The translations under genes and the position numbers were made by a program. DNA of 64,000 bases, taken from an uncultured Clostridia bacterium. GTDB lineage: Bacteria; Bacillota; Clostridia; Oscillospirales; CAG-272. The notes beneath the pieces are model-generated. The model did no database searches, was not told the DNA's origin, and saw only the letters and a list, made by a program, of their open reading frames with translations. Positions 1 to 64,000 of the stretch are shown piece after piece. Each line of letters opens with the position of its first letter. Positions within the stretch are counted from its first letter, which is position 1. Location: the NCBI GenBank assembly GCA_946407735.1, contig CAMJPL010000002.1:1-64000 (forward strand). Reading direction: 5' to 3'.

Positions 1-95
1 ATTTCATTCCTGTCGCGCGTATAATTATATCATAAACGGATGCGGATAGTCAAGTAGTTAAATGTATTATACATCCTCATCCCGCCGGTGATCCG

Positions 96-1025
96 TTACA
101 GTTTTATGAGATTGATCATCAGCAGCGAGACGAACGTCAGGATCACTCCGATAACGCATCTGACATTTATCTTTTCCCTGAAAAGGAAATGCGACATCAG
201 CATCGAAACGGAAAGCCCCCCGCCCTGCATCAGAGGATAAAGCTCAGCCGCCGGCAATATTCCGGCTGCGGCGGTCGAGAACAGGGTATTCAGGAAAATG
301 CACACCGACATAACGGAAACGTACGCGCCGAGCATCAGGGTCTGCTTTGTTCCGACGACGGATCCGCCGCGCGGCGATGAGCCGGATCTTATCCTGATCG
401 CTCCCCAGATAATGAAAAGAAGGAGGGAGGAAACCATATATGTGTACAGATTGAAGACCGGGATCCCCGCGTCGGGCGACGAGTACCTGAACCATTTCTG
501 GCTGAATGAAGAAAGCCCGTTCGCCGCCCCGCAGAGGATCAAAAGGGCGTATGCCCTGACATCCAGCTTCTCCCTGATTTTGTTGTTATAGCTGCACATT
601 ATGTACGCCGAGATTATGAGGAGGATCATCCCGGCGGCGTGATTTGCCCTTACCGGCTCGCCGAAAAACACGGCGCACAGCATTATCGGTATGATCACTC
701 CGGCGGTGAGGAAGACGTCGACCAGCATATACGCACCGCGCCTGATCACTAAAAGCCAGACCACGACGAACACCGATGTCGATATGCCGGAGAGCAGAAA
801 GATCAGAAGCTGTTTTGCGCTTATCTCCGCCGCCGCGAACGAGCCTGACGATATAAAGACGGCGAAAAGCCCTATCGGGACGCAGATCAGCATCCTGACG
901 GCGTTGAACAGGATCGCCGACGAAAGCGCGGTTATCAGCCCGCTCGTCTTTTTTCCGAAATATCCCTTCGCCGCTCCCGAGAGGACGGCGAGGGCGGTAA
1001 ACAAATATCCCATACCCGGCATCAC
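96..1025 (-). CDS. DMT/EamA-like multi-TM transporter
   Basis: 309 aa ORF with about 10 hydrophobic segments; two-repeat EamA-like layout. Confidence 0.75.
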   Translation of the reverse strand: MMPGMGYLFTALAVLSGAAKGYFGKKTSGLITALSSAILFNAVRMLICVPIGLFAVFISSGSFAAAEISAKQLLIFLLSGISTSVFVVVWLLVIRRGAYMLVDVFLTAGVIIPIMLCAVFFGEPVRANHAAGMILLIISAYIMCSYNNKIREKLDVRAYALLILCGAANGLSSFSQKWFRYSSPDAGIPVFNLYTYMVSSLLLFIIWGAIRIRSGSSPRGGSVVGTKQTLMLGAYVSVMSVCIFLNTLFSTAAAGILPAAELYPLMQGGGLSVSMLMSHFLFREKINVRCVIGVILTFVSLLMINLIKL

Positions 1026-1823
1026 TCAGACTATATCGTTTCTCACGTCGCTGTTAAAGGATTTCCCGGTCCTTTTCCTATACAGCTTTCTCATATACCC
1101 GGCGTCGCAGAAACCGTTTTTCTCGGATGCCTCATCCGCCGGCATGCCGCGCGTTATCATGCGCTTTGTTTCCTCAAATCGTATCGAATCGCGGTATTCG
1201 ATTGGCGACACCCCCGCCGCCGCCCTGAATCTTCGCCTGAAATGGCTCTCCGACAGGTGACATACCGCGGCGTATTCGGAGACCGGAATATTCCTTGCGT
1301 AATTATCCCTTATATACTCCATCGCAAGGGCTATGACGGGATCGTTTTCGGCATGGCCGTTGTATTCGCTTATCATGGAGTCGATGAGCTTCCACATCAT
1401 AGCCTTTATATGAAGCAGATTGTTCCCGGCTTCAAGCTCTTCGTTTATTTCGGATATCAGCGAGTGATACCTTCCGCCGGAGTCGTTCCATCCGCAGTAG
1501 ACGTCGGGATCTATCAGGACCTTAGAGCCATGGGAATACAGATCGAAGCATATCCCTATACCGCCGCATACGGTGTCGGTCACGGTGCGGTAATTCGCCT
1601 TATCGGGTATGAGGATAAGCGTCCCGCTGCCGAGCGAAAACGATCCGCCGTCCGTGTCGTATATCCGGGTCCCGTTGGTGATGATATGGATGAGATTCTG
1701 ATTCCTTCCCGATACCGAGTAATTATGCTCTGTTCCCTTTTCCCAGATATCTTTCCTCGCGAAGATGTTTTCTATCGACAGATCCATCCTGCAAAGATTT
1801 TCCAAAAGTGCCATATCCGTCAC
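1026..1823 (-). CDS. AraC family transcriptional regulator
   Basis: N-terminal cupin-like region; C-terminal double HTH (MEYIRDNYARNIPVSEYAAVCHLSESHFRRRFRAAAGVSPIEYRDSIR); AGGAGGTGAC RBS upstream. Confidence 0.9.
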   Translation of the reverse strand: MTDMALLENLCRMDLSIENIFARKDIWEKGTEHNYSVSGRNQNLIHIITNGTRIYDTDGGSFSLGSGTLILIPDKANYRTVTDTVCGGIGICFDLYSHGSKVLIDPDVYCGWNDSGGRYHSLISEINEELEAGNNLLHIKAMMWKLIDSMISEYNGHAENDPVIALAMEYIRDNYARNIPVSEYAAVCHLSESHFRRRFRAAAGVSPIEYRDSIRFEETKRMITRGMPADEASEKNGFCDAGYMRKLYRKRTGKSFNSDVRNDIV

Positions 1824-1847
1824 CTCCTTTTCAAGTGTTTCAAATAT

Positions 1848-1876
1848 ATTTTACTCATATTAACGTATTTTGTCAA
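1848..1876 (-). promoter_or_regulatory. sigma70-type promoter for AraC gene (TTGACA-17-TAAAAT)
   Basis: Reverse complement reads TTGACA AAATACGTTAATATGAG TAAAAT upstream of RBS and ATG. Confidence 0.75.
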
Positions 1877-1887
1877 TGATTTTCATA

Positions 1888-1925
1888 AAAATGATCGAAT
1901 CACACCCGAAAAAGATCGAATCATA
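1888..1925. promoter_or_regulatory. Putative AraC operator: direct repeats with 21-bp period
   Basis: AAAATGATCGAATCACA (1888-1904) and AAAAAGATCGAATCATA (1909-1925), 15/17 identical, between divergent promoters. Confidence 0.7.
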
Positions 1926-1927
1926 TA

Positions 1928-1956
1928 TTGAATATCAAAAATGAGTCTGGTATAAT
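1928..1956 (+). promoter_or_regulatory. sigma70-type promoter (TTGAAT-17-TATAAT)
   Basis: TTGAAT at 1928-1933 and TATAAT at 1951-1956, 17-bp spacer, upstream of the 1994 start. Confidence 0.75.
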
Positions 1957-1993
1957 GTTAATGTCAGACATTATATTTATCAGAGGTAAGGAC

Positions 1994-3073
1994 ATGAAAA
2001 AATACCGCATCGGACTGATCGGCGTCGGCGGGATAATGAACGGTGCTCATATCCCGGGATATCTTTCCGACGATAACTGTGAGATAACGGCGATCGCCGA
2101 CATAAGCGAATCGGCGCTTGAGAGAACGGGCGACAGGCTGAATCTCCCTCGGGATAGAAGATTCGGCTCTCACACCGAGCTGCTGAGATCCGGACTTGTC
2201 GACGCAGTGGATATCGCCACATCGAATGACGTCCATGTCCCCATCGCCCTCGAGGCGCTCTCATCCGGTTATCCGGTCAGCGTCGAAAAGCCGATAGGCA
2301 TGAATTTCAATCAGGCGCTCGAGCTCGAAAAGAGATCCGCCGAGACGGGACTGCCTGTCTTCGTCTGCTTCTCATGGCGGTACAGGCTCTTCCCGAGATA
2401 TATGAAATACCTTGTCGACAGCGGCGAGATCGGCAGGCTCTATCATATCTACATAAAATGCATAAAGGACAGCGGACTCTGGAAGGGACGCCGGCTTGAA
2501 TGGCGATTCCAGAAGGAGCGCGCCGGGTCGGGTGTGCTCTGCGATCTGGGCTCGCATATGTTCGATATGATAAGATTCTTCGGCGAGGAATTCGAGAGCG
2601 TTTTCTGCGATATGGGGACGATAGTCAAGCGCAGGCAGATGATCGATTCCGACGAATGGGGTGACGTCACCACAGACGACTGGAGCAACGTCATATGCAG
2701 GCTGAAAAGCGGCATCGACGCGACGGTGACGCTCACAAGATGCGCGACGAACGAGAAGGACACGATTGAATTCTACCTCATCGGTGAAAAGGGGTCGCTG
2801 AAATTCGTATATGACAACGGCCCGCAGAAGCTGTATAAATGCACCGGCGACGACATGAAGGACAACACCTTCCGCGAGGTTGAGGTCCCGTCCGACTTCA
2901 AAGCCGGAAGCCAGAGCTCGGCGTATATATCGCTCCTTTCCGGCGTGTCAGACAGCTATACCGCGCTGATAGGCGACGGCATAAAGAGTCAGGCCGCCGT
3001 CGACGCGGCGGTCATGTCGTTCGAAACGGGACGGCGCATTACCATCGACGAGCTTTACAGGTGCGGGATATGA
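1994..3073 (+). CDS. Gfo/Idh/MocA family oxidoreductase
   Basis: MKKYRIGLIGVGGIMNGAHIPGY Rossmann start; EKPIG motif; ORF track start 1928 moved to the ATG at 1994 behind an AGAGGTAAGG RBS. Confidence 0.92.
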   Translation: MKKYRIGLIGVGGIMNGAHIPGYLSDDNCEITAIADISESALERTGDRLNLPRDRRFGSHTELLRSGLVDAVDIATSNDVHVPIALEALSSGYPVSVEKPIGMNFNQALELEKRSAETGLPVFVCFSWRYRLFPRYMKYLVDSGEIGRLYHIYIKCIKDSGLWKGRRLEWRFQKERAGSGVLCDLGSHMFDMIRFFGEEFESVFCDMGTIVKRRQMIDSDEWGDVTTDDWSNVICRLKSGIDATVTLTRCATNEKDTIEFYLIGEKGSLKFVYDNGPQKLYKCTGDDMKDNTFREVEVPSDFKAGSQSSAYISLLSGVSDSYTALIGDGIKSQAAVDAAVMSFETGRRITIDELYRCGI

Positions 3074-3897
3074 AATACGGAACGCTGATAAGGCTCGCCG
3101 AGCCGAAAGACGCCGAGCCGAAGATGAGGCAGCTGAGGGAGTGCGGACTTGACTGCTGCCAGCTGGTCTACAAGCCGGAAAAATACGAGGCAGAAGACGC
3201 CGAAATAATAAAAGAGGCTTCGCTTAAAACCGGTGTCGAGATCTCGGCGCAGTTCTGCGGGTTCAGGGATCAGTACGCCACATGGAACACGAAAAGCGGA
3301 TTTCTGACAAACGGCATAAATTCCCCGTTATTCGCCGAAAGCCGCCTCGCGTACCTTCTATCGGCCATCCCGTTCATAAAGAAGCTCGGGATAACCGACA
3401 TGATAATCCACGCCGGATTCATCCCGAACAATCCTTTTGACGACAGCTACGGCAGGATGCTTTCGGCCATGACCATGCTGTGCGGTCATCTGAAAAACAA
3501 CGGCCTCAATCTGCTGCTCGAGACAGGCACCGACTCGCCGATATCCATGCTCAGGCTGATTGAGGAGGTCGGTACCAGCAACATATACGTCAATCTTGAC
3601 ACCGGCAACCTGATCATGTACGGTTACGGAAATCCGGTCGACGCGCTGCACACCTACGGGCGTCTTGTGAGAAACACCCACTTCAAGGACGGTCTGCCGC
3701 CGACAGTCCCGGGTGCTCTCGGAAAGGAGACCGAAATAGGCTCGGGAAACGTCGATTTCAAAAAAGTCATCTCGATCCTTAAATCCCTGGGATATGACAG
3801 ATATATAACGATAGAGCGCGAGCTGTCCGGAGGAAATCAGTCGGATGAGATAATACGGGCGTTAAGTTATATACGCGATATCTGGGATAACGGATAA
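3070..3897 (+). CDS. Sugar phosphate isomerase/epimerase (xylose isomerase-like TIM barrel)
   Basis: LLLETG, NLDTGNLI and HFKDG motifs; overlaps the preceding CDS. Confidence 0.88.
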   Translation: MKYGTLIRLAEPKDAEPKMRQLRECGLDCCQLVYKPEKYEAEDAEIIKEASLKTGVEISAQFCGFRDQYATWNTKSGFLTNGINSPLFAESRLAYLLSAIPFIKKLGITDMIIHAGFIPNNPFDDSYGRMLSAMTMLCGHLKNNGLNLLLETGTDSPISMLRLIEEVGTSNIYVNLDTGNLIMYGYGNPVDALHTYGRLVRNTHFKDGLPPTVPGALGKETEIGSGNVDFKKVISILKSLGYDRYITIERELSGGNQSDEIIRALSYIRDIWDNG

Positions 3898-3917
3898 AGC
3901 CCGAACGGGGGGTAGGT

Positions 3918-5369
3918 ATGTTAAAGAAAATACTTGCATGTGTCCTTTTCCTTGGCACGGCGCTGCTGCATGTATGCGGCTGCTCCGGCTCCGAGGTATC
4001 GGCGCCGGAGGTCACGGTAGATACCGCCGCCGGGACGGCGGCTGAAACCGAGGCGCCGGCCGAGACGGATATCACTGACGAGCTTCCGGACAAAGATTTC
4101 GGCGGAGCGGTTTACACAATGACCGGCGTCGACTACACCACGAGGCGCAATTTCGCGAATGAGGATGAAAGCGGCGAAATTGTAAACGACGCCCTCGCGG
4201 CCCGCGATCTCGCCGTAAGCGAACGGTACAACGTCTCGATCAAAACCATAGCTGAGGATTCGGCGGACAAGATCAACAGCAACGTGAAGAAGGCGGTACA
4301 GGCGGGAGATCACGCTTACGATTTCGTGATCTCGTCGATCTCCGGGTCGATGATATCCCTCATGACGGGAAATCTTCTGTATGATCTTTCCGGTCTTGAG
4401 GCGCTGTCCCTCGACAAGCCGTGGTGGTCGCCCGGTATGTATGAAAACACAAGACTCAACGGAACGCAGTACATCACAACGGGCGACATCTCGCCGATGA
4501 AATACTACGCCCCTTACTGTCTCGCGTACAACCGCAAGCTCTGTGAGGATTACGGTTATAAGGATATCGACAAATCGGTCCTCGACGGGAAATGGACAAT
4601 TGACGCGTTCGACAAGATGATAACCGACTCGAATTCGGACCTGAACGGCGACGGGATCATCGACGGCAGCGATTTCTTCGGCTACGCGCACGTCAATACC
4701 GAGATAACCGCCTTCTCGCATTATGTCGGGGCCGGTCAGAAATTATCCGTCACATCGTCTGACGGGAATGTCGAGATCCCGATAAACACACCGGCATCCG
4801 TCTCAGTCATCGAAAAATGCGGAGCGCTGATATCAAGGTCTCCCGGCTATCCGGCGAGCGACGACAAGATCACGATAAGCATGTTCAAGGAGGACAGGGC
4901 GCTGTTCTTCGGAAATTCTTACTCGAACATCATCGCCAATTTCAGGGACATGGAAAGCGATTTCACCGTGATACCGACTCCGAAGCTCGATGAGGCGCAG
5001 CCAAGGTATTACAGCTATATCAACACATGGGCTCTGAGCGGGACCGCCGTTCCGGCGAATATCGCCGATCCCGAAATGGTGGGGACGGTGACGGAGGCTC
5101 TTTGCAGATACTCATATCGGGACGTACGCCCGGATCTGTACGAGACCGTCATAAAGGTGAAGGTCGCCCGCGGCGATATCGACGCCGTGCTGCTCGACAT
5201 CGTATTCGACAACACATACGTCGATTTCAACGGCATATTCAATCTCGGGGGATCGGCCTCCGCGGTCGCAAATGCCATACTTACGGGATCCGATTTCATG
5301 TCCGCCTACGCGAAGATCGAAAACAAGATCCGGGGAGATATTGAAAAATACCTTTCATTCGGCGGCTGA
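3918..5369 (+). CDS. ABC transporter extracellular solute-binding lipoprotein
   Basis: Signal peptide with lipobox-like VCGC; acidic linker; SBP-like body similar to ORFs at 30922 and 58480. Confidence 0.85.
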   Translation: MLKKILACVLFLGTALLHVCGCSGSEVSAPEVTVDTAAGTAAETEAPAETDITDELPDKDFGGAVYTMTGVDYTTRRNFANEDESGEIVNDALAARDLAVSERYNVSIKTIAEDSADKINSNVKKAVQAGDHAYDFVISSISGSMISLMTGNLLYDLSGLEALSLDKPWWSPGMYENTRLNGTQYITTGDISPMKYYAPYCLAYNRKLCEDYGYKDIDKSVLDGKWTIDAFDKMITDSNSDLNGDGIIDGSDFFGYAHVNTEITAFSHYVGAGQKLSVTSSDGNVEIPINTPASVSVIEKCGALISRSPGYPASDDKITISMFKEDRALFFGNSYSNIIANFRDMESDFTVIPTPKLDEAQPRYYSYINTWALSGTAVPANIADPEMVGTVTEALCRYSYRDVRPDLYETVIKVKVARGDIDAVLLDIVFDNTYVDFNGIFNLGGSASAVANAILTGSDFMSAYAKIENKIRGDIEKYLSFGG

Positions 5370-5416
5370 TCATGCTAAAAAGCCTGACCGCATATCACGT
5401 CTGTAACGTGCTAGAC

Positions 5417-5450
5417 AAACCCGCCCGCGGAGCAGTCCGCGGGCGGGTTT
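5417..5450 (+). terminator. Rho-independent terminator
   Basis: aaacCCGCCCGCGGagcagtCCGCGGGCGGGttt, downstream of the SBP gene; possibly bidirectional. Confidence 0.8.
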
Positions 5451-5462
5451 CATTTGGTTCAT

Positions 5463-7145
5463 TCATCTGAAAATATACTGACTCGCCGGCTCAAGATGCA
5501 GCCTGAGTCCTTCCTCTGACGCTTCGGCGGCAGGGCATTCCCCGATGGGGACAAGCGCACGCTTATCGGGGTCAAACCACTCTGACGGCTCGAATCCTGT
5601 GAGCAGGATATCATGTCCGCCGCCGTCAAATTCATCAGCGCGCTTGTCCGTCACGACGGTGATCCCGCCGTCATAGAAGCTCAGGATCGCGTCGCATCCG
5701 ATGATCCTGCCGATTTTTCGCCAGCCGTGATATGGGATCACGTCAAGATCATATCTTCCGTCGAGGTCCGGCAGATGGAACACCGCTTCAAGCCGATGAT
5801 CGCCGAGAAGTGAAAACACCGATTTCAGATATCTCGTGGTCTCTCTGCAGAGCTCCCAGCGCCATGTGGGCTCGTTGTTCCCGCCGAGGATCGAATAGCT
5901 GTGGACATGATAATATACGTAATACTCGACATATCTGCAGCCGTACGCCGCGAGAAGATTGGTCTGCCAGCGCATGAACTGCGGCGTGATATCCGATCTC
6001 GCCGGATCAGCCCCTACCCTGATCGCGGCGAGGATGGCTCCGTGGTCGACGCCGTTGTCGACTGCAAACGCCCGCTGCAGCTCGAAATTGGAATAAAAAT
6101 ACGGATCGGTCATTTCCGCACCCCTTTCGGTCATGAAGAAGGGATAGCGGTCGAAGCAGTAGTAATCGGGGTGAACGAGGCGCGAAAACTCGCTGTAAAA
6201 CGACTGCACGCCATAGGTATGAGCGCGTGGACCGAGATTTATGTAGACCGGGCGTTTTTTCGGATCATACTTTCGGAAGCAGGCCCGCGCGAAGGAGCAC
6301 AGATTGAAATCCCGCGCGTCCGGCTCGTCCCAGTACCCCCACTGGGATATCCCGTCAAGATCTCCGAAGGCCTCGACAAGGCCCCGGATCTCACCTTCAT
6401 ATTCCTCCGCCTTATCCGGTCGCTCGAGCGGATCAAAGTCCCCGGGATGCGAGGCTCCGTAAAGACGGGCCGTGACGCCCTCGGCATAAAAGCGTCCTAT
6501 CAGGGCGCGGAGCCTCCGAACATTATCCTGATCATGCCAGTCGGCGTTAAGGGGAACCTCATCCGTCCCGAAATCGACGATACCGCGAAAGGTTTTCTCG
6601 TCCTCAAAGGGCGCGAGGTTGTAGGGTGAGCCGTAAAATGACACCGTGAATTTCGGGAAGGCATGGCGGATAGGCGGCGCTTCACAGCCGAATGTCCCGA
6701 ATGCTTCCCCGTCAAGCCAGGCGTCCTTTTTGTCTTCCGAATATCTCACGCACTCATGGAGCTTTTCGGCGGCGGCGCGATAACCGCCGTAGGTATGCGC
6801 GAGAGTGGTCACGGTGCCGCCCCGGCGGATGATGACGTACTGATAGGCGTCTGCGTCGCCGAGCCCCGAGAGATCGGTGGTAAAGCACCGGCCGACATAT
6901 ACCCTGTTTCCCGTGATCTCCCCCGCCGAGTCCTCCGTTATCATCTGCGGCCACTCACCTGTGACGTTCCAGATGCCGGATAGCAGCGTTTTGTTCAGAT
7001 AATTAAAAAGCTCGGAGGAGATGTTTCTCGACGGCTCGGGAGGCGTGACGTCCTTATAGATCTCAAACGGGTAAGGATATCCCGAATACACGAAGTGACA
7101 TACGCTCACGCCGTCTTTTACAAGGTAGAATCTTTCATCTGACAT
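5463..7145 (-). CDS. Hypothetical protein, glycoside hydrolase-like
   Basis: 560 aa, GH-like features (ISQWGYWDEPDARDF, YCFDRYPFF); no confident family. Confidence 0.6.
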   Translation of the reverse strand: MSDERFYLVKDGVSVCHFVYSGYPYPFEIYKDVTPPEPSRNISSELFNYLNKTLLSGIWNVTGEWPQMITEDSAGEITGNRVYVGRCFTTDLSGLGDADAYQYVIIRRGGTVTTLAHTYGGYRAAAEKLHECVRYSEDKKDAWLDGEAFGTFGCEAPPIRHAFPKFTVSFYGSPYNLAPFEDEKTFRGIVDFGTDEVPLNADWHDQDNVRRLRALIGRFYAEGVTARLYGASHPGDFDPLERPDKAEEYEGEIRGLVEAFGDLDGISQWGYWDEPDARDFNLCSFARACFRKYDPKKRPVYINLGPRAHTYGVQSFYSEFSRLVHPDYYCFDRYPFFMTERGAEMTDPYFYSNFELQRAFAVDNGVDHGAILAAIRVGADPARSDITPQFMRWQTNLLAAYGCRYVEYYVYYHVHSYSILGGNNEPTWRWELCRETTRYLKSVFSLLGDHRLEAVFHLPDLDGRYDLDVIPYHGWRKIGRIIGCDAILSFYDGGITVVTDKRADEFDGGGHDILLTGFEPSEWFDPDKRALVPIGECPAAEASEEGLRLHLEPASQYIFR

Positions 7146-7159
7146 ATCGGGACACCCTG

Positions 7160-9127
7160 TTATAAATGGCTCGTTTCCTTTATTATCAGAATCATCCCGG
7201 TGTTTCCGGGAAGGGTGACGCTGATGCCGTTTCCGGTATCTTCGGCGGCGCCGCCGTGTATGGTTTCCGTCTTCATGAGCGAATATCCGTCACAGAATAT
7301 TTCTGCCGTGCGTTCATCCGGAGTGTAGTTCATGACGGTCAGTATGCGCTCGGCTTCGGATCTTATGTGCTCCGTCAGACAGATATACGGCGAATCGGAG
7401 CGGGCCTTCTTTTCGGGACTGCGAAGGCCGCACGCCGAGTAGAAGCGGTACAGGTCCTTCGCCCCTTCGCCGGAAACTATACCGCTGCCGCATCCGGCCT
7501 CGTATTCTACGGGATAGGCGCAGAAGAACACCTTGCCGCATCCATAGCTGTTTACCGTCAGCGCCGGATTTCCGTCGTCGGCATACGCCAGAACCGTGGC
7601 ATCCGTGACCTCATACCGCAGCTTGTACTCGCTGCTCATCTCCGCTTTGCTTCCGTCGGCAAACGTCACCGTGTCGGGCTTCGTTCGGCGGCACCGTGTT
7701 TTCACCTTGACGCCTGTATATGACGAGAACGGCGACATCAGAGCGCTGCCGAGCGACAGATACAGCGAAGCGCCGTTTTCGACTCGGCGGAGTATCTCTG
7801 ACAGCACATGTCCCTCGATCGCCGCGAGCCCGCAGAGGTTCGGAAGAAGATATGCCTTCGCCTCGGGGATCTCGTCACTGCACCACGCGAACGTTATGTC
7901 GATTCCCGCCTGCTTCGCTAAAATGAAAGCGCCGTACGCAGTCGCCCAGATATCCTGCCCTGCCGTCAAAACACACACGGCGTCCTTTATATACGGCGGC
8001 AGAGTGTTCCCATTTTTTCCGTCGGCGCCGGTGATCCCTTCTGAAAAGCCGTCGGCGAAGTCGGCGAACTCCTTCATCGCGCATACTACGGGCTTGGGAG
8101 ACGCGTCGACGCGGAACAGGCCGAGCTCCCGCTCGACCGAGTCCCAGTCATACGGCGTGTGCGTCAGCTCCGACTGCTCATTTGCGCACCACCAGACAAA
8201 TCCGCGCAGATCGTGTGCCCATGTCGAGAAAAGACAGGCGCGGATGTAGTCGGCGGCGATATCCTCGTCGGCGATCATGGGTCCGAGCGTGCCGGCCTCT
8301 TCGACAAAGCAAGGTTTGCCGCCGAGCGAGGCGTACATGACCGATTCCGCGGTGGAATGAAGTATCGACTTCATCTCGTTCAGAGGGTCGGTGCCGCAGT
8401 GCGGGGTGAACACCGGATAAGGATGCGTGCAGAGTATGTCGAGTATCTCACCCTGATCCTCCGGCGACCATGTCCCGGTCGGCGAAAGGCCGTGCATCCC
8501 GGAGACGACGGGATGGGACTTGTCCTCGGAGCGGATCGTGTTAGTGATCGCAGAAGCCCAGAGATACGCCGCGTCGTGCGATATTCCCTGCATGCAGTTG
8601 CATTCGTTGCCGAGATCCCACGCGGCCACGGCAGGATGATCCTTGAACCGGCGCACCATATAGCGGACAAAACGGATCTGCCAGCGGATGACGAGCGGAT
8701 CGGAGAGCAGCCCCTTCCCCTGGAACGCCTCCGGCATATGCATGCGTCCGCTCATCCAGCCGGTGACAAGACCGACGATGAGCCTGATGCCGTGCTTCTG
8801 CGCGATGTCACAGAACTGCCCGAAACGGTCGGCCATAACGATATCGACTCCCGCCCTTCCGGCATCGGTAAACGGGAGCGGATCTTCGCCGAGACGCATC
8901 TCGCGTTCGCTCGATCCGCCGCCGTAGTGGATGCGCAGAGGCTGAAAGTCCCGCCAGTTTGGGAACATCCGCACCACCCGGACATTGTATTCGGCGAGAC
9001 GGCGCAGATCGTCGTCGACGACCTCGGGACGCCAGTCTCGCCACATGTTCGTCCCGGCGTGGGAAGCCCAGTAATTGCATCCGGTGAAATACTTGCCTGA
9101 GGTGAAAAGTGTATCGTTGTTATTCAT
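7160..9127 (-). CDS. Glycoside hydrolase (GH5/beta-mannanase-like TIM barrel plus C-terminal GATase/trimerisation-like region)
   Basis: AAWDLGNECN acid/base-type motif, CFVEEAGTLG nucleophile-type motif. Confidence 0.75.
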   Translation of the reverse strand: MNNNDTLFTSGKYFTGCNYWASHAGTNMWRDWRPEVVDDDLRRLAEYNVRVVRMFPNWRDFQPLRIHYGGGSSEREMRLGEDPLPFTDAGRAGVDIVMADRFGQFCDIAQKHGIRLIVGLVTGWMSGRMHMPEAFQGKGLLSDPLVIRWQIRFVRYMVRRFKDHPAVAAWDLGNECNCMQGISHDAAYLWASAITNTIRSEDKSHPVVSGMHGLSPTGTWSPEDQGEILDILCTHPYPVFTPHCGTDPLNEMKSILHSTAESVMYASLGGKPCFVEEAGTLGPMIADEDIAADYIRACLFSTWAHDLRGFVWWCANEQSELTHTPYDWDSVERELGLFRVDASPKPVVCAMKEFADFADGFSEGITGADGKNGNTLPPYIKDAVCVLTAGQDIWATAYGAFILAKQAGIDITFAWCSDEIPEAKAYLLPNLCGLAAIEGHVLSEILRRVENGASLYLSLGSALMSPFSSYTGVKVKTRCRRTKPDTVTFADGSKAEMSSEYKLRYEVTDATVLAYADDGNPALTVNSYGCGKVFFCAYPVEYEAGCGSGIVSGEGAKDLYRFYSACGLRSPEKKARSDSPYICLTEHIRSEAERILTVMNYTPDERTAEIFCDGYSLMKTETIHGGAAEDTGNGISVTLPGNTGMILIIKETSHL

Positions 9128-9195
9128 ATTGATATACCGTCATTCCGCGAAAGGAGTCGATGAGAGGACAGTCCGCCGGGGCAGGATATGAATAA

Positions 9196-9242
9196 CCGTC
9201 TTCTCCGGCAGAGCCCGGAGCGGAGAAAGCCGGAGAAGGCGG
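9196..9242 (-). terminator. Terminator-like hairpin
   Basis: Inverted repeat CCGTCTTCTCCGGC ... GCCGGAGAAGGCGG downstream of the 9270-10487 gene; weak U-tract. Confidence 0.4.
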
Positions 9243-9269
9243 TCATTTACGCTTCATTTACATCAGATG

Positions 9270-10487
9270 TCAGTCATTGTATTTTCCGTACATCGTCGAC
9301 GGCGGGAGGGTCGCGCCTTCGCCGTTCTCATCCGGGAAGGGCGTCGCGTCGTCGTTTTCATAGAGGACACGCTCCTCTTCACTGGAGAAGTCAGGTATCT
9401 TATAGTTTTCGCCGTGATTCAGACAGCTGCGCCATCCGAGTATGGCCGTCGCCGACATCGCGGCGCCTTTATACACGTCGAAGAACGGTGTCACGCCGCC
9501 GGCGAAATACTCGATGATGTTCTGCACTATCCAGTAGTCGCCGCCGCCGTGACCGGCCTTGACCGCCTTCACGCCCTTCTCGCCCCATGAGGCGGGATCC
9601 GGCGTTACGTAATGTACCTGATCCTCCACGCCCTCGGGCTTTGTATGCGAGAAGTAATATACCCTGACCTTCCCGTCGGTATATCCGCCCTGCTCGACCG
9701 AGCCCATATCGCCGACGATGCGGTAACGGCTGTAATCGGAGGCAGCGGCGGTGCAGCCGGTGAAGGAAGCTGTCATGCCGTTGTCCATCTCGCAGAACAT
9801 CCTCGCCATGCCGTCGTCGTTGGGCCTGAAATCTCGTATCTTTTCAAGCAGATTCGAGTGCGCGGCGCGCGCCGAGACGTATTTCGGCATGCTGCCCGTC
9901 ATATACATGAGCGGCCCCATCGCGTGCGTGACGTAATATGTGCGCGGCATCCATGCCCGCCAGTGGTATTTCGACGGAGTGAGATGATGCAGCTCCTCGA
10001 GATTTCCCGAGTGGTTGTACTCGCCCTCCGCGTAAAGCAGCGTCCCGAGCGTCCCGCCCTCGATCTGATGCTTCATTTCGAGGTTCGACGTGCTGAACGG
10101 GTAGTTCTCGGCGATCATGTATTTCCGCCCCGTCCTCTCGACGCATCTGACGAGATCGACGCACTGCTTCATGGTTGCCGCCGACGTGCATTCGCTCACC
10201 ACGTCCATCCCGGCCTCCATGGCCTTTATCGCGTAGATCGCGTGCTCATGGAAATAGTTGGCGAGGAACACCGCGTTCATGCCGACCTCTCTGCCGTATT
10301 CGATGAACTCGTCGAAATCTCTGAAAAGCTTCGCGTCGGCAAGACCCTTCACATGGTCCAGCTTGTCAGCCTGCTTGTCGCATACGGCGACGATCTTTAT
10401 GACCGACGGGTCCTCCGCCGCTATAAGGTCGATGTAGCTGTTCCCGCGCCAGGCCCCGAACATGCCGATCTTGATCGTGTAACTCAT
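9270..10487 (-). CDS. Gfo/Idh/MocA family oxidoreductase
   Basis: MSYTIKIGMFGAWRGNSYIDLIAAEDPSVIKIVAVCD; MDVVSECTSA; C-terminal Gfo-type domain. Confidence 0.88.
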   Translation of the reverse strand: MSYTIKIGMFGAWRGNSYIDLIAAEDPSVIKIVAVCDKQADKLDHVKGLADAKLFRDFDEFIEYGREVGMNAVFLANYFHEHAIYAIKAMEAGMDVVSECTSAATMKQCVDLVRCVERTGRKYMIAENYPFSTSNLEMKHQIEGGTLGTLLYAEGEYNHSGNLEELHHLTPSKYHWRAWMPRTYYVTHAMGPLMYMTGSMPKYVSARAAHSNLLEKIRDFRPNDDGMARMFCEMDNGMTASFTGCTAAASDYSRYRIVGDMGSVEQGGYTDGKVRVYYFSHTKPEGVEDQVHYVTPDPASWGEKGVKAVKAGHGGGDYWIVQNIIEYFAGGVTPFFDVYKGAAMSATAILGWRSCLNHGENYKIPDFSSEEERVLYENDDATPFPDENGEGATLPPSTMYGKYND

Positions 10488-10550
10488 AATTGCCTCCCCG
10501 ATCTACTGTTGTTAATAATGCTTGTTTCGCTCTTTTTCTGCCGTGCAGCC

Positions 10551-11987
10551 TCACTGCCAGACCTCGTTCATGTTCCAGCCGGACTTCTCAAAATCGCCCT
10601 CGGTGTCATAGACGCGCCTGAGGATGCAGGCGGCGTCCTCGTTTCTGAGCTTCGGCATCTCGGTGCTCTTCTCCCATACGCACGACGCGGCGTGAGCGGC
10701 GCAGTGCATCCATGCGGGCAGATGATCCCATGTGGTGAGGATGATACCGTATGCGCCGAGGCGTTTGGCGTCGGCGGAAAGGGATCTGATGTTTTCCCAG
10801 TTGTCCCACGGGCAGACCACGGTATCGAAGCCCTTGTCCATGATGAACTTCGTGGTCGGGTTGAAATCATTCTTATACCCGTACTGCCAGTCGGCCATGA
10901 TTATGCGCCGGTCGAGCAGATCTATCGCCTTGTAGGTATCCTTAAAATAGCTGCCGTTCGCGACGATGTCGCCCTCTCCGAAATCCGAGCGGTTGATGAA
11001 CATATCGTGCCAGAGGATCGGGCGGCGTCCGGTCCTGCATACGTCTTCGGTCAGCCGGTTGATGAATTCGGCGAGCAGCTCATGCGGCACGCGTCTGCGG
11101 CAGAGGTCGCAGGTGGCGAAGGAATATGATTCGTCAAAGCCGAGATGGAAGTATTTCCCCTCTCCGCATAGATCGCTCAGCTCCTCCCTTATGTCGGCGA
11201 GAAGCTTGTAGGTATCGGGATTTGACAGGCACCATGTCCAGCCGTCCGGCTCGAAAAGCCGGGAAAGGCGCTGATTGCGGTTGAGCACCACATGGCGGCC
11301 CATGCCTCCCCGCGACTGCGTGGCGTGCCCGAACTGGTTCGACATCGGTATAACTTCCATTCCGTAGCTGCGCGCGAGGTCGATGAGGGGCTTTATCTCC
11401 GCCTTCGTGTATGAATGGCCCTCCCATGACAGCTCGGGACGGCATTCGAAGCGGTATGTCCCCCAGAACTCGAGGATGACATGCGTCATCTTGAGGAATC
11501 CGGCGAGATGGATGGATTTTTCGATATTATACAGCTTCGTTTCCGGGAATACGCAGAAATGCACCGCCCTGAACGGGATCGCCGGGGCATCGTGGACCTC
11601 GGCGGAGGAGATATAGAAGCTCTCCCTGCCTTCGCCGAGCTCTTTCGGCACTATGAGCTGGACAAGAGTCGAAATGCCGTCGAGCAGGGATTTGCCGTCG
11701 GCGGCCCTGACGCACACTCCGGACGGAGAGACATTTATCGAATAGCTGTCGCCGTCATTTAATACGGCGTCGGCGCTGCCGATCTTTAGCGAGAAGCCGT
11801 CCTCCGAAGCCGCGGCGCTCAGCGCCGAGGCGTCGCATGAGAAGCGGCGCCAGAGATACATGACGCGCTCGATCTCACCGGCTTCAAGTCCCGATATCTC
11901 AGCCCGAACGGACGCTCCGAAGAGAAAACACGAGGACTCGTCCTCCTTAAAGGAGACGGGGGCGGGGAACAATCTCTGAAGATACAT
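10551..11987 (-). CDS. GH20-like beta-N-acetylhexosaminidase
   Basis: N-terminal GH20b-like domain then (beta/alpha)8 with FHLGFDES. Confidence 0.85.
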   Translation of the reverse strand: MYLQRLFPAPVSFKEDESSCFLFGASVRAEISGLEAGEIERVMYLWRRFSCDASALSAAASEDGFSLKIGSADAVLNDGDSYSINVSPSGVCVRAADGKSLLDGISTLVQLIVPKELGEGRESFYISSAEVHDAPAIPFRAVHFCVFPETKLYNIEKSIHLAGFLKMTHVILEFWGTYRFECRPELSWEGHSYTKAEIKPLIDLARSYGMEVIPMSNQFGHATQSRGGMGRHVVLNRNQRLSRLFEPDGWTWCLSNPDTYKLLADIREELSDLCGEGKYFHLGFDESYSFATCDLCRRRVPHELLAEFINRLTEDVCRTGRRPILWHDMFINRSDFGEGDIVANGSYFKDTYKAIDLLDRRIIMADWQYGYKNDFNPTTKFIMDKGFDTVVCPWDNWENIRSLSADAKRLGAYGIILTTWDHLPAWMHCAAHAASCVWEKSTEMPKLRNEDAACILRRVYDTEGDFEKSGWNMNEVWQ

Positions 11988-12064
11988 TTTTGTTACCTCT
12001 GAATATTATGATCTGCCTGTTTTGTCTGAATTATCATGTGCCGTGAGCGACGTTTCCGGAGCCG

Positions 12065-13414
12065 CTACTCCTTTGCGATATCGCCGACCTTCATTTTCGA
12101 TATATCCGAGTCGGAATCGAATATCGTTTTCACGCCTTTGGTGTATATGTTTTCCGCGATAAGGTTTCCGACCGATCCTTTGCCGCTTATATGCATCAGT
12201 TTGCCGTTCGGTTCCTGATCCTTGAAAACCTTTATATTTCTCAGCACAAGATTGTCTATCTTCTCATACACCCCGATATATTCCGTATCGCGCGGGTCTT
12301 CATCGGTCTCGGTTATCGTCACGTCTTCGATGGAGATATGCCTGATGCGCTGGGCTGTGCCGTGCTGGTCTATGCCGGGATATGCCTTCGGGCTCGAAAA
12401 CGGGAGACCGAGCTCGAAAATCTGCCGGTTGTCGACCGATCCGTGGCAGCGGATGTTTTTGACGGTCACGCTTTCGATATTCCCGCCTATGTTGAACAGT
12501 ATCTGAGGGCGGTAATCATACGCCGGCTTTATGGCCCTGAGATCGACGTTCTCGATAAGGATGCTGCCGAAGTTACCGCGGTTTTCATCCATGAACCACG
12601 GGCATATATAGAATCCGAAGCTGCCGTAACTCCCGCTGACGTTCCGAATCGTGACGCGGTCGAGGCGGCCTTTGTTCCTCGAAAGGAGGCGGATCGCCTG
12701 CTCACCGTCGTCCATGAATATCCCGTCGATTAGAACGTCGGTTATGGAGGACTCAAGATCACCCTCGTCGGGGCCGACATTTATAATATCGTCGCCGACT
12801 CTACCGCCGCAGTTCAGAATATTGAGGAACTGCCCCGGACCCCAGAAATGGAAGCCGTCCTGATTTTCCCGCGTGCCGTACGGAAGCTCGAGCCAGACAT
12901 TCTGCAGCGTCACGCATCTGAAGCAGCCGCACATGAAGGCGAAGGTCCTGAAATCGCGGATAATGACATCACGGACGGTAAGCTGCTCGATCCCGTAAAA
13001 CTCTATCCCGCAGACAAAATGTATGACGTCTTTTCTGACATAATCCGAGACTTCCCTGCCGGACACGTCATGTTCCTGATTCTGACCGTTCTGATGATAT
13101 GTGCCGCCTATCAGGCTGACGTTTTTCGTCGTTATCGTCTTTTCGCCGAAGACCGCGTTTCTTATCATGGCTCGGTTCGACTGCGGTATCTGATAAAACC
13201 CACAGTCCTTCGTAAGGCATTCTATCGTCGTATTGGAGTAGACCCTGAGCTGGCTTATCAGCGCAGCTCCGTCCATTATGAGATAAACCCCGTCGCCGTC
13301 CTTTGCGAGATCGAGCGCCTTCTGCAGCGCATCGGTATCGTCCGTCCCGCCGCCGGTATATACATCGCTGTCAAGCGCCGCGACTTCGCTCGCGTATATC
13401 CTGTGTATCTTCAT
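12065..13414 (-). CDS. Pectate lyase/GH28-like right-handed beta-helix protein
   Basis: DTDALQKALDLA start; repeated parallel beta-helix-type segments; GDDIINVG. Confidence 0.8.
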   Translation of the reverse strand: MKIHRIYASEVAALDSDVYTGGGTDDTDALQKALDLAKDGDGVYLIMDGAALISQLRVYSNTTIECLTKDCGFYQIPQSNRAMIRNAVFGEKTITTKNVSLIGGTYHQNGQNQEHDVSGREVSDYVRKDVIHFVCGIEFYGIEQLTVRDVIIRDFRTFAFMCGCFRCVTLQNVWLELPYGTRENQDGFHFWGPGQFLNILNCGGRVGDDIINVGPDEGDLESSITDVLIDGIFMDDGEQAIRLLSRNKGRLDRVTIRNVSGSYGSFGFYICPWFMDENRGNFGSILIENVDLRAIKPAYDYRPQILFNIGGNIESVTVKNIRCHGSVDNRQIFELGLPFSSPKAYPGIDQHGTAQRIRHISIEDVTITETDEDPRDTEYIGVYEKIDNLVLRNIKVFKDQEPNGKLMHISGKGSVGNLIAENIYTKGVKTIFDSDSDISKMKVGDIAKE

Positions 13415-13623
13415 TTCGTCAGCCTTTTTGCCGTCTGGTTGTCCTGAATCTGTGTGTCATACGCCCGCCGCGGGATGGTTCCGGAAAGAAAATGCAGACC
13501 TGACTGAAATCTCCCGCGGCAGACGGATTTTATATCATATTCGGATAGAATTGTTCATGTATATATGCTATACTTTACTTTCAGCATCCGAATGAACGCG
13601 CCGTTTTACGGGACCGCCATGAA

Positions 13624-14769
13624 TTGAATATGAGAAAGATACTTGCCTTCCTTAAAAAAGAGCCGATGCTTACCGCGTCCGTCCTCGCAGCGGCGGCAGC
13701 TCTTATAATAACACCGCCCGGGCCGGGCCTTATATCGGATATCGACTGGCGTACCCTCGGCACGCTGCTTATGATGCTCTGCGTCCTCGAGGGCTTCAAG
13801 AAGGAAGACGTGCTCCGGCCGCTGGCCGATCTGTGCGTAAGGTTCGGCAGGATGACGTCGCTGTCGCTGTTTCTGATATTCGGCGTCTTTTTCTCGTCGA
13901 TGTTCGTCACGAACGACGTCTCGCTCATCATCTTCGTGCCGCTGACGATATCCGTCTTCCGAGAAGCCGGGAAGGAAAAATACATCCTGCCGGTCATCTC
14001 GATGGAGAACATCGCCGCGATTCGCGGCTCTCTGCTGACTCCGTTCGGCAGCCCGCAGAATCTTTTCCTATACGGTCAGTCCGGCGTTTCGGCTCCGCAT
14101 TTCATGCTGCACATGCTCCCTCTCTGCGTCATGTCGGCCGCCCTGCTTATCGTATTCGTCATGTGCCTGTACCGCAGGGATATAAAAGAGACGTCAGGCC
14201 TGCCGCAAAAGAAGAGCGAGTCCGGCAGATATTTTCAGCCGAGAAGGACAGCCTATATCGCTCTGTTCGTCGTTGTCATAACGACCATCCTGACACGCAC
14301 CGGGCTTTGGCCGATCTCGCTCGCCGTCGTTCTGATCGCAATACTTATCGTCGACAGGACCGTATTTTTAAGGGTGGATTACGTTCTTCTGATCACATTC
14401 CTCTGCTTCTTCGTGTTCTCGTCGTCGATCTCGTCAAATGCCGCCATCGCCGGATTCCTCAGATCATCGGTAGCGGGACGCGAATACTGGTGGGCGATAG
14501 GACTGAGCCAGATCATATCAAACGTCCCGGCGTCGATCGTGCTTTACCCGTTCTCGGAGAACTTCGCCGGACTCATCTACGGAGCCGACACAGCCGGGCT
14601 CTGCTCGATCATCGGTTCTCTCGCGTCGGTCATAAACTACCGAATCTATGTACGGGAATACCCCGGACGCGGAGGGAAATTCATCAAGGTCTTCACCCTA
14701 GTAAGCTGGGCCTTCTTCATCATTGTCGTCATCCCCGGCCTCCTTCTCAGCGGCTGGGAATTCCTGTGA
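13624..14769 (+). CDS. ArsB/NhaD/SLC13-type anion permease
   Basis: Multi-TM protein; VTNDVSLIIFVPLTI, LTPFGSPQNLFLY and SNVPASIVLYPF motifs. Confidence 0.85.
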   Translation: MNMRKILAFLKKEPMLTASVLAAAAALIITPPGPGLISDIDWRTLGTLLMMLCVLEGFKKEDVLRPLADLCVRFGRMTSLSLFLIFGVFFSSMFVTNDVSLIIFVPLTISVFREAGKEKYILPVISMENIAAIRGSLLTPFGSPQNLFLYGQSGVSAPHFMLHMLPLCVMSAALLIVFVMCLYRRDIKETSGLPQKKSESGRYFQPRRTAYIALFVVVITTILTRTGLWPISLAVVLIAILIVDRTVFLRVDYVLLITFLCFFVFSSSISSNAAIAGFLRSSVAGREYWWAIGLSQIISNVPASIVLYPFSENFAGLIYGADTAGLCSIIGSLASVINYRIYVREYPGRGGKFIKVFTLVSWAFFIIVVIPGLLLSGWEFL

Positions 14770-14780
14770 GACATTTTTCA

Positions 14781-14804
14781 CGCGCCGCGAAGGCGCGTTT
14801 TTTT
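14781..14804 (+). terminator. Rho-independent terminator
   Basis: CGCGCCgcgaaGGCGCG followed by TTTTTTT. Confidence 0.85.
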
Positions 14805-14960
14805 ATCTCCGGTGAGGCATCCGTCGGCGGTATGATTTTCCCGACGCGCTGTATTATTCTAAAATAATATAACATATTTATCCTGATCTGTCAAGTGATT
14901 CGGGAAATCTTTCCGGCAAATCGGAGTGCAGGATATTCAGGCATGTGTGTCTGAAAACAT

Positions 14961-15000
14961 CGGCCGGGATCCCTCCCGGCCGAGTTCTGTATTTTTCTTT
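14961..15000. terminator. Bidirectional-type terminator between convergent genes
   Basis: CGGCCGGGATCCCTCCCGGCCG hairpin with flanking T-rich and A-rich tracts. Confidence 0.6.
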
Positions 15001-15122
15001 ATATTATCTGTCTGTTTTTCAGTCTCTTTTCAGAGTCTTTTTCCCTGTTTTGTTCTCATATACACTGCAGATGAAACGAACAGTATCCTGCAGCAGCACA
15101 TGACCTTTTGATATCTCCGCTT

Positions 15123-15668
15123 TTAATTCTCCCATTCCTCACGAAGGATTCGCATCATAACAAAGTCGCTGTACTCACCATTATAGTAATATCCCTGTTC
15201 CTGAATACCTTCCTGCCTGAATCCTATTTTTTTATAGAATTCCAAAGCATCGGTATTGAGGCCCACTACACCGATAGATACACGATTCATTTCATACTCA
15301 TTGAAAGCCATATCCAATATAAGGCGTATTGCTTCTGTACCGTAACCTTTATGCTGTTTTTCTGGGTCCGGAATAATTATTGTCAAGTCAGTACAGCGCC
15401 ATGCGGGAAACATTCTGAGCAATCCCGTTTCACCGATCACCGTGCCGTCCAAGTCCGTGACAGTAAACCACACGGAATCCTCGGATTTATGTTTTTTATA
15501 AATGTATTTGATTTCTTCTTTCTCATTGGTAGGTTCTGTGAATCCGCATTGAAACATAACCAGCGGCTGGTTGAACCAATAAGCAAAGAACTTGGCATCT
15601 TCTGCTTTTTGTTCACGCAGAATAACTCTTTTACCTCTGATTTCTTTATGCTCCATACACTTATCCAA
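15123..15668 (-). CDS. GNAT family N-acetyltransferase
   Basis: ITDLDGTVIGETGL, GYGTEAIRLILDMAFNEYEMNRV and LNTDALEFYKKIGFRQEG motifs. Confidence 0.92.
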   Translation of the reverse strand: MDKCMEHKEIRGKRVILREQKAEDAKFFAYWFNQPLVMFQCGFTEPTNEKEEIKYIYKKHKSEDSVWFTVTDLDGTVIGETGLLRMFPAWRCTDLTIIIPDPEKQHKGYGTEAIRLILDMAFNEYEMNRVSIGVVGLNTDALEFYKKIGFRQEGIQEQGYYYNGEYSDFVMMRILREEWEN

Positions 15669-15835
15669 CCTTCCTGCACCATTGGTGAATTATGAGTTCA
15701 CATTTATCAACCGGGAATGATCCTGTTTTCGGCTTTTATTTTATGTTTTATTATATCATGCCTTCTCCGGCGTGTCAAGCGGAAGTCCAGATGAGCGGGG
15801 AGAATTTGTATGGGGTGGAGAGGGGGGATCATATA

Positions 15836-15874
15836 TAAAGGAAGGGACCTTTTCAGTCCCTTCCCTTTTCACGA
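15836..15874 (-). terminator. Terminator hairpin at the end of the 7-gene minus-strand operon
   Basis: AGGAAGGGAC cttttca GTCCCTTCCCTTTT. Confidence 0.7.
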
Positions 15875-15898
15875 ATATGATATTATATAGAGCGATTA

Positions 15899-16849
15899 TC
15901 AGTTGCATTCGGCCTGAAGCGGACCGGCGAGCTCCTTGAGGAAGAACAGCTTGCCGGGGAGAGTCGGCATGAAGGTCGACGGCAGCCATATGGACGGGCC
16001 GTAGCGCAGCGTGCCCCATACCTCAAGGCCCTGCCACATCATGCCGCGTCCGAGAGCTCCGTCGCAGCCGCCGATGCAGTAATCGGAGGAGAGGAAGAGA
16101 GCGGGACCGATGGTGTTGGCGCGGCAGGGGACGAGAGTCGTGCGCGACTTGAATGAGGTGATCGCGTTCTGCTCGATGGTCAGCGGATGCAGCTTGGCGC
16201 CGAGACGGTAGGCGTTGGCCTTCCATTCCTCGAAGGAATTGAACTCGGCGGCGAAATGCGGCTCCCAGAAGGCGATATGGAACATGCGCCCGATGCCGTA
16301 GACGGTCACGAGCTTGGCTCCCTCGGCCTTGAGGGCGGCGATCTTCTCGGGATAGGTCGGAAGATTGGTTTTGGTGGCAAAGTTCCGCTGGCACTCGGGC
16401 ACGGTGAGCTCGCCGAGAGGACCGTAGAAGGCGCCCGTCATGGCGTTCTGGAAGGCTCCCGGATCGTCGGCCGGCAGGGTGTTGCCTTCTCCGTCGGCCC
16501 ACTCGTCCATGTTGAAGCCGTAGACATGAGAGCAGGAGACGTTCCACTCCTTCAGGAAGTAGACGGCCCAGCGGTACATGCCCATCGGGCCTACCGGCAG
16601 GATCAGAGCCAGCTTGCGTCCCTCGTCGCGGGTAGTGCGGATCTGCATGGCGATCTCGTGACCCATCATCATGTCGAAGTCGGCGAGCTGATCGCACTGA
16701 ACCGGCTTGAAGCAGTCGTTCCAGTGCGGCTGTCTGTCAAGTATGTCCTCGGGCGGATTATTACAGCAGTCATCCAGCTTCTGCATATCCCAGCCGGCCG
16801 GGAAGAAGCCTTCAAGAAGAGAGCCTTTAACGGTTGACATGAAATCCAT
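15899..16849 (-). CDS. Glucosamine-6-phosphate isomerase/6-phosphogluconolactonase superfamily protein (NagB-like)
   Basis: [26 protein letters not shown] and [17 protein letters not shown] resemble NagB motifs. Confidence 0.75.
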
Positions 16850-16910
16850 GATGTTTTACCTCCGGATGTATGTTGTTTGTTGCTATCCTGATAAAATTAT
16901 TGAACGGAAA

Positions 16911-18140
16911 TCAGAAATTCTCTATTTCGGAATTGACTATATCCGCCCATTCGGTGAGACACTCGGGACGGCGGCTGATGGTCGTCAGATCCTTGAGCAC
17001 GAAGGCGACGGGCGTGCCGCTACCGCGGCAGGCGGCGAGCGTCTGACGCGTCTCCTTTTTCACCGAATCGACGTCGGGATGACCGCTCGCGACAAAGGCC
17101 GGATTGGATTTCCTCAGCATGACGAAATCCTTTCCCATGGCCTGCGACTGACGCTCGACATTCGTCCATGGGCTGGCCGAGATCGACCGCACCGTCTTCA
17201 TCTTGCGGATTATGCCGATCTTCGAGTCAAGCGGCTCGCAGCAGCCGTAATTTACCCAGCCGAACCTGTCGTAGAGCGGCTTCATGTACTCGATCTCGAA
17301 CTCGTCGTGCATGGCCGGAGAAACCTCCGAGAATATCTGGGCCGCGCCTGAGATCCAGCAATCCTGCGTGCGGATTCGGCTCTGGTCGATATCCCGCCAG
17401 CGCTGCTCGTCGACGTACGTCTCGACGCAGTGGCACTTCGTTCCGACTCCGGCCGCGAGAAGGTTATGCGCTTCAAGCTGGTCGATGTAATCCATCTCGA
17501 TGTCGACCATCTTCCGCATCAGCCTGTGAACGAACTCCGGCTCGTCTATGACGGCGTACAGGCATGACTCGGCGCCTTTGCAGAAGGTTATGAAATCCCA
17601 TATCGCCGCCCAGATCATCACTCCCATCGGCCGCACCTCGAGGATGTCTCCGACGATCTCCTCTGCGTGAGCCTTATTCGCCGCCGTGAGGTCGTCGTGT
17701 ACGGTTATCACATGGTTGTGCAGCTTTTTCAGGGCATCGTCGTCGGCGAGCTGATCTATGTAAAGATGGGTCTGAGCTCCCTTGTGGTCGCTCTCGTCCT
17801 GATTTACCGAATGCACTCCGTATCCGGTGTCCTCGAATACCTTCGATACCGGATAGAACGGCGGGAGCACAAGATCGGCGCCGAAATGGTCGTGACGGTA
17901 CATCTCATAGCGGAAATATGACTCCATACCGCGGAGGAACCCGTCCTCACAGACGCATCTGAGCTCCTCCTCGCCGCCGAACTCATGCCAGCAGATCTGG
18001 TCGATGATAACGGGAGGCCTGGCAGTGCTGTCGAGCGCGTTCAGACGTCCCCAGTTCGCAGCTTTCGCCTTCGTTTCATCGGAAATGGCGATTTCGGCGT
18101 ACCGCTTCGCGAGATCCCGGACGATTTCTCTTTCATTCAT
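16911..18140 (-). CDS. Uroporphyrinogen decarboxylase (URO-D)-like protein
   Basis: Overall layout and YGCCEP motif; adjacent to a second URO-D-like gene. Confidence 0.65.
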   Translation of the reverse strand: MNEREIVRDLAKRYAEIAISDETKAKAANWGRLNALDSTARPPVIIDQICWHEFGGEEELRCVCEDGFLRGMESYFRYEMYRHDHFGADLVLPPFYPVSKVFEDTGYGVHSVNQDESDHKGAQTHLYIDQLADDDALKKLHNHVITVHDDLTAANKAHAEEIVGDILEVRPMGVMIWAAIWDFITFCKGAESCLYAVIDEPEFVHRLMRKMVDIEMDYIDQLEAHNLLAAGVGTKCHCVETYVDEQRWRDIDQSRIRTQDCWISGAAQIFSEVSPAMHDEFEIEYMKPLYDRFGWVNYGCCEPLDSKIGIIRKMKTVRSISASPWTNVERQSQAMGKDFVMLRKSNPAFVASGHPDVDSVKKETRQTLAACRGSGTPVAFVLKDLTTISRRPECLTEWADIVNSEIENF

Positions 18141-18165
18141 GACGCTGATAAATTGTGTGGCTGTA

Positions 18166-18876
18166 TTACGGAAGCAGGCGCTTCGTCGGGATCCTCGGCC
18201 ATGTCATGCACATGCGGAAGCCCTCGGCGTAAGCGACGCCGCACTGATATCCGCGGAACTTCGAGCAGGTGCGCACGAAGTCGCAGAAGTCTATATGATC
18301 GTGCTCAAGCATCCATTTGATCTGGCTCTCGTGGCACTGGAGCGCCTGTATCTTGAGCTCTATCGTGTCGGAGATATCGACGTATTCGGTCGGAAGGAAG
18401 TTCACTCCGCCGAGATTGTCCATGTAGTATATCGGGCAGTCGTTTCCGCCGAAGGCGGGCGACTCGGTCACATAGTGGACGACGGAGGTCGAGAAGGACG
18501 CGTTGAAGACGGCCTTTCCGGTCTCGACGTGGTCGCGCATATAGTCCTTGTCGTCATGAGTGATTATGGCGTCGGGCTTGGCGTAGCGGACGACCTCGCA
18601 GATGCGGCGGGCGAGATCCTCGTCGTAGGATGAAACGAACAGATCTCCGATGTCAAGATTGATGACCTCTTTCGCGCCGAGCAGCTTGCCGCCCTCCTCG
18701 GCTTCCTTTGTCCTGATCTTGCCGAGCTCGTCCGGCTCGATGATCACGTGTCCGAGATTTCCGTTGGCAAGATGGCAGAGGATGACGTCGTCGCCGCGCT
18801 GAGCGTATTTGGCGATGGTACCGCCGGCGGCGATCTCAAGGTCGTCAGGATGACATGTGATTGCGAGTATGCGCAT
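18166..18876 (-). CDS. PIG-L family deacetylase
   Basis: MRILAITCHPDDLEIAAGGTIAKYAQRGDDV is a PIG-L signature (HPDD). Confidence 0.93.
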   Translation of the reverse strand: MRILAITCHPDDLEIAAGGTIAKYAQRGDDVILCHLANGNLGHVIIEPDELGKIRTKEAEEGGKLLGAKEVINLDIGDLFVSSYDEDLARRICEVVRYAKPDAIITHDDKDYMRDHVETGKAVFNASFSTSVVHYVTESPAFGGNDCPIYYMDNLGGVNFLPTEYVDISDTIELKIQALQCHESQIKWMLEHDHIDFCDFVRTCSKFRGYQCGVAYAEGFRMCMTWPRIPTKRLLP

Positions 18877-18914
18877 GATAATACCTCTCTATCAGATGAA
18901 ATAATAAGCCGATT

Positions 18915-20015
18915 CTATCTCATGCCGGCATAATCCCGGCAGGCGTCTATATAAGCGACGACATTTTCAACAGGGACCTCCGGCTCGAGCATGTGCGTCG
19001 GGCAGACAAGCAGACCGCCCTCTCGTCCGGCGATGTCGAGATTCTCGAATACGGTCCTCCTGACATCCTCGGGGGTGCCGAACGGCATCACGCTCTGAGT
19101 GCCGACGGTGCCGTGGAACGAAAGCCTGTCCCCGAACTTCTCCCTGAGCTCACGGAAATCCATGCACTCCGGCTGTACCGGATCGAGCACGTCGACGCCG
19201 GCTTCGATGAGCTGCGGGATCAGCTCGGTGACATATCCGCATGAATGATAGAAAATCAGGATATCGGGGTTTATGGCCTTCGCGGAGTCAATCACCCTTT
19301 TGAGCCTCGGTTTCAGCCATTCGCCGTAGAGCGATTCGCTCATCATGATCGTGCGCTGGGTGCCTATGTCGTCTCCGAGGAACAGGCAGTCGGCTCCGGA
19401 TTCGGTAAAGCTCACCGCTCTCTGGACCGCGAGATCTGTGACACGGTCGAGAAGGGCGGCCGCCATCGGCGATCCCTCCATCATGTCGCACATCAGGTTC
19501 TCCATCCCGCGCATATACCACGCCGTCTCCCATACAGTGCACTGCATGTTGCCCATTACGGCGAAGCCGTCCCCGTGGATGCGCTCGGCGCTCTTTTTCT
19601 GCTCCTCCGCGCTTTCCGGCAGGAATTCCGGCAGCGGATAGGCCATGATCTGCTCCACCGAGTCGAAGCCGTCCATCGGGTGATGCATGTATGTCATGTG
19701 AAAGGCCGCTTCGGACCCCGGCTCGTGAGCCACGCCCCAGATGTCTATATTCGTCCCCGGCTTGAAATCCTTGTCTTTGTAATAATGCTCTTTGAAATAC
19801 TCCGGGGACGCGGCCTTTACCCTCAGATCCGGGACAGACATCTCGCCCTTTGGAATAACCAGATCGTGAGTTTTGAGATATTCGTCGAATTTCAGTTTCA
19901 GGCTCGGGCACAGGTTTATGCTCGCCGGCATGTATTCATATCCGGTGCGCCGTGCGATGGAAAGAAAATTCTCTCTCGGTGTCATCGGCTTTTTTCCGCT
20001 TTTCGTCTCGTTCAT
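18915..20015 (-). CDS. URO-D/MtaA-like methyltransferase family protein
   Basis: ILIFYHSCGYVTELIPQLIEAGVDVLDPVQPE and LSFHGTVGTQ motifs typical of the URO-D/MtaA superfamily. Confidence 0.85.
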   Translation of the reverse strand: MNETKSGKKPMTPRENFLSIARRTGYEYMPASINLCPSLKLKFDEYLKTHDLVIPKGEMSVPDLRVKAASPEYFKEHYYKDKDFKPGTNIDIWGVAHEPGSEAAFHMTYMHHPMDGFDSVEQIMAYPLPEFLPESAEEQKKSAERIHGDGFAVMGNMQCTVWETAWYMRGMENLMCDMMEGSPMAAALLDRVTDLAVQRAVSFTESGADCLFLGDDIGTQRTIMMSESLYGEWLKPRLKRVIDSAKAINPDILIFYHSCGYVTELIPQLIEAGVDVLDPVQPECMDFRELREKFGDRLSFHGTVGTQSVMPFGTPEDVRRTVFENLDIAGREGGLLVCPTHMLEPEVPVENVVAYIDACRDYAGMR

Positions 20016-20060
20016 TTTCGGTACCCTTCTCCCGCCTTTATCCGCATGAAGCGAACAGCG

Positions 20061-20852
20061 TCATATGTTCCCAATGAAGGCGAGGAACCTCTGAATATGC
20101 TCGTCCCAGTACTCCCATGTGTGAGCGCCGGGATCCTCCTCATAGACATAGCCGAACGGATTTCCCTCAAGCGAGCCGAAAAGATCGCGGGTGAAATGGG
20201 CCGACTCGAGAAGGAAGTCCTCCGAGCCCGTCGAGTGATATACCTTCGGCGCCGGAAGCCCTTCTCTCACGATCCTGTGTATATTCCCGATGATGTCCTC
20301 CTCGGTGCCTTCAAGATCGCGCCCGTCGAACTGGATATAGGCTCGGCGGTTTTTGTCAGGGTCGATCGACCTCGTGTCGGTCGGCAGGGTGCGGTTGAAT
20401 ATCCCGGCGGAAAGACAGCCTATCGCCGCGTATCTGTCTGGATTGGCGAGGCCTATCTTCAAAGCTCCCGCCCCTCCCATCGAAAGACCGCATACGAAGT
20501 TGTCCTCTCTCAGCGCCGAGAAGCCGAAGAAGCCGCGCATGATAGAGGGGAGCTCCTTTGCGACGTAATCGTAGAATTTTCCGCCGTGGGCAAGGTTTGA
20601 ATATCCCGATACCTCGACCGACGGCATGACGACGGCCATGCCGAGCGGTGCGACATATCTTTCAATGGATGTCCGGCGCTGCCAGATGGTCTCGTCGTCG
20701 GACGCGCCGTGAAGGAGCCAGAGCACCTTCGTTCTTTCCTTTTCGGCGGATTCCATGCCGATGAGCCCGGTCGCCTTCTGCGGAAGGATCACCTCGCAGC
20801 TGACGCAGCGGCCGAGAGACTCCGAGTAAAAATGAGTATGTACGAGAGCCAT
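20061..20852 (-). CDS. Alpha/beta hydrolase, esterase D-like
   Basis: VLWLLHGASDDETIW, CGLSMGGAGALKIGL nucleophile elbow. Confidence 0.88.
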   Translation of the reverse strand: MALVHTHFYSESLGRCVSCEVILPQKATGLIGMESAEKERTKVLWLLHGASDDETIWQRRTSIERYVAPLGMAVVMPSVEVSGYSNLAHGGKFYDYVAKELPSIMRGFFGFSALREDNFVCGLSMGGAGALKIGLANPDRYAAIGCLSAGIFNRTLPTDTRSIDPDKNRRAYIQFDGRDLEGTEEDIIGNIHRIVREGLPAPKVYHSTGSEDFLLESAHFTRDLFGSLEGNPFGYVYEEDPGAHTWEYWDEHIQRFLAFIGNI

Positions 20853-20853
20853 G

Positions 20854-21600
20854 TCAGAGCTCCTTTCTGAATCCGTCGATCAGGTTCAGCACGGATTGTA
20901 TCTCTTCGTCCCAGAAGCCCCAGTTGTGCGAGCCGCTTCTCTCGCGGTATGTGACGTCATATCCGAGCGATCCAAGATGGTCTTTCATCTTTCTGTTCTC
21001 GCCGATGAGGGAATCCTCTGTCCCGCACGCGATATAGATCTTCGGCAGCCTGCTTCCGTCCTTCGCCCTTAGGCTCGTCATATGATACATATCGCCGACA
21101 GAGCCGTCGAAATCCCCGATATCGCCGAATATATCGGTGAAATACGTGGAATCGGGCCTGTACAGTATCTTCGGGTCGAACGCCGCCGAGAGCGGGGCGC
21201 AGACTGAATAATTGTCAGGATATGTCATTGCGAGAGCGAGAGAGCCGTAACCTCCCATCGAGTTTCCCGATATGTAGTTGTCTTCGCGTCTACCGCTCAT
21301 GCCGGGGAAGAAGGAACGGCAGATGAGCGGCAGTTCCTCGCCGATGAAGGTACGGTAGCGGTAGCCGAATTTCATGTCGGTGTACCAGCCGAGATACGTC
21401 GTCGGCATGACGACGGCGACGCCGTGCTCGTCGGCGTATCGCTCGATAGATGTCCGTCTCGACCATATGGTGTGGTCGTCGCTCATGCCGTGCAGCAGCC
21501 ACAGCACGGGATATTTATCGGCTCCCTGCGGTATGACGCAGTTCATCGACATGCACATCCCGAGCGTGTCGGAAAAGAAGTTTACTTCCATTAACGCCAT
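20854..21600 (-). CDS. Alpha/beta hydrolase, esterase D-like (paralogue of the adjacent gene)
   Basis: VLWLLHGMSDDHTIW, GNSMGGYGSLALAM; 1-bp gap to the neighbour. Confidence 0.9.
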   Translation of the reverse strand: MALMEVNFFSDTLGMCMSMNCVIPQGADKYPVLWLLHGMSDDHTIWSRRTSIERYADEHGVAVVMPTTYLGWYTDMKFGYRYRTFIGEELPLICRSFFPGMSGRREDNYISGNSMGGYGSLALAMTYPDNYSVCAPLSAAFDPKILYRPDSTYFTDIFGDIGDFDGSVGDMYHMTSLRAKDGSRLPKIYIACGTEDSLIGENRKMKDHLGSLGYDVTYRERSGSHNWGFWDEEIQSVLNLIDGFRKEL

Positions 21601-21657
21601 AATATTTCTCCTGAATACCGATTGAAGCAGATCCTTACGTTATGGTTCTTTGTTTTT

Positions 21658-22527
21658 TTACAGCGGCAGAGGATGCGAAAACAGCTTTCCCCTGCCGTCT
21701 CTGTAATACAGATTGCCGTCTGAGATGTCTATGAATTCCGGCTCGTTTCTGAGCCCTGTCCCCCACAGATCGATAAGCCCCGTCTGCTCTCTTTTCGTCG
21801 TGTCGATGATCCTTATGGCCGGGGGGACTTCCTCGCTCTCAAAGCCTTCGAGCGAATAAATGATCCTGCCCCGGCAGCAGGCGCCCTGAAGGTAATTCGA
21901 ATACGGGACATCGAACATGTCGAGGATCATATCCTCGCCGAGCGTGACGACGGGAACGCCGTATCTTTCATCCACGACGCCCGATCCGGGATCCGGCAGA
22001 TCAAAGGCAAAGAACCTCGTCACTTTCTCCCTGTCGCGCATCACGAAAGCGTACAGCCTGCCGCTGTCAGCGTCGATGACGAAGTTTCCGTACGGTCTTA
22101 CGTCGCCTTTGTCGGGAAGCGACATCCAGAGCCCCGGCGAAGACGCGAAGCCGACACGGATCATCTGAATCAGCCGGGATGAAAAAGATTCTTTGTCCTT
22201 GATGAGCCGGTAAACGCAGCAGACGCCCTCCATCCGGTCCGGCATCTTCGCGCGGTTGTTGTAGATATTCGCGTACAGCGGCGGATATCCGCCTGAGGCG
22301 TCGGGTCTGCCGAAGCAGACCGAGTTGCAGTGCGGGACGATGATATCGGCTTTGTCAAGCGTGAACGAGGCGGTCTTCGACTTCTTTGACAGCGAGTACA
22401 CCTCGCATCTCCCGGAAGCGTCGAAATTGAACATCTCGTCGCCGCATATGACGCCGTCCTGAAAACGGCTCGCTTCGAAAAGATACTCAAATCCGCCGAT
22501 ATCGCTTGTATCTGCTGTTTTCTCCAT
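21658..22527 (-). CDS. Hypothetical protein, possibly beta-propeller-like
   Basis: 289 aa ORF with a good promoter; repeated YAFVMRD, IIYSLEG and LYYRDG-type strands. Confidence 0.55.
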   Translation of the reverse strand: MEKTADTSDIGGFEYLFEASRFQDGVICGDEMFNFDASGRCEVYSLSKKSKTASFTLDKADIIVPHCNSVCFGRPDASGGYPPLYANIYNNRAKMPDRMEGVCCVYRLIKDKESFSSRLIQMIRVGFASSPGLWMSLPDKGDVRPYGNFVIDADSGRLYAFVMRDREKVTRFFAFDLPDPGSGVVDERYGVPVVTLGEDMILDMFDVPYSNYLQGACCRGRIIYSLEGFESEEVPPAIRIIDTTKREQTGLIDLWGTGLRNEPEFIDISDGNLYYRDGRGKLFSHPLPL

Positions 22528-22595
22528 TTATTACACCTGCGGCATGTCACGCCGGAATGAGCGAGGTTATGCGGATGGCCTAGAGGATTATTTAA

Positions 22596-22624
22596 ATTAT
22601 ACCATAATACCAGTCCAAATGCAA
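22596..22624 (-). promoter_or_regulatory. sigma70-type promoter (TTGCAT-17-TATAAT) for the 22527-15899 operon
   Basis: Reverse complement TTGCAT TTGGACTGGTATTATGG TATAAT. Confidence 0.7.
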
Positions 22625-22754
22625 GAGATACCGCAGAATTCCTTTTTAAATACGAGCGGCGCGGATATCAATAAAAAGTGAGAAATAAGACGCTGTAATC
22701 CCGTATAAACTGAATGTATCAACGGAAGCTGTTATATACCCCGCATATAAACAT

Positions 22755-22797
22755 TCCCGTCCGGGCTCAGCAGGACGCCGAAGCCCGGACGGGTTTC
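22755..22797. terminator. Terminator-like hairpin
   Basis: CCCGTCCGGGCT cagcaggacgccga AGCCCGGACGGG; weak T-tract; probably ends the upstream minus-strand genes. Confidence 0.55.
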
Positions 22798-22822
22798 ATA
22801 TCGCTTTTATTCGTACCGTCGT

Positions 22823-23869
22823 TCAATTATTTCCGAAAGTCATTTTCTCCCACGGGATCGACGCGGGGGAATGATGCAGGATATCGTCCACCTGCATGAG
22901 AAGCGGGTAATCATCGAGGGAAAGCTCGCCTTTTTCGGCTCTTACGCGCACCGCTCTCGCGACGCGCTCGGCGACGACGAGAGACTCAAGGGTAACTCCG
23001 TTGAGCTCGGCCTTCGCCTCGTCGATGTCAAGCCCTCTGCCGAGCAGGATCCCGACAAGACGCGTCCTTCCGCCGTAAACGGTGACATAGAGATCCCCCG
23101 CTCCGACGCAGAGATTATCGAGCGATTCAGCCCCCTGAAGCCTGAGCAGCCTCGCCATCTCGCGGACGCTCTGCCCGAAGACCGCCGCCTGCGAGTTGAA
23201 GTGGAGCTCGCTGTCGATGCCTCTTTCCTTCTGATTCATGCCGATGGTAAGAGCTATGGCGAGCGCGTATCCGTTTTTCAGCGCGACGGCGCTTTCTATT
23301 CCCGTGACGTCGGTCGTGACGCTGATATGATAATAATCGGTGCTCATGATATCGCGGATCCGTTTCAGAGTCGCGATATCGCCGCCGCAGAAGGCGACCT
23401 CGGTCTGATCGTGCGCGACCAGCTCATAGCTGGTGCAGGGACCGCCGATAGCGTTCAGAGAGAGCTTTTTACCGAGCTTATCGAGCTTCTGACGCCAGAT
23501 GTCGGGATATGTGAGCAGCCTTCCGTCGGGGGTGTCCATAAGCCCCTTCGTGACGGTTATCACCGGAGCCGAGCCGTCAAGCCTCGGCAGGACGAAATCG
23601 CCGAACCAGTCGACGCCGAAGCTCGATACGCCGCCGATTATAAGATCGGCCCCGGCGATTGCCGTGTCGATCTCATCGACCTGATAATACTCGACTCCAT
23701 CCGGGAAGTCGGTCTTGAATTTCGGATGTCTGCCGTTTTTTCGGCATGTGTCGATGATTTCGCGGTCAAGCGGCGTGCCGACAAGCCTTACGGTATTGCC
23801 GTTCTCTCTCGCCGGAAAGGCAAGCGCCGATCCCATCATGCCGGATCCGATTATCGTAACGATAGCCAT
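22823..23869 (-). CDS. NAD(P)-dependent glycerol-3-phosphate dehydrogenase-like protein
   Basis: MAIVTIIGSGMMGSALAFPARENGNTVRLVGT; VTKGL; AVALKNGYALAIAL; GAGDLYVTVYGGR motifs. Confidence 0.82.
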   Translation of the reverse strand: MAIVTIIGSGMMGSALAFPARENGNTVRLVGTPLDREIIDTCRKNGRHPKFKTDFPDGVEYYQVDEIDTAIAGADLIIGGVSSFGVDWFGDFVLPRLDGSAPVITVTKGLMDTPDGRLLTYPDIWRQKLDKLGKKLSLNAIGGPCTSYELVAHDQTEVAFCGGDIATLKRIRDIMSTDYYHISVTTDVTGIESAVALKNGYALAIALTIGMNQKERGIDSELHFNSQAAVFGQSVREMARLLRLQGAESLDNLCVGAGDLYVTVYGGRTRLVGILLGRGLDIDEAKAELNGVTLESLVVAERVARAVRVRAEKGELSLDDYPLLMQVDDILHHSPASIPWEKMTFGNN

Positions 23870-23888
23870 TTATGAGTCCTTCTTTATC

Positions 23889-25133
23889 TTAAAACTCGAC
23901 GTCGCCCTCAAACAGGCTGTCGTCCACCTCGGCAAGCGAATATATGGTCTTCGGCGCCGGGTCGCGCTTGATCCACATGCCGTCGGTGAAATCGGGGATC
24001 GACTTCGGCGCCGAGCCCTCGGCGATGGATTCCTCCGAAAGGATCCCGACCGCCATCAATGTGGCCGAGTCATAGACGTCTATCGGCGTCTGGATCCCGT
24101 TTCTCACAGCGTCGAGGAAGGCGCGCATCACGAGCCAGTCCATTCCGCCGTGTCCGCTCTTTATCTCGGTGGCCTTGGTTTTCTTCCAGAGCGGATGCTC
24201 GAACTCGTCCCAGTAATTATCCATCGGCTCCCATACTTCACCCTGAGTGCGCCCCTCGATATGCAGGGCGTGCAGATCCTCCATCCAGAGGCCGCATGTC
24301 CCCTGCACCCTTCCGCCGCGGGAATAGGGGCGCGGAGTCGATGTGTCATGGGTGAGGACGATGGTCTCGCCGTTGGCGCAGCGTATGTTGGTCGTGATCA
24401 CGTCGCCAAGTTTGAAATCGGCGTGGGAGTACGGGTGATCGTCGCCGTATCTGTCCTGAAGGTATTTGTTCAGTCCTCTTGACTTCGACGCCATAGAGTT
24501 GAGGCTCATCAGACGGTTGCCGTAATTTATATCGAGGTATTTCATTATCGGGCCGAGTTCGTGCGTCGGGTAGAGCTCGGCGTTGCGGTGCAGATAATGC
24601 CAGGCCCTCTCGTGATCGCGGGCAAAGCTGTCGGCGACGCCGCGAAGATTGTGCTCATAGCCGCCCTGACAGTGGATGAGCTCGCCGAACAGACCCTTCT
24701 TTATCATGTTCAGCACCGTCATCTCCTCGCGGTTGTAGCAGCAGTTCTCCATCAGCATGGCGGGTACGCCCGTTTCCTCATAGGTCCTGACCAGATCCCA
24801 GCACTGCTGTATCGACTGCGCCGGGCCGACCTCGAAGGCGGCGTATTTCCCGTGCTTCATGGCGGATATCGCGATCTTGACGTGGTCGTTCCAGTATGTC
24901 GTTATCATGACAGCCTCGGCGCCGTCGTCGAGGGCCGTCACTTCCTTCCAGTCCGTCGTGCCGAACACCTCGCGGCCGTATTTCTCGGCGCACATCTTCC
25001 GGCCGTTCTCCATCCTGTCCTCATGCTTGTCGCATACGGCAGTGATCTCGACGTCCTCCATCGAAAGGAGCTGCCCCAGCCACCATGTGCCACGTCCGCC
25101 GAGGCCGATGATGCTCATCTTTATCGTTCTCAT
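23889..25133 (-). CDS. Gfo/Idh/MocA family oxidoreductase
   Basis: MRTIKMSIIGLGGRGTWWLGQLLSMEDVEITAVCDKHEDR; Gfo-type C-terminus. Confidence 0.9.
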   Translation of the reverse strand: MRTIKMSIIGLGGRGTWWLGQLLSMEDVEITAVCDKHEDRMENGRKMCAEKYGREVFGTTDWKEVTALDDGAEAVMITTYWNDHVKIAISAMKHGKYAAFEVGPAQSIQQCWDLVRTYEETGVPAMLMENCCYNREEMTVLNMIKKGLFGELIHCQGGYEHNLRGVADSFARDHERAWHYLHRNAELYPTHELGPIMKYLDINYGNRLMSLNSMASKSRGLNKYLQDRYGDDHPYSHADFKLGDVITTNIRCANGETIVLTHDTSTPRPYSRGGRVQGTCGLWMEDLHALHIEGRTQGEVWEPMDNYWDEFEHPLWKKTKATEIKSGHGGMDWLVMRAFLDAVRNGIQTPIDVYDSATLMAVGILSEESIAEGSAPKSIPDFTDGMWIKRDPAPKTIYSLAEVDDSLFEGDVEF

Positions 25134-25162
25134 ACGATTAACCTCTCATATTCGATCAAAAA

Positions 25163-26389
25163 TCATTTCACGAAGCCGAACGAACAGAGCTTCGCGGCAA
25201 AATCGTCACCGAAGAAGCGAAGCTCGGTCTCATGCAGGCCGGATACCGGCGTATCGAGCCTGCCTTTAAATTCGGAGAAGCCCTCACCGGGAGTTATCAT
25301 AACGCATCCCTTGTAGAATCCGTCCGTCCATATCTCGGCGCGGCATTCTTTGTCGGACGACGCCTTTATCCATACTCCGCCTTCGCCGCCGAAGCTGACC
25401 GAGCGGAAGACAGCGCGGCAGCCGTTTCTGATATTCACGACATCCAGACCGCTTCCGGTATCGCCGCCGCATTTATAGGCTCCTCCGGCGAGCTCCGCCG
25501 CCCGCCATCCGCCGATATTATCGGCACCGAGGATGCCCGACGTCATTTTTACCTCTCCGATACGGTCCTCGTCGTCGAAAAAGACCGGCTCGGCGCATAC
25601 ATGGCGGGAATTCACGCCGCAGTGAGTCGAGCGGTGGTAGAAGACGTACCACTGTCCTTTGAATTCGCAGAGCGAGCCGTGATTGTTCCAGCTTCCCGGA
25701 TCGCAGCCGAAATTGTCTATCACTATGCCGCCGTATTCGAAGCCGTGATCCGGATAGTCAGAGACGGCGTAGCCGAGCGAGGTGGCGCAGTTCCCGTGGC
25801 GGTGTGTGTCGGTGAAGAGATAATAGTATCTGCCGTTTATCTTCTTCACCGAGCTTCCCTCGTGGAATTCATGCTCCTTCACCGAAAGCGGCTGAGTGAT
25901 CGAATCGGGATCGATCTCGACCATATTGTCCTTCAGTCTGGCGGCCCTGACCTTGTCGAACTGCCCCCAGTAGAACCACGCCTGACCATCGTCGTCTATC
26001 ATGACGGCGGGATCTATGCCGAGGACATGCTCCATCGGACCGACGTCGCAAAACGGTCCCACAGGGCTTTCGCTGACGGCGACTCCGCATCTGCCGTCCG
26101 GTACGCAGTAGTAGAGGTAATATTTCCCGTTCCTGAACGCGCAGTCGGGGGCGTACAGCGCGCCGCAGTCCTTCGCCCAGTCGGTCATGTCGAGGGAGAA
26201 CGACACTCCGTGATCTGTCCAGTTTATCATATCGTCGGATGAATAGACGTGGTAGATCCTGCTGCAGTAGCTCTTTTCTCCCTTCATGTCGAAAGAGCCG
26301 TACAGGTATATCCTGCCGTCATCCCATACATGCGCCTCGGCGTCCGGGACAAATATGTCCGGCGGCAGGAGAGGGTTCATCGGATTCAT
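25163..26389 (-). CDS. GH43-like glycoside hydrolase (five-bladed beta-propeller)
   Basis: NPLLPPDIFVPDAEAHVWDDGRIYLYGS; GIDPAVMIDDDGQAWFYWG; EGSSVKKINGRYYYLFT. Confidence 0.88.
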   Translation of the reverse strand: MNPMNPLLPPDIFVPDAEAHVWDDGRIYLYGSFDMKGEKSYCSRIYHVYSSDDMINWTDHGVSFSLDMTDWAKDCGALYAPDCAFRNGKYYLYYCVPDGRCGVAVSESPVGPFCDVGPMEHVLGIDPAVMIDDDGQAWFYWGQFDKVRAARLKDNMVEIDPDSITQPLSVKEHEFHEGSSVKKINGRYYYLFTDTHRHGNCATSLGYAVSDYPDHGFEYGGIVIDNFGCDPGSWNNHGSLCEFKGQWYVFYHRSTHCGVNSRHVCAEPVFFDDEDRIGEVKMTSGILGADNIGGWRAAELAGGAYKCGGDTGSGLDVVNIRNGCRAVFRSVSFGGEGGVWIKASSDKECRAEIWTDGFYKGCVMITPGEGFSEFKGRLDTPVSGLHETELRFFGDDFAAKLCSFGFVK

Positions 26390-26437
26390 ATAAAGCTCCT
26401 TTCAAAAGCTTTTCGATCTGTTATTCCGGAGGTTTTT

Positions 26438-29400
26438 TCAGTGTTTTATCAGACTTTCGAGAGCGGCGTACAGATTGTCCGGCTCGACCGGCTTTGTAAG
26501 ATGAGCGTTGAGCCCGGCCTGGAGACTGCGCTGAACGTCCTCGTCGAAGGCGTTGGCGGTGAGCGCGATTATCGGTATGGTCTTCGCGTCGGGGCGATCC
26601 ATCGCCCTTATCCTTGTCGTCGCCTCGAGGCCGTCCATCTCGGGCATCCGCATATCCATAAGAACGGCGTCGTAATAGTTTTCCGGGCGGGATGAGAACA
26701 TCTCGACGGCTTCACGGCCGTTCTTGGCGTGCTCCGCCTCCATCTCGCGCATCTGAAGCAGCATCATGATGATCTCGGCGTTCACGGCGACGTCCTCGGC
26801 TAGAAGGATCCGCTTGCCCTTGAGATCGGCCTTCGACGACTCATTCGACGAAGAAAGGCACTTCTTTTCGAGCGCGTCCCTGAATTCCTCCATCACGCTC
26901 TCGGGGAACAGAGGCTTCGCGAGGAAGGCGTCGACTCCGGCCTTCTTCGCCTCGTCGGCGACATCGTCCCAGCGGTAGGCCGTAAGTATGATTATCGCGG
27001 ATTCGTTGCCGACGATATCCCTTATCCTGCGCGTCGTCTCGATACCGTCCATCTCCGGCATCTTCCAGTCGACAAGTATGATGTTGTACGATTCCCGGCG
27101 GGCGTGACGCAGTCTGACCATCTCGACGGCCTCCGCGCCGGATCCGGCGGTCTCTGAAGCTATTCCGATCTTCTCGAGCACGATTCTGGCGTGCTCGGCG
27201 GCGACGGGATCATCGTCTATCACAAGGACGCTGAGCTCGTGAGGCAGCAGCTGACGGCCGATATTGTCAGACAGCCTGCGGTCGGAGTCCATCAGCGTGA
27301 CCGTGACGAAGAAGGAGGTGCCCTTTCCCTTTTCGCTCTGCACCTCGATATCGCCGTTCATCATGTCGACGATATTCTTCGTGATGGCGAGACCGAGACC
27401 AGAGCTGCCGTATTTATTCGTCGCCGACGAATCCTCCTGACTGAACGCGTCGAATATATGCGGCAAAAATTCCCGGCTCATCCCTATGCCGGTATCGGCG
27501 ACGGTAAAGCGGATAGTGGATTTGTTTCCGAAGGAGGCCGTCTTCTCTGCCTTGAATTCGACCTTTCCTCCCTCAGGCGTGAACTTGACGGCGTTGCCGA
27601 GGATGTTTATCAGCACCTGACGCAGCTTCATATTGTCGCCGATGTAATAATCGTCGATATTCTCGCCCGTCACGCAGTTGTATTCGAGCCCCTTGTCGCT
27701 GCACTGTCCGCTGAAGATGTTGTTTATCTGCTCGATGAGCTTGTAAAGCGAGAATTCCTCGTTTTTCAGCGTCATGCGCCCCGACTCGATGCGGGACATA
27801 TCGAGGATATCGTTTATGAGATTCAGCAGATGATGCGCCGAGTTGCCTATCTTTTCAAGATGCTCCCGCGTCTTTTCCGGGACGCCCGGATCGCTGAGGG
27901 CTATATTGTCGAGACCGATGATGGCGTTCATCGGCGTCCTGATCTCATGGCTCATGTTCGACAGGAAGGCGGTCTTGGCCTTGTTCGCCTCCTCGGACGC
28001 GTCGAGCGCGTCCTTCAGAGCCTGATTCCTCGCCATCGATTCTCGCATCTCGCTGTCGATGTCGGTGAAGCCGAGCCCGACGGCGTGAACTATGTTGTCG
28101 GTGCGGTCCTCGGCGTGACGGACGCCCGCCATACGGAGCATCTCGTATCTTTCCTTTCCGTCACGCTTTATGAGATATCTGTACGCGATTATGGCTTCTC
28201 TGCCGAGTCCCGAGCGTATGTTATCCGGGTCTATGAAGCGGATGAAGCCGTCCCTGTAATCCTCAGAGACATATTTTCCGGCGTAATCCAAAAATGTCTG
28301 ACGGAAGGCGAAATGCTCGCCGTCGCCGATCCCGTTGTCGGAGCTCGGGTCGGCCTGATAGCAGACGCCGTCGTCCGTGTCTAAATTCACATAGTAAACG
28401 CTGCGGTAGTCGGACGCGAGGGCGGTGATCATGCTGTCCTGCTGCGCCCTGTGCCTCTCCTGCTCGAGCAGCTTTTCCTGCAGCGTAAGGCGCTGCTCCA
28501 GCTCCTCCTGCTTCACCCTGCTCTCGGCCTCCGCTCTCTCCTTTTCAAGCATCAGCCTTGAGCTGCGGCGCATCTGCGAGATCATAACAAGGAACATCGC
28601 GAGCAGCACGGCGGCGGTAAGGAGCGTCTGTATCAGGCTGCGGATTATGATCGTATCTGTCACCGAGCTTATCCGCTCGCTTATGACGCTCTCGCGGATA
28701 AGATAGGTAAGAAGCCAGTCGGTGCCCTCGACGGGGACATAGCTCAGCGTCTCGCTGATCCCGTCGTAGGTAAACGACGCGACTCCCTTCCTGCCGTCGG
28801 CGAAATCCTTCGCTATCGCTTCGGCGGAATTGCCGGACTCGAATTTCGCGTGGTTCAGGGCGTCAAGAAGATTGTCCTCCTGCGCGAGTCCGCCGAGGAC
28901 CGTGTCGCTCAGGGCCACTCCTTCGGAGGTATATATGTTGCAGAAGGTCGTCCCGTCATCGTCGGAGCTCATCGACACGCCCTGAAGCATGCGGTCCATG
29001 TCTATCTCCATGAAGCAGCAGACGAGAGAGCCGCCGTTGAAGGGGATGCTGTCGACAGGGACGGCAATTATAACCTTCTTGTCCCCGCTCGCCGGGTCCT
29101 TTATCGAGATCTCCGGCTCCTTGATGGAGGCGTAATCTATCTGATAGCTGTCGATATCGTTCTGCGTCCCGGAAGATGTATATATAAGCCCCTCTGAATC
29201 AACGAAGGCGAATTTATTGAGACCGTAGAGCAGCTTCATCCTCGCCTGAAACGCCTGCAGATGAGCCGTGTCGCTGAGATCGTCCGGCGTCAGGAGCATT
29301 ATCGCCGACTCTGTGTTGGAAACGCTCGACCTGAGGTTTGACGCGACGACCTGCTCGCGACGCCCGGCGAGCTCGTCGAGGTACAGAAGGCTGACCGAAC

Positions 29401-29542
29401 GAACGGCGTCCTCGGTGTCTCGTCCGGCGCTGCGTCCGGTAAGCAGGGTACCGCCGATCAGAATAACGGCGATGATTATGACGCCGATCACTATCGTCCT
29501 TGTATTGTAGAATTTATTTATTTTTGTGTTCGTATCATTCAT
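26438..29542 (-). CDS. Hybrid sensor histidine kinase (extracellular Cache-like sensor, HisKA, HATPase, two REC domains)
   Basis: N-terminal TM plus periplasmic domain; [39 protein letters not shown] motifs [12 protein letters not shown] and [13 protein letters not shown]. Confidence 0.96.
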
Positions 29543-29609
29543 TGGCGCAAACCTCCGCGCTTTATTGCGGCGGCTGATCCGGCATATTTTGTAATTATTT
29601 GTCCATTAT

Positions 29610-29638
29610 ATTATATCATATTACGGGATGATTTTCAA
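29610..29638 (-). promoter_or_regulatory. sigma70-type promoter (TTGAAA-17-TATAAT) for the hybrid kinase
   Basis: Reverse complement TTGAAA ATCATCCCGTAATATGA TATAAT. Confidence 0.7.
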
Positions 29639-29647
29639 GGAGTAAAC

Positions 29648-29690
29648 AAAAAAAGCGGGGAAAAACGCCTTTAATCGTTCTTCCCCGCCA
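29648..29690 (-). terminator. Rho-independent terminator
   Basis: Minus strand GCGGGGAA ... TTCCCCGC TTTTTTT, downstream of the 29703-30911 gene. Confidence 0.8.
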
Positions 29691-29702
29691 ATGAAACGGT
29701 AT

Positions 29703-30911
29703 TCAAGGCAGTTCCTTTTCGGCGAGCTTTATCCGCCATCCTGCGTTGAGTATCGCCATCGGGGCGTAGGTGCTGTGGTGCGCGGTGTCGAGCCTGTCCT
29801 CGATCTCATGTATGCATTCCGCAGTCTCGGGGCTTACCTCATATCCCGGGCACAGCGCGGCTATCGACGCGCTTTCGCCGACATTGAGCAGCGGATAGAA
29901 GGCGCTGTCTACCGTCTCCTGCTGCCACGGGCAGTAGTAGGCGTACCCGCCGATAAATCCCCTGTACGCCGCCATAGCCTTATCCCAGCGGAGCATTTTC
30001 AGGCTCAGCTTTGCTGATCTTTCCGGCTTCATGAGGCTTTCGGTCTGATATGCGACCGTCTTCTCATATCCGTCGGCGATACGAGCCATGACGGCGCGGT
30101 ATCTCTCCTTCCATTCCGGATCGTCCTCGGCGTCATGCATCAGCCTGAGCGAATACTGGAGCTGCAGCCCGGCGTAGACGGGATGCCCGTTCATATCATA
30201 CGGGAGCGTAATCCTGTAAGCCGTGTCTCTCATGTCTAAATAAAGATCGCGCCAATGGCTGTCGCCGGTGATGCTCCACGCCGCGAGATAGAACATCGGA
30301 AGCCTGCCGATCTCATGAGAATCGACGTCTCCCCACATCTTCGACACTATCGCCGCTCCGCCGTCGTCGCGGAGAAGATCGTAGCCGTTTTCCTCAACGC
30401 AGCGCTTCTCGCACATCCCGGCGATCCGCGCCATGCGCTCCTTTACGCTCTCCTTTTCCCGCTCATCCGCGAGACCGGAGAAGAAGAACAGCCATGCGCC
30501 CCAGACCCAGTGCGTGAACTGATCGCGGGACGAGTTATAATAATGGCTTTTTTTGTCCACCGGCGACACGCCTCTCGCGACGAAGCCCGGCGTTTCGCAG
30601 ACATCGGTGAGAAGCTCCATCCCCTTATAGACGGCGGACGCGTATTCCTTCATGCCGATATCGCCGGTCGCCTTGTATCTCGCGACGACGGTGTCCATCA
30701 TCGTGCCGGCCGAGAGAGCGCAGTCCTCCATGCCGGTGCCGAAGCCGCCGGGATTCGGGATCTGGCGCTTTATCAGCTCCGGGGACGGCAGATGCGCCAC
30801 GGCGTCGTCCGGGATCCCGAGATCCGAGTTGTCGGTGATATAATCGTAGAAAAGGCAGGTCCTTCTGTCAAACAGCCTGTTCCACACATAATCCCATGAT
30901 TTATCGAACAT
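29703..30911 (-). CDS. Hypothetical (alpha/alpha)6-barrel-like protein
   Basis: 402 aa helical protein rich in W/Y, in an operon with a solute-binding protein. Confidence 0.55.
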   Translation of the reverse strand: MFDKSWDYVWNRLFDRRTCLFYDYITDNSDLGIPDDAVAHLPSPELIKRQIPNPGGFGTGMEDCALSAGTMMDTVVARYKATGDIGMKEYASAVYKGMELLTDVCETPGFVARGVSPVDKKSHYYNSSRDQFTHWVWGAWLFFFSGLADEREKESVKERMARIAGMCEKRCVEENGYDLLRDDGGAAIVSKMWGDVDSHEIGRLPMFYLAAWSITGDSHWRDLYLDMRDTAYRITLPYDMNGHPVYAGLQLQYSLRLMHDAEDDPEWKERYRAVMARIADGYEKTVAYQTESLMKPERSAKLSLKMLRWDKAMAAYRGFIGGYAYYCPWQQETVDSAFYPLLNVGESASIAALCPGYEVSPETAECIHEIEDRLDTAHHSTYAPMAILNAGWRIKLAEKELP

Positions 30912-30921
30912 AAGGCACCTC

Positions 30922-32361
30922 TCAGCTGTAAAGGGTGTTGATCCGTTCGAGCAGAGCGATATCCTTGTCCTTGTTCTTTTCGTAATAGGAAGCGAGATCG
31001 CTGCCGGGGCTGGAGGTATTGAACAGATTGTTGAAGGCGAGCGCCATCTGCGCCGAGAAGGAATAGGCTAGCTCGACCTTCATCCTGCCCATGATGAGGT
31101 CTATCACCTTCGCCGACTGCTCGTCGTAGGTGTATTTGTTTTTCAGCGCCTTCTCGATGAACGCCGGGGCGACGGTGTAGTAGCCGGAGGCGGTCATCGC
31201 CTCGATGCAGGCGCCGATCTTCTCGAGATCCGGCGCCGTTATCGGCACGCCGTGAGAGTAATCGGTATAGCCGGCGATATAATCGGGCTGAGACTCGTCG
31301 AGCTTCGGGGTGCAGATGACTCCGTAATCGACGTCGGAATCGCGCAGGAAGGTCTCCATCATCCCGAGAGAGTCGTAATAGTAGAGAGCCTGACCGCTCG
31401 CGAATATCTGCTGCACAGGCGAGTTGTCGCCGGAGATAAGGAATACCGACGGCGATTCGAAGAAGACCTTATACAGCTTTTCGACCGCCGCGGACGCCTT
31501 CGAGACGTCGAAGACGAATTCAAGCTGCCCGTCCTTGTTCTTCGCGAAGGTATCTATTCCCATGGACGGCTGCATGCAGATATAGTTGTGGGTCTTGACG
31601 AGACCGAAGATGTCTCCCTCGTTTTTTTCACCGTTGCCGTCGACATCGGAATAGACGGCGTTTATCATTTCTATCAGCCTGTCGAGCGTCCATGTGCCGT
31701 CGAATATGCTGTCGTAGGGCACCTTCAGCCCGTAGTCGGCGGCGAGCGATTTGTTGATATACCACACTCTGGCGCGGGAAAGCCCGAAGTATGACATGTA
31801 GTTCGAGAACAGCAGCATCTTTCCGTTGATCTCATACGCGTCGACCGAATGCTTCGGCCACCAGTCGGCCGAGAAGTCGATGCCCTTGATACCGCTGATG
31901 TCGCTCATGTACCCGCCGAGAGCCAGCTCGGCCATCCTGAGATCCTGACCGGTGGCGATGTCGAACGCGTCCTCTCCGGCGATAATGACGTCCGCCAGCT
32001 TCCCGGGATCGTCATAAAGCACGCTTTTTATCGTGATATTGAGCTTTTCCTCGACCTCCCTGTTGGAGCGGTAGATGGCGTCGTTCAGCACGTCGCCTGT
32101 CTCCTCCTCCCTTATCGAGAAGCGATAGATATCGTACTGCCGTGTGTCTCCGAGGCGGAGCGTGTAGCCGCCGAGATCGGATGACGGGAAATCGGCGAAG
32201 GACGGCGCCTGCGTCTCCTCTTCCTCCGCGGCGGTCTCAGCCGCCGCGGCAGTCGTCTCAACCGTATCGGCGACGCCTTCTTCGCTCACCGCGGCTTCTC
32301 CGCAGGCTGACGAAGCGAGCGCGAGCATGGCAAGGATCAGAGCTGATAACTGTTTTTTCAT
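30922..32361 (-). CDS. ABC transporter extracellular solute-binding lipoprotein
   Basis: MKKQLSALILAMLALASSACG lipobox; acidic linker; SBP body. Start moved to the MKK methionine. Confidence 0.88.
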   Translation of the reverse strand: MKKQLSALILAMLALASSACGEAAVSEEGVADTVETTAAAAETAAEEEETQAPSFADFPSSDLGGYTLRLGDTRQYDIYRFSIREEETGDVLNDAIYRSNREVEEKLNITIKSVLYDDPGKLADVIIAGEDAFDIATGQDLRMAELALGGYMSDISGIKGIDFSADWWPKHSVDAYEINGKMLLFSNYMSYFGLSRARVWYINKSLAADYGLKVPYDSIFDGTWTLDRLIEMINAVYSDVDGNGEKNEGDIFGLVKTHNYICMQPSMGIDTFAKNKDGQLEFVFDVSKASAAVEKLYKVFFESPSVFLISGDNSPVQQIFASGQALYYYDSLGMMETFLRDSDVDYGVICTPKLDESQPDYIAGYTDYSHGVPITAPDLEKIGACIEAMTASGYYTVAPAFIEKALKNKYTYDEQSAKVIDLIMGRMKVELAYSFSAQMALAFNNLFNTSSPGSDLASYYEKNKDKDIALLERINTLYS

Positions 32362-32411
32362 CAAAATCATCTCCACCGGTATTGCTTTTTCGTATTCCGT
32401 ATGCTATACTT

Positions 32412-32440
32412 ATTATATCAGCAAGAGACGGTGCGCGCAA
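32412..32440 (-). promoter_or_regulatory. sigma70-type promoter (TTGCGC-17-TATAAT) for the SBP operon
   Basis: Reverse complement -35 TTGCGC (32435-32440), -10 TATAAT (32412-32417). Confidence 0.6.
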
Positions 32441-32445
32441 TATCA

Positions 32446-32481
32446 ATTTCAAACTGTTTTTTAATTATTTCAAACCATTTT
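32446..32481. promoter_or_regulatory. Putative AraC operator: direct repeats with 21-bp period
   Basis: ATTTCAAACTGTTTT (32446-32460) and ATTTCAAACCATTTT (32467-32481), 13/15 identical, 5 bp from the -35 of the SBP promoter. Confidence 0.65.
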
Positions 32482-32493
32482 CGGTCATACGCG

Positions 32494-33381
32494 ATGAACC
32501 TAAAAATGATCGACCCGTATCTGCGATCGGCTTCCACCTTTCTGTGGGATTATATGGACGCCGAGCCCTCGGTTTCATACGAGATGCGGATGTTCGCCGT
32601 AAGCGACGGCGAGGCGAAGCTGTATCTCGGGGACGAGATGACTTTGATGAAAGCCGGATCGGTGCTTCTCACCGGGGCCGGGATGCCGTATCTTTTCCGA
32701 AATCTCGATGAAGAAACGCCATTCACTCTCTACTGCATAAGCTACGATATAACGCAGGAGTTCAGGGATACCGCGGTATGGATCCCGCCGACCCATCTGT
32801 CTTCCTTTCATCCCGAATATATTATAGACAAGCGCCCCTTCGCATCGCAGGGCTTCGGGTTTCCGATACTTCTGCACGGAGCCGGGGAGATAACGGAACT
32901 TATCATACAGATCTACGGCGAATGGATGAAAAACGACTCCTTCTCGATAGATCTCGCCTCAGGGCTGATAAAGACCGCTTTGATAACCGCTCTGCGGTCC
33001 CGCGGGGACGAAAGCGGAGAGATGAAGAGAGAGCCTTTGAGCCTGCAGAACGCGAGATCGGCTGTAAGATATATGGAAAGCCGCTTCCGTGAGAACATAA
33101 GCGAAAAGTCGATCGCAAGGGAATTCAGCTTTCATCCGTATTATCTCGCGAGGATAATCAAAAGATGGTACGGCGTCACGCCGTACAGATATATCCTTGA
33201 GCTCAGGCTCCGTGAAGCAAGGCGTCTGCTTGAGGAGACATCGCTCACGGTCGGTGAGATAGGTCGGATATGCGGTTTTTCCAGCCAGCAGGCCTTCGCG
33301 GCGGCGCTGAAGCGCGAAACGGGGATGACGGCGCTCGGATTCAGAAAGCCGAAGACGGATATAAAAACCGCGGAGCCGTGA
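32494..33381 (+). CDS. AraC family transcriptional regulator
   Basis: C-terminal RYMESRFRENISEKSIAREFSFHPYYLARIIKRWYGVTPYRYILELRLREARRLLEETSLTVGEIGRICGFSSQQAFAAALKRETGMTALGFR; ORF track start 32401 is likely too far upstream. Confidence 0.92.
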   Translation: MNLKMIDPYLRSASTFLWDYMDAEPSVSYEMRMFAVSDGEAKLYLGDEMTLMKAGSVLLTGAGMPYLFRNLDEETPFTLYCISYDITQEFRDTAVWIPPTHLSSFHPEYIIDKRPFASQGFGFPILLHGAGEITELIIQIYGEWMKNDSFSIDLASGLIKTALITALRSRGDESGEMKREPLSLQNARSAVRYMESRFRENISEKSIAREFSFHPYYLARIIKRWYGVTPYRYILELRLREARRLLEETSLTVGEIGRICGFSSQQAFAAALKRETGMTALGFRKPKTDIKTAEP

Positions 33382-33391
33382 CGCTCCGCGG
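33368..33391 (+). terminator. Hairpin at the end of the AraC gene
   Basis: CCGCGGAGC cgtgac GCTCCGCGG; no clear T-tract. Confidence 0.4.
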
Positions 33392-33407
33392 GTAAATCGG
33401 TGATATC

Positions 33408-34151
33408 TTATTCGATTATATTCGACGTTATCTCGTCCACTCCCCACGACACAAGCTCGGCGGCCCTTGAAAGACTGTCGACAGTCCAGCAGTTCACCTC
33501 GATACCGGCGGCATGGCAGGCTTTGAGCTTTTCCTCGGTAAGTCTGCCGGCCTCTATGTCGAGATCCATGCCGTCGGCCGTCAGCTTCTCTATGAGAGCG
33601 GCGTCGACGTCGCCCGTCAAAAACTGGCACTTCTGCTCCGGGCGGGCTTCCTTCACGAGCTCAAGATTGTGATATCCGAAGGAAATGAATATCGTGCTGT
33701 CGAGATATCCGTCGAAGATATCGAGGATCGAGCGGATCTCCTCCGCCGTGAAGCGGCTTTTGAGCTCGGGCACGCACACCTTGCCGTAGGACGAGCAGAT
33801 CTTGACGTATTCGCTCGGAAGGCATAATCTGAGATCGCCGCGGTCCGTCCTGCCGTCTATATCCTTCAATGTTAGAGCGCGCAGATCGGCGAGAGTTGAA
33901 TCCTCCATCACGAGATCGGTCTCGCAGATCCTTCCGCTCCGGCCGTCGTGATTGCAGATGAACTGCCCGTCGATTGTACGCCAGATATCGGTCTCGACGC
34001 CCCAGTAGCTGCGGTTTCCGGCAGCTATGAACGCGGCGGCGGTGTTTTCGGTCTCGACTCCGCTCACGCCTCTGTGAGCGACCATCTTTGTGTTTCCGTG
34101 ATCTGACAGCTTCAAAGTATCGCGCATGATGAGTCTCCGTTCATAAATCAA
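33408..34151 (-). CDS. Glycerophosphodiester phosphodiesterase
   Basis: MVAHRGVSGVETENTAAAF; GVETDIWRTIDGQFICNHDG. Confidence 0.92.
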   Translation of the reverse strand: MIYERRLIMRDTLKLSDHGNTKMVAHRGVSGVETENTAAAFIAAGNRSYWGVETDIWRTIDGQFICNHDGRSGRICETDLVMEDSTLADLRALTLKDIDGRTDRGDLRLCLPSEYVKICSSYGKVCVPELKSRFTAEEIRSILDIFDGYLDSTIFISFGYHNLELVKEARPEQKCQFLTGDVDAALIEKLTADGMDLDIEAGRLTEEKLKACHAAGIEVNCWTVDSLSRAAELVSWGVDEITSNIIE

Positions 34152-34247
34152 TATTTTAGAGTATTATTAGTATATACCCAAAAACGCCGGAATGCAACAG
34201 GAAACGGTAAAATTAATTCACAATCTTCATAAAAAAGAGGCAGTGAC

Positions 34248-35234
34248 ATGAATGATCTGATAAGAAAGGGCTACATCGGAAATCCGTCCCAGCTCGTCAC
34301 CCTCAGGCGTATCGTATCCGACGAGGGAAAGTCGAAGGGATGCGGTATAATCGAGGCGGAGACCGCAAACGGGCTTCGGGTGGACATACTCGCCGACGCC
34401 GGGCTCGACATCGGGCACGCAAGATACAAGGGGATGCCTGTATCGTGGATGAGCAAAAACGGCTATGACGGCCCGGCGGCGATATCGCCGTACGAGACCG
34501 AGTTCGTGAACACCTTCCCGGGAGGTCTGCTCTATACCTGCGGACTGAGATCGGCAGGTCCGGCGAACCGGGACGGCGGCGAATGGCATCCGCTGCACGG
34601 CAGATACCACAGCCTCCCGGCGGAGAGGATATCCGCCGAGCTTAAAGACGATGAGATCATAATAAAGGGAGTCGTCCGTGAGACAGCCCTGTTCGGGCAT
34701 TGTCTCGAGGTAAAGCGCGAGATACGGATGCCGGTGTTCGGCTCGTCGATAAGCGTAAAAGACGTTATAACAAATATGTCGCCGAAGGACGAGGAGATAA
34801 TGACGATCTATCACTGCAACTTCGGCTATCCCCTTCTCTCGGAGAACGCCCGCCTGATCCTCCCGCAAGACAGGGATACGATCCCTCGCACAGATTTCGC
34901 CCGGACCGCTCTCGGCCGCGAATGCGGATTCGACAAGCCGATAGACGGCGAGGAGGAGCGCGTCTTCTTCCAGATAATGAAGAGCGAATTCTGCGCCAGG
35001 CTTGAAAACAGATCGGTAAAAACGGCCATGACGATTACATGGAGCGGAGACACCCTGCCGATCCTGTCGCAGTGGAGAAGCATGGGCAGCGGGGATTATG
35101 TTCTCGGGCTTGAGCCGACAAACTGCTATATCATGGGAAGGCATGACGAGCGCGAAAACGGCACGCTCAGGATCCTTCCGGCGTATGAAAGCGTCACGCA
35201 CGAAGTTACGATATCCTTCGAGACCGTCGAATGA
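34248..35234 (+). CDS. DUF4432/aldose 1-epimerase-like protein
   Basis: VDILADAGLDIGHARYKGMPVSW; FPGGLLYTCGLRSAGPANRDGGEWHPLHGRYHSLPAE. Confidence 0.85.
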   Translation: MNDLIRKGYIGNPSQLVTLRRIVSDEGKSKGCGIIEAETANGLRVDILADAGLDIGHARYKGMPVSWMSKNGYDGPAAISPYETEFVNTFPGGLLYTCGLRSAGPANRDGGEWHPLHGRYHSLPAERISAELKDDEIIIKGVVRETALFGHCLEVKREIRMPVFGSSISVKDVITNMSPKDEEIMTIYHCNFGYPLLSENARLILPQDRDTIPRTDFARTALGRECGFDKPIDGEEERVFFQIMKSEFCARLENRSVKTAMTITWSGDTLPILSQWRSMGSGDYVLGLEPTNCYIMGRHDERENGTLRILPAYESVTHEVTISFETVE

Positions 35235-35252
35235 TCTTACGATACACCATCT

Positions 35253-35954
35253 ATGAGCAAAAAAGCGATCTTCTGGGATTTTGACGGGACTCTGGTATAT
35301 CCGAACGAGGCGTACACTCTCACCCTCGGCGAAGCTATGCGGGAATCGGGATATGAAACGGATATCGGCGACCTCCGAAGATGCGTCATCGAAGCCATAC
35401 CGTGGCATCACTCCGGCACGATCTATCCTCACGCGAAGGACGGCGGGTTTTGGCGGGAGGTATTCGGCGTGCTCGAAAAATATTACGATGCATTCGGGGT
35501 AAGAAAAGAGGACCGGGAAAGTATAAACAGCCGATACGCCGCTCTTATGCCGAAGTTCGGATACACGGCGTATGACGACGCAGAATACGCGCTCGGCGGA
35601 TGCCGCCGTCTCGGCTTTGAATGCTTTCTTCTGTCGAACAACTTCCCGGAACTGACACAGGCGGTAAAGGCGCTCGGTCTCGGCGGATATTTCTCGGATC
35701 ATATCATCTCCGGCTCGACAGGATACGACAAGCCCTGCCGCGAGATATTCGATATCGCGTTAAGAAAGGCCGGATATCCCGACGTCACGTATATGGTCGG
35801 CGACAATCCATACGCCGACATCGGCGGCGCAAAAGCCGCCGGGATGAAAACGATATGGATCGACCGATCCGGTAAGGGTGACTTAAGCGGCGCTGATCAT
35901 ATCTGCCGCAGCTTATCCGAGATACCGAAAATACTCGCGGGTGAAAAAATATAA
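35253..35954 (+). CDS. HAD superfamily hydrolase
   Basis: AIFWDFDGTLVYPNE; LSNNFPE; YMVGDNPYADIGGAKAAGMKTIWI. Confidence 0.92.
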   Translation: MSKKAIFWDFDGTLVYPNEAYTLTLGEAMRESGYETDIGDLRRCVIEAIPWHHSGTIYPHAKDGGFWREVFGVLEKYYDAFGVRKEDRESINSRYAALMPKFGYTAYDDAEYALGGCRRLGFECFLLSNNFPELTQAVKALGLGGYFSDHIISGSTGYDKPCREIFDIALRKAGYPDVTYMVGDNPYADIGGAKAAGMKTIWIDRSGKGDLSGADHICRSLSEIPKILAGEKI

Positions 35955-35969
35955 GGAAAGATACCGGCA

Positions 35970-36003
35970 AAACGCTCCCGGCTGAAAAACGCCGGGAGCG
36001 TTA
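35970..36003 (+). terminator. Rho-independent terminator
   Basis: AACGCTCCCGGC tgaaaaac GCCGGGAGCGTT then T-rich. Confidence 0.75.
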
Positions 36004-36029
36004 TTATGCTGTTTTGCCTGACCGAACGC

Positions 36030-38102
36030 TCATTCGAGCGCCACGGCGACGGCTTCGAAATTCGCCTTTAGCTGAACCTTGAGATATCCGTTTGAGATGG
36101 ATATCTCGTTGTTTTCGCTCGATACGGCGTCTTTGATCCTCGAGGCGTCGACAGGGAGTGCGACATACTCCGGGATCTTCCCGCCGAAGGTATGGATCAC
36201 GGCGAGAGTGCCGCCGTCCGCACCTCTGCGCACAACGGCCTGCCAGCCGGTCGGCTTCAGATAGCTGTCCGTGCCGCTGCCGTATATATGCGACTCGCCG
36301 TCTCTGATTATATGCGAATACTTTTTATAGAAGGAGATCGCCCTGTCGGCGGCGGCCCACTGCTCGCCCGTGAGATCGTAGACGTCGCCCGACACGCACA
36401 TTACGCCGAGGAAGGTGTTGACAAGCGAATAGTTGATCCTCCTGATCGAGTCGGTCTTTCTCAGCACGGCCCAGATCTGGCTCTTTGACGGCTGCATCAG
36501 GCGATGAAGATTGGCCGCTATGATCGGGATATGCACACATTCATGGGCGTCGGAGAACGACGCCATGTCGCATCTATTCAGCATCGACGGCTCGAGGCGG
36601 TGACCTCCGGACGAGCAGCACTCGATAACGATGCCGGGCACGCGCTCGTGTATCTCGTCCATAAAGCTCTGAGTGGCGAGAAGGCTCTTGCGCAGGCCTT
36701 CGCCCAGCCCGTCGGCATCGTCGCAGCCGACGCCTATCGAATCGTTGTAGTCGATCTTTATATATCCGAAGCCGTTGCCGCGGAGCTTGTCTATCACCCT
36801 GCTTCTGAGATATTCCCTTACCTGCGGCTTCTTCATGTCGAGGAAGGTCCTTCCGCTCGTGATCGGGAAGCCGTTCCTCGTAAGAAGCATATCCTTGTTT
36901 TTATACACCTCGCTTGACGCCGAACAGTTCTCGAGCTCGAACCAGATCCCGGGGATCATACCGTCTTTTCTGATCATATCGGTGACCTTGGAAAGCCCCT
37001 CCGGGAAGCGCTTCTCGTTCACGTTCCAGTCGCCGATGAGTCCCCAGTCCCTGTCGCAGTACCATCCGGCGTCGATGACGAAGTAGTCGAAGCCTTTGTC
37101 TTTTATGACGCCGAGGATGCTTTCGATGTTTTCCTCGCTCGGATTGCCCCATGTCGTGCAGTACTCGTTGAACACCACCGGGAGCCCTCTGCCGGTCTTA
37201 GTCTTTACATTGCCCGAATGACGGTGCAGATCGAGCAGACGCTGGGAGACCTCAAAAACGCCGCCCTCGCCCGACGTAAGACAGGCATCGGGAGTCTCAA
37301 AGCTCTCCCCGGGGCGGACGGTCTTCTGCCAGTGCCCGTAATCATAGTCGGCAAGCCCGCCTCTGAGGCAAAGCTCGCTTCCCTGACGCCAGAATTCCAT
37401 CTGCCACGATGACGGGCAGGCAAGCTGAGCCGCCCATACGACCCCGGCGCTTTTGTCCTCGACGGCAGCGTACGGGAACCAGCCTCTCACAGGCATCGAG
37501 CCGATCTGACCGAATTTCTCGACCCTCGCACCGTAGCCGCTCCATGACTGCTCAAGATGATAGTCAAGGACGCTGCCGCTTTCGGCCTTTCCCTCGGCGC
37601 TCCACCAGCTTCTCGCGCGGTGCAGCATAAGGGCGTCGGTCTCGTCCGTGCCGCCGAACGGAGTCAGCATCCCGAGCGAGAATGAAGATATATGCTCAAG
37701 CACGGCGTCATGGTCGGAAAGATTCTCGAAGACAGATCTTATCTTCAGCGCCCGGCTGCCCTGCTCGTATGACAGGATGTGCTTCGCCTTATATCCACGC
37801 TCGTCGGCAAGAGTGGTGGTGACGACAGCCGTCCCGTCCTTCTCTTCTTTTGTCTGTGACTCATATTTCATCGCGTAGGTCGACTGAGCGGCCGACATCG
37901 TGACGCCGGCGGCGAATCCGGCCGGAAGATTGTCGCCGCGGATATACAGCTGAACGAGACTGTCGACGGCCCTGTCCTTCCATATGACTTTATCCGCCGC
38001 GTTGTCCGGGACGACGATCATTCCGACATGACCGCCGTCGTCCGCGGCATACATGACCCTCATATCGCCGAAAAGATAACTGCCGATTATTCTGTTTGGC
38101 AT
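36030..38102 (-). CDS. GH36 alpha-galactosidase
   Basis: FDYFVIDAGWYCDRDWGLIGDWNVNEKRFPEGL; GYIKIDYNDSIG; IVIECCSSGGHRLEPSML. Confidence 0.92.
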   Translation of the reverse strand: MPNRIIGSYLFGDMRVMYAADDGGHVGMIVVPDNAADKVIWKDRAVDSLVQLYIRGDNLPAGFAAGVTMSAAQSTYAMKYESQTKEEKDGTAVVTTTLADERGYKAKHILSYEQGSRALKIRSVFENLSDHDAVLEHISSFSLGMLTPFGGTDETDALMLHRARSWWSAEGKAESGSVLDYHLEQSWSGYGARVEKFGQIGSMPVRGWFPYAAVEDKSAGVVWAAQLACPSSWQMEFWRQGSELCLRGGLADYDYGHWQKTVRPGESFETPDACLTSGEGGVFEVSQRLLDLHRHSGNVKTKTGRGLPVVFNEYCTTWGNPSEENIESILGVIKDKGFDYFVIDAGWYCDRDWGLIGDWNVNEKRFPEGLSKVTDMIRKDGMIPGIWFELENCSASSEVYKNKDMLLTRNGFPITSGRTFLDMKKPQVREYLRSRVIDKLRGNGFGYIKIDYNDSIGVGCDDADGLGEGLRKSLLATQSFMDEIHERVPGIVIECCSSGGHRLEPSMLNRCDMASFSDAHECVHIPIIAANLHRLMQPSKSQIWAVLRKTDSIRRINYSLVNTFLGVMCVSGDVYDLTGEQWAAADRAISFYKKYSHIIRDGESHIYGSGTDSYLKPTGWQAVVRRGADGGTLAVIHTFGGKIPEYVALPVDASRIKDAVSSENNEISISNGYLKVQLKANFEAVAVALE

Positions 38103-38139
38103 AGCCGTGCCTCCTTCTGTGATCAGGATCCGATTTTTG

Positions 38140-39279
38140 TCAGATTATCCCCTCGCCGGTCGTCTTCCCTTCGCTGTCCGAGAAGGTGACGTGTATCGGG
38201 GCTTTATATTCCTCGCCGAGACTTATCATGGCGCCGATATAGTCGGCCTTTTCGCGGTCTTTGTTTTTATGAAGGGGGATCCCTCCGACCACGGCGTCGC
38301 AGCACTGGCCTCTTTCGTCATATTTACTTCCCGCGCGCCAGATCTCGGCGCAGTGATGATGGCCGTATATCAGCACCTCGGGCTTTATGCTGTCGCGCAT
38401 CATAGCCGCCCATTCCGAGTACAGCTCGTTCTCTATATCGAACGGAGGATAATATTTATATGTGAACGGGATATGGCAGATGACGACTCTGTGGCTGACG
38501 CCGGGAGCGAGATACTCATCGTCGGCGTTCGCTATCACCTGTTTTATATACTCGGTCTCGCGCAGACGGAAGCCGTGCATGCATATCGTGCCGCCGTACT
38601 CCACGCTCGAGTCATCCTTGTCCTCGCCGCAGTCGAGCACCAGTCCCCACAGTCCTCCGCAGCGGAAGGTATAGTAGGTCTTGCCGTCCCTCGTCGGGGT
38701 GTAGCGCTCGAACTGCTCGGCGCAGAGGCCTCTCGTGTCGTGATTGCCGCGGCTGAATACGGCTGGGATCATCCCGAGCGTCACGCCGCCGGATATCGCG
38801 AAGACCGTCATTATATGATCGACGCTCGCGCTCGAGTCGGGGATATCGCCGTTTAGCACCAGAAGATCGGTCTCGCCGCGCCATCTCTCGGAGAACGCTA
38901 TCGGCTCGTCGCGGAGATTGTGCGTGTCGGAGATATGTAGTATATTCACGCCCTTTTTCTCCGGCGCAAGAGGCCGGAACTCGAATTCGGTGATGTACGG
39001 ATCTGAGCCCTTTGGATAATACGGCTGACGGTCGGGGAACAGACGGAACACCGTCGTGTATCTTCCGGCTCTGTCAAGCTCGCTCATCGGCACCTCGACA
39101 CGGTGGACCTTTGTCTCCGAACGCATGATGCCGTTCGACTCGTCGTAATACTTTACGCCGTTTATCTCAACCCAGAATACAGCCGAAGCGTCTATGACCG
39201 CGAAGATCTGATACGTGTCCTTCATCGCGAAGACTGTCGGCGCGAAAACCATATGTTCCGGAAGCGATATATTGTTCAA
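38140..39279 (-). CDS. Metallophosphoesterase (calcineurin-like) with N-terminal beta domain
   Basis: NILHISDTHNL; LNGDIPD; SRGNHDTRG; VVICHIPF; LIYGHHH. Confidence 0.9.
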   Translation of the reverse strand: MNNISLPEHMVFAPTVFAMKDTYQIFAVIDASAVFWVEINGVKYYDESNGIMRSETKVHRVEVPMSELDRAGRYTTVFRLFPDRQPYYPKGSDPYITEFEFRPLAPEKKGVNILHISDTHNLRDEPIAFSERWRGETDLLVLNGDIPDSSASVDHIMTVFAISGGVTLGMIPAVFSRGNHDTRGLCAEQFERYTPTRDGKTYYTFRCGGLWGLVLDCGEDKDDSSVEYGGTICMHGFRLRETEYIKQVIANADDEYLAPGVSHRVVICHIPFTYKYYPPFDIENELYSEWAAMMRDSIKPEVLIYGHHHCAEIWRAGSKYDERGQCCDAVVGGIPLHKNKDREKADYIGAMISLGEEYKAPIHVTFSDSEGKTTGEGII

Positions 39280-42077
39280 ATCGAAACCTCCCTGATAGCT
39301 TTCAGTTCATTATATACGATATCGCTGTCATCCGATCCCGGCTCGAGCACGACCGGAATCTTTTTCTTTTTCGCCGCCTCGTAAACGGCGGCGAGGACAT
39401 CTTCCCTCTCCCCGCCGGATATCGGCGAGCTCATCGGGTATCTCTGACCGAACATGTCGGTCTTCATATCCGACAGGATAAGCATTCCGGCGTTCTCGGG
39501 AAGCGACGCCGCCTCTCCCGCCGCCAGAGCGAAGCAGCTGCTGTACGCAAGCGAGCCGTATCTTCCGCCGTCCCAGAGCTCGTACTGCTCGCTGAGCGGG
39601 ATGAGCTGATCGCGGTTCACGACATACGGCATGACGCCTCTTTCCCTGCAAAGCGCGGCGATGACTTCGAGCGATCTGAGCGAGCCGCTTACAGCCTGCT
39701 CATGCGAGTATTCGTTCTCGGCGTTGCGGTGAAGCGAGAATATCGCTCCGGCGCAGCCGTAGCATGACGCCTTGTCCAGCGCCTCGCGTATGAATTCGAT
39801 CGCTCTCTCCGTCCTCTTCGGGAAATTCCCGATGATGGTGAGCTCGGGCACGTGATCGAGCATGCGGGTGAAATCGACCATCACCTTCACCGACTGAAGG
39901 CGGAACATATGTCCCTCCTTTTCGGCGGCGGCTTTGTCCAGCCTGCCGAAATATGAGGCCGGGAGCTTCACGCCGGCGAAATGATGGGGGAAAGTCGGAT
40001 GATCGAGCAGATATCTCCCGGCGTCGCTCACATCCTCGGTAAGCGCAAGATAGAGATCGTCTCCTGTGAAAACGGGATTCGTCTCCTCCATCCTGCCGAG
40101 CCTTATGCCGTCTGCGCGCACCCTGAACATCCTGAAATCGTACGGCGGCAGCTCATACCTGCCCTCTTTCTTCTCCCCGCCGTCTTTTTGCGTCACGCCT
40201 CTCGGAAGAAATTCGCCGAGTCCCTTCACGCAGTCGTCTATGACGATCTCCTCGGCGGACACATCGCCTTCGGCGGCGAGTATATCGAACCGCTCCGTTT
40301 CAAGCGTGTTGTTTGCGACATACAGCGTGTATTCGCCGTCGTCCTTCACGGCAAGGGTGTAATGCAGACGGCGGTTCGACACATAGATCAGACGGAGCGA
40401 ATCGAACAGCGACGCGAGATAACTCTTTGCTTCTCCGCTCAGCCTGTACGGGTGGCAGATCTCACCGTTCGGCTGATTGTCAGCAGAAAGCGCCTCGCCC
40501 GTCGGTACGAGCGCATTTCGGATCGTCATGACGGAGCCGGAGCCGTAATGCGTAAGCGAAAGATTTCCGCCGCCGAACAGATGTTCGTCATCGCAGCCGC
40601 ACTTCGGCTCGAACACGACGGCCGTGCCGCCATCTCGGACGTATTTTCTGATCTTGTCGTAGGTCTCGCGGTCGAGCGTCACGTCCGGCAGGATGACGGC
40701 GGCGCGGTACCTTGACAGCACCTCGTATCGGACATCCGACAAAAGCACGTCGGCGATCTCGCCGTACGGAGTCGGTGTCATGAAGCCGCACTCGTCACGG
40801 TAAAATCCGGCGTTCTCATATCCGGGGTACAGCATCGAGAACAGGCAGTCGAGGGTATGATCGCCTTCGCCGTACGGGAGATCTCCCCAGACACGGTAGA
40901 CGGCCGAAGTATAAAGGTGTCTCGGCGGCGTCCAGCCGGAGAAGAAATCGGCGACTATCGCGAGAGGAGCGTAATGCGTCCCGGCGCTCCCGTTCTTTTC
41001 GACGAAATCGGCGCAGTAACGCTGGATCTCGCCTACCGGCGTAAGGGTGTATTTTTTATTTCCGACGATATAGTGCAGATCGTCCGTCACATCTCCCGGC
41101 TGCGCCTCAGATGTCGTGAACCAGCTCCCCTCGAAGCCGAGGATGTCGCTTCCGTAGATATACTGGTTATATATCAGCCGGCGAAGGAGCGAAAGCGATG
41201 TGCCGCCCGTCCTGCCCTTCTCATATCCGAGGAATGTGTCGGGCTCGTCGTCCATGACGGCGTAATCCTTGTAGCCCCATCTGTTCCACACCGACGCGTT
41301 GCCGTAGTACAGCAGTCCGTACTGCTTTGCCGCGCCGCGTATGAAGGAAAACCACATCGGATTCGACGGCAGCGCCTGAGCCGTCTCGGCGCCGATCATG
41401 ATGGTGTTGCCCTCCTTCGCGAAATAATGGAGGTAGGTGAGCGAGGAAAGGGTCACGGTATGGTTGAGCATGGCGTCCCCGAGCTTCTCAAAATAGCTGT
41501 GGAACTGCCTGTACTGCGCTTTGCGGTCGTTTATGATCGGAGTCTTGCTCTCGGCGGAGGCGTGGATATATCTGCCGTCCTGCTCGCCGTTGTCATAGCC
41601 GAGGAAATGATCGCCGAGCTTTTCCTTCATATATCTGTCGGCGGAAGACGGTATGCTGTACTCTCCCCAGATGCCGGTCACCGGCTTCGATCCTGGCACA
41701 TATCCCCAGAAATCGAACATGTACAGCCCTCTCTCAGCGCAGATATCGACGAGCTCGCCGAAATTCCCGGCGAAAAGCGTCGGATACACCGGCCAGAGCA
41801 CCCGCCCGAGACGGAAATGATCGACATAGAGATCGATCGTCTCCTTTATCTCCTTCAGCATCGAGCCGTCGTCGGGCAGAGGTCTAGCCCCCATGTCGGC
41901 CGCCTCGCCGATGTCCTTTATATTCGGCGATGTGGACGGAAATCCGCGGAGCGAAGTGAACTGGATCCTGCCGCCGAGAGCCTTTCTCGTGACGGCCTTC
42001 GCCGTGCGCCTGCCGTAATCCGGGTATTTCTCCGGTTCTGTCGGATGAAGATAAACCTTGACTGTCATATTATTCAC
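39276..42077 (-). CDS. Large hypothetical protein, candidate glycoside hydrolase
   Basis: 933 aa single ORF with 4-bp overlap to the next gene; TIM-barrel/GATase-like character; no family recognised. Confidence 0.65.
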   Translation of the reverse strand: MNNMTVKVYLHPTEPEKYPDYGRRTAKAVTRKALGGRIQFTSLRGFPSTSPNIKDIGEAADMGARPLPDDGSMLKEIKETIDLYVDHFRLGRVLWPVYPTLFAGNFGELVDICAERGLYMFDFWGYVPGSKPVTGIWGEYSIPSSADRYMKEKLGDHFLGYDNGEQDGRYIHASAESKTPIINDRKAQYRQFHSYFEKLGDAMLNHTVTLSSLTYLHYFAKEGNTIMIGAETAQALPSNPMWFSFIRGAAKQYGLLYYGNASVWNRWGYKDYAVMDDEPDTFLGYEKGRTGGTSLSLLRRLIYNQYIYGSDILGFEGSWFTTSEAQPGDVTDDLHYIVGNKKYTLTPVGEIQRYCADFVEKNGSAGTHYAPLAIVADFFSGWTPPRHLYTSAVYRVWGDLPYGEGDHTLDCLFSMLYPGYENAGFYRDECGFMTPTPYGEIADVLLSDVRYEVLSRYRAAVILPDVTLDRETYDKIRKYVRDGGTAVVFEPKCGCDDEHLFGGGNLSLTHYGSGSVMTIRNALVPTGEALSADNQPNGEICHPYRLSGEAKSYLASLFDSLRLIYVSNRRLHYTLAVKDDGEYTLYVANNTLETERFDILAAEGDVSAEEIVIDDCVKGLGEFLPRGVTQKDGGEKKEGRYELPPYDFRMFRVRADGIRLGRMEETNPVFTGDDLYLALTEDVSDAGRYLLDHPTFPHHFAGVKLPASYFGRLDKAAAEKEGHMFRLQSVKVMVDFTRMLDHVPELTIIGNFPKRTERAIEFIREALDKASCYGCAGAIFSLHRNAENEYSHEQAVSGSLRSLEVIAALCRERGVMPYVVNRDQLIPLSEQYELWDGGRYGSLAYSSCFALAAGEAASLPENAGMLILSDMKTDMFGQRYPMSSPISGGEREDVLAAVYEAAKKKKIPVVLEPGSDDSDIVYNELKAIREVSI

Positions 42078-42095
42078 CTTATACGGTTGTTTTTT

Positions 42096-43133
42096 TCAGA
42101 AGCACCTGTCTTTTCTGTCTTTTCTGCACCGTTCGATATTCCCGCATCTGTAGCACAGCTCGTTTTCGCAGATGCCGTCGTTTTCAAAATATGAGAGGAT
42201 GTTGTCTATCGTAGTCTGCGCTATGCTGGACAGCGCTTCCTCGGTCAGAAACGCCTGATGAGAGGTGACGATGACGTTCGGCATGGATATCAGTCTCGAA
42301 AGCAGATCGTCGTCCATTATATGCCCCGAGCGGTCCTCGAAGAAGATATCCGCCTCCTCCTCATAGACGTCAAGGCAGGCGGCGCCTATCTTCCGGCTTT
42401 TTATGCCGTCGAGAAGAGCTTCGGCGTCGATGAGACCGCCTCTCGAGGTATTGATTATCACCGCGTTTTTCTTCATCTTCCCGATACTGTCGGCGCTTAT
42501 GATATGCCTCGTCTCATCAGTCAGCGGGCAATGAAGGGAGATGATATCGCTCTCCGCGAATAGACGGTCGAGGTCAACGTACTCAGCGCCGATATCGGCT
42601 GAGGGATATTTGTCATACGCGAGTACCTTCATGCCGAAGCCGCGGCAGATATCTGTGAATATCCTGCCGATTCTTCCCGTGCCGATAACTCCGACGGTCT
42701 TTCCGTATAGATTGAATCCGGTGAGCCCGCTCAGAGAGAAATTGAAATCGCGGGTCCGGTTGTACGCCTTATGAATGCGGCGGACAGATGTGAGCAGCAG
42801 AGCCATGGCGTGCTCGGCTACCGCGTTCGGCGAGTAGGACGGGACATGGACCACGTGGATCTTCCCGAAAGCCGATCTTACGTCGACGTTGTTGTACCCG
42901 GCGCATCTGAGAGCGATCAGCCTGACGCCCAGAGCGTAAAGCCGGTCGATGACGGCGGCATTCACCGTATCGTTCACGAAGACGCAGACGGCTTCGCAGT
43001 CCTGCGCCAGATTCACCGTGTCCTCGTTCAGCTTTGTCTCGATAAAGCGAAACCTGACGCCGTGAAGGTCTCCGAATTTCTGAAAAGAAGGCCTGTCGTA
43101 TTCCCTGGTGTCGAAAAAAGCGACGTTTATCAT
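42096..43133 (-). CDS. D-2-hydroxyacid (D-lactate-type) dehydrogenase
   Basis: LRCAGYNNVD; VPSYSPNAVAEHAMAL; GVIGTGRIGRIFTDICRGFGMKVLAYD; INTSRGGLID. Confidence 0.92.
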   Translation of the reverse strand: MINVAFFDTREYDRPSFQKFGDLHGVRFRFIETKLNEDTVNLAQDCEAVCVFVNDTVNAAVIDRLYALGVRLIALRCAGYNNVDVRSAFGKIHVVHVPSYSPNAVAEHAMALLLTSVRRIHKAYNRTRDFNFSLSGLTGFNLYGKTVGVIGTGRIGRIFTDICRGFGMKVLAYDKYPSADIGAEYVDLDRLFAESDIISLHCPLTDETRHIISADSIGKMKKNAVIINTSRGGLIDAEALLDGIKSRKIGAACLDVYEEEADIFFEDRSGHIMDDDLLSRLISMPNVIVTSHQAFLTEEALSSIAQTTIDNILSYFENDGICENELCYRCGNIERCRKDRKDRCF

Positions 43134-43166
43134 GATGTCATATCCCCGTTTTCTCGTCTGTCGATC

Positions 43167-43706
43167 CTATGTCCTTTTATATCCCGCGGCCTTGCTTTCA
43201 GCCAGCAGGGTGTTTCCGGCGTCATATATTTCCTCGCTCAGCACGGCGAAGACGATATTTATCGAAGCGTCAGCATGGCGGTCGAGGAAATCGCCGCAGG
43301 CGCGGAGCGCCTCACGCCATGCTCCGTTCACCGGATATCCGTATATGCCGGAGGATATCAGGGGAAATACTATCGAGTGACAGCCGTTTTCCGCCGCGAG
43401 CGTAAGCGAGCTTTGATACGCCGAGTAAAGCAGCTCCGCCTCGCCGCGCCTGCCGCCCCTCCAGACGGGTCCGACCGCGTGGATTATATATTTCGCCTTT
43501 GAATCGAAGCCCGGCGTGATGACCGCTGAGCCGGTATCGCAGCGGCCGATCTTATCGCAGGCTTCGCTCAGCTTTCTGTATCCGGCCGCGTCGAATATCG
43601 CGCCGCAGACGCCTCCGCCGGCCATGAGATCCTCATTCGCGGCGTTTACGATGGCGTCGGCGGACAGCTCCGTGATGCCTGCCTTCCTTATTTCTATCGA
43701 GTTCAT
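43167..43706 (-). CDS. Macro-domain protein (ADP-ribose-binding/hydrolase type)
   Basis: DAIVNAANEDLMAGGGVCGAIFDAAGYRKL; YIIHAVGPVWRGG; IVFPLISSGIYGYP. Confidence 0.94.
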   Translation of the reverse strand: MNSIEIRKAGITELSADAIVNAANEDLMAGGGVCGAIFDAAGYRKLSEACDKIGRCDTGSAVITPGFDSKAKYIIHAVGPVWRGGRRGEAELLYSAYQSSLTLAAENGCHSIVFPLISSGIYGYPVNGAWREALRACGDFLDRHADASINIVFAVLSEEIYDAGNTLLAESKAAGYKRT

Positions 43707-43825
43707 GATCCCTCCGGCATAACTTCGCGTTTTGATCCTGTGTACATATATTATACCATATTATTATCGGTTTGTATAGCCGAAAGAAAATATTTTCATC
43801 ATTTTTCTTCCGGGACGATTAGCTG

Positions 43826-43854
43826 TTGAAATGCAGGCGCGATAATGGTATAAT
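43826..43854 (+). promoter_or_regulatory. sigma70-type promoter (TTGAAA-17-TATAAT)
   Basis: TTGAAA 43826-43831, TATAAT 43849-43854. Confidence 0.75.
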
Positions 43855-43909
43855 ATATGAAACGCCGAATAAACGCGGCGCTTGGAAGAAAAATGACAAG
43901 AGGTACAAA

Positions 43910-45325
43910 ATGAAGATCCCGATATCGACGGAGAAGAAATGGCGGATATCGCCTTATCTGAATATGCAGTTCATGGAGCCGCTCGGCACGGCGGATTCGT
44001 CTGTCGACGCCGGATGGGATTATCTGCGCGGCTGCTGGCATGAGGATCTGATTGATCTTGTGCGTGATCTCGCTCCCGGCATGGTGCGATGGGGCGGCTG
44101 CTTCGCGTCCTATTATCACTGGTATGAGGGTGTCGGCCCGACAAGAAAGCCGATGCTGAACCTGTGCTGGGACGGGATATACTCGAACGCCGTCGGCACA
44201 AGGGAGTTCGTCGATTTCTGCCGCAAAACAGGCGCCGAGCCGCTGCTTGTCATGAACATGGAGTCCGACGGGCGCATGGGATGGGCTTATCCCGGAAACG
44301 GAGACAGCCGACTCGGAACGGCGGATGAAGCCGCCGCGTGGATCAGGTACTGCAACGATCCCGACGACAGGCTTCGCCGTGAGCATGACCCCGGCGGGCC
44401 GTACAATGTCCGCTGGTGGCAGATCGGAAACGAGACCTCATACGATCCGAGCGGCTATTCGCTGAATGAAGCCGCAGAAGCTACCGCCCGCTTCGCCGCC
44501 GCCGCTCACGCCGCCGACCCGTCGGTAAACCTTATCGCCTGGGGCGACAGCGGCTGGGCGGAGAGGATGTGCGAGACCGCCGGAGACGATATCAGCCATA
44601 TAGCCTTCCACTGCCACTACGGCTCGGCTCTCGCCGATTCCCCGCTGTACGATACCGAATACCGCCGAGATCCGTACAGGACATGGCAGCACCTTATGTC
44701 GGCGTCGACAATAGTCGAAAACACTATCGCGGAGATGAAGGAACAGGTAAGACCGTACGGCAGGCGTCTCGCCATGACGGAGGGGCATTTCACCTTAAGA
44801 GGCCGCAACAGATGCGACGTGCTGTCGACATGGGCGGCCGGAGCCGCCTACGCCCGGAATCACAACATCATCCTACGCGGCAGCGACATGCTGGATATCG
44901 CGACGATGGCTGACTTCTTCGGCAGCATATGGCAGGTAAACGCGATAATGATCCCGACTCCGCACCGAAGCGGAAAGCCTTATCTGCAGCCTGTCGGACA
45001 GGTAATGCGGCTCTTCGGAAGATACTGCGGCGAATATTACACCGGTGAGTTCGTCTCGCCGTCAGCCGACATCGTGACGAGCGTCAGCGGCGATACGCTG
45101 TATATCCACGCCGTAAATCTCAGGCCCGACACTCCTTTCGAGATCGAGGCGGATATCGGGACACCGGTGAAAAGCATGACGGCACATGAGATCGCCCCGT
45201 CAGACCCGATGATTGAGGTGACTCCTCAAAACAGCGGCGTATTCGATCCGATTGAAAAAACGATAACCGGCGGAAGGTACGTCCTGCCCCCGGCCGGAGT
45301 CGCGGCGATAGATATAAAGCTTTGA
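43910..45325 (+). CDS. GH51-like alpha-L-arabinofuranosidase
   Basis: WWQIGNETSYDPSGYS acid/base region; LAMTEGHF nucleophile-type motif. Start moved from 43826, which is inside the promoter. Confidence 0.75.
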   Translation: MKIPISTEKKWRISPYLNMQFMEPLGTADSSVDAGWDYLRGCWHEDLIDLVRDLAPGMVRWGGCFASYYHWYEGVGPTRKPMLNLCWDGIYSNAVGTREFVDFCRKTGAEPLLVMNMESDGRMGWAYPGNGDSRLGTADEAAAWIRYCNDPDDRLRREHDPGGPYNVRWWQIGNETSYDPSGYSLNEAAEATARFAAAAHAADPSVNLIAWGDSGWAERMCETAGDDISHIAFHCHYGSALADSPLYDTEYRRDPYRTWQHLMSASTIVENTIAEMKEQVRPYGRRLAMTEGHFTLRGRNRCDVLSTWAAGAAYARNHNIILRGSDMLDIATMADFFGSIWQVNAIMIPTPHRSGKPYLQPVGQVMRLFGRYCGEYYTGEFVSPSADIVTSVSGDTLYIHAVNLRPDTPFEIEADIGTPVKSMTAHEIAPSDPMIEVTPQNSGVFDPIEKTITGGRYVLPPAGVAAIDIKL

Positions 45326-45342
45326 AATGAACTCTCCATAAC

Positions 45343-45395
45343 AAAAGCCGGGATGTCGGTTTCGGCGGAAAATCAGGCATCCCGGCGCTGTTTTG
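45343..45395 (+). terminator. Rho-independent terminator
   Basis: GCCGGGATG ... CATCCCGGC gctgtttt. Confidence 0.7.
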
Positions 45396-45467
45396 CCGGG
45401 TCTTAGTTTCTCTGTTTTTTCTTTTTCTGAAAAATATGATATCGACGCAAAAGAGCCGAATTTCGGC

Positions 45468-45496
45468 TTGACATGAGCGGCGCATGAGTGTATAAT
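45468..45496 (+). promoter_or_regulatory. sigma70 consensus promoter (TTGACA-17-TATAAT)
   Basis: TTGACA 45468-45473, TATAAT 45491-45496. Confidence 0.8.
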
Positions 45497-45583
45497 AATT
45501 CCGGCGAACATATCCGCGGCGTCATAAGGCGTCGGATATATATTCTTTTCTTTCTAGTCCAACTAAGAATCGGGTAACAGCTC

Positions 45584-46486
45584 ATGCTCCGTCAGATGCT
45601 TTTCCTCTACTTTTTCATACTCATAGGTCTTTTTCTCGGCAAATCGGGCAAGATCAATCCGGATCATACGGGCGTCATCTCCACTCTGCTGGTATATGTC
45701 TGCTCACCGTTTGTGAACCTGCGGACATTCGCCGGGAATTTCACGCTGTCGTATATAAGCAAAGGGTATAAATTCCTGATAGCGTCGGTGATTATAATCG
45801 CGGCGACGCATATACTCGGCGGACTGCTTTCAAAAAAGCTGACGGATGACGAATATGAGCGGAAGGTATGGCAGTATTCCCTTGTGGTGCCGAATTTCGG
45901 GTTTATGGGCATCCCGGTCGTCAGCGGCGCTCTCGGCGAGGAAGCGCTGATGGATTTCATGTTTTTCAGCCTTCCATTCAACATTTATATCTACGCCTAT
46001 TCCCTCCCCGTCCTCACACGCAGCAAGCCTTCCCTGCGCAGCTTCATAAACCCGCCGATGCTGGCGATCATAGCCGGTATGATACTGGGGCTTTCCGGCG
46101 TCGGTCTGCCTGATGTCGTGACCGATCTTATAAGCCCGGCAGCCGACGCTATGGGGTGCATCGCCATGATCCTGCTCGGAGCAGTGATATCGCAGTTCGA
46201 TATGAAGGCCATGCTCGTCAACAGGAACCTGTATATCATCACCTTCCTGCAGCTGATAGGGCTTCCCCTCATAATCGGTGTCCCGGCCATGCTCATCCTG
46301 CCGCCCGAGATGGGGCTGATCATAATGATCTTCGTTTCGCTCGCCTGCGGCCTGAACACGGTAGTCTTCCCGAAGCTCGTAAACGAGAACTGTCTCCACG
46401 GAGCCGGCATAGCGATAGTCTCGAGCACGGCCGCCAGCGTCACGGTGCCCGCTATAGTCGCCATCGCCTCAGCCGTATTCATGTAA
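45584..46486 (+). CDS. AEC (auxin efflux carrier) family transporter
   Basis: MLFLYFFILIGLFLGKSGKI; PNFGFMGIPVVSGALGEEAL; multi-TM. Confidence 0.9.
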   Translation: MLRQMLFLYFFILIGLFLGKSGKINPDHTGVISTLLVYVCSPFVNLRTFAGNFTLSYISKGYKFLIASVIIIAATHILGGLLSKKLTDDEYERKVWQYSLVVPNFGFMGIPVVSGALGEEALMDFMFFSLPFNIYIYAYSLPVLTRSKPSLRSFINPPMLAIIAGMILGLSGVGLPDVVTDLISPAADAMGCIAMILLGAVISQFDMKAMLVNRNLYIITFLQLIGLPLIIGVPAMLILPPEMGLIIMIFVSLACGLNTVVFPKLVNENCLHGAGIAIVSSTAASVTVPAIVAIASAVFM

Positions 46487-46569
46487 ACGGATGATCTCAC
46501 GGCGTCAGACAGAAATCCCGCTCACGCAGGCAGCTGATAAAAAATGAATCGGAAATATAAAACTGAAAA

Positions 46570-47472
46570 ATGAAAATAGTCATAATAATCCTTATAATCC
46601 TGGCCGTCCTCGTTATTTCGGCGTTCGTCATCGGCATCTCCTTCGCGCCGAACGTTCTCGGTATAAAGCCGCAGACGCTTGACGGGGCAAGAAAATGGCA
46701 GGAAGAACACTATGACATATCATGGTATGACGATATCGTAAAGGAAGATTTTACCGCAGAAAGCTTTGACGGATATATCCTTCACGCTCAGACGCTTTTC
46801 GCGTCTCAGGATTCCGACAGATACATCATCATCTCACACGGCTATACCGACAACCGCTTCGGCGCGCTGAAATACGCCGGGATGTATCTCGATCTCGGGT
46901 ACAACGCCGTCATCTACGATCTGCGCGGTCACGGAGAGAACAAGCCTGATTTCTGCACATACTCGATAAGAGAGAGCCTTGATCTGAACGCGCTGATATC
47001 CTGCGTAAGAGAAAAGTATCCCTCGCTTTCATCTCTCGCCCTTCACGGCGAGTCGCTCGGCGCGGCGTCGACGGCAGCGGTCCTAAAATACAGGCCTGAC
47101 GTCGATTTCGCCGTCGCAGACTGCGGATTCAGCGATATTACAAATGTTCTCAAAAACGCGCTCAAAACGGCGAATATGCCGACGTTCATAGTGGATTTTC
47201 TGTCGCTGTGCACCAAGATCAGATACGGCTACGCGTTGAGCGATATGAGACCGATAGACGCACTCGAAGAAAACGAGATACCCATCCTTTTCATCCACGG
47301 AGCCGATGATGCGTTCATAACGCCGGACAACAGCAGACGCATGAGCGAAGCGACAAAAGGATATTCGGAATTTCATACGATCCCCGGCGCCGGTCACGCC
47401 GAGTCGATACTGAAGGACAGGGAGAGATACGCCGAGATCGTGAAGGCGTTCATCGGGAAGATATCTGAGTGA
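46570..47472 (+). CDS. Alpha/beta hydrolase with N-terminal TM anchor
   Basis: IISHGYTDNRFGALKYAGMYLDLGYNAVIYDLRGHGEN; LHGESLGAAST; FIHGADDAFITP. Confidence 0.92.
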   Translation: MKIVIIILIILAVLVISAFVIGISFAPNVLGIKPQTLDGARKWQEEHYDISWYDDIVKEDFTAESFDGYILHAQTLFASQDSDRYIIISHGYTDNRFGALKYAGMYLDLGYNAVIYDLRGHGENKPDFCTYSIRESLDLNALISCVREKYPSLSSLALHGESLGAASTAAVLKYRPDVDFAVADCGFSDITNVLKNALKTANMPTFIVDFLSLCTKIRYGYALSDMRPIDALEENEIPILFIHGADDAFITPDNSRRMSEATKGYSEFHTIPGAGHAESILKDRERYAEIVKAFIGKISE

Positions 47473-47514
47473 TGTGAACATGTGAATCCTGATCAGTTTG
47501 TTTTCAAAATATCA

Positions 47515-47543
47515 TTGATATGGGGCAAAGAGTGTGATATAAT
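47515..47543 (+). promoter_or_regulatory. sigma70-type promoter (TTGATA-17-TATAAT)
   Basis: TTGATA 47515-47520, TATAAT 47538-47543. Confidence 0.75.
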
Positions 47544-47668
47544 ATTTGAAATATATTTTTCGCGCCGTGAAGATCCCGACATATACTCAGATATGCGTAT
47601 CACGCTTATGGCTGTCCTGTATCGACGGATCCGCAGCGGTGTCATGATGATTTCCGACAGGTCCCGAT

Positions 47669-49369
47669 ATGGCTGATAATATACCCGGAAAAACAAGAAA
47701 GACAAACCGGCGTCTCCTTATCTTTTACGACGCGCTGGGGATCATTGCCGTCTGGGCTCTTATCCTGGCACTGCATCCCTCAAGTCCCAGACCGTTCAGC
47801 GGCAATGTACTGATATATAATCTGATCGCCGCGCTCGTCTGCTTCACGGGCTTCCGCCTGATATTCGGCGTCTACCGCATGATATGGCGCACCGGCAATG
47901 TCGGCGCCTTCGCGAGGGAGACCGCCGCGCTTATTCTCGGAGTCCTTTCATACCTCGCGCTGTCAAGGATTGTCTCCGGTCTTCCGTTCACTACGGCGCT
48001 GGCGTTCTCCGTGACATGTGCGGCAATCGGCATATTCGGCAGGATAGCGTATTATTACGTCTACCGTCTGGCGAAGAAGGACAATCCGTTTTCAAGGGCG
48101 CTGAAAAAGCTAATCACGGCGCTTACTCTTGTCGACTTCGACTCGGAGGCCGACGGAGGCGTGATGCGGGTTGTGCTCGAACCCGCCGAGGCGTCTCACA
48201 GCCCGATAAACGAGATCCAGGCTGTCGCCGAGAAATTCGCCATACGCGGCGAGATCACGTCGGTGACACAGATCAACAAGGGTTATATCAACCGTACTTA
48301 TAAGATCGAAACGCTTTCCGAGACCGGTCACGTCCATAAATATCTCCTGCAGCGGATCAACACGAACGTTTTCCCGGATGTCGACGCTCTGATGAGCAAT
48401 TTCAAGCTCACGACAGATCACCTTCTCGGCAGGCTGAAGCTGCCGGGGAGCGGAAAGAAGGGATCGGTCCAGACGAGCAGGCCGACAAAGGACGGCAGGG
48501 CCTATCTTTCCGATCAGTCGGGATGCTGGAGAACGCTCGTGTATTTCGACGGAGTTTACTCACTTGATATCCCTGACAGTCCTGAAACATTCTATTACGC
48601 CGGAAAGGCGTTCGGAAGCTTCATACGCGAGATGTCGGACGTCGATGTATCCGACGTGGCGGTAGTCATCCCGAACTTCCACAATACGGCGAGCCGCTAC
48701 CGTGACCTTGAAAAGGTGATAGAGAAAGATCCGAAGGGCCGGCTCGCGGCAGTCATGCCGGAGGTGGAATTCATCCGCGCAAGATCCGGCAGCTTCGGTG
48801 TTATAACCGAAGCCCTTGAGTCGGGGAGGATCCCGACCAGAGTATGCCACAACGACTGCAACCTGAATAACATCCTGTTCGACAAGGAGACTCACCTGCC
48901 GGTCGCCATCATCGACCTTGACACCGTCATGCCGTCCTCGCCGCTTTACGATTACGGCGACAGCATGAGGATCGGCACCAACACCGCGACAGACGACGAA
49001 AAGGATCTCTCAAAGGTCTCCTGCGACCTCAATCTTTACGCGAAGTACGCGAGAGGCTATCTTGAAGAATGCGGACATATGCTGACAAAGGAGGAGCTAG
49101 AGCTTCTTCCGCTCGCCTCTCTCATAATAACGAGCGAGGACGGCATACGCTTTTTGATGGATCACATCGACGGCGACACCTATTACAACATCTACTATCC
49201 CGGACAGAATCTCGACAGGTCGAGAACGCAGCTCGCTCTGCTCGCCGATATGGAAAGAAAGCTGCCGGATATAATCGCGATTCTGCGGGATATCTACACC
49301 GGGCTCGGTCTTGACGCCGAGCTTGACGAGGATAAGATTACTTCAATGTGGAGGATCAGTAAATCATGA
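47669..49369 (+). CDS. PglF/CapD-type N-terminal membrane domain fused to a NahK-like N-acetylhexosamine 1-kinase/APH-fold phosphotransferase
   Basis: N-terminal 4-TM region with GFRLIFGVYRMIWRTGNVGAFARE; C-terminal INKGYINRTYKI, YLLQRINTNVFPDVDALM, RVCHNDCNLNNILFD, AIIDLDTVMPSSPLYDYGDSMRIG. Confidence 0.88.
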   Translation: MADNIPGKTRKTNRRLLIFYDALGIIAVWALILALHPSSPRPFSGNVLIYNLIAALVCFTGFRLIFGVYRMIWRTGNVGAFARETAALILGVLSYLALSRIVSGLPFTTALAFSVTCAAIGIFGRIAYYYVYRLAKKDNPFSRALKKLITALTLVDFDSEADGGVMRVVLEPAEASHSPINEIQAVAEKFAIRGEITSVTQINKGYINRTYKIETLSETGHVHKYLLQRINTNVFPDVDALMSNFKLTTDHLLGRLKLPGSGKKGSVQTSRPTKDGRAYLSDQSGCWRTLVYFDGVYSLDIPDSPETFYYAGKAFGSFIREMSDVDVSDVAVVIPNFHNTASRYRDLEKVIEKDPKGRLAAVMPEVEFIRARSGSFGVITEALESGRIPTRVCHNDCNLNNILFDKETHLPVAIIDLDTVMPSSPLYDYGDSMRIGTNTATDDEKDLSKVSCDLNLYAKYARGYLEECGHMLTKEELELLPLASLIITSEDGIRFLMDHIDGDTYYNIYYPGQNLDRSRTQLALLADMERKLPDIIAILRDIYTGLGLDAELDEDKITSMWRISKS

Positions 49370-50106
49370 GAGCGATAGTCCCCGCCGCGGGAAAAGGAAA
49401 ACGGCTTCATTCCGAGGAACACGATCTGCCGAAGGTCCTGCATAAGGCATGCGGCAGGCCTCTGCTCGAAACAGTGCTCGGACAGCTCGATTTCATCGAC
49501 AAAAGCGACATATACATCGTCGTCGGCTACCAGAAGGAAAAGGTCATCGACTATTTCGGCGATGAATACCGCTACGCGGTGCAGGAGCAGCAGCTCGGCA
49601 CAGGGCATGCCGTCATGATGTGCGAGCCGTTTTTCCGTGACTATCACGGCACCGTCCTTGTCACCTTCGGGGACATGCCTCTCTTCCGCCGGGAGATCAT
49701 GAGAGACATGTGCAGATATCACGAGGAGAAAAAGGCCGCATGCACCCTTCTGACCGCTGAGAACCCCGAGCTCAGGATGTGGGCAAGGATCGTGAGGGAC
49801 GACGCCGGGCGATTCTCAAGGATCGTCGAGGGAAAGGACTGTACGCCGCAGCAGGCGGAGATAAAGGAGCTGTTCTCCGGTGTCCTTGTCTTTGACAGCG
49901 ACGCGCTGTTCGAGACACTTCCGCTGATAGGCAAAAACAACGTCCAGGGAGAGTATTATCTGACCGAAGTCCCCCAGCTGATGGCACAGCGCGGGATGAC
50001 CGTCGAGACCTATATGACAGACGACGGCGACGATCTCCGCGGCGTCAACACTCAGGAGGATCTTGCCGTATGCGAGGCGGTCATGAGAAAACGCGGCATG
50101 GCGTGA
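49366..50106 (+). CDS. Sugar-1-phosphate nucleotidyltransferase, GlmU N-terminal-like, stand-alone
   Basis: MRAIVPAAGKGKRLHSEEHDLPKVLHKACGRPLLE; EQQLGTGHAVMM; LVTFGDMPL; ATGA overlap with the preceding CDS. Confidence 0.92.
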   Translation: MRAIVPAAGKGKRLHSEEHDLPKVLHKACGRPLLETVLGQLDFIDKSDIYIVVGYQKEKVIDYFGDEYRYAVQEQQLGTGHAVMMCEPFFRDYHGTVLVTFGDMPLFRREIMRDMCRYHEEKKAACTLLTAENPELRMWARIVRDDAGRFSRIVEGKDCTPQQAEIKELFSGVLVFDSDALFETLPLIGKNNVQGEYYLTEVPQLMAQRGMTVETYMTDDGDDLRGVNTQEDLAVCEAVMRKRGMA

Positions 50107-50190
50107 GATATCCCCGTCGGCGATGCTTCCCTTCAAATCCGCGGCTTATATCCGCCGCGGCGTCACTGAACTGAAAACACAACGGTATAA

Positions 50191-51552
50191 ATGATCATGA
50201 AAAACACGCTTCTCGCCGGATTTGCCCGGCTCGATATCACTCCGCCTCTCGGGATCGGGATAGCCGGTTACTATGTGGAAAGAAAGGCGGAGGGGATCCT
50301 CGATCCGCTCGAATGCTCCGCCCTTGCCGTCTCCGACGGAGATAATACCCGCGTCATAATCTCGATCGACACCTGCGGCGGAGCCGGTACTAAATATTAC
50401 ACCTCCGCGAGAGAGGCGGCGGCAAAGTCGACCGGCATCTCCTCCGACGGCGTCTTCATTTCTTCCACTCATACCCATACAGGCCCCTACTGGGGGGAGC
50501 GCGACAGCGAGATCGAGAAGAGATACACCGAATTTCTGATCGGCAGGATGGCCGACGCGGCTTGTCTCGCGGTAAAGGACATGAAGCCGGCGAAGCTCGG
50601 CATCGGCGCCGGGACGGCTCACAATATCGCCTTCATCCGCAGATATGTGATGAAGGACGGCAGGATCCGCACGAATCCCGGCGTGAACAATCCGGATATC
50701 GTCCGTCCCGTCGGGGATGTCGACGAGAGCGTCGGCGTGATGAGATTCACTCGGGATGACGGTCCGGAGATCGTTCTGCTGAACTTCGGATGTCATCCGG
50801 ACGTGGTGGGCGGAAATCTGATATCCGCCGACTGGCCGGGCTTCGCGAGAAGAACGGTCGAGAGGTCGCTTGACAATGTGCGCTGCATCTTCCTCAACGG
50901 CGCCGAGGGCGACGTGAACCACGTCAACGTGCACCCGAAGGGCGGCGATCTGAACGGCATGTTCATGGATTTCGACGATGTGTCGAGAGGATATCCTCAT
51001 TCCCGCCACATGGGTAACGTGGTCGCGGCGGCGGCGCTGCAGGCGTACGAGAAGGTCGAGTGGCGTGACGTTTCAAGGGTGGGAGGAAAAATAATGACTC
51101 TTACCCTCCCGTCAAATTTGCCGACGAAGGAACAGCTCGTCTCGGCGCGAGAGATCGCGTCGCTTCACAGAGCCGGAAGGGACAAAGATATCCCGTTCGA
51201 AGCCATGGAGCTCACCACCGTCGTCGCCGAGGCGGAAAGGATGCTTCGTCTTGAGAACGGCCCGGAATCGTTCGCTATGCCGCTCTCGTCGCTGTTCATC
51301 GGCGATACGGCGTTCATCGGCATCCCCGGCGAACCGTTCGGCGGCATCGGAAAGGCTCTCAAGCAGGCTGACGGATGGGCTATGGTCCTGCCCTGCTGCA
51401 TAACGAACGGCTACGAGGGATATTTCCCGATGAAGGATTCCTACGACGAGGGCGGATATGAGGCGAGAAGCTCGATATATGCAGCCGGAGCCGCCGAGAG
51501 GATAATCGAGGAAGGCCTTAAGCTGCTGTCGGAGATACGAAAAGACATCTGA
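50191..51552 (+). CDS. Neutral/alkaline ceramidase N-terminal-like domain protein
   Basis: LAGFARLDITPPLGIGIAGYY; FISSTHTHTGPYW; LLNFGCHPDVVGGNLISADWPG; FLNGAEGDVN. Confidence 0.85.
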   Translation: MIMKNTLLAGFARLDITPPLGIGIAGYYVERKAEGILDPLECSALAVSDGDNTRVIISIDTCGGAGTKYYTSAREAAAKSTGISSDGVFISSTHTHTGPYWGERDSEIEKRYTEFLIGRMADAACLAVKDMKPAKLGIGAGTAHNIAFIRRYVMKDGRIRTNPGVNNPDIVRPVGDVDESVGVMRFTRDDGPEIVLLNFGCHPDVVGGNLISADWPGFARRTVERSLDNVRCIFLNGAEGDVNHVNVHPKGGDLNGMFMDFDDVSRGYPHSRHMGNVVAAAALQAYEKVEWRDVSRVGGKIMTLTLPSNLPTKEQLVSAREIASLHRAGRDKDIPFEAMELTTVVAEAERMLRLENGPESFAMPLSSLFIGDTAFIGIPGEPFGGIGKALKQADGWAMVLPCCITNGYEGYFPMKDSYDEGGYEARSSIYAAGAAERIIEEGLKLLSEIRKDI

Positions 51553-51582
51553 CGAAGATCCGACTCAAAAACTATCACTGAA

Positions 51583-51626
51583 TTCCCGAAGCAGGTCTGT
51601 GATTTCGCCTGCTCCGGGATATTTTT
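51583..51626 (+). terminator. Rho-independent terminator
   Basis: CCCGAAGCAGG ... CCTGCTCCGGG atattttta. Confidence 0.65.
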
Positions 51627-51676
51627 ATCCTTATATCGGCGCCGCGTAATTATTTCAAATTTATATCCGAATATTA

Positions 51677-51705
51677 TTGACTTCATATCGGATTTGTGAT
51701 ATAAT
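51677..51705 (+). promoter_or_regulatory. sigma70-type promoter (TTGACT-17-TATAAT)
   Basis: TTGACT 51677-51682, TATAAT 51700-51705. Confidence 0.8.
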
Positions 51706-51785
51706 CAAATCTGTCATAGAGACAATCCCGTAAGCAGGCGTCATATCTCAAAACGCCGGGGCGACAAAAGAAAAGGAGAATACTC

Positions 51786-52958
51786 ATGTCAAGAATCTGC
51801 ATCCCCGATTACGAGTACAAGGAAAGAATCGCGAAAGCCGCGAAGATGGTGCGCGACAGAGGGCTTGATGTGATGCTGGTCGTCAGCACAGAGTCTGATT
51901 ACGCCAACGCCCGCTATTTCAGCGGCTTCTGGCCGCTGTTCGAGCGCGCCGGTGTCGCGGTCTCCGCCTCGGGAGACGCGTGTCTGCTCGTCGGTCCCGA
52001 GTCCCCGATCTTCGCCAAGGACTTCGGCAAGATCGACAAGGTATTCGTTTTGAAAGAATTCCGCGAAAGCGCCGATCCGTCCTATCCGGAGCTCATCCCG
52101 GATTCCTTCAAGGAGGCGTTCGCCGCTATCGGCGTAAAGGGCGAAAACATCAAAATCGGACTCGGAAGCTATGTCGAATGCACGCTGCCGATCCTCGACG
52201 GGCTGAAAGACAACTTCCCGAAGGCCGAGATATCCTACTGCAACGACATAATGGTCGAGCTGCGCAAGATCAAGAGCGAAAATGAGATCGCCTGCATACG
52301 CGAGGGCTTCCGCATAGTCGACATCGCGACGGACGAGGTCATCCGCGCCCTTAAGCCCGGCGTCACCGAGCTCCAGATGGTCGGCGTGGCCGAGCGCGTG
52401 ATATACGAAAACGGCGCCGAATACGAAGGCCTGCCGATGTACGTTTTCAGCGAAAAGTCGACGCGCCATGCGATCAGCCGCTCAAGCTACCGCGTCATCG
52501 AGAAGGGCGACATAGTCCAGCTCAATCTCTCAGCCAAGATCGACGGTTATTCTCCGTCCACCGGTCTGCCGGTCGTTATGGGCAAGATCACGCCCGACCG
52601 CAGACGCTACATCGATTTCTGCCTTGAGATGCACAACTGGACGGTCAAAAACCTAAAGGCCGGGATCCCGGCCGGAAAGATCCCGCAGGAATTCTATCAG
52701 AAATTCATCGACGCCGGATATAAGGACAACTTCGTCTACGGCCCCTGCCACGGAACCGGCATGATCGAGGTGGAGGCTCCGTGGATGGAGACGACATCGG
52801 ACTGGATACTCGAAGAGAACATGACCTTCCAGGTCGACACCTTCATCTCCGGCCCGACCTTCGGCACCCGCTGGGAAAAGGGCGTCGTCATCAAAAAGGA
52901 CGGCTGCGAAACGATGACAAACTATCTTGAGAAGGGACTGATCGAGCTTGACTTCTGA
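51786..52958 (+). CDS. M24 family (Xaa-Pro peptidase/creatinase-like) pita-bread enzyme
   Basis: N-terminal creatinase-like domain; IMVELRKIKSENEIACIREGFRIVD; FVYGPCHGTGMIEVEAPW; RBS AAAGGAGAAT. Confidence 0.92.
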   Translation: MSRICIPDYEYKERIAKAAKMVRDRGLDVMLVVSTESDYANARYFSGFWPLFERAGVAVSASGDACLLVGPESPIFAKDFGKIDKVFVLKEFRESADPSYPELIPDSFKEAFAAIGVKGENIKIGLGSYVECTLPILDGLKDNFPKAEISYCNDIMVELRKIKSENEIACIREGFRIVDIATDEVIRALKPGVTELQMVGVAERVIYENGAEYEGLPMYVFSEKSTRHAISRSSYRVIEKGDIVQLNLSAKIDGYSPSTGLPVVMGKITPDRRRYIDFCLEMHNWTVKNLKAGIPAGKIPQEFYQKFIDAGYKDNFVYGPCHGTGMIEVEAPWMETTSDWILEENMTFQVDTFISGPTFGTRWEKGVVIKKDGCETMTNYLEKGLIELDF

Positions 52959-52962
52959 GAGC

Positions 52963-53322
52963 ATGGGAAAAACCAGATGGCTGATCCCCGACTGCGAGCT
53001 CCCTCCCGAGGGAGACGGGGTCCTCAAGGGGCATGAATCGGTCATCATCGTGAACGACAGCGGCGAGGACGCCGAGATCGAAGTAAAGCTGTACTTTACC
53101 GACGAGGAAAGCGTTTCCGGGATCTTCTGGCACGTCGGCGCCGACCGCGTGAAATGCTTCAGGATGAACAATCCCGACGACATGGGCGGCTTCATCGTCC
53201 CGAAGGAGACCCAGTACGCGATGAAGCTGGTATCGTCCTGCCCTATCGTCGTGCAGTACGGAAGACTGGACAACCGTCAGACGAATCTCGCCTATTATAC
53301 CACTCTCGGCTACGCCGAGTAA
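52963..53322 (+). CDS. Anabaena sensory rhodopsin transducer (ASRT)-family protein
   Basis: MGKTRWLIPDCELPPEGDGVLKGHESVIIVNDSGEDAEIEVKLYFTDEE; CPIVVQYGRLDNRQTNLAYYTTLGYAE. Confidence 0.9.
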   Translation: MGKTRWLIPDCELPPEGDGVLKGHESVIIVNDSGEDAEIEVKLYFTDEESVSGIFWHVGADRVKCFRMNNPDDMGGFIVPKETQYAMKLVSSCPIVVQYGRLDNRQTNLAYYTTLGYAE

Positions 53323-53332
53323 GGAGAATCGT

Positions 53333-54067
53333 ATGAGACTGGATTTTTGTTTTCCCCGTGAGCTGGAAGAAGCCAAAAAGAAACGGACTCCGGTGGTGAT
53401 CCCCGGCGGCACCGTCGAATATCACGGGCCGGCCTGCGGTTACGGCTGCGACACGCTGATAGTTGAGGGACTGCTGAATGAGCTCGCCAAAAAGCGAGAG
53501 CTAATCATCGCCCCGTCGATCAGCTACAGTCCTTCTAGCTGGGCGGTCGGGGGCGACACCTCGGGAACCGTGCATGTGGATGAGGTCATCTTCGAGGAAT
53601 ACCTCTACAACATATTCTGGAGCATGCTCTCGGCGGGGCTGAGGAACATCTATGTCGTGATCCATCATCAGTTCGAGGAAGGCAGCTTCATGCCGATGAC
53701 CCTCTCATACATGAAGGCCGGAAAGCGCGCGACGATGCGGTATCTCGAAAAGACTCTCGGTCAGGGCTGGTGGGGCAGCGAAAGCTACGCCGATTATTAC
53801 GACAATCTCGGCGGCGCCGATGATCCCTTCTCATGGATCAAGGTCATCCCGGCGATGTCTCCCAGAGCCCAGAAGGAGACCGGCTACGATCACGCCGGCA
53901 AGTACGAGACCTCGCTTCTGATGGCGCTCTACCCCGACGCGGTACATCTCGACAGGCTCGGCGACATCAAGCACTGGTTCACCAAAAACGCGGTCGAGGC
54001 AAGTCCCGAGCTCGGCCGCAGGATGATGGAGATCAGTCTCGCCGATCTCGATGAAGCGATAAAGTAA
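53333..54067 (+). CDS. Creatininase family protein (divergent)
   Basis: VVIPGGTVEYHGPACGYGCDTLIVEGL; IIAPSISYSPSSWAVGGDTSGTVHV. Confidence 0.85.
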   Translation: MRLDFCFPRELEEAKKKRTPVVIPGGTVEYHGPACGYGCDTLIVEGLLNELAKKRELIIAPSISYSPSSWAVGGDTSGTVHVDEVIFEEYLYNIFWSMLSAGLRNIYVVIHHQFEEGSFMPMTLSYMKAGKRATMRYLEKTLGQGWWGSESYADYYDNLGGADDPFSWIKVIPAMSPRAQKETGYDHAGKYETSLLMALYPDAVHLDRLGDIKHWFTKNAVEASPELGRRMMEISLADLDEAIK

Positions 54068-54091
54068 AACAAAACACAATGTTCAGCATAT

Positions 54092-54176
54092 GAAAAATGA
54101 AGACGGCATCCCCGCGACCGGCATGGGTGATATTTCTCCCCTATGCGCCCGGCGGCGATGTCTGTCTTCATTTTCT
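54092..54176 (+). terminator. Long imperfect hairpin terminator
   Basis: AAAAATGAAGACGGCATC ... GATGTCTGTCTTCATTTTCTTT. Confidence 0.6.
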
Positions 54177-54233
54177 TTGGATATGCTCTTCTCAGACCGA
54201 CCCGTTATATGATCCGAGAAAGGAAACGCACGG

Positions 54234-55325
54234 ATGAAACTTTATCTCAGACGTGAATTGTTCACCGAAAAAGAGTTTATTCTCGCCGAGGAGGGCGGGA
54301 TGCGCGCCACGGCGTTCCGGTATTCCACCGGAGTCGAAGCCCTGAGGATAGAAAACAGCCGCGGATATATAGTCATCCTTCCGTTTATGGGACAGCAGAT
54401 ATGGGATATCCGCTTCGACGGCAGAGATCTTAAAATGATGACCGGGATCCGCGAGCCCCGCATGACCGACAGCTTCCTAAAAACATACGGCGGATTCCTG
54501 TACCACTGCGGCCTTCGTTCCATCGGCGCTCCCGACGCGGACCATCCGCAGCACGGAGAGCTTCCGAACTGCCGTTATGACAGCGCCTGGCTTGAATCCG
54601 GTGTTGATGAAAACGGCGCATGGATGGAGGTCGGAGGAAAGGTCGATTATCAGATCGCCTTCACATACGGATATGCGTTCTCTCCGAAATGCCGCTTATA
54701 TGAATCGGCCGCTTCTGCCGAGACATGCGTGACGATAGAAAATCTCCGCCGCCAGCCGATGGAATACGCCTACCTCTGCCACATCAATTTCCGGCCGTTT
54801 GACGGCGCCGTCATCCGCGATACCGCGCCGAGAGACGCGGATCACGTCAAAGTTCATCGGGTGATCCCGGATTCCCTGCCGGAGGATCAGAAAAAGGCTC
54901 TTTCAGAATACATGGACAGGCTGAGCCTTGATCCGTCCGCGATGGATCACGTCGGAGATGAAGGTCAGTGCTATATGCCGGAGATCTGCTTCACCCTCAA
55001 ATATCTGACAGACGACGGCGGATACGGTTATACAATGCAGTGTCTGCCGGACGGAAGCGCCTGCTGCGTAAAGCATCCGGCCGCGATACTGCCATACGGC
55101 ATACGCTGGATCTCGCGGACCGGAAACGAGGATTCGATGGGCATGATCCTCCCCGCGACCGCCGAGCATCTAGGATATCGGTACGCGAAGGAGAACGGTC
55201 AGATGCGGACGCTTCCCCCGGAAGGAAAGATATCGTTCTCGGTCGTATTCGGCTTCCTGTCAGAGAATGAGGCCGCTCCGGTAAAGGAGAAGATCGGCGG
55301 GATATTGTCGGAATACCGGCGGTGA
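54234..55325 (+). CDS. DUF4432/aldose 1-epimerase-like protein
   Basis: FMGQQIWDIRFDGRDLKMMTG; FLKTYGGFLYHCGLRSIGAPDADHPQHGELP; similar architecture to 34248-35234. Confidence 0.85.
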   Translation: MKLYLRRELFTEKEFILAEEGGMRATAFRYSTGVEALRIENSRGYIVILPFMGQQIWDIRFDGRDLKMMTGIREPRMTDSFLKTYGGFLYHCGLRSIGAPDADHPQHGELPNCRYDSAWLESGVDENGAWMEVGGKVDYQIAFTYGYAFSPKCRLYESAASAETCVTIENLRRQPMEYAYLCHINFRPFDGAVIRDTAPRDADHVKVHRVIPDSLPEDQKKALSEYMDRLSLDPSAMDHVGDEGQCYMPEICFTLKYLTDDGGYGYTMQCLPDGSACCVKHPAAILPYGIRWISRTGNEDSMGMILPATAEHLGYRYAKENGQMRTLPPEGKISFSVVFGFLSENEAAPVKEKIGGILSEYRR

Positions 55326-55378
55326 GGCGTTTGCACGGGGGAATGGTGTGGGAGGTTTTGCAAAGAATTATAGGTGAG

Positions 55379-55425
55379 AGAACACCGCTTCCTGACGGAA
55401 GCGGTGTTCGTATTTACTATTTACA
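55379..55425 (+). terminator. Rho-independent terminator
   Basis: GAACACCGCTTCC tgac GGAAGCGGTGTTC gtatttactattt. Confidence 0.8.
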
Positions 55426-55441
55426 GGCTGTCTTTTTCTTC

Positions 55442-56965
55442 TTAAGATATCTCACTATTATCATTTGCGGAGATATCTGTCGGTTCGCCGGAATCGGTAT
55501 TATCTTCGGATCCAGTGCTTTCTGCTTCTTCGCCGTCGTCAGCGTTCGGCTCGATCTGCCCGGCAGCCGGTTCGATCTGCTCGGAATCCGCAGCGCTCTG
55601 CTCGGATGACGGCTCAGTCTGTCCGGCAGCCGGCTTCGGCCTGTCTTTTGAGGCGAAGTTGAGCGAAAGGCCAAGGAATATGAACGGGTATGTCACGGTG
55701 TAATAGAAGCATACGCCGAAGAAGGAGCTTACAAGATACCCGAACGCGCCGACCATGCATATCAGTGTGGCGGGATTCAGCTCTTTTCTGTATTTAAGGC
55801 CGTGAATGAAGACAGACGTGCATGCGGCTATATAGCTCAGTCCGGCCGGAATGCCGAAGAACGCCGTATATTCGAGGAATTCGTTGTGAGGGCTTCCGGT
55901 GCTTATCCCTTCAAGCGTGATGATCTCAAGCAGTCCCTCGATGCCGTTGCCGAATACCGGGCGGTCGATTATGTGTCTTACCGTAGCCTTCCAGATCTTC
56001 CATCTTCCCGAGCCGGCCTCGTCGGCGGCGGCAAGCCCCTGCGCGATATTGCCTACATCCGTGAAGGTGCGGATTATGGAGGTGAAAATGCTTGTCGTAA
56101 AGAAGGAGCTTATAATCGACGTGCAGAAGAAGATCGCGAACGGAACGAGCACATATAGATTGAACTTTCCGTCCTTTATCCTGTAAACGATGAAAAGGAA
56201 TACATGCGACATGACCATGGATATCCAGACACCGAGCGTATTGTTGTAGCCGAGGGCAAAGCACTGGACAATCAGCATCAGGCACCAGATGACAAGATCG
56301 ATCACCTTCCCCGATCTGTTGTCCTCTTTAGCTTTCGTGCTCAGCATATCAATGATCATAGCTGAGGTTAGGGCTATACTTACAGCGAGATAATATCCGT
56401 AATGATTGCTGTTGTGGTATGTGACTCTCAGCGAGCCTCTGTACGGATTGAGTATATACGATATCATGCCGTACAGAGCGTAGGCGCTGGCGATATAGCA
56501 GCACATCCTGACGAGGAACTTTTTGACCCGCTCGTCATATACGAGAGAGGATATGAACAGGAACAGGATGACGTTCGCCATATACGTCCACATGCTCATC
56601 TTGGTGTACGGATGACCGTGCACGGCGTAATACGTGAAACCGTTGACGCCTATCGACATCAGCACAAGTCCGAGATAGAGCACGAAAAGAAGCAGCGTCG
56701 TCTGGAAGGTGTATGTACGCCTGAAGGCGGCTTTTATAAAGTGCCTGTCGCTGCTGCGGATGAACAGTATGACAAAAGAGATAAGCAGCACCGCGACTAT
56801 CGCTATCGGGAGATACGGTATGATCCTGAACGTCTCGTATTCAAGCGAGGACGTGATGCTCTGAAAGTAGTTGATAAAAACGTCAAGCAGCGGCGTGAGT
56901 ATGAACAGCGCCGCCGGGATCGCGCATATTATCTGATCGGGGGCGATTCGTTTCTTGTTTTCCAT
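55442..56965 (-). CDS. O-antigen ligase (Wzy/WaaL)-like membrane protein with acidic repeat tail
   Basis: Multi-TM; AGSGRWKIWKATVRHIIDRPVFGNGIEG and SPHNEFLEYTAFFGIPAGLSY motifs. Confidence 0.9.
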   Translation of the reverse strand: MENKKRIAPDQIICAIPAALFILTPLLDVFINYFQSITSSLEYETFRIIPYLPIAIVAVLLISFVILFIRSSDRHFIKAAFRRTYTFQTTLLLFVLYLGLVLMSIGVNGFTYYAVHGHPYTKMSMWTYMANVILFLFISSLVYDERVKKFLVRMCCYIASAYALYGMISYILNPYRGSLRVTYHNSNHYGYYLAVSIALTSAMIIDMLSTKAKEDNRSGKVIDLVIWCLMLIVQCFALGYNNTLGVWISMVMSHVFLFIVYRIKDGKFNLYVLVPFAIFFCTSIISSFFTTSIFTSIIRTFTDVGNIAQGLAAADEAGSGRWKIWKATVRHIIDRPVFGNGIEGLLEIITLEGISTGSPHNEFLEYTAFFGIPAGLSYIAACTSVFIHGLKYRKELNPATLICMVGAFGYLVSSFFGVCFYYTVTYPFIFLGLSLNFASKDRPKPAAGQTEPSSEQSAADSEQIEPAAGQIEPNADDGEEAESTGSEDNTDSGEPTDISANDNSEIS

Positions 56966-57042
56966 GTTGATTCAGACTGTCGGTTTATAATTTATTCTTT
57001 ATTTGCCATATAATTATACCATACTTCCGTCGCCATTTCAAG

Positions 57043-57396
57043 TCATCCGGAAAAAATATCCCCCGCAGCGGATGCCGCGGCGAGATCGATCAGGGACAGG
57101 CCGATGACGTAGTATGCGGTCGTGCCGTTCGAGCCGGTGGAGGGGAGAGCATATCCGGTGATATTTGTAACAATTAATGTATATGTTTTGGTCTCTGAAT
57201 CATATTTTACACCGTTACCGCTTAATGACTGATTGTTGTCTTTCTAGTTGTATATTACTTCAGTATCAGAAACAGTAATAATGATTGGAGAAGTTAGCGA
57301 AATATATCCTGCCGGAGCTGATGTCTCAACCATATAATAATCATCAAAAAGCAGATTACCTAGATCTATCTGTCCTTTATTTACATCGTTACTAGA
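57043..57396 (-). pseudogene. Remnant of a SpaA/Cna-B-type LPxTG surface protein with an in-frame amber
   Basis: Minus frame: SSNDVNKGQIDLGNLLFDDYYMVETSAPAGYISLTSPIIITVSDTEVIYN[TAG]KDNNQSLSGNGVKYDSETKTYTLIVTNITGYALPSTGSNGTTAYYVIGLSLIDLAAASAAGDIFSG*. Confidence 0.85.
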
Positions 57397-58207
57397 GTCT
57401 GCTGACACTATTTCAACCACACAATAATATAAGCAAACTGAATAAAAAGGCAAAATACATAGAATCAAGCTTATCGTAACGGGTAAAAACTTTTCTGGAT
57501 TCTTTAAGCCAACGAAAAAGTCTTTCGATTATATTTCGTCGTTTATATAGATCCTTATCATAATCCCATGGTTCTTTATGATTCTTCTTAGGAGGAACCA
57601 CAGGCTTATGAGAATACGCTTCAGCAAGACTGCGAGTCTTATCGCCTTCATAAGCCCTGTCCATAAGAAGCGGCACACCTTCATAAATATTTCCTACTTT
57701 TTCGATAGACACTCTTCCTTCTGGAGCGTCATGAATGTTTCCGCCTTAGAGGTGCATTTCAATGATTGTCTTGTCATCTGCGGATACCACGTGAAGCTTG
57801 GTATTCCAGCCTCCTTTGGACTTTCCGATTGCTTGTTTTCCGTTTTTTTTAAAGCCCCTTGTCCATCAGGGTGTACTTTGCACGATGTGCTGTCCAGCGC
57901 AAGTACTTCAACTTTAATAGATATGATCTTTTCTTGCTGCCTGGCAGTAAATATGCGCCGGATCACTCCATTTGAAACCCAACGATTAAAACGCTTGTAT
58001 ATACTGTTCCAATTGCCGTATTCTTTTGGTAATGCCCTCCATTTGCATCCGTTTTCGGCGATATACAATATTGCATTTATGAAATCGTAGTTGTCGATTT
58101 TTACATTCCCGCGTTGAACCGGAAATGGCCTCTCTATTCTTTTGAATTGCTCATGTGATATTTTCATATAGATATTATGTCACATATTTGTTTTAGTGTC
58201 AACAGGC
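57396..58207 (-). mobile_element. IS5-family (IS427-like) insertion sequence
   Basis: DDE transposase ORFs 57694-58167 and 57413-57712; imperfect terminal inverted repeats GTCTGCTGACACTA / GCCTGTTGACACTA (reverse complement of right end). Confidence 0.88.
57413..58167 (-). pseudogene. IS5-like transposase, two frames joined at an A8 slippery site, with an in-frame TAA in the second frame
   Basis: First frame ...DGQGALKK; -1 frame continues NGKQAIGKSKGGWNTKLHVVSADDKTIIEMHL[TAA]GGNIHDAPEGRVSIEKVG...ERLFRWLKESRKVFTRYDKL. Confidence 0.8.
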
Positions 58208-58372
58208 CTAATACCGAATCGGGATTGTCCTGCAGATTATACCATATTTCTCTATGAATAACAATCCATGTGGGATAAACCGATGGGATTTGGGATGAGC
58301 GGACTGAGCTCTGGATAAACCAGACCAGATAATCAGTTTTCGGGTATTATTCCGGTTTTTTTCACTCAGGTA

Positions 58373-58401
58373 TTGAATATCCGGCCGAAATATAGTATAA
58401 T
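58373..58401 (+). promoter_or_regulatory. sigma70-type promoter (TTGAAT-17-TATAAT)
   Basis: TTGAAT 58373-58378, TATAAT 58396-58401. Confidence 0.7.
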
Positions 58402-58479
58402 AATACACATCATATAAGTTCACACAGACTGCCGTCAACGTATGCCGACGCTCCGGCGCAGTTTTGAGAGGAATTGAAA

Positions 58480-59952
58480 ATGCTGAAGAAAATCACCGCT
58501 TTATCCGTTTCGATGATGATGCTGTTATCCGCCGTCCTTGTCTCCTGCGGGGAGGAAGCCTCGGCGCCTCCCGCCGCCGGCGGGACGTCGGCTCCGGAGG
58601 CTTCGCCGGAGACCACCGCCGCCGAGACCGAAGCTGAGACGGCGCCTGAGTCGGTCGTCCCCGATCAGGATCTCGAAGGCTACACATACGTCATCCTCGA
58701 GCGCAAGAACGCCGCAAACATCGTCGAACGTGAAGGCGACCGCGAAGAGATGGACGGCGACATCCTCAACGACGCGATATATACCCGCAACCGCGCGATC
58801 GAGGAAAGGTTCAATGCGAAGATCAAAAGCGCCACGGTCGACGACGTTCAGGCGCCGTTCACAAAGAGCGTGAAGGCGGGGGATAAAGAATACTCGATGG
58901 TCTTCATCACTCCCCCGGCGTCGGTGAGCGACGGCATCGACGGCTACAACATGAACCTGTGGGAGATTCCCGGCATGGATCTTACGCAGCCGTGGTACAA
59001 TGACGTCGTCGTCAACAACTTCACCGTCAGAAACAAGCTGTATTCCGCTCTCAGCGATATGACCTACGGAGCCAGCATATTCGCCTGCTGCATGTTTTAC
59101 AACACCAATCTGTGCGACAAATACGGCATCGAGCAGATAAGCGAGACCGTCAAAAAAGGTCAGTGGACGCAGGAAAAGGAACTTGAGATAAGCAAAGGGA
59201 TCAGCTCGGACATAAACGGCGACGGCAAGATGGACACCGAAGATTTCTACGGTCATGTCGCCGGCAGCACGCACAACTGCATGAACTACCAGTACGACGC
59301 CGATATCCCGTATCTCAAGATCAACAACGAGGAAGGCACATATGAAGTCGCGATCATGTCGGAGAGGCTGGTAAAGACGGTAGAGCGCATAAACGCTCTG
59401 CTCTGGGAGGACAACCGCTCTCTCGTCACCGACAAGCACATCGACATGTTCAAAAACGGTCAGGCCCTGTTCATCACCGGCGGCTATGTCGGCACCATGC
59501 TGCTGCTGCGCGACATGGAGGACGATTTCGTCCCGCTCACCTATCCGAAATTCGATGAGGCGCAGGAGAAGTACCTTTCGATGCTGGCCGGCTCGACATC
59601 GTTCATCGTCATCCCCGGAGTCTATGCCGACGACCCGGCGACGCTCGGGAAGATCGGGACCCTGACCGAGGCTCTGTCCGAATACAGCTACAACAATCTT
59701 ACCCCCGTCATCTACGACACCGTCATCGAGAACAAAACCTCGCGCGACTACGAGACCACAAAGCAGATGCTCGACATCATCCGCGACGGGCGTATGGCCG
59801 ACTTCGGCTATCTCACCGACAAGAACAGCTACATGAGTGTCATCCTCACCAACTGCCTTGACAAGAAGACGAACGACGTCGCCTCTATGTACGCGAAGAA
59901 GATCGACAAGGTGACAAAGTTCTACGACAAGCTGTTCGAGAACTTCGCCTGA
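58480..59952 (+). CDS. ABC transporter extracellular solute-binding lipoprotein
   Basis: MLKKITALSVSMMMLLSAVLVSCG lipobox; low-complexity linker; SBP body. ORF track start 58474 is TTG. Confidence 0.88.
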   Translation: MLKKITALSVSMMMLLSAVLVSCGEEASAPPAAGGTSAPEASPETTAAETEAETAPESVVPDQDLEGYTYVILERKNAANIVEREGDREEMDGDILNDAIYTRNRAIEERFNAKIKSATVDDVQAPFTKSVKAGDKEYSMVFITPPASVSDGIDGYNMNLWEIPGMDLTQPWYNDVVVNNFTVRNKLYSALSDMTYGASIFACCMFYNTNLCDKYGIEQISETVKKGQWTQEKELEISKGISSDINGDGKMDTEDFYGHVAGSTHNCMNYQYDADIPYLKINNEEGTYEVAIMSERLVKTVERINALLWEDNRSLVTDKHIDMFKNGQALFITGGYVGTMLLLRDMEDDFVPLTYPKFDEAQEKYLSMLAGSTSFIVIPGVYADDPATLGKIGTLTEALSEYSYNNLTPVIYDTVIENKTSRDYETTKQMLDIIRDGRMADFGYLTDKNSYMSVILTNCLDKKTNDVASMYAKKIDKVTKFYDKLFENFA

Positions 59953-59965
59953 GATCAAAACAGAA

Positions 59966-60021
59966 AAGAGCTTTCACGCCGCCTTTAAAAATTGCGGTAA
60001 GAGCGTGAAAGCTCTTTTTTT
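59966..60021 (+). terminator. Rho-independent terminator
   Basis: AAAGAGCTTTCACGC ... GCGTGAAAGCTCTTTTTTT. Confidence 0.92.
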
Positions 60022-60036
60022 ATATTCTGCCGGACG

Positions 60037-61020
60037 TCATCCTATCTTGAGGACCACCTTGCCTGTATTCTCGTTGTTTTCAAGTATCGCGTGAGCCGCC
60101 TCGGCCTCGGTGACCGGCAGTATTTTATATATAACAGGCCGGTCCATTCCCTGAGAAAGCTTCGGATAGACCTTCGATATGATCTCCGAGACGAGCGCCG
60201 CCTTGAATCCGGGAGCTCTCGATCTCAGCGTGCTGCCGATTATCCGGATGTTCCTGACATAGATGTTCCTCAGATCTATTTCGGTCTCTGTCCCGGAGAG
60301 CGCCGCGATCATTATCCATCTCGCGCCTTTGGCGAGATACGGAAGACATCTGCCCATCCCCTCGCCGCCGACGCAGTCGACGGTGACATCGACAGGAGTT
60401 CCCCGCTCGAGCTCGGCTTTCAGCGCATCGGCGAGGTCTTCCTTTCTGGTGTCGATTATAACGTCGGCTCCGAGCCTTTTCACCTTGTCGAGCTTGCTTT
60501 CGCCGCGGATCGTGGTTATCACGCGCAGTCCGAAGGCTTTGGCGAGAGGGATCGCGACCGACGCCAGCCCGCTGCCGCCGGCCTGCATGAGAAATGTCTC
60601 GCCCTCCTTCGCCTGTCCTTCGACGAACAGATTCAGATACGCCGTGCACACCGCCTCCGGGAAGGCGGCGGCCTCCGCCATCGAGAAGCCGTCGGGGATC
60701 GGCATCAGCATATCGTATCTCACGGCAGCGTACTCGGCGTAGCCGCCTCCGCCGAGAAGCGAGCATACCCTGTCGCCTTCGCGGAAGGCGCATTTTTCCT
60801 TCGCCTCATCGCCGAGCTTCTCTATCGTCCCGGAGATCTCAAGCCCCATCCATTCAGGCGCTCCGGGCGGAGGAGGGTATCCGCCCGATCTCTGCATAAG
60901 ATCAGCTCTGTTTATCCCGGCGTATTCGACGCGTACAAGAGCCTCGTCAGGCGACACCGAAATATCCGGCACATCGGACCATGACAGGCTTTTGTCACCG
61001 TTTATGATCACGGCCTTCAT
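60037..61020 (-). CDS. Quinone oxidoreductase/zinc-independent MDR alcohol dehydrogenase
   Basis: MKAVIINGDKSLSWSDVPD; VEYAGINRADLMQRSGGYPPPPGAPEWMGLEISG; start moved from 61083 to remove overlap with the next gene. Confidence 0.92.
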   Translation of the reverse strand: MKAVIINGDKSLSWSDVPDISVSPDEALVRVEYAGINRADLMQRSGGYPPPPGAPEWMGLEISGTIEKLGDEAKEKCAFREGDRVCSLLGGGGYAEYAAVRYDMLMPIPDGFSMAEAAAFPEAVCTAYLNLFVEGQAKEGETFLMQAGGSGLASVAIPLAKAFGLRVITTIRGESKLDKVKRLGADVIIDTRKEDLADALKAELERGTPVDVTVDCVGGEGMGRCLPYLAKGARWIMIAALSGTETEIDLRNIYVRNIRIIGSTLRSRAPGFKAALVSEIISKVYPKLSQGMDRPVIYKILPVTEAEAAHAILENNENTGKVVLKIG

Positions 61021-61048
61021 TCGTCTTTCCCCCTTCGCCTTATACAGA

Positions 61049-62089
61049 TCACAGTCCGATCTCCGATGTGTAATCGACGTCATAGCCGCAGGCGGCGAGG
61101 GCCATGCGGTGCGTGTCGAGCTCGAACGCGTAATCGAACGGGTTTTCCTTCTCGCCGAGCACGATCGCGGCGAAATCGAGCATCATCGAGTCATATCTAC
61201 CGCTCGGAAGCGGGAATTCCTTTATTTCGCCGCCTTTTCCCTGCCTTGATATGATCGCCGAGGGTTTCATCTCAAGAGGCCGGATCTCGTATGTCCCCTT
61301 GCTGCCGGAGACGACGAGCTGGCGGTGCTGATATCCGTTTATCTCGGTGCCGTTGGACTGGGCTATCGATATCCCGCGCGGGTATTCGAGTATAGCCGTC
61401 CCCTGATCGAACGAGGTGTTGCCGTCGAGACCGCTCGACGTTATATACGGCGTGATACGGCGCGGCATGCCCTGCATCAGATGGATGAGGTCGAGCATAT
61501 GACAGCCGATGTAGAACATATTGCCGTAATCGAACATCCCGTGCCAGTGACGCTTCTCGGCCGGATGCTCTATGTTCATCTGGGCGGTGCAGGAAAGGAT
61601 CTCGCCGAGCTCGCCGCTTTTCACCATGCGGAGGCAGTCAAGCACCGCCTCGTTGTAGCGGTACATGTACGCCACCTGCAGCGGCAGCTCCTTCTTCTTC
61701 GCGAGCCTGAGAAGATCGGTGAAGGCTTTGATATCCCGCCCGACCGGCTTGTCTATGTGCACCGGGATGCCGTTTTCGACGCATCTCATCGCAGCGAACG
61801 GCAGATCGTACTCGAAGCCCTCAACCATGATGAAGTCGCATCCGGCGTTCATCAGCTGCTCCTCGGTAAGTAGAGGATAATCCCTGAACGACGGATGCGC
61901 CTTAAGTTCGGCGCTTGTCCAGAAGGTGAAGTTGTTGAATCCCGCGGCTCTGTACCCGGCGATCCTTTCGTCGCTGTCGGGGACTATCCCGACGATCTCG
62001 AATATGTCGGGGAATTTTCTAACGCAGTCGAGCTTGCCGACCGAATGGTCGTGAAGCGTACCGAGCATGCCGATTTTCAGTTTTCTCAT
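61049..62089 (-). CDS. Gfo/Idh/MocA family oxidoreductase
   Basis: MRKLKIGMLGTLHDHSVGKLDC; IPVHIDKPVGRDIKAFTDLL. Confidence 0.9.
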   Translation of the reverse strand: MRKLKIGMLGTLHDHSVGKLDCVRKFPDIFEIVGIVPDSDERIAGYRAAGFNNFTFWTSAELKAHPSFRDYPLLTEEQLMNAGCDFIMVEGFEYDLPFAAMRCVENGIPVHIDKPVGRDIKAFTDLLRLAKKKELPLQVAYMYRYNEAVLDCLRMVKSGELGEILSCTAQMNIEHPAEKRHWHGMFDYGNMFYIGCHMLDLIHLMQGMPRRITPYITSSGLDGNTSFDQGTAILEYPRGISIAQSNGTEINGYQHRQLVVSGSKGTYEIRPLEMKPSAIISRQGKGGEIKEFPLPSGRYDSMMLDFAAIVLGEKENPFDYAFELDTHRMALAACGYDVDYTSEIGL

Positions 62090-62113
62090 CGCAGCATATC
62101 CTCCTTTTTGTCT

Positions 62114-62142
62114 ATTATATCACATCTGAAGGTCCCTGTAAA
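62114..62142 (-). promoter_or_regulatory. sigma70-type promoter (TTTACA-17-TATAAT)
   Basis: Reverse complement TTTACA GGGACCTTCAGATGTGA TATAAT upstream of the 62089 start. Confidence 0.65.
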
Positions 62143-62255
62143 TACGCAGGGGACGATTTGTTTCCCATTTTATTCATGCGCCTGCGGTAGCCGAGCGGCG
62201 TCATACCTTCGCATCTCCTGAAAGCCGAGCTGAAATTAGCGGCGCCTACGAACAC
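62115..62255 (-). pseudogene. C-terminal remnant of an AraC-type regulator
   Basis: VFVGAANFSSAFRRCEGMTPLGYRRRMNKMGNKSSP resembles the last HTH of AraC proteins; no upstream DNA-binding or sensor region in frame. Confidence 0.7.
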
Positions 62256-62269
62256 GCCGTAAAACCATA

Positions 62270-62313
62270 CTCCCGGCGCGGCAGGAATACCGCGCCGGGG
62301 AGCTTTTTCTCTC
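62270..62313 (+). terminator. Rho-independent terminator (plus-strand oriented)
   Basis: TCCCGGCGCGG caggaata CCGCGCCGGGGA gctttttc. Confidence 0.7.
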
Positions 62314-62432
62314 ATCTGCCGTCATAGTAAGTTTACAAACAAATGCAGCGTATGAGTTGATGACATTTTTTCATGTATGGTATAATATCATACAGACTTT
62401 GTCCGTCAATGCGAGAAAAACATTATTGAGAC

Positions 62433-64000
62433 ATGCGGAAAAAGAATATACCCGATCATATAGAAGTAAGAGGCGCGAAGGTTCACAACCTCAAGAACAT
62501 AGACGCCGACATTCCCCTTAACCGCATCGTCGGCATCGCGGGGGTGTCGGGCTCGGGAAAATCGTCGCTCGCCCTCGGGGTGCTGTACGCCGAGGGATCA
62601 AGGCGGTATCTCGAGTCGCTTTCCACCTACACGAGGAGGCGAATGACCCAGGCGGCGAAGGCGAAGGTCGACGACGTACGGTATCTTCCCGCCGCTCTGG
62701 CGCTCCATCAGCGGCCCGGAGTCCCCGGCATAAGAAGTACCTTCGGCACCTCAACCGAGCTTCTGAACAGCCTCCGTCTTATGTTCTCCCGCCTTTCGGT
62801 CTACAAATGCCCGAACGGCCACGACGTGCCGCCTTCGATGGGTGTGGCGGCCGAGACAGAGGTACGCTGCCCGGTATGCGGCGAGATCGTCCCGCCGATA
62901 GGAGCCGAGGAGCTTGCCTTCAACAGCGGAGGCGCCTGCGAAAAATGCGGCGGCACCGGGACCGTCAGAACGGTGAACCGCGATTCGCTCGTCCCGGACG
63001 AAAGCCTCACGATAGACGGCGGCGCCGTCGCACCGTGGAACAGCCTAATGTGGTCGCTCATGACCGACGTCTGCCGCGCCATGGGCGTGAGGACCGATAT
63101 ACCGTTCAAAGATCTGACCGACGAGGAAAAGGCCATCGTCTACGACGGTCCTATGGTAAAGAAACACATCTTCTACAAGCCGAAAAGCTCAGAAACCTTC
63201 CCCGCTGCCGAGATGGACTTCACCTATTACAGCGCGACCGCGACGGTGATGAACGCGCTGAGCAAGGTTAAGGACGACACCGGGATGAAGCGGGTCGAGA
63301 AGTTCCTGAAGGAGGACGTCTGCCCCGACTGCGGAGGAACGAGACTGTCAGAGAGAGCGCGCTCGCTTCGTCTGCGGGGGCTTTCGCTCGATCAGGTGTG
63401 CATGATGACCTTATCCGAGGCGATAGAATGGGTGAAGGGCGTCCCCGCGTCCATGCCCGAGGAGATGAGGCCGATGGCCGAGAGCATATGCGACTCCTTC
63501 CTCGGCACGTCAAAGCGGCTCGTCGATCTCGGTCTTTCATATCTCTCGCTCGACCGCGCCGCTTCGACGCTGTCGACCGGAGAGCGTCAGCGGACACAGC
63601 TGGCGAGGGCCGTGCGCAACCGCACCACCGGAGTGCTGTACGTACTCGACGAGCCGTCGATAGGTCTGCACCCTTCCAACATCGAGGGACTTACCGGCGT
63701 CATGGACGATCTCGCGGCGGACGGCAACTCGATAGTGCTCGTCGATCACGACACGCAGGTCCTGTCGCATGCCGACTGGCTGATCGAGCTCGGCCCCGAG
63801 GCCGGCGCGAAGGGCGGCAGGATCATCTCTCAGGGAACGGTCGACGATATCGTAAAAGACCCGGCCTCGATGATCGGGCCGTATCTCGATCCTTCGAAGA
63901 AGAATACCCTCAGGACCGGCGCGTCAAAAGACGAGCTGTTCTCGCTCGGAGAGATACGCATGGAAACGTCGGGGATCCACACCGTAAAGCCGCTGTCGGT
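62433..64000 (+). CDS. UvrA-like ABC ATPase, apparently lacking the UvrB-binding insertion; partial, runs off the window
   Basis: IEVRGAKVHNLKNIDADIPLNRIVGIAGVSGSGKSSLALGVLYAEGSRRYLESLS; CPDCGGTRLS; LSTGERQRTQLARAVRNRTTGVLYVLDEPSIGLHPSN; not in the ORF track because it is open-ended. Confidence 0.93.
   Translation, partial: MRKKNIPDHIEVRGAKVHNLKNIDADIPLNRIVGIAGVSGSGKSSLALGVLYAEGSRRYLESLSTYTRRRMTQAAKAKVDDVRYLPAALALHQRPGVPGIRSTFGTSTELLNSLRLMFSRLSVYKCPNGHDVPPSMGVAAETEVRCPVCGEIVPPIGAEELAFNSGGACEKCGGTGTVRTVNRDSLVPDESLTIDGGAVAPWNSLMWSLMTDVCRAMGVRTDIPFKDLTDEEKAIVYDGPMVKKHIFYKPKSSETFPAAEMDFTYYSATATVMNALSKVKDDTGMKRVEKFLKEDVCPDCGGTRLSERARSLRLRGLSLDQVCMMTLSEAIEWVKGVPASMPEEMRPMAESICDSFLGTSKRLVDLGLSYLSLDRAASTLSTGERQRTQLARAVRNRTTGVLYVLDEPSIGLHPSNIEGLTGVMDDLAADGNSIVLVDHDTQVLSHADWLIELGPEAGAKGGRIISQGTVDDIVKDPASMIGPYLDPSKKNTLRTGASKDELFSLGEIRMETSGIHTVKPLS

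Follow-up and report, generated by a model that had tools for sequence, protein, structure and literature searches.

What would a protein of the ASRT family, named as a rhodopsin transducer, do between two enzymes with the folds of the classical creatinine pathway? For ASRT proteins outside Anabaena, suggestions since 2009 have been that they sense sugars or bind DNA. The locus that raises the question lies at positions 51786-54067 of the window, the whole 64,000-nucleotide stretch analysed here, from contig CAMJPL010000002.1 of an uncultured Clostridia bacterium (assembly GCA_946407735.1).

A compact three-gene locus with no rhodopsin partner

The initial annotation described three tightly packed genes on one strand, and their coordinates, open reading frames and Pfam families were all confirmed. 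On the plus strand, a creatinase-like M24 gene (51786-52958; 390 amino acids; Pfam Peptidase_M24, 5.2e-25, and Creatinase_N, 1.4e-7) is followed by an ASRT-family gene (52963-53322; 119 amino acids; Pfam ASRT, 1.5e-30, full length) and a gene for a creatininase-family metallohydrolase (53333-54067; 244 amino acids; Pfam, 2.4e-29). Read from the sequence, the intergenic gaps are 4 bp between M24 and ASRT and 10 bp between ASRT and creatininase.

Upstream on the same strand is a sigma-70-like promoter, TTGACT-17-TATAAT with an extended -10 TG (51677-51705), recognized by consensus match only. It was the top of five promoter matches in the region, a count at chance level (4.1 expected). Shuffled sequences had an 11/12 site within 250 bp upstream in 1.3% of cases; among orthologous loci, 4 of 68 had one, which is only weakly above the shuffles. 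The strong promoter of the initial annotation is therefore present and plausible, and it is a good match in this genome, but the orthologous loci do not conserve it. A long stem-loop (54094-54174, plus strand; RNA fold -42.6 kcal/mol), likely a bidirectional terminator, occupies the interval between the trio and the next gene. Because a near-consensus promoter precedes the trio and this very stable stem-loop follows its third gene, the transcription unit probably consists of the three genes.

The absence of a rhodopsin gene, noted earlier for the window, extends to the source genome (93% complete), in which a family profile search found no rhodopsin above the family cut-off. The lone sub-threshold match, to a 241-amino-acid protein of another kind, reached 21.1 bits (cut-off 24.6) and covered 55 of 224 positions. 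As no cognate rhodopsin gene was found in this 93% complete genome, we rejected a role of the trio ASRT as a sensory rhodopsin transducer.

The gene order is conserved across gut Clostridia

In an order-level profile search of 394 genomes, 60 had an ASRT match, and nine further loci with the same M24-ASRT-creatininase order and orientation were found among the lower-scoring ASRT matches of the order. Trio-type genes, with M24-ASRT loci of the same type counted in, span five families of the order, and the M24-ASRT association reaches two Bacillota families outside it (L021, L022). A profile of the trio ASRT, searched against 85,462 species genomes, yielded 122 relatives, from which 80 loci were kept; all are from metagenome-derived Clostridia, mainly of ruminant and deer gut. 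The strict order on one strand was found in 65 of the 80, a set that was itself fetched with the trio pattern. Most of the other loci were explained by contig ends, small insertions and rearrangements, with one order swap and a few loci without creatininase. Single genes inserted between ASRT and creatininase encoded a glucuronyl-esterase-like protein, a Gfo/Idh protein, an aminoglycoside-N-acetyltransferase-like protein and a hexapeptide acetyltransferase. Conservation of the trio thus extends well past its source genome.

The M24 and ASRT genes of these loci adjoin directly or overlap, with a median gap of 1 bp (n = 77). Pairwise divergence was correlated among the three trio proteins, with r of 0.46-0.63 across 63 loci and no more than 0.19 in permutations; part of this correlation could come from shared species history. 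Searches for M24 relatives gave none in viral contigs and, in plasmids, only 'Xaa-Pro peptidases' of 24-26% identity among the matches listed.

The M24 protein is predicted to be metal-free

Alignment with prolidase 2zsg and creatinase 1chm placed the prolidase metal ligands D, D, H, E and E at N247, S258, H322, D351 and E364 of the window M24; the creatinase and creatininase reference segments used in the residue alignments match PDB chains 1chm and 1j2t. All M24 proteins whose genes are linked to those for ASRT, creatininase, phosphotriesterase, MlrC or CE4 carry the pattern [NGQAT][SATI]HDE, so that three of the five ligand columns differ from prolidase in all members except L199 (two of five), whereas the genome's own prolidase keeps DDHEE. 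Because the two bridging aspartates of prolidases are missing in every group member, we predict a metal-free, creatinase-type M24. Creatinase itself has N249 and A260 at the first two ligand positions, corresponding to N247 and S258. At two residues that we take to be catalytic in creatinase, however, the proteins differ: E262 is an invariant glycine in the trio group (G260), and the H232 column is I230 in the window protein, out of register, with an invariant histidine (H228) two residues away. Judged by these residues, the trio M24 is not a true creatinase.

An AlphaFold2 model of the window M24 (pLDDT 82) gave its top Foldseek TM scores with creatinase 7yto (0.77) and EutD 6yo9 (0.76), and its best E-values with prolidases, as did a PDB sequence search. 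NCBIfam scores were far below cut-off for PepQ (79 versus 630) and EutD (33.9 versus 613). Loops 226-233 and 327-332 of the model, which fall on the expected active site, have pLDDT below 50, and because these loops are of low confidence, enzymatic activity could have been lost. The group thus comprises a set of M24 genes that falls under peptidase family models despite missing the peptidase metal site. An ectoine hydrolase was rejected on the EutD score and because ectoine consumers are restricted to Proteobacteria (PMC5924519).

A cysteine-less ASRT branch is tied to M24

The window ASRT matched PF07100 over positions 1-119 (106 bits, cut-off 25), and its nearest PDB entries were 2ii7 (Anabaena ASRT) and 1nc7 (Thermotoga TM1070). 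De Souza, Iyer and Aravind (2009) described an ASRT signature, SHEshChhN, and in TM1070 its His and Cys touch a 1,2-ethanediol ligand; they predicted that the ASRT/ASRAH superfamily binds sugars and regulates via protein contact, and reported ASRAH-domain fusions to amidase (PMC2739507). The words creatinase, creatininase, M24 and peptidase, as partners of ASRT, are absent from the main text of that paper. In the open literature, we found no link between ASRT and creatininase; a family-name search gave papers on rhodopsin, DNA looping and signalling (subscription literature lay outside its scope). Like TM1070 and the proteobacterial ASRTs, the trio protein is a stand-alone ASRT homologue, but it lacks the cysteine-type pocket of TM1070: its signature reads GHESVIIVN instead of SHExxCxxN, and the cysteine is replaced in all 105 members of its branch. 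In a tree, the cysteine-less proteins were set apart from the others by a branch with 99/95 support.

This division coincided with gene context. Within 1.6 kb, an M24 neighbour accompanied 95 of 105 cysteine-less ASRTs, a count that includes the 80-locus set fetched with the trio pattern, versus none of 55 cysteine-type ASRTs, for most of which the loci covered 1.5 kb per side only. In the unbiased genome searches alone, the figures were 25 of 33 versus 0 of 55. Eight cysteine-less ASRTs had no M24 within 1.6 kb. Because the sequences are related, cysteine loss and M24 context represent one evolutionary split and not 95 independent events. The cysteine-less branch supplies one named, testable ASRT partner, the putatively metal-free M24, and a sequence marker by which the two branches can be told apart.

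Other ASRT genes had other neighbours. The second ASRT of the source genome, in which paralogues were found by family searches, adjoins genes for a HAD phosphatase, an SDR dehydrogenase and a xylose-isomerase-like protein. Two regions around plasmid ASRTs were inspected; they contained thiamine-diphosphate and sugar-oxidising enzymes but no M24. In L070 (6430-7658) and L073 (5540-6675), M24-free cysteine-less ASRT genes adjoin a gene resembling glucosamine-6-phosphate isomerase (Pfam Glucosamine_iso in L070), and a similar-looking gene is found near an M24-ASRT locus (L072:1886-2650). The same order also encodes metallo-beta-lactamase-fold proteins of about 530 amino acids with a C-terminal ASRT-like domain (L092:3050-4630, 27.4 bits; L093:3556-5160, 25.3 bits; Pfam ASRT cut-off 25), so that ASRT again goes with a hydrolase, here as an ASRAH domain fused to it.

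The third enzyme is exchangeable

The window creatininase-like protein, the only member of its family encoded in the source genome, scored 102.9 bits against PF02633 (cut-off 31.3). Equivalents of creatininase E34, H36, D45, H178 and E183 are kept in 34 of 34 members (E29, H31, D40, H187 and E192 in the window protein). The strand carrying H120-Y-E122 in creatininase (NGHYE) reads IHHQFE here, with H112 aligned to H120 by MAFFT and hhalign and Q113 by phmmer. An active binuclear metal site is likely from this residue pattern. Creatininases were the only Foldseek matches of the AlphaFold2 model (pLDDT 90) with E-values below 0.001. Assignment to creatininase proper (TIGR04448; 64.8 bits versus a cut-off of 235), IolN (53.1 versus 245) or MftE (43.8 versus 172) was rejected. 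IolN, a 3-dehydro-scyllo-inosose hydrolase, resembles the trio protein as a ring-opening hydrolase of the creatininase family in a sugar/inositol pathway but differs in this score, and no inositol dehydrogenase set was seen linked to the trio.

Elsewhere in the group, the third position is taken by a phosphotriesterase (L055, L065, L072, L191, L192), an MlrC/M81 protein (L080, L082, L167) or a CE4 polysaccharide deacetylase (L058, L148, L188). In L167 (4706-10351), two M24-ASRT modules stand in tandem, one with MlrC and one trio-type, with an AraC-like gene between them. Separate searches with M24 and with creatininase also revealed pairs lacking an adjacent ASRT: seven M24-creatininase loci (L181-L187), of which three also have DUF4432 nearby; one M24-DUF4432 pair (L190); and M24-phosphotriesterase pairs (L191-L194, L196, L197, L200). 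Because some M24-creatininase pairs have no ASRT beside them, not every version requires it; the core of the group is a metal-free M24 with a metallohydrolase, and ASRT is an accessory partner in part of it. The view that ASRT is tied to the flanking hydrolases, put forward initially, is borne out by gene order, overlapping genes and correlated divergence, but the metal-free M24 is its main partner, and creatininase is one of several interchangeable ones.

Neighbouring genes favour a sugar-derived substrate

Directly after the stem-loop, the window encodes a DUF4432 protein (54234-55325, plus strand; PF14486, 1.1e-14), of a sugar-epimerase-like family that recurs elsewhere beside the trio or the M24-creatininase pair. 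Upstream of the trio are a neutral-ceramidase-like gene (50191-51552, plus strand; just under the Pfam cut-off), with relatives near 3 of the 80 trio loci, and, at 47669-50106, an open reading frame in which membrane-like N-terminal segments are joined to an APH-type kinase domain, and after it a gene for a stand-alone GlmU-type nucleotidyltransferase. In L192, a phosphotriesterase-M24 pair has a similar nucleotidyltransferase nearby. Across the 80 loci, an AraC-type gene is located upstream and divergent in about 45, and the other neighbours included DUF4432-like genes (13), ABC ATPases (8) and Gfo/Idh/MocA-like genes (6), none of them universal. Glucosamine-6-phosphate-isomerase-like genes recur near loci of the group. 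No transporter or complete downstream pathway conserved with the trio was found among the compared loci.

Because DUF4432, Gfo/Idh/MocA, glucosamine-6-phosphate-isomerase-like and AraC genes recur nearby, and APH-fold kinase-like and GlmU-like genes lie upstream in the window, the substrate is more likely to be sugar-derived than creatinine-like. Of the amide/imide or sugar-derivative catabolic unit proposed initially, the sugar-derivative part is thus favoured by the DUF4432, Gfo/Idh/MocA and isomerase-like neighbours and the creatinine-like imide part disfavoured. Literature searches gave nothing useful on DUF4432, nothing bearing on the trio for a gut creatinine pathway and unrelated papers for IolN.

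A proposed function and its alternatives

The regular pairing of M24 with ASRT, mostly with a third hydrolase alongside, suggests that gut Clostridia have a hydrolase system, not described before, for a sugar-type compound. We propose, and put the chances at even, that the trio is a small catabolic unit in which a ring-opening metallohydrolase and a metal-free M24 hydrolase act on a sugar-derived substrate, with ASRT as the ligand-binding partner of M24. The creatininase-like protein, predicted to be an active binuclear metal amidohydrolase, would open a cyclic amide, ester/lactone or ketone of the sugar-derived compound, and the M24, of the creatinase/ectoine-hydrolase type, would hydrolyse a C-N or C-O bond, either in the same intermediate or in the next one, by means of its conserved H322/D351/E364 set. 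The cysteine-less ASRT branch would have evolved as the partner of metal-free M24 proteins; most likely, ASRT would bind the substrate, product or a related sugar and contact M24 directly in a complex, as a ligand-sensing regulatory subunit. Expression of the unit is probably activated, in many relatives, by the AraC regulator encoded divergently from it. The trio would thereby mark a conserved hydrolase pathway in herbivore gut bacteria.

The two-hydrolase scheme is modelled on creatininase/creatinase and EutD/EutE in their pathways. Ectoine hydrolase EutD/DoeA likewise pairs an M24-fold ring hydrolase with a second hydrolase, the deacetylase EutE/DoeB, and is structurally close to the trio M24 (TM 0.76), but its family score is not approached and the second enzyme of the trio is from another family. 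A stronger version of the proposal, offered tentatively and with the balance of probability against it, would make this branch of 'rhodopsin transducers' a dedicated subunit of metal-free M24 hydrolases: ASRT would bind M24 and complete or gate its disordered active-site loops, and the M24-ASRT core would be plugged into creatininase-like, phosphotriesterase-like, MlrC and CE4 enzymes to give substrate-specific modules in gut Clostridia.

The strongest rival overlaps with our proposal. ASRT may be a general intracellular sugar sensor, as put forward by De Souza et al. (2009), that tunes the operon enzymes or a transporter and has no dedicated M24 partner. We regard this as possible, if not what we expect: the trio ASRT has the same Pfam family, fold and size as the proteins of PMC2739507 and is likewise a stand-alone intracellular protein beside catabolic enzymes, the trio has sugar-type neighbours, and the genome's second ASRT accompanies an SDR dehydrogenase and a xylose-isomerase-like protein. 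What a generic sensor does not predict is a branch that lacks the ligand-contact cysteine of TM1070 and has M24 as its constant neighbour. That ASRT instead regulates the operon by binding DNA, as reported for Anabaena ASRT on pec promoters, seems unlikely. Anabaena ASRT binds and loops DNA (PMC8660804), and DNA binding was also described in PMC3198991, but the reported binding is weak (about 10 uM) and depends little on sequence, with better looping of a random DNA (PMC8660804). Moreover, about 45 of the 80 loci have an AraC regulator of their own, and at the Anabaena DNA-contact residues R109, Q110 and N113 the trio has R or T, a kept Q, and L.

Two further readings take the enzyme folds at face value. 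Creatinine degradation, in which creatininase would yield creatine for M24 as the creatinase and ASRT would be accessory, would explain why both folds of the classical pathway (1j2t and 1chm) stand side by side, with creatininase and creatinase among the nearest folds and M24 resembling creatinase in its lost metal ligands. We nevertheless consider it very unlikely, given the low equivalog score, the substitution of creatininase W174 and S78 by Y and by Y or W, the glycine at creatinase E262 and the out-of-register H232; nor does a creatinine pathway fit the exchange of creatininase for phosphotriesterase, MlrC or CE4. The trio also differs from the classical pair in its added ASRT. It is still harder to believe that M24 is an ordinary prolidase or aminopeptidase and the linkage one of peptide salvage: prolidases do give the best PDB sequence E-values, but the changed ligand columns (two of five in L199, three elsewhere), the intact DDHEE of the genome's own prolidase and the PepQ score all argue against it.

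Further features of the loci

A protein of 700-730 amino acids (L109:4618-6759 and relatives) is encoded near about 15 of the 80 trio loci, and 12 of these have it downstream and in the same orientation; the 714-amino-acid downstream protein had no Pfam or PDB match. On the minus strand of the window, an IS4/IS5-type transposase at 57413-58167 is split into two overlapping open reading frames (DUF4096 and DDE_Tnp_1), as in frameshifted insertion elements. Also on the minus strand, the region at 15899-18876 encodes a protein that is NagB-like by eye, with no Pfam match, near a PIG-L de-N-acetylase, which suggests amino-sugar use elsewhere in the window.
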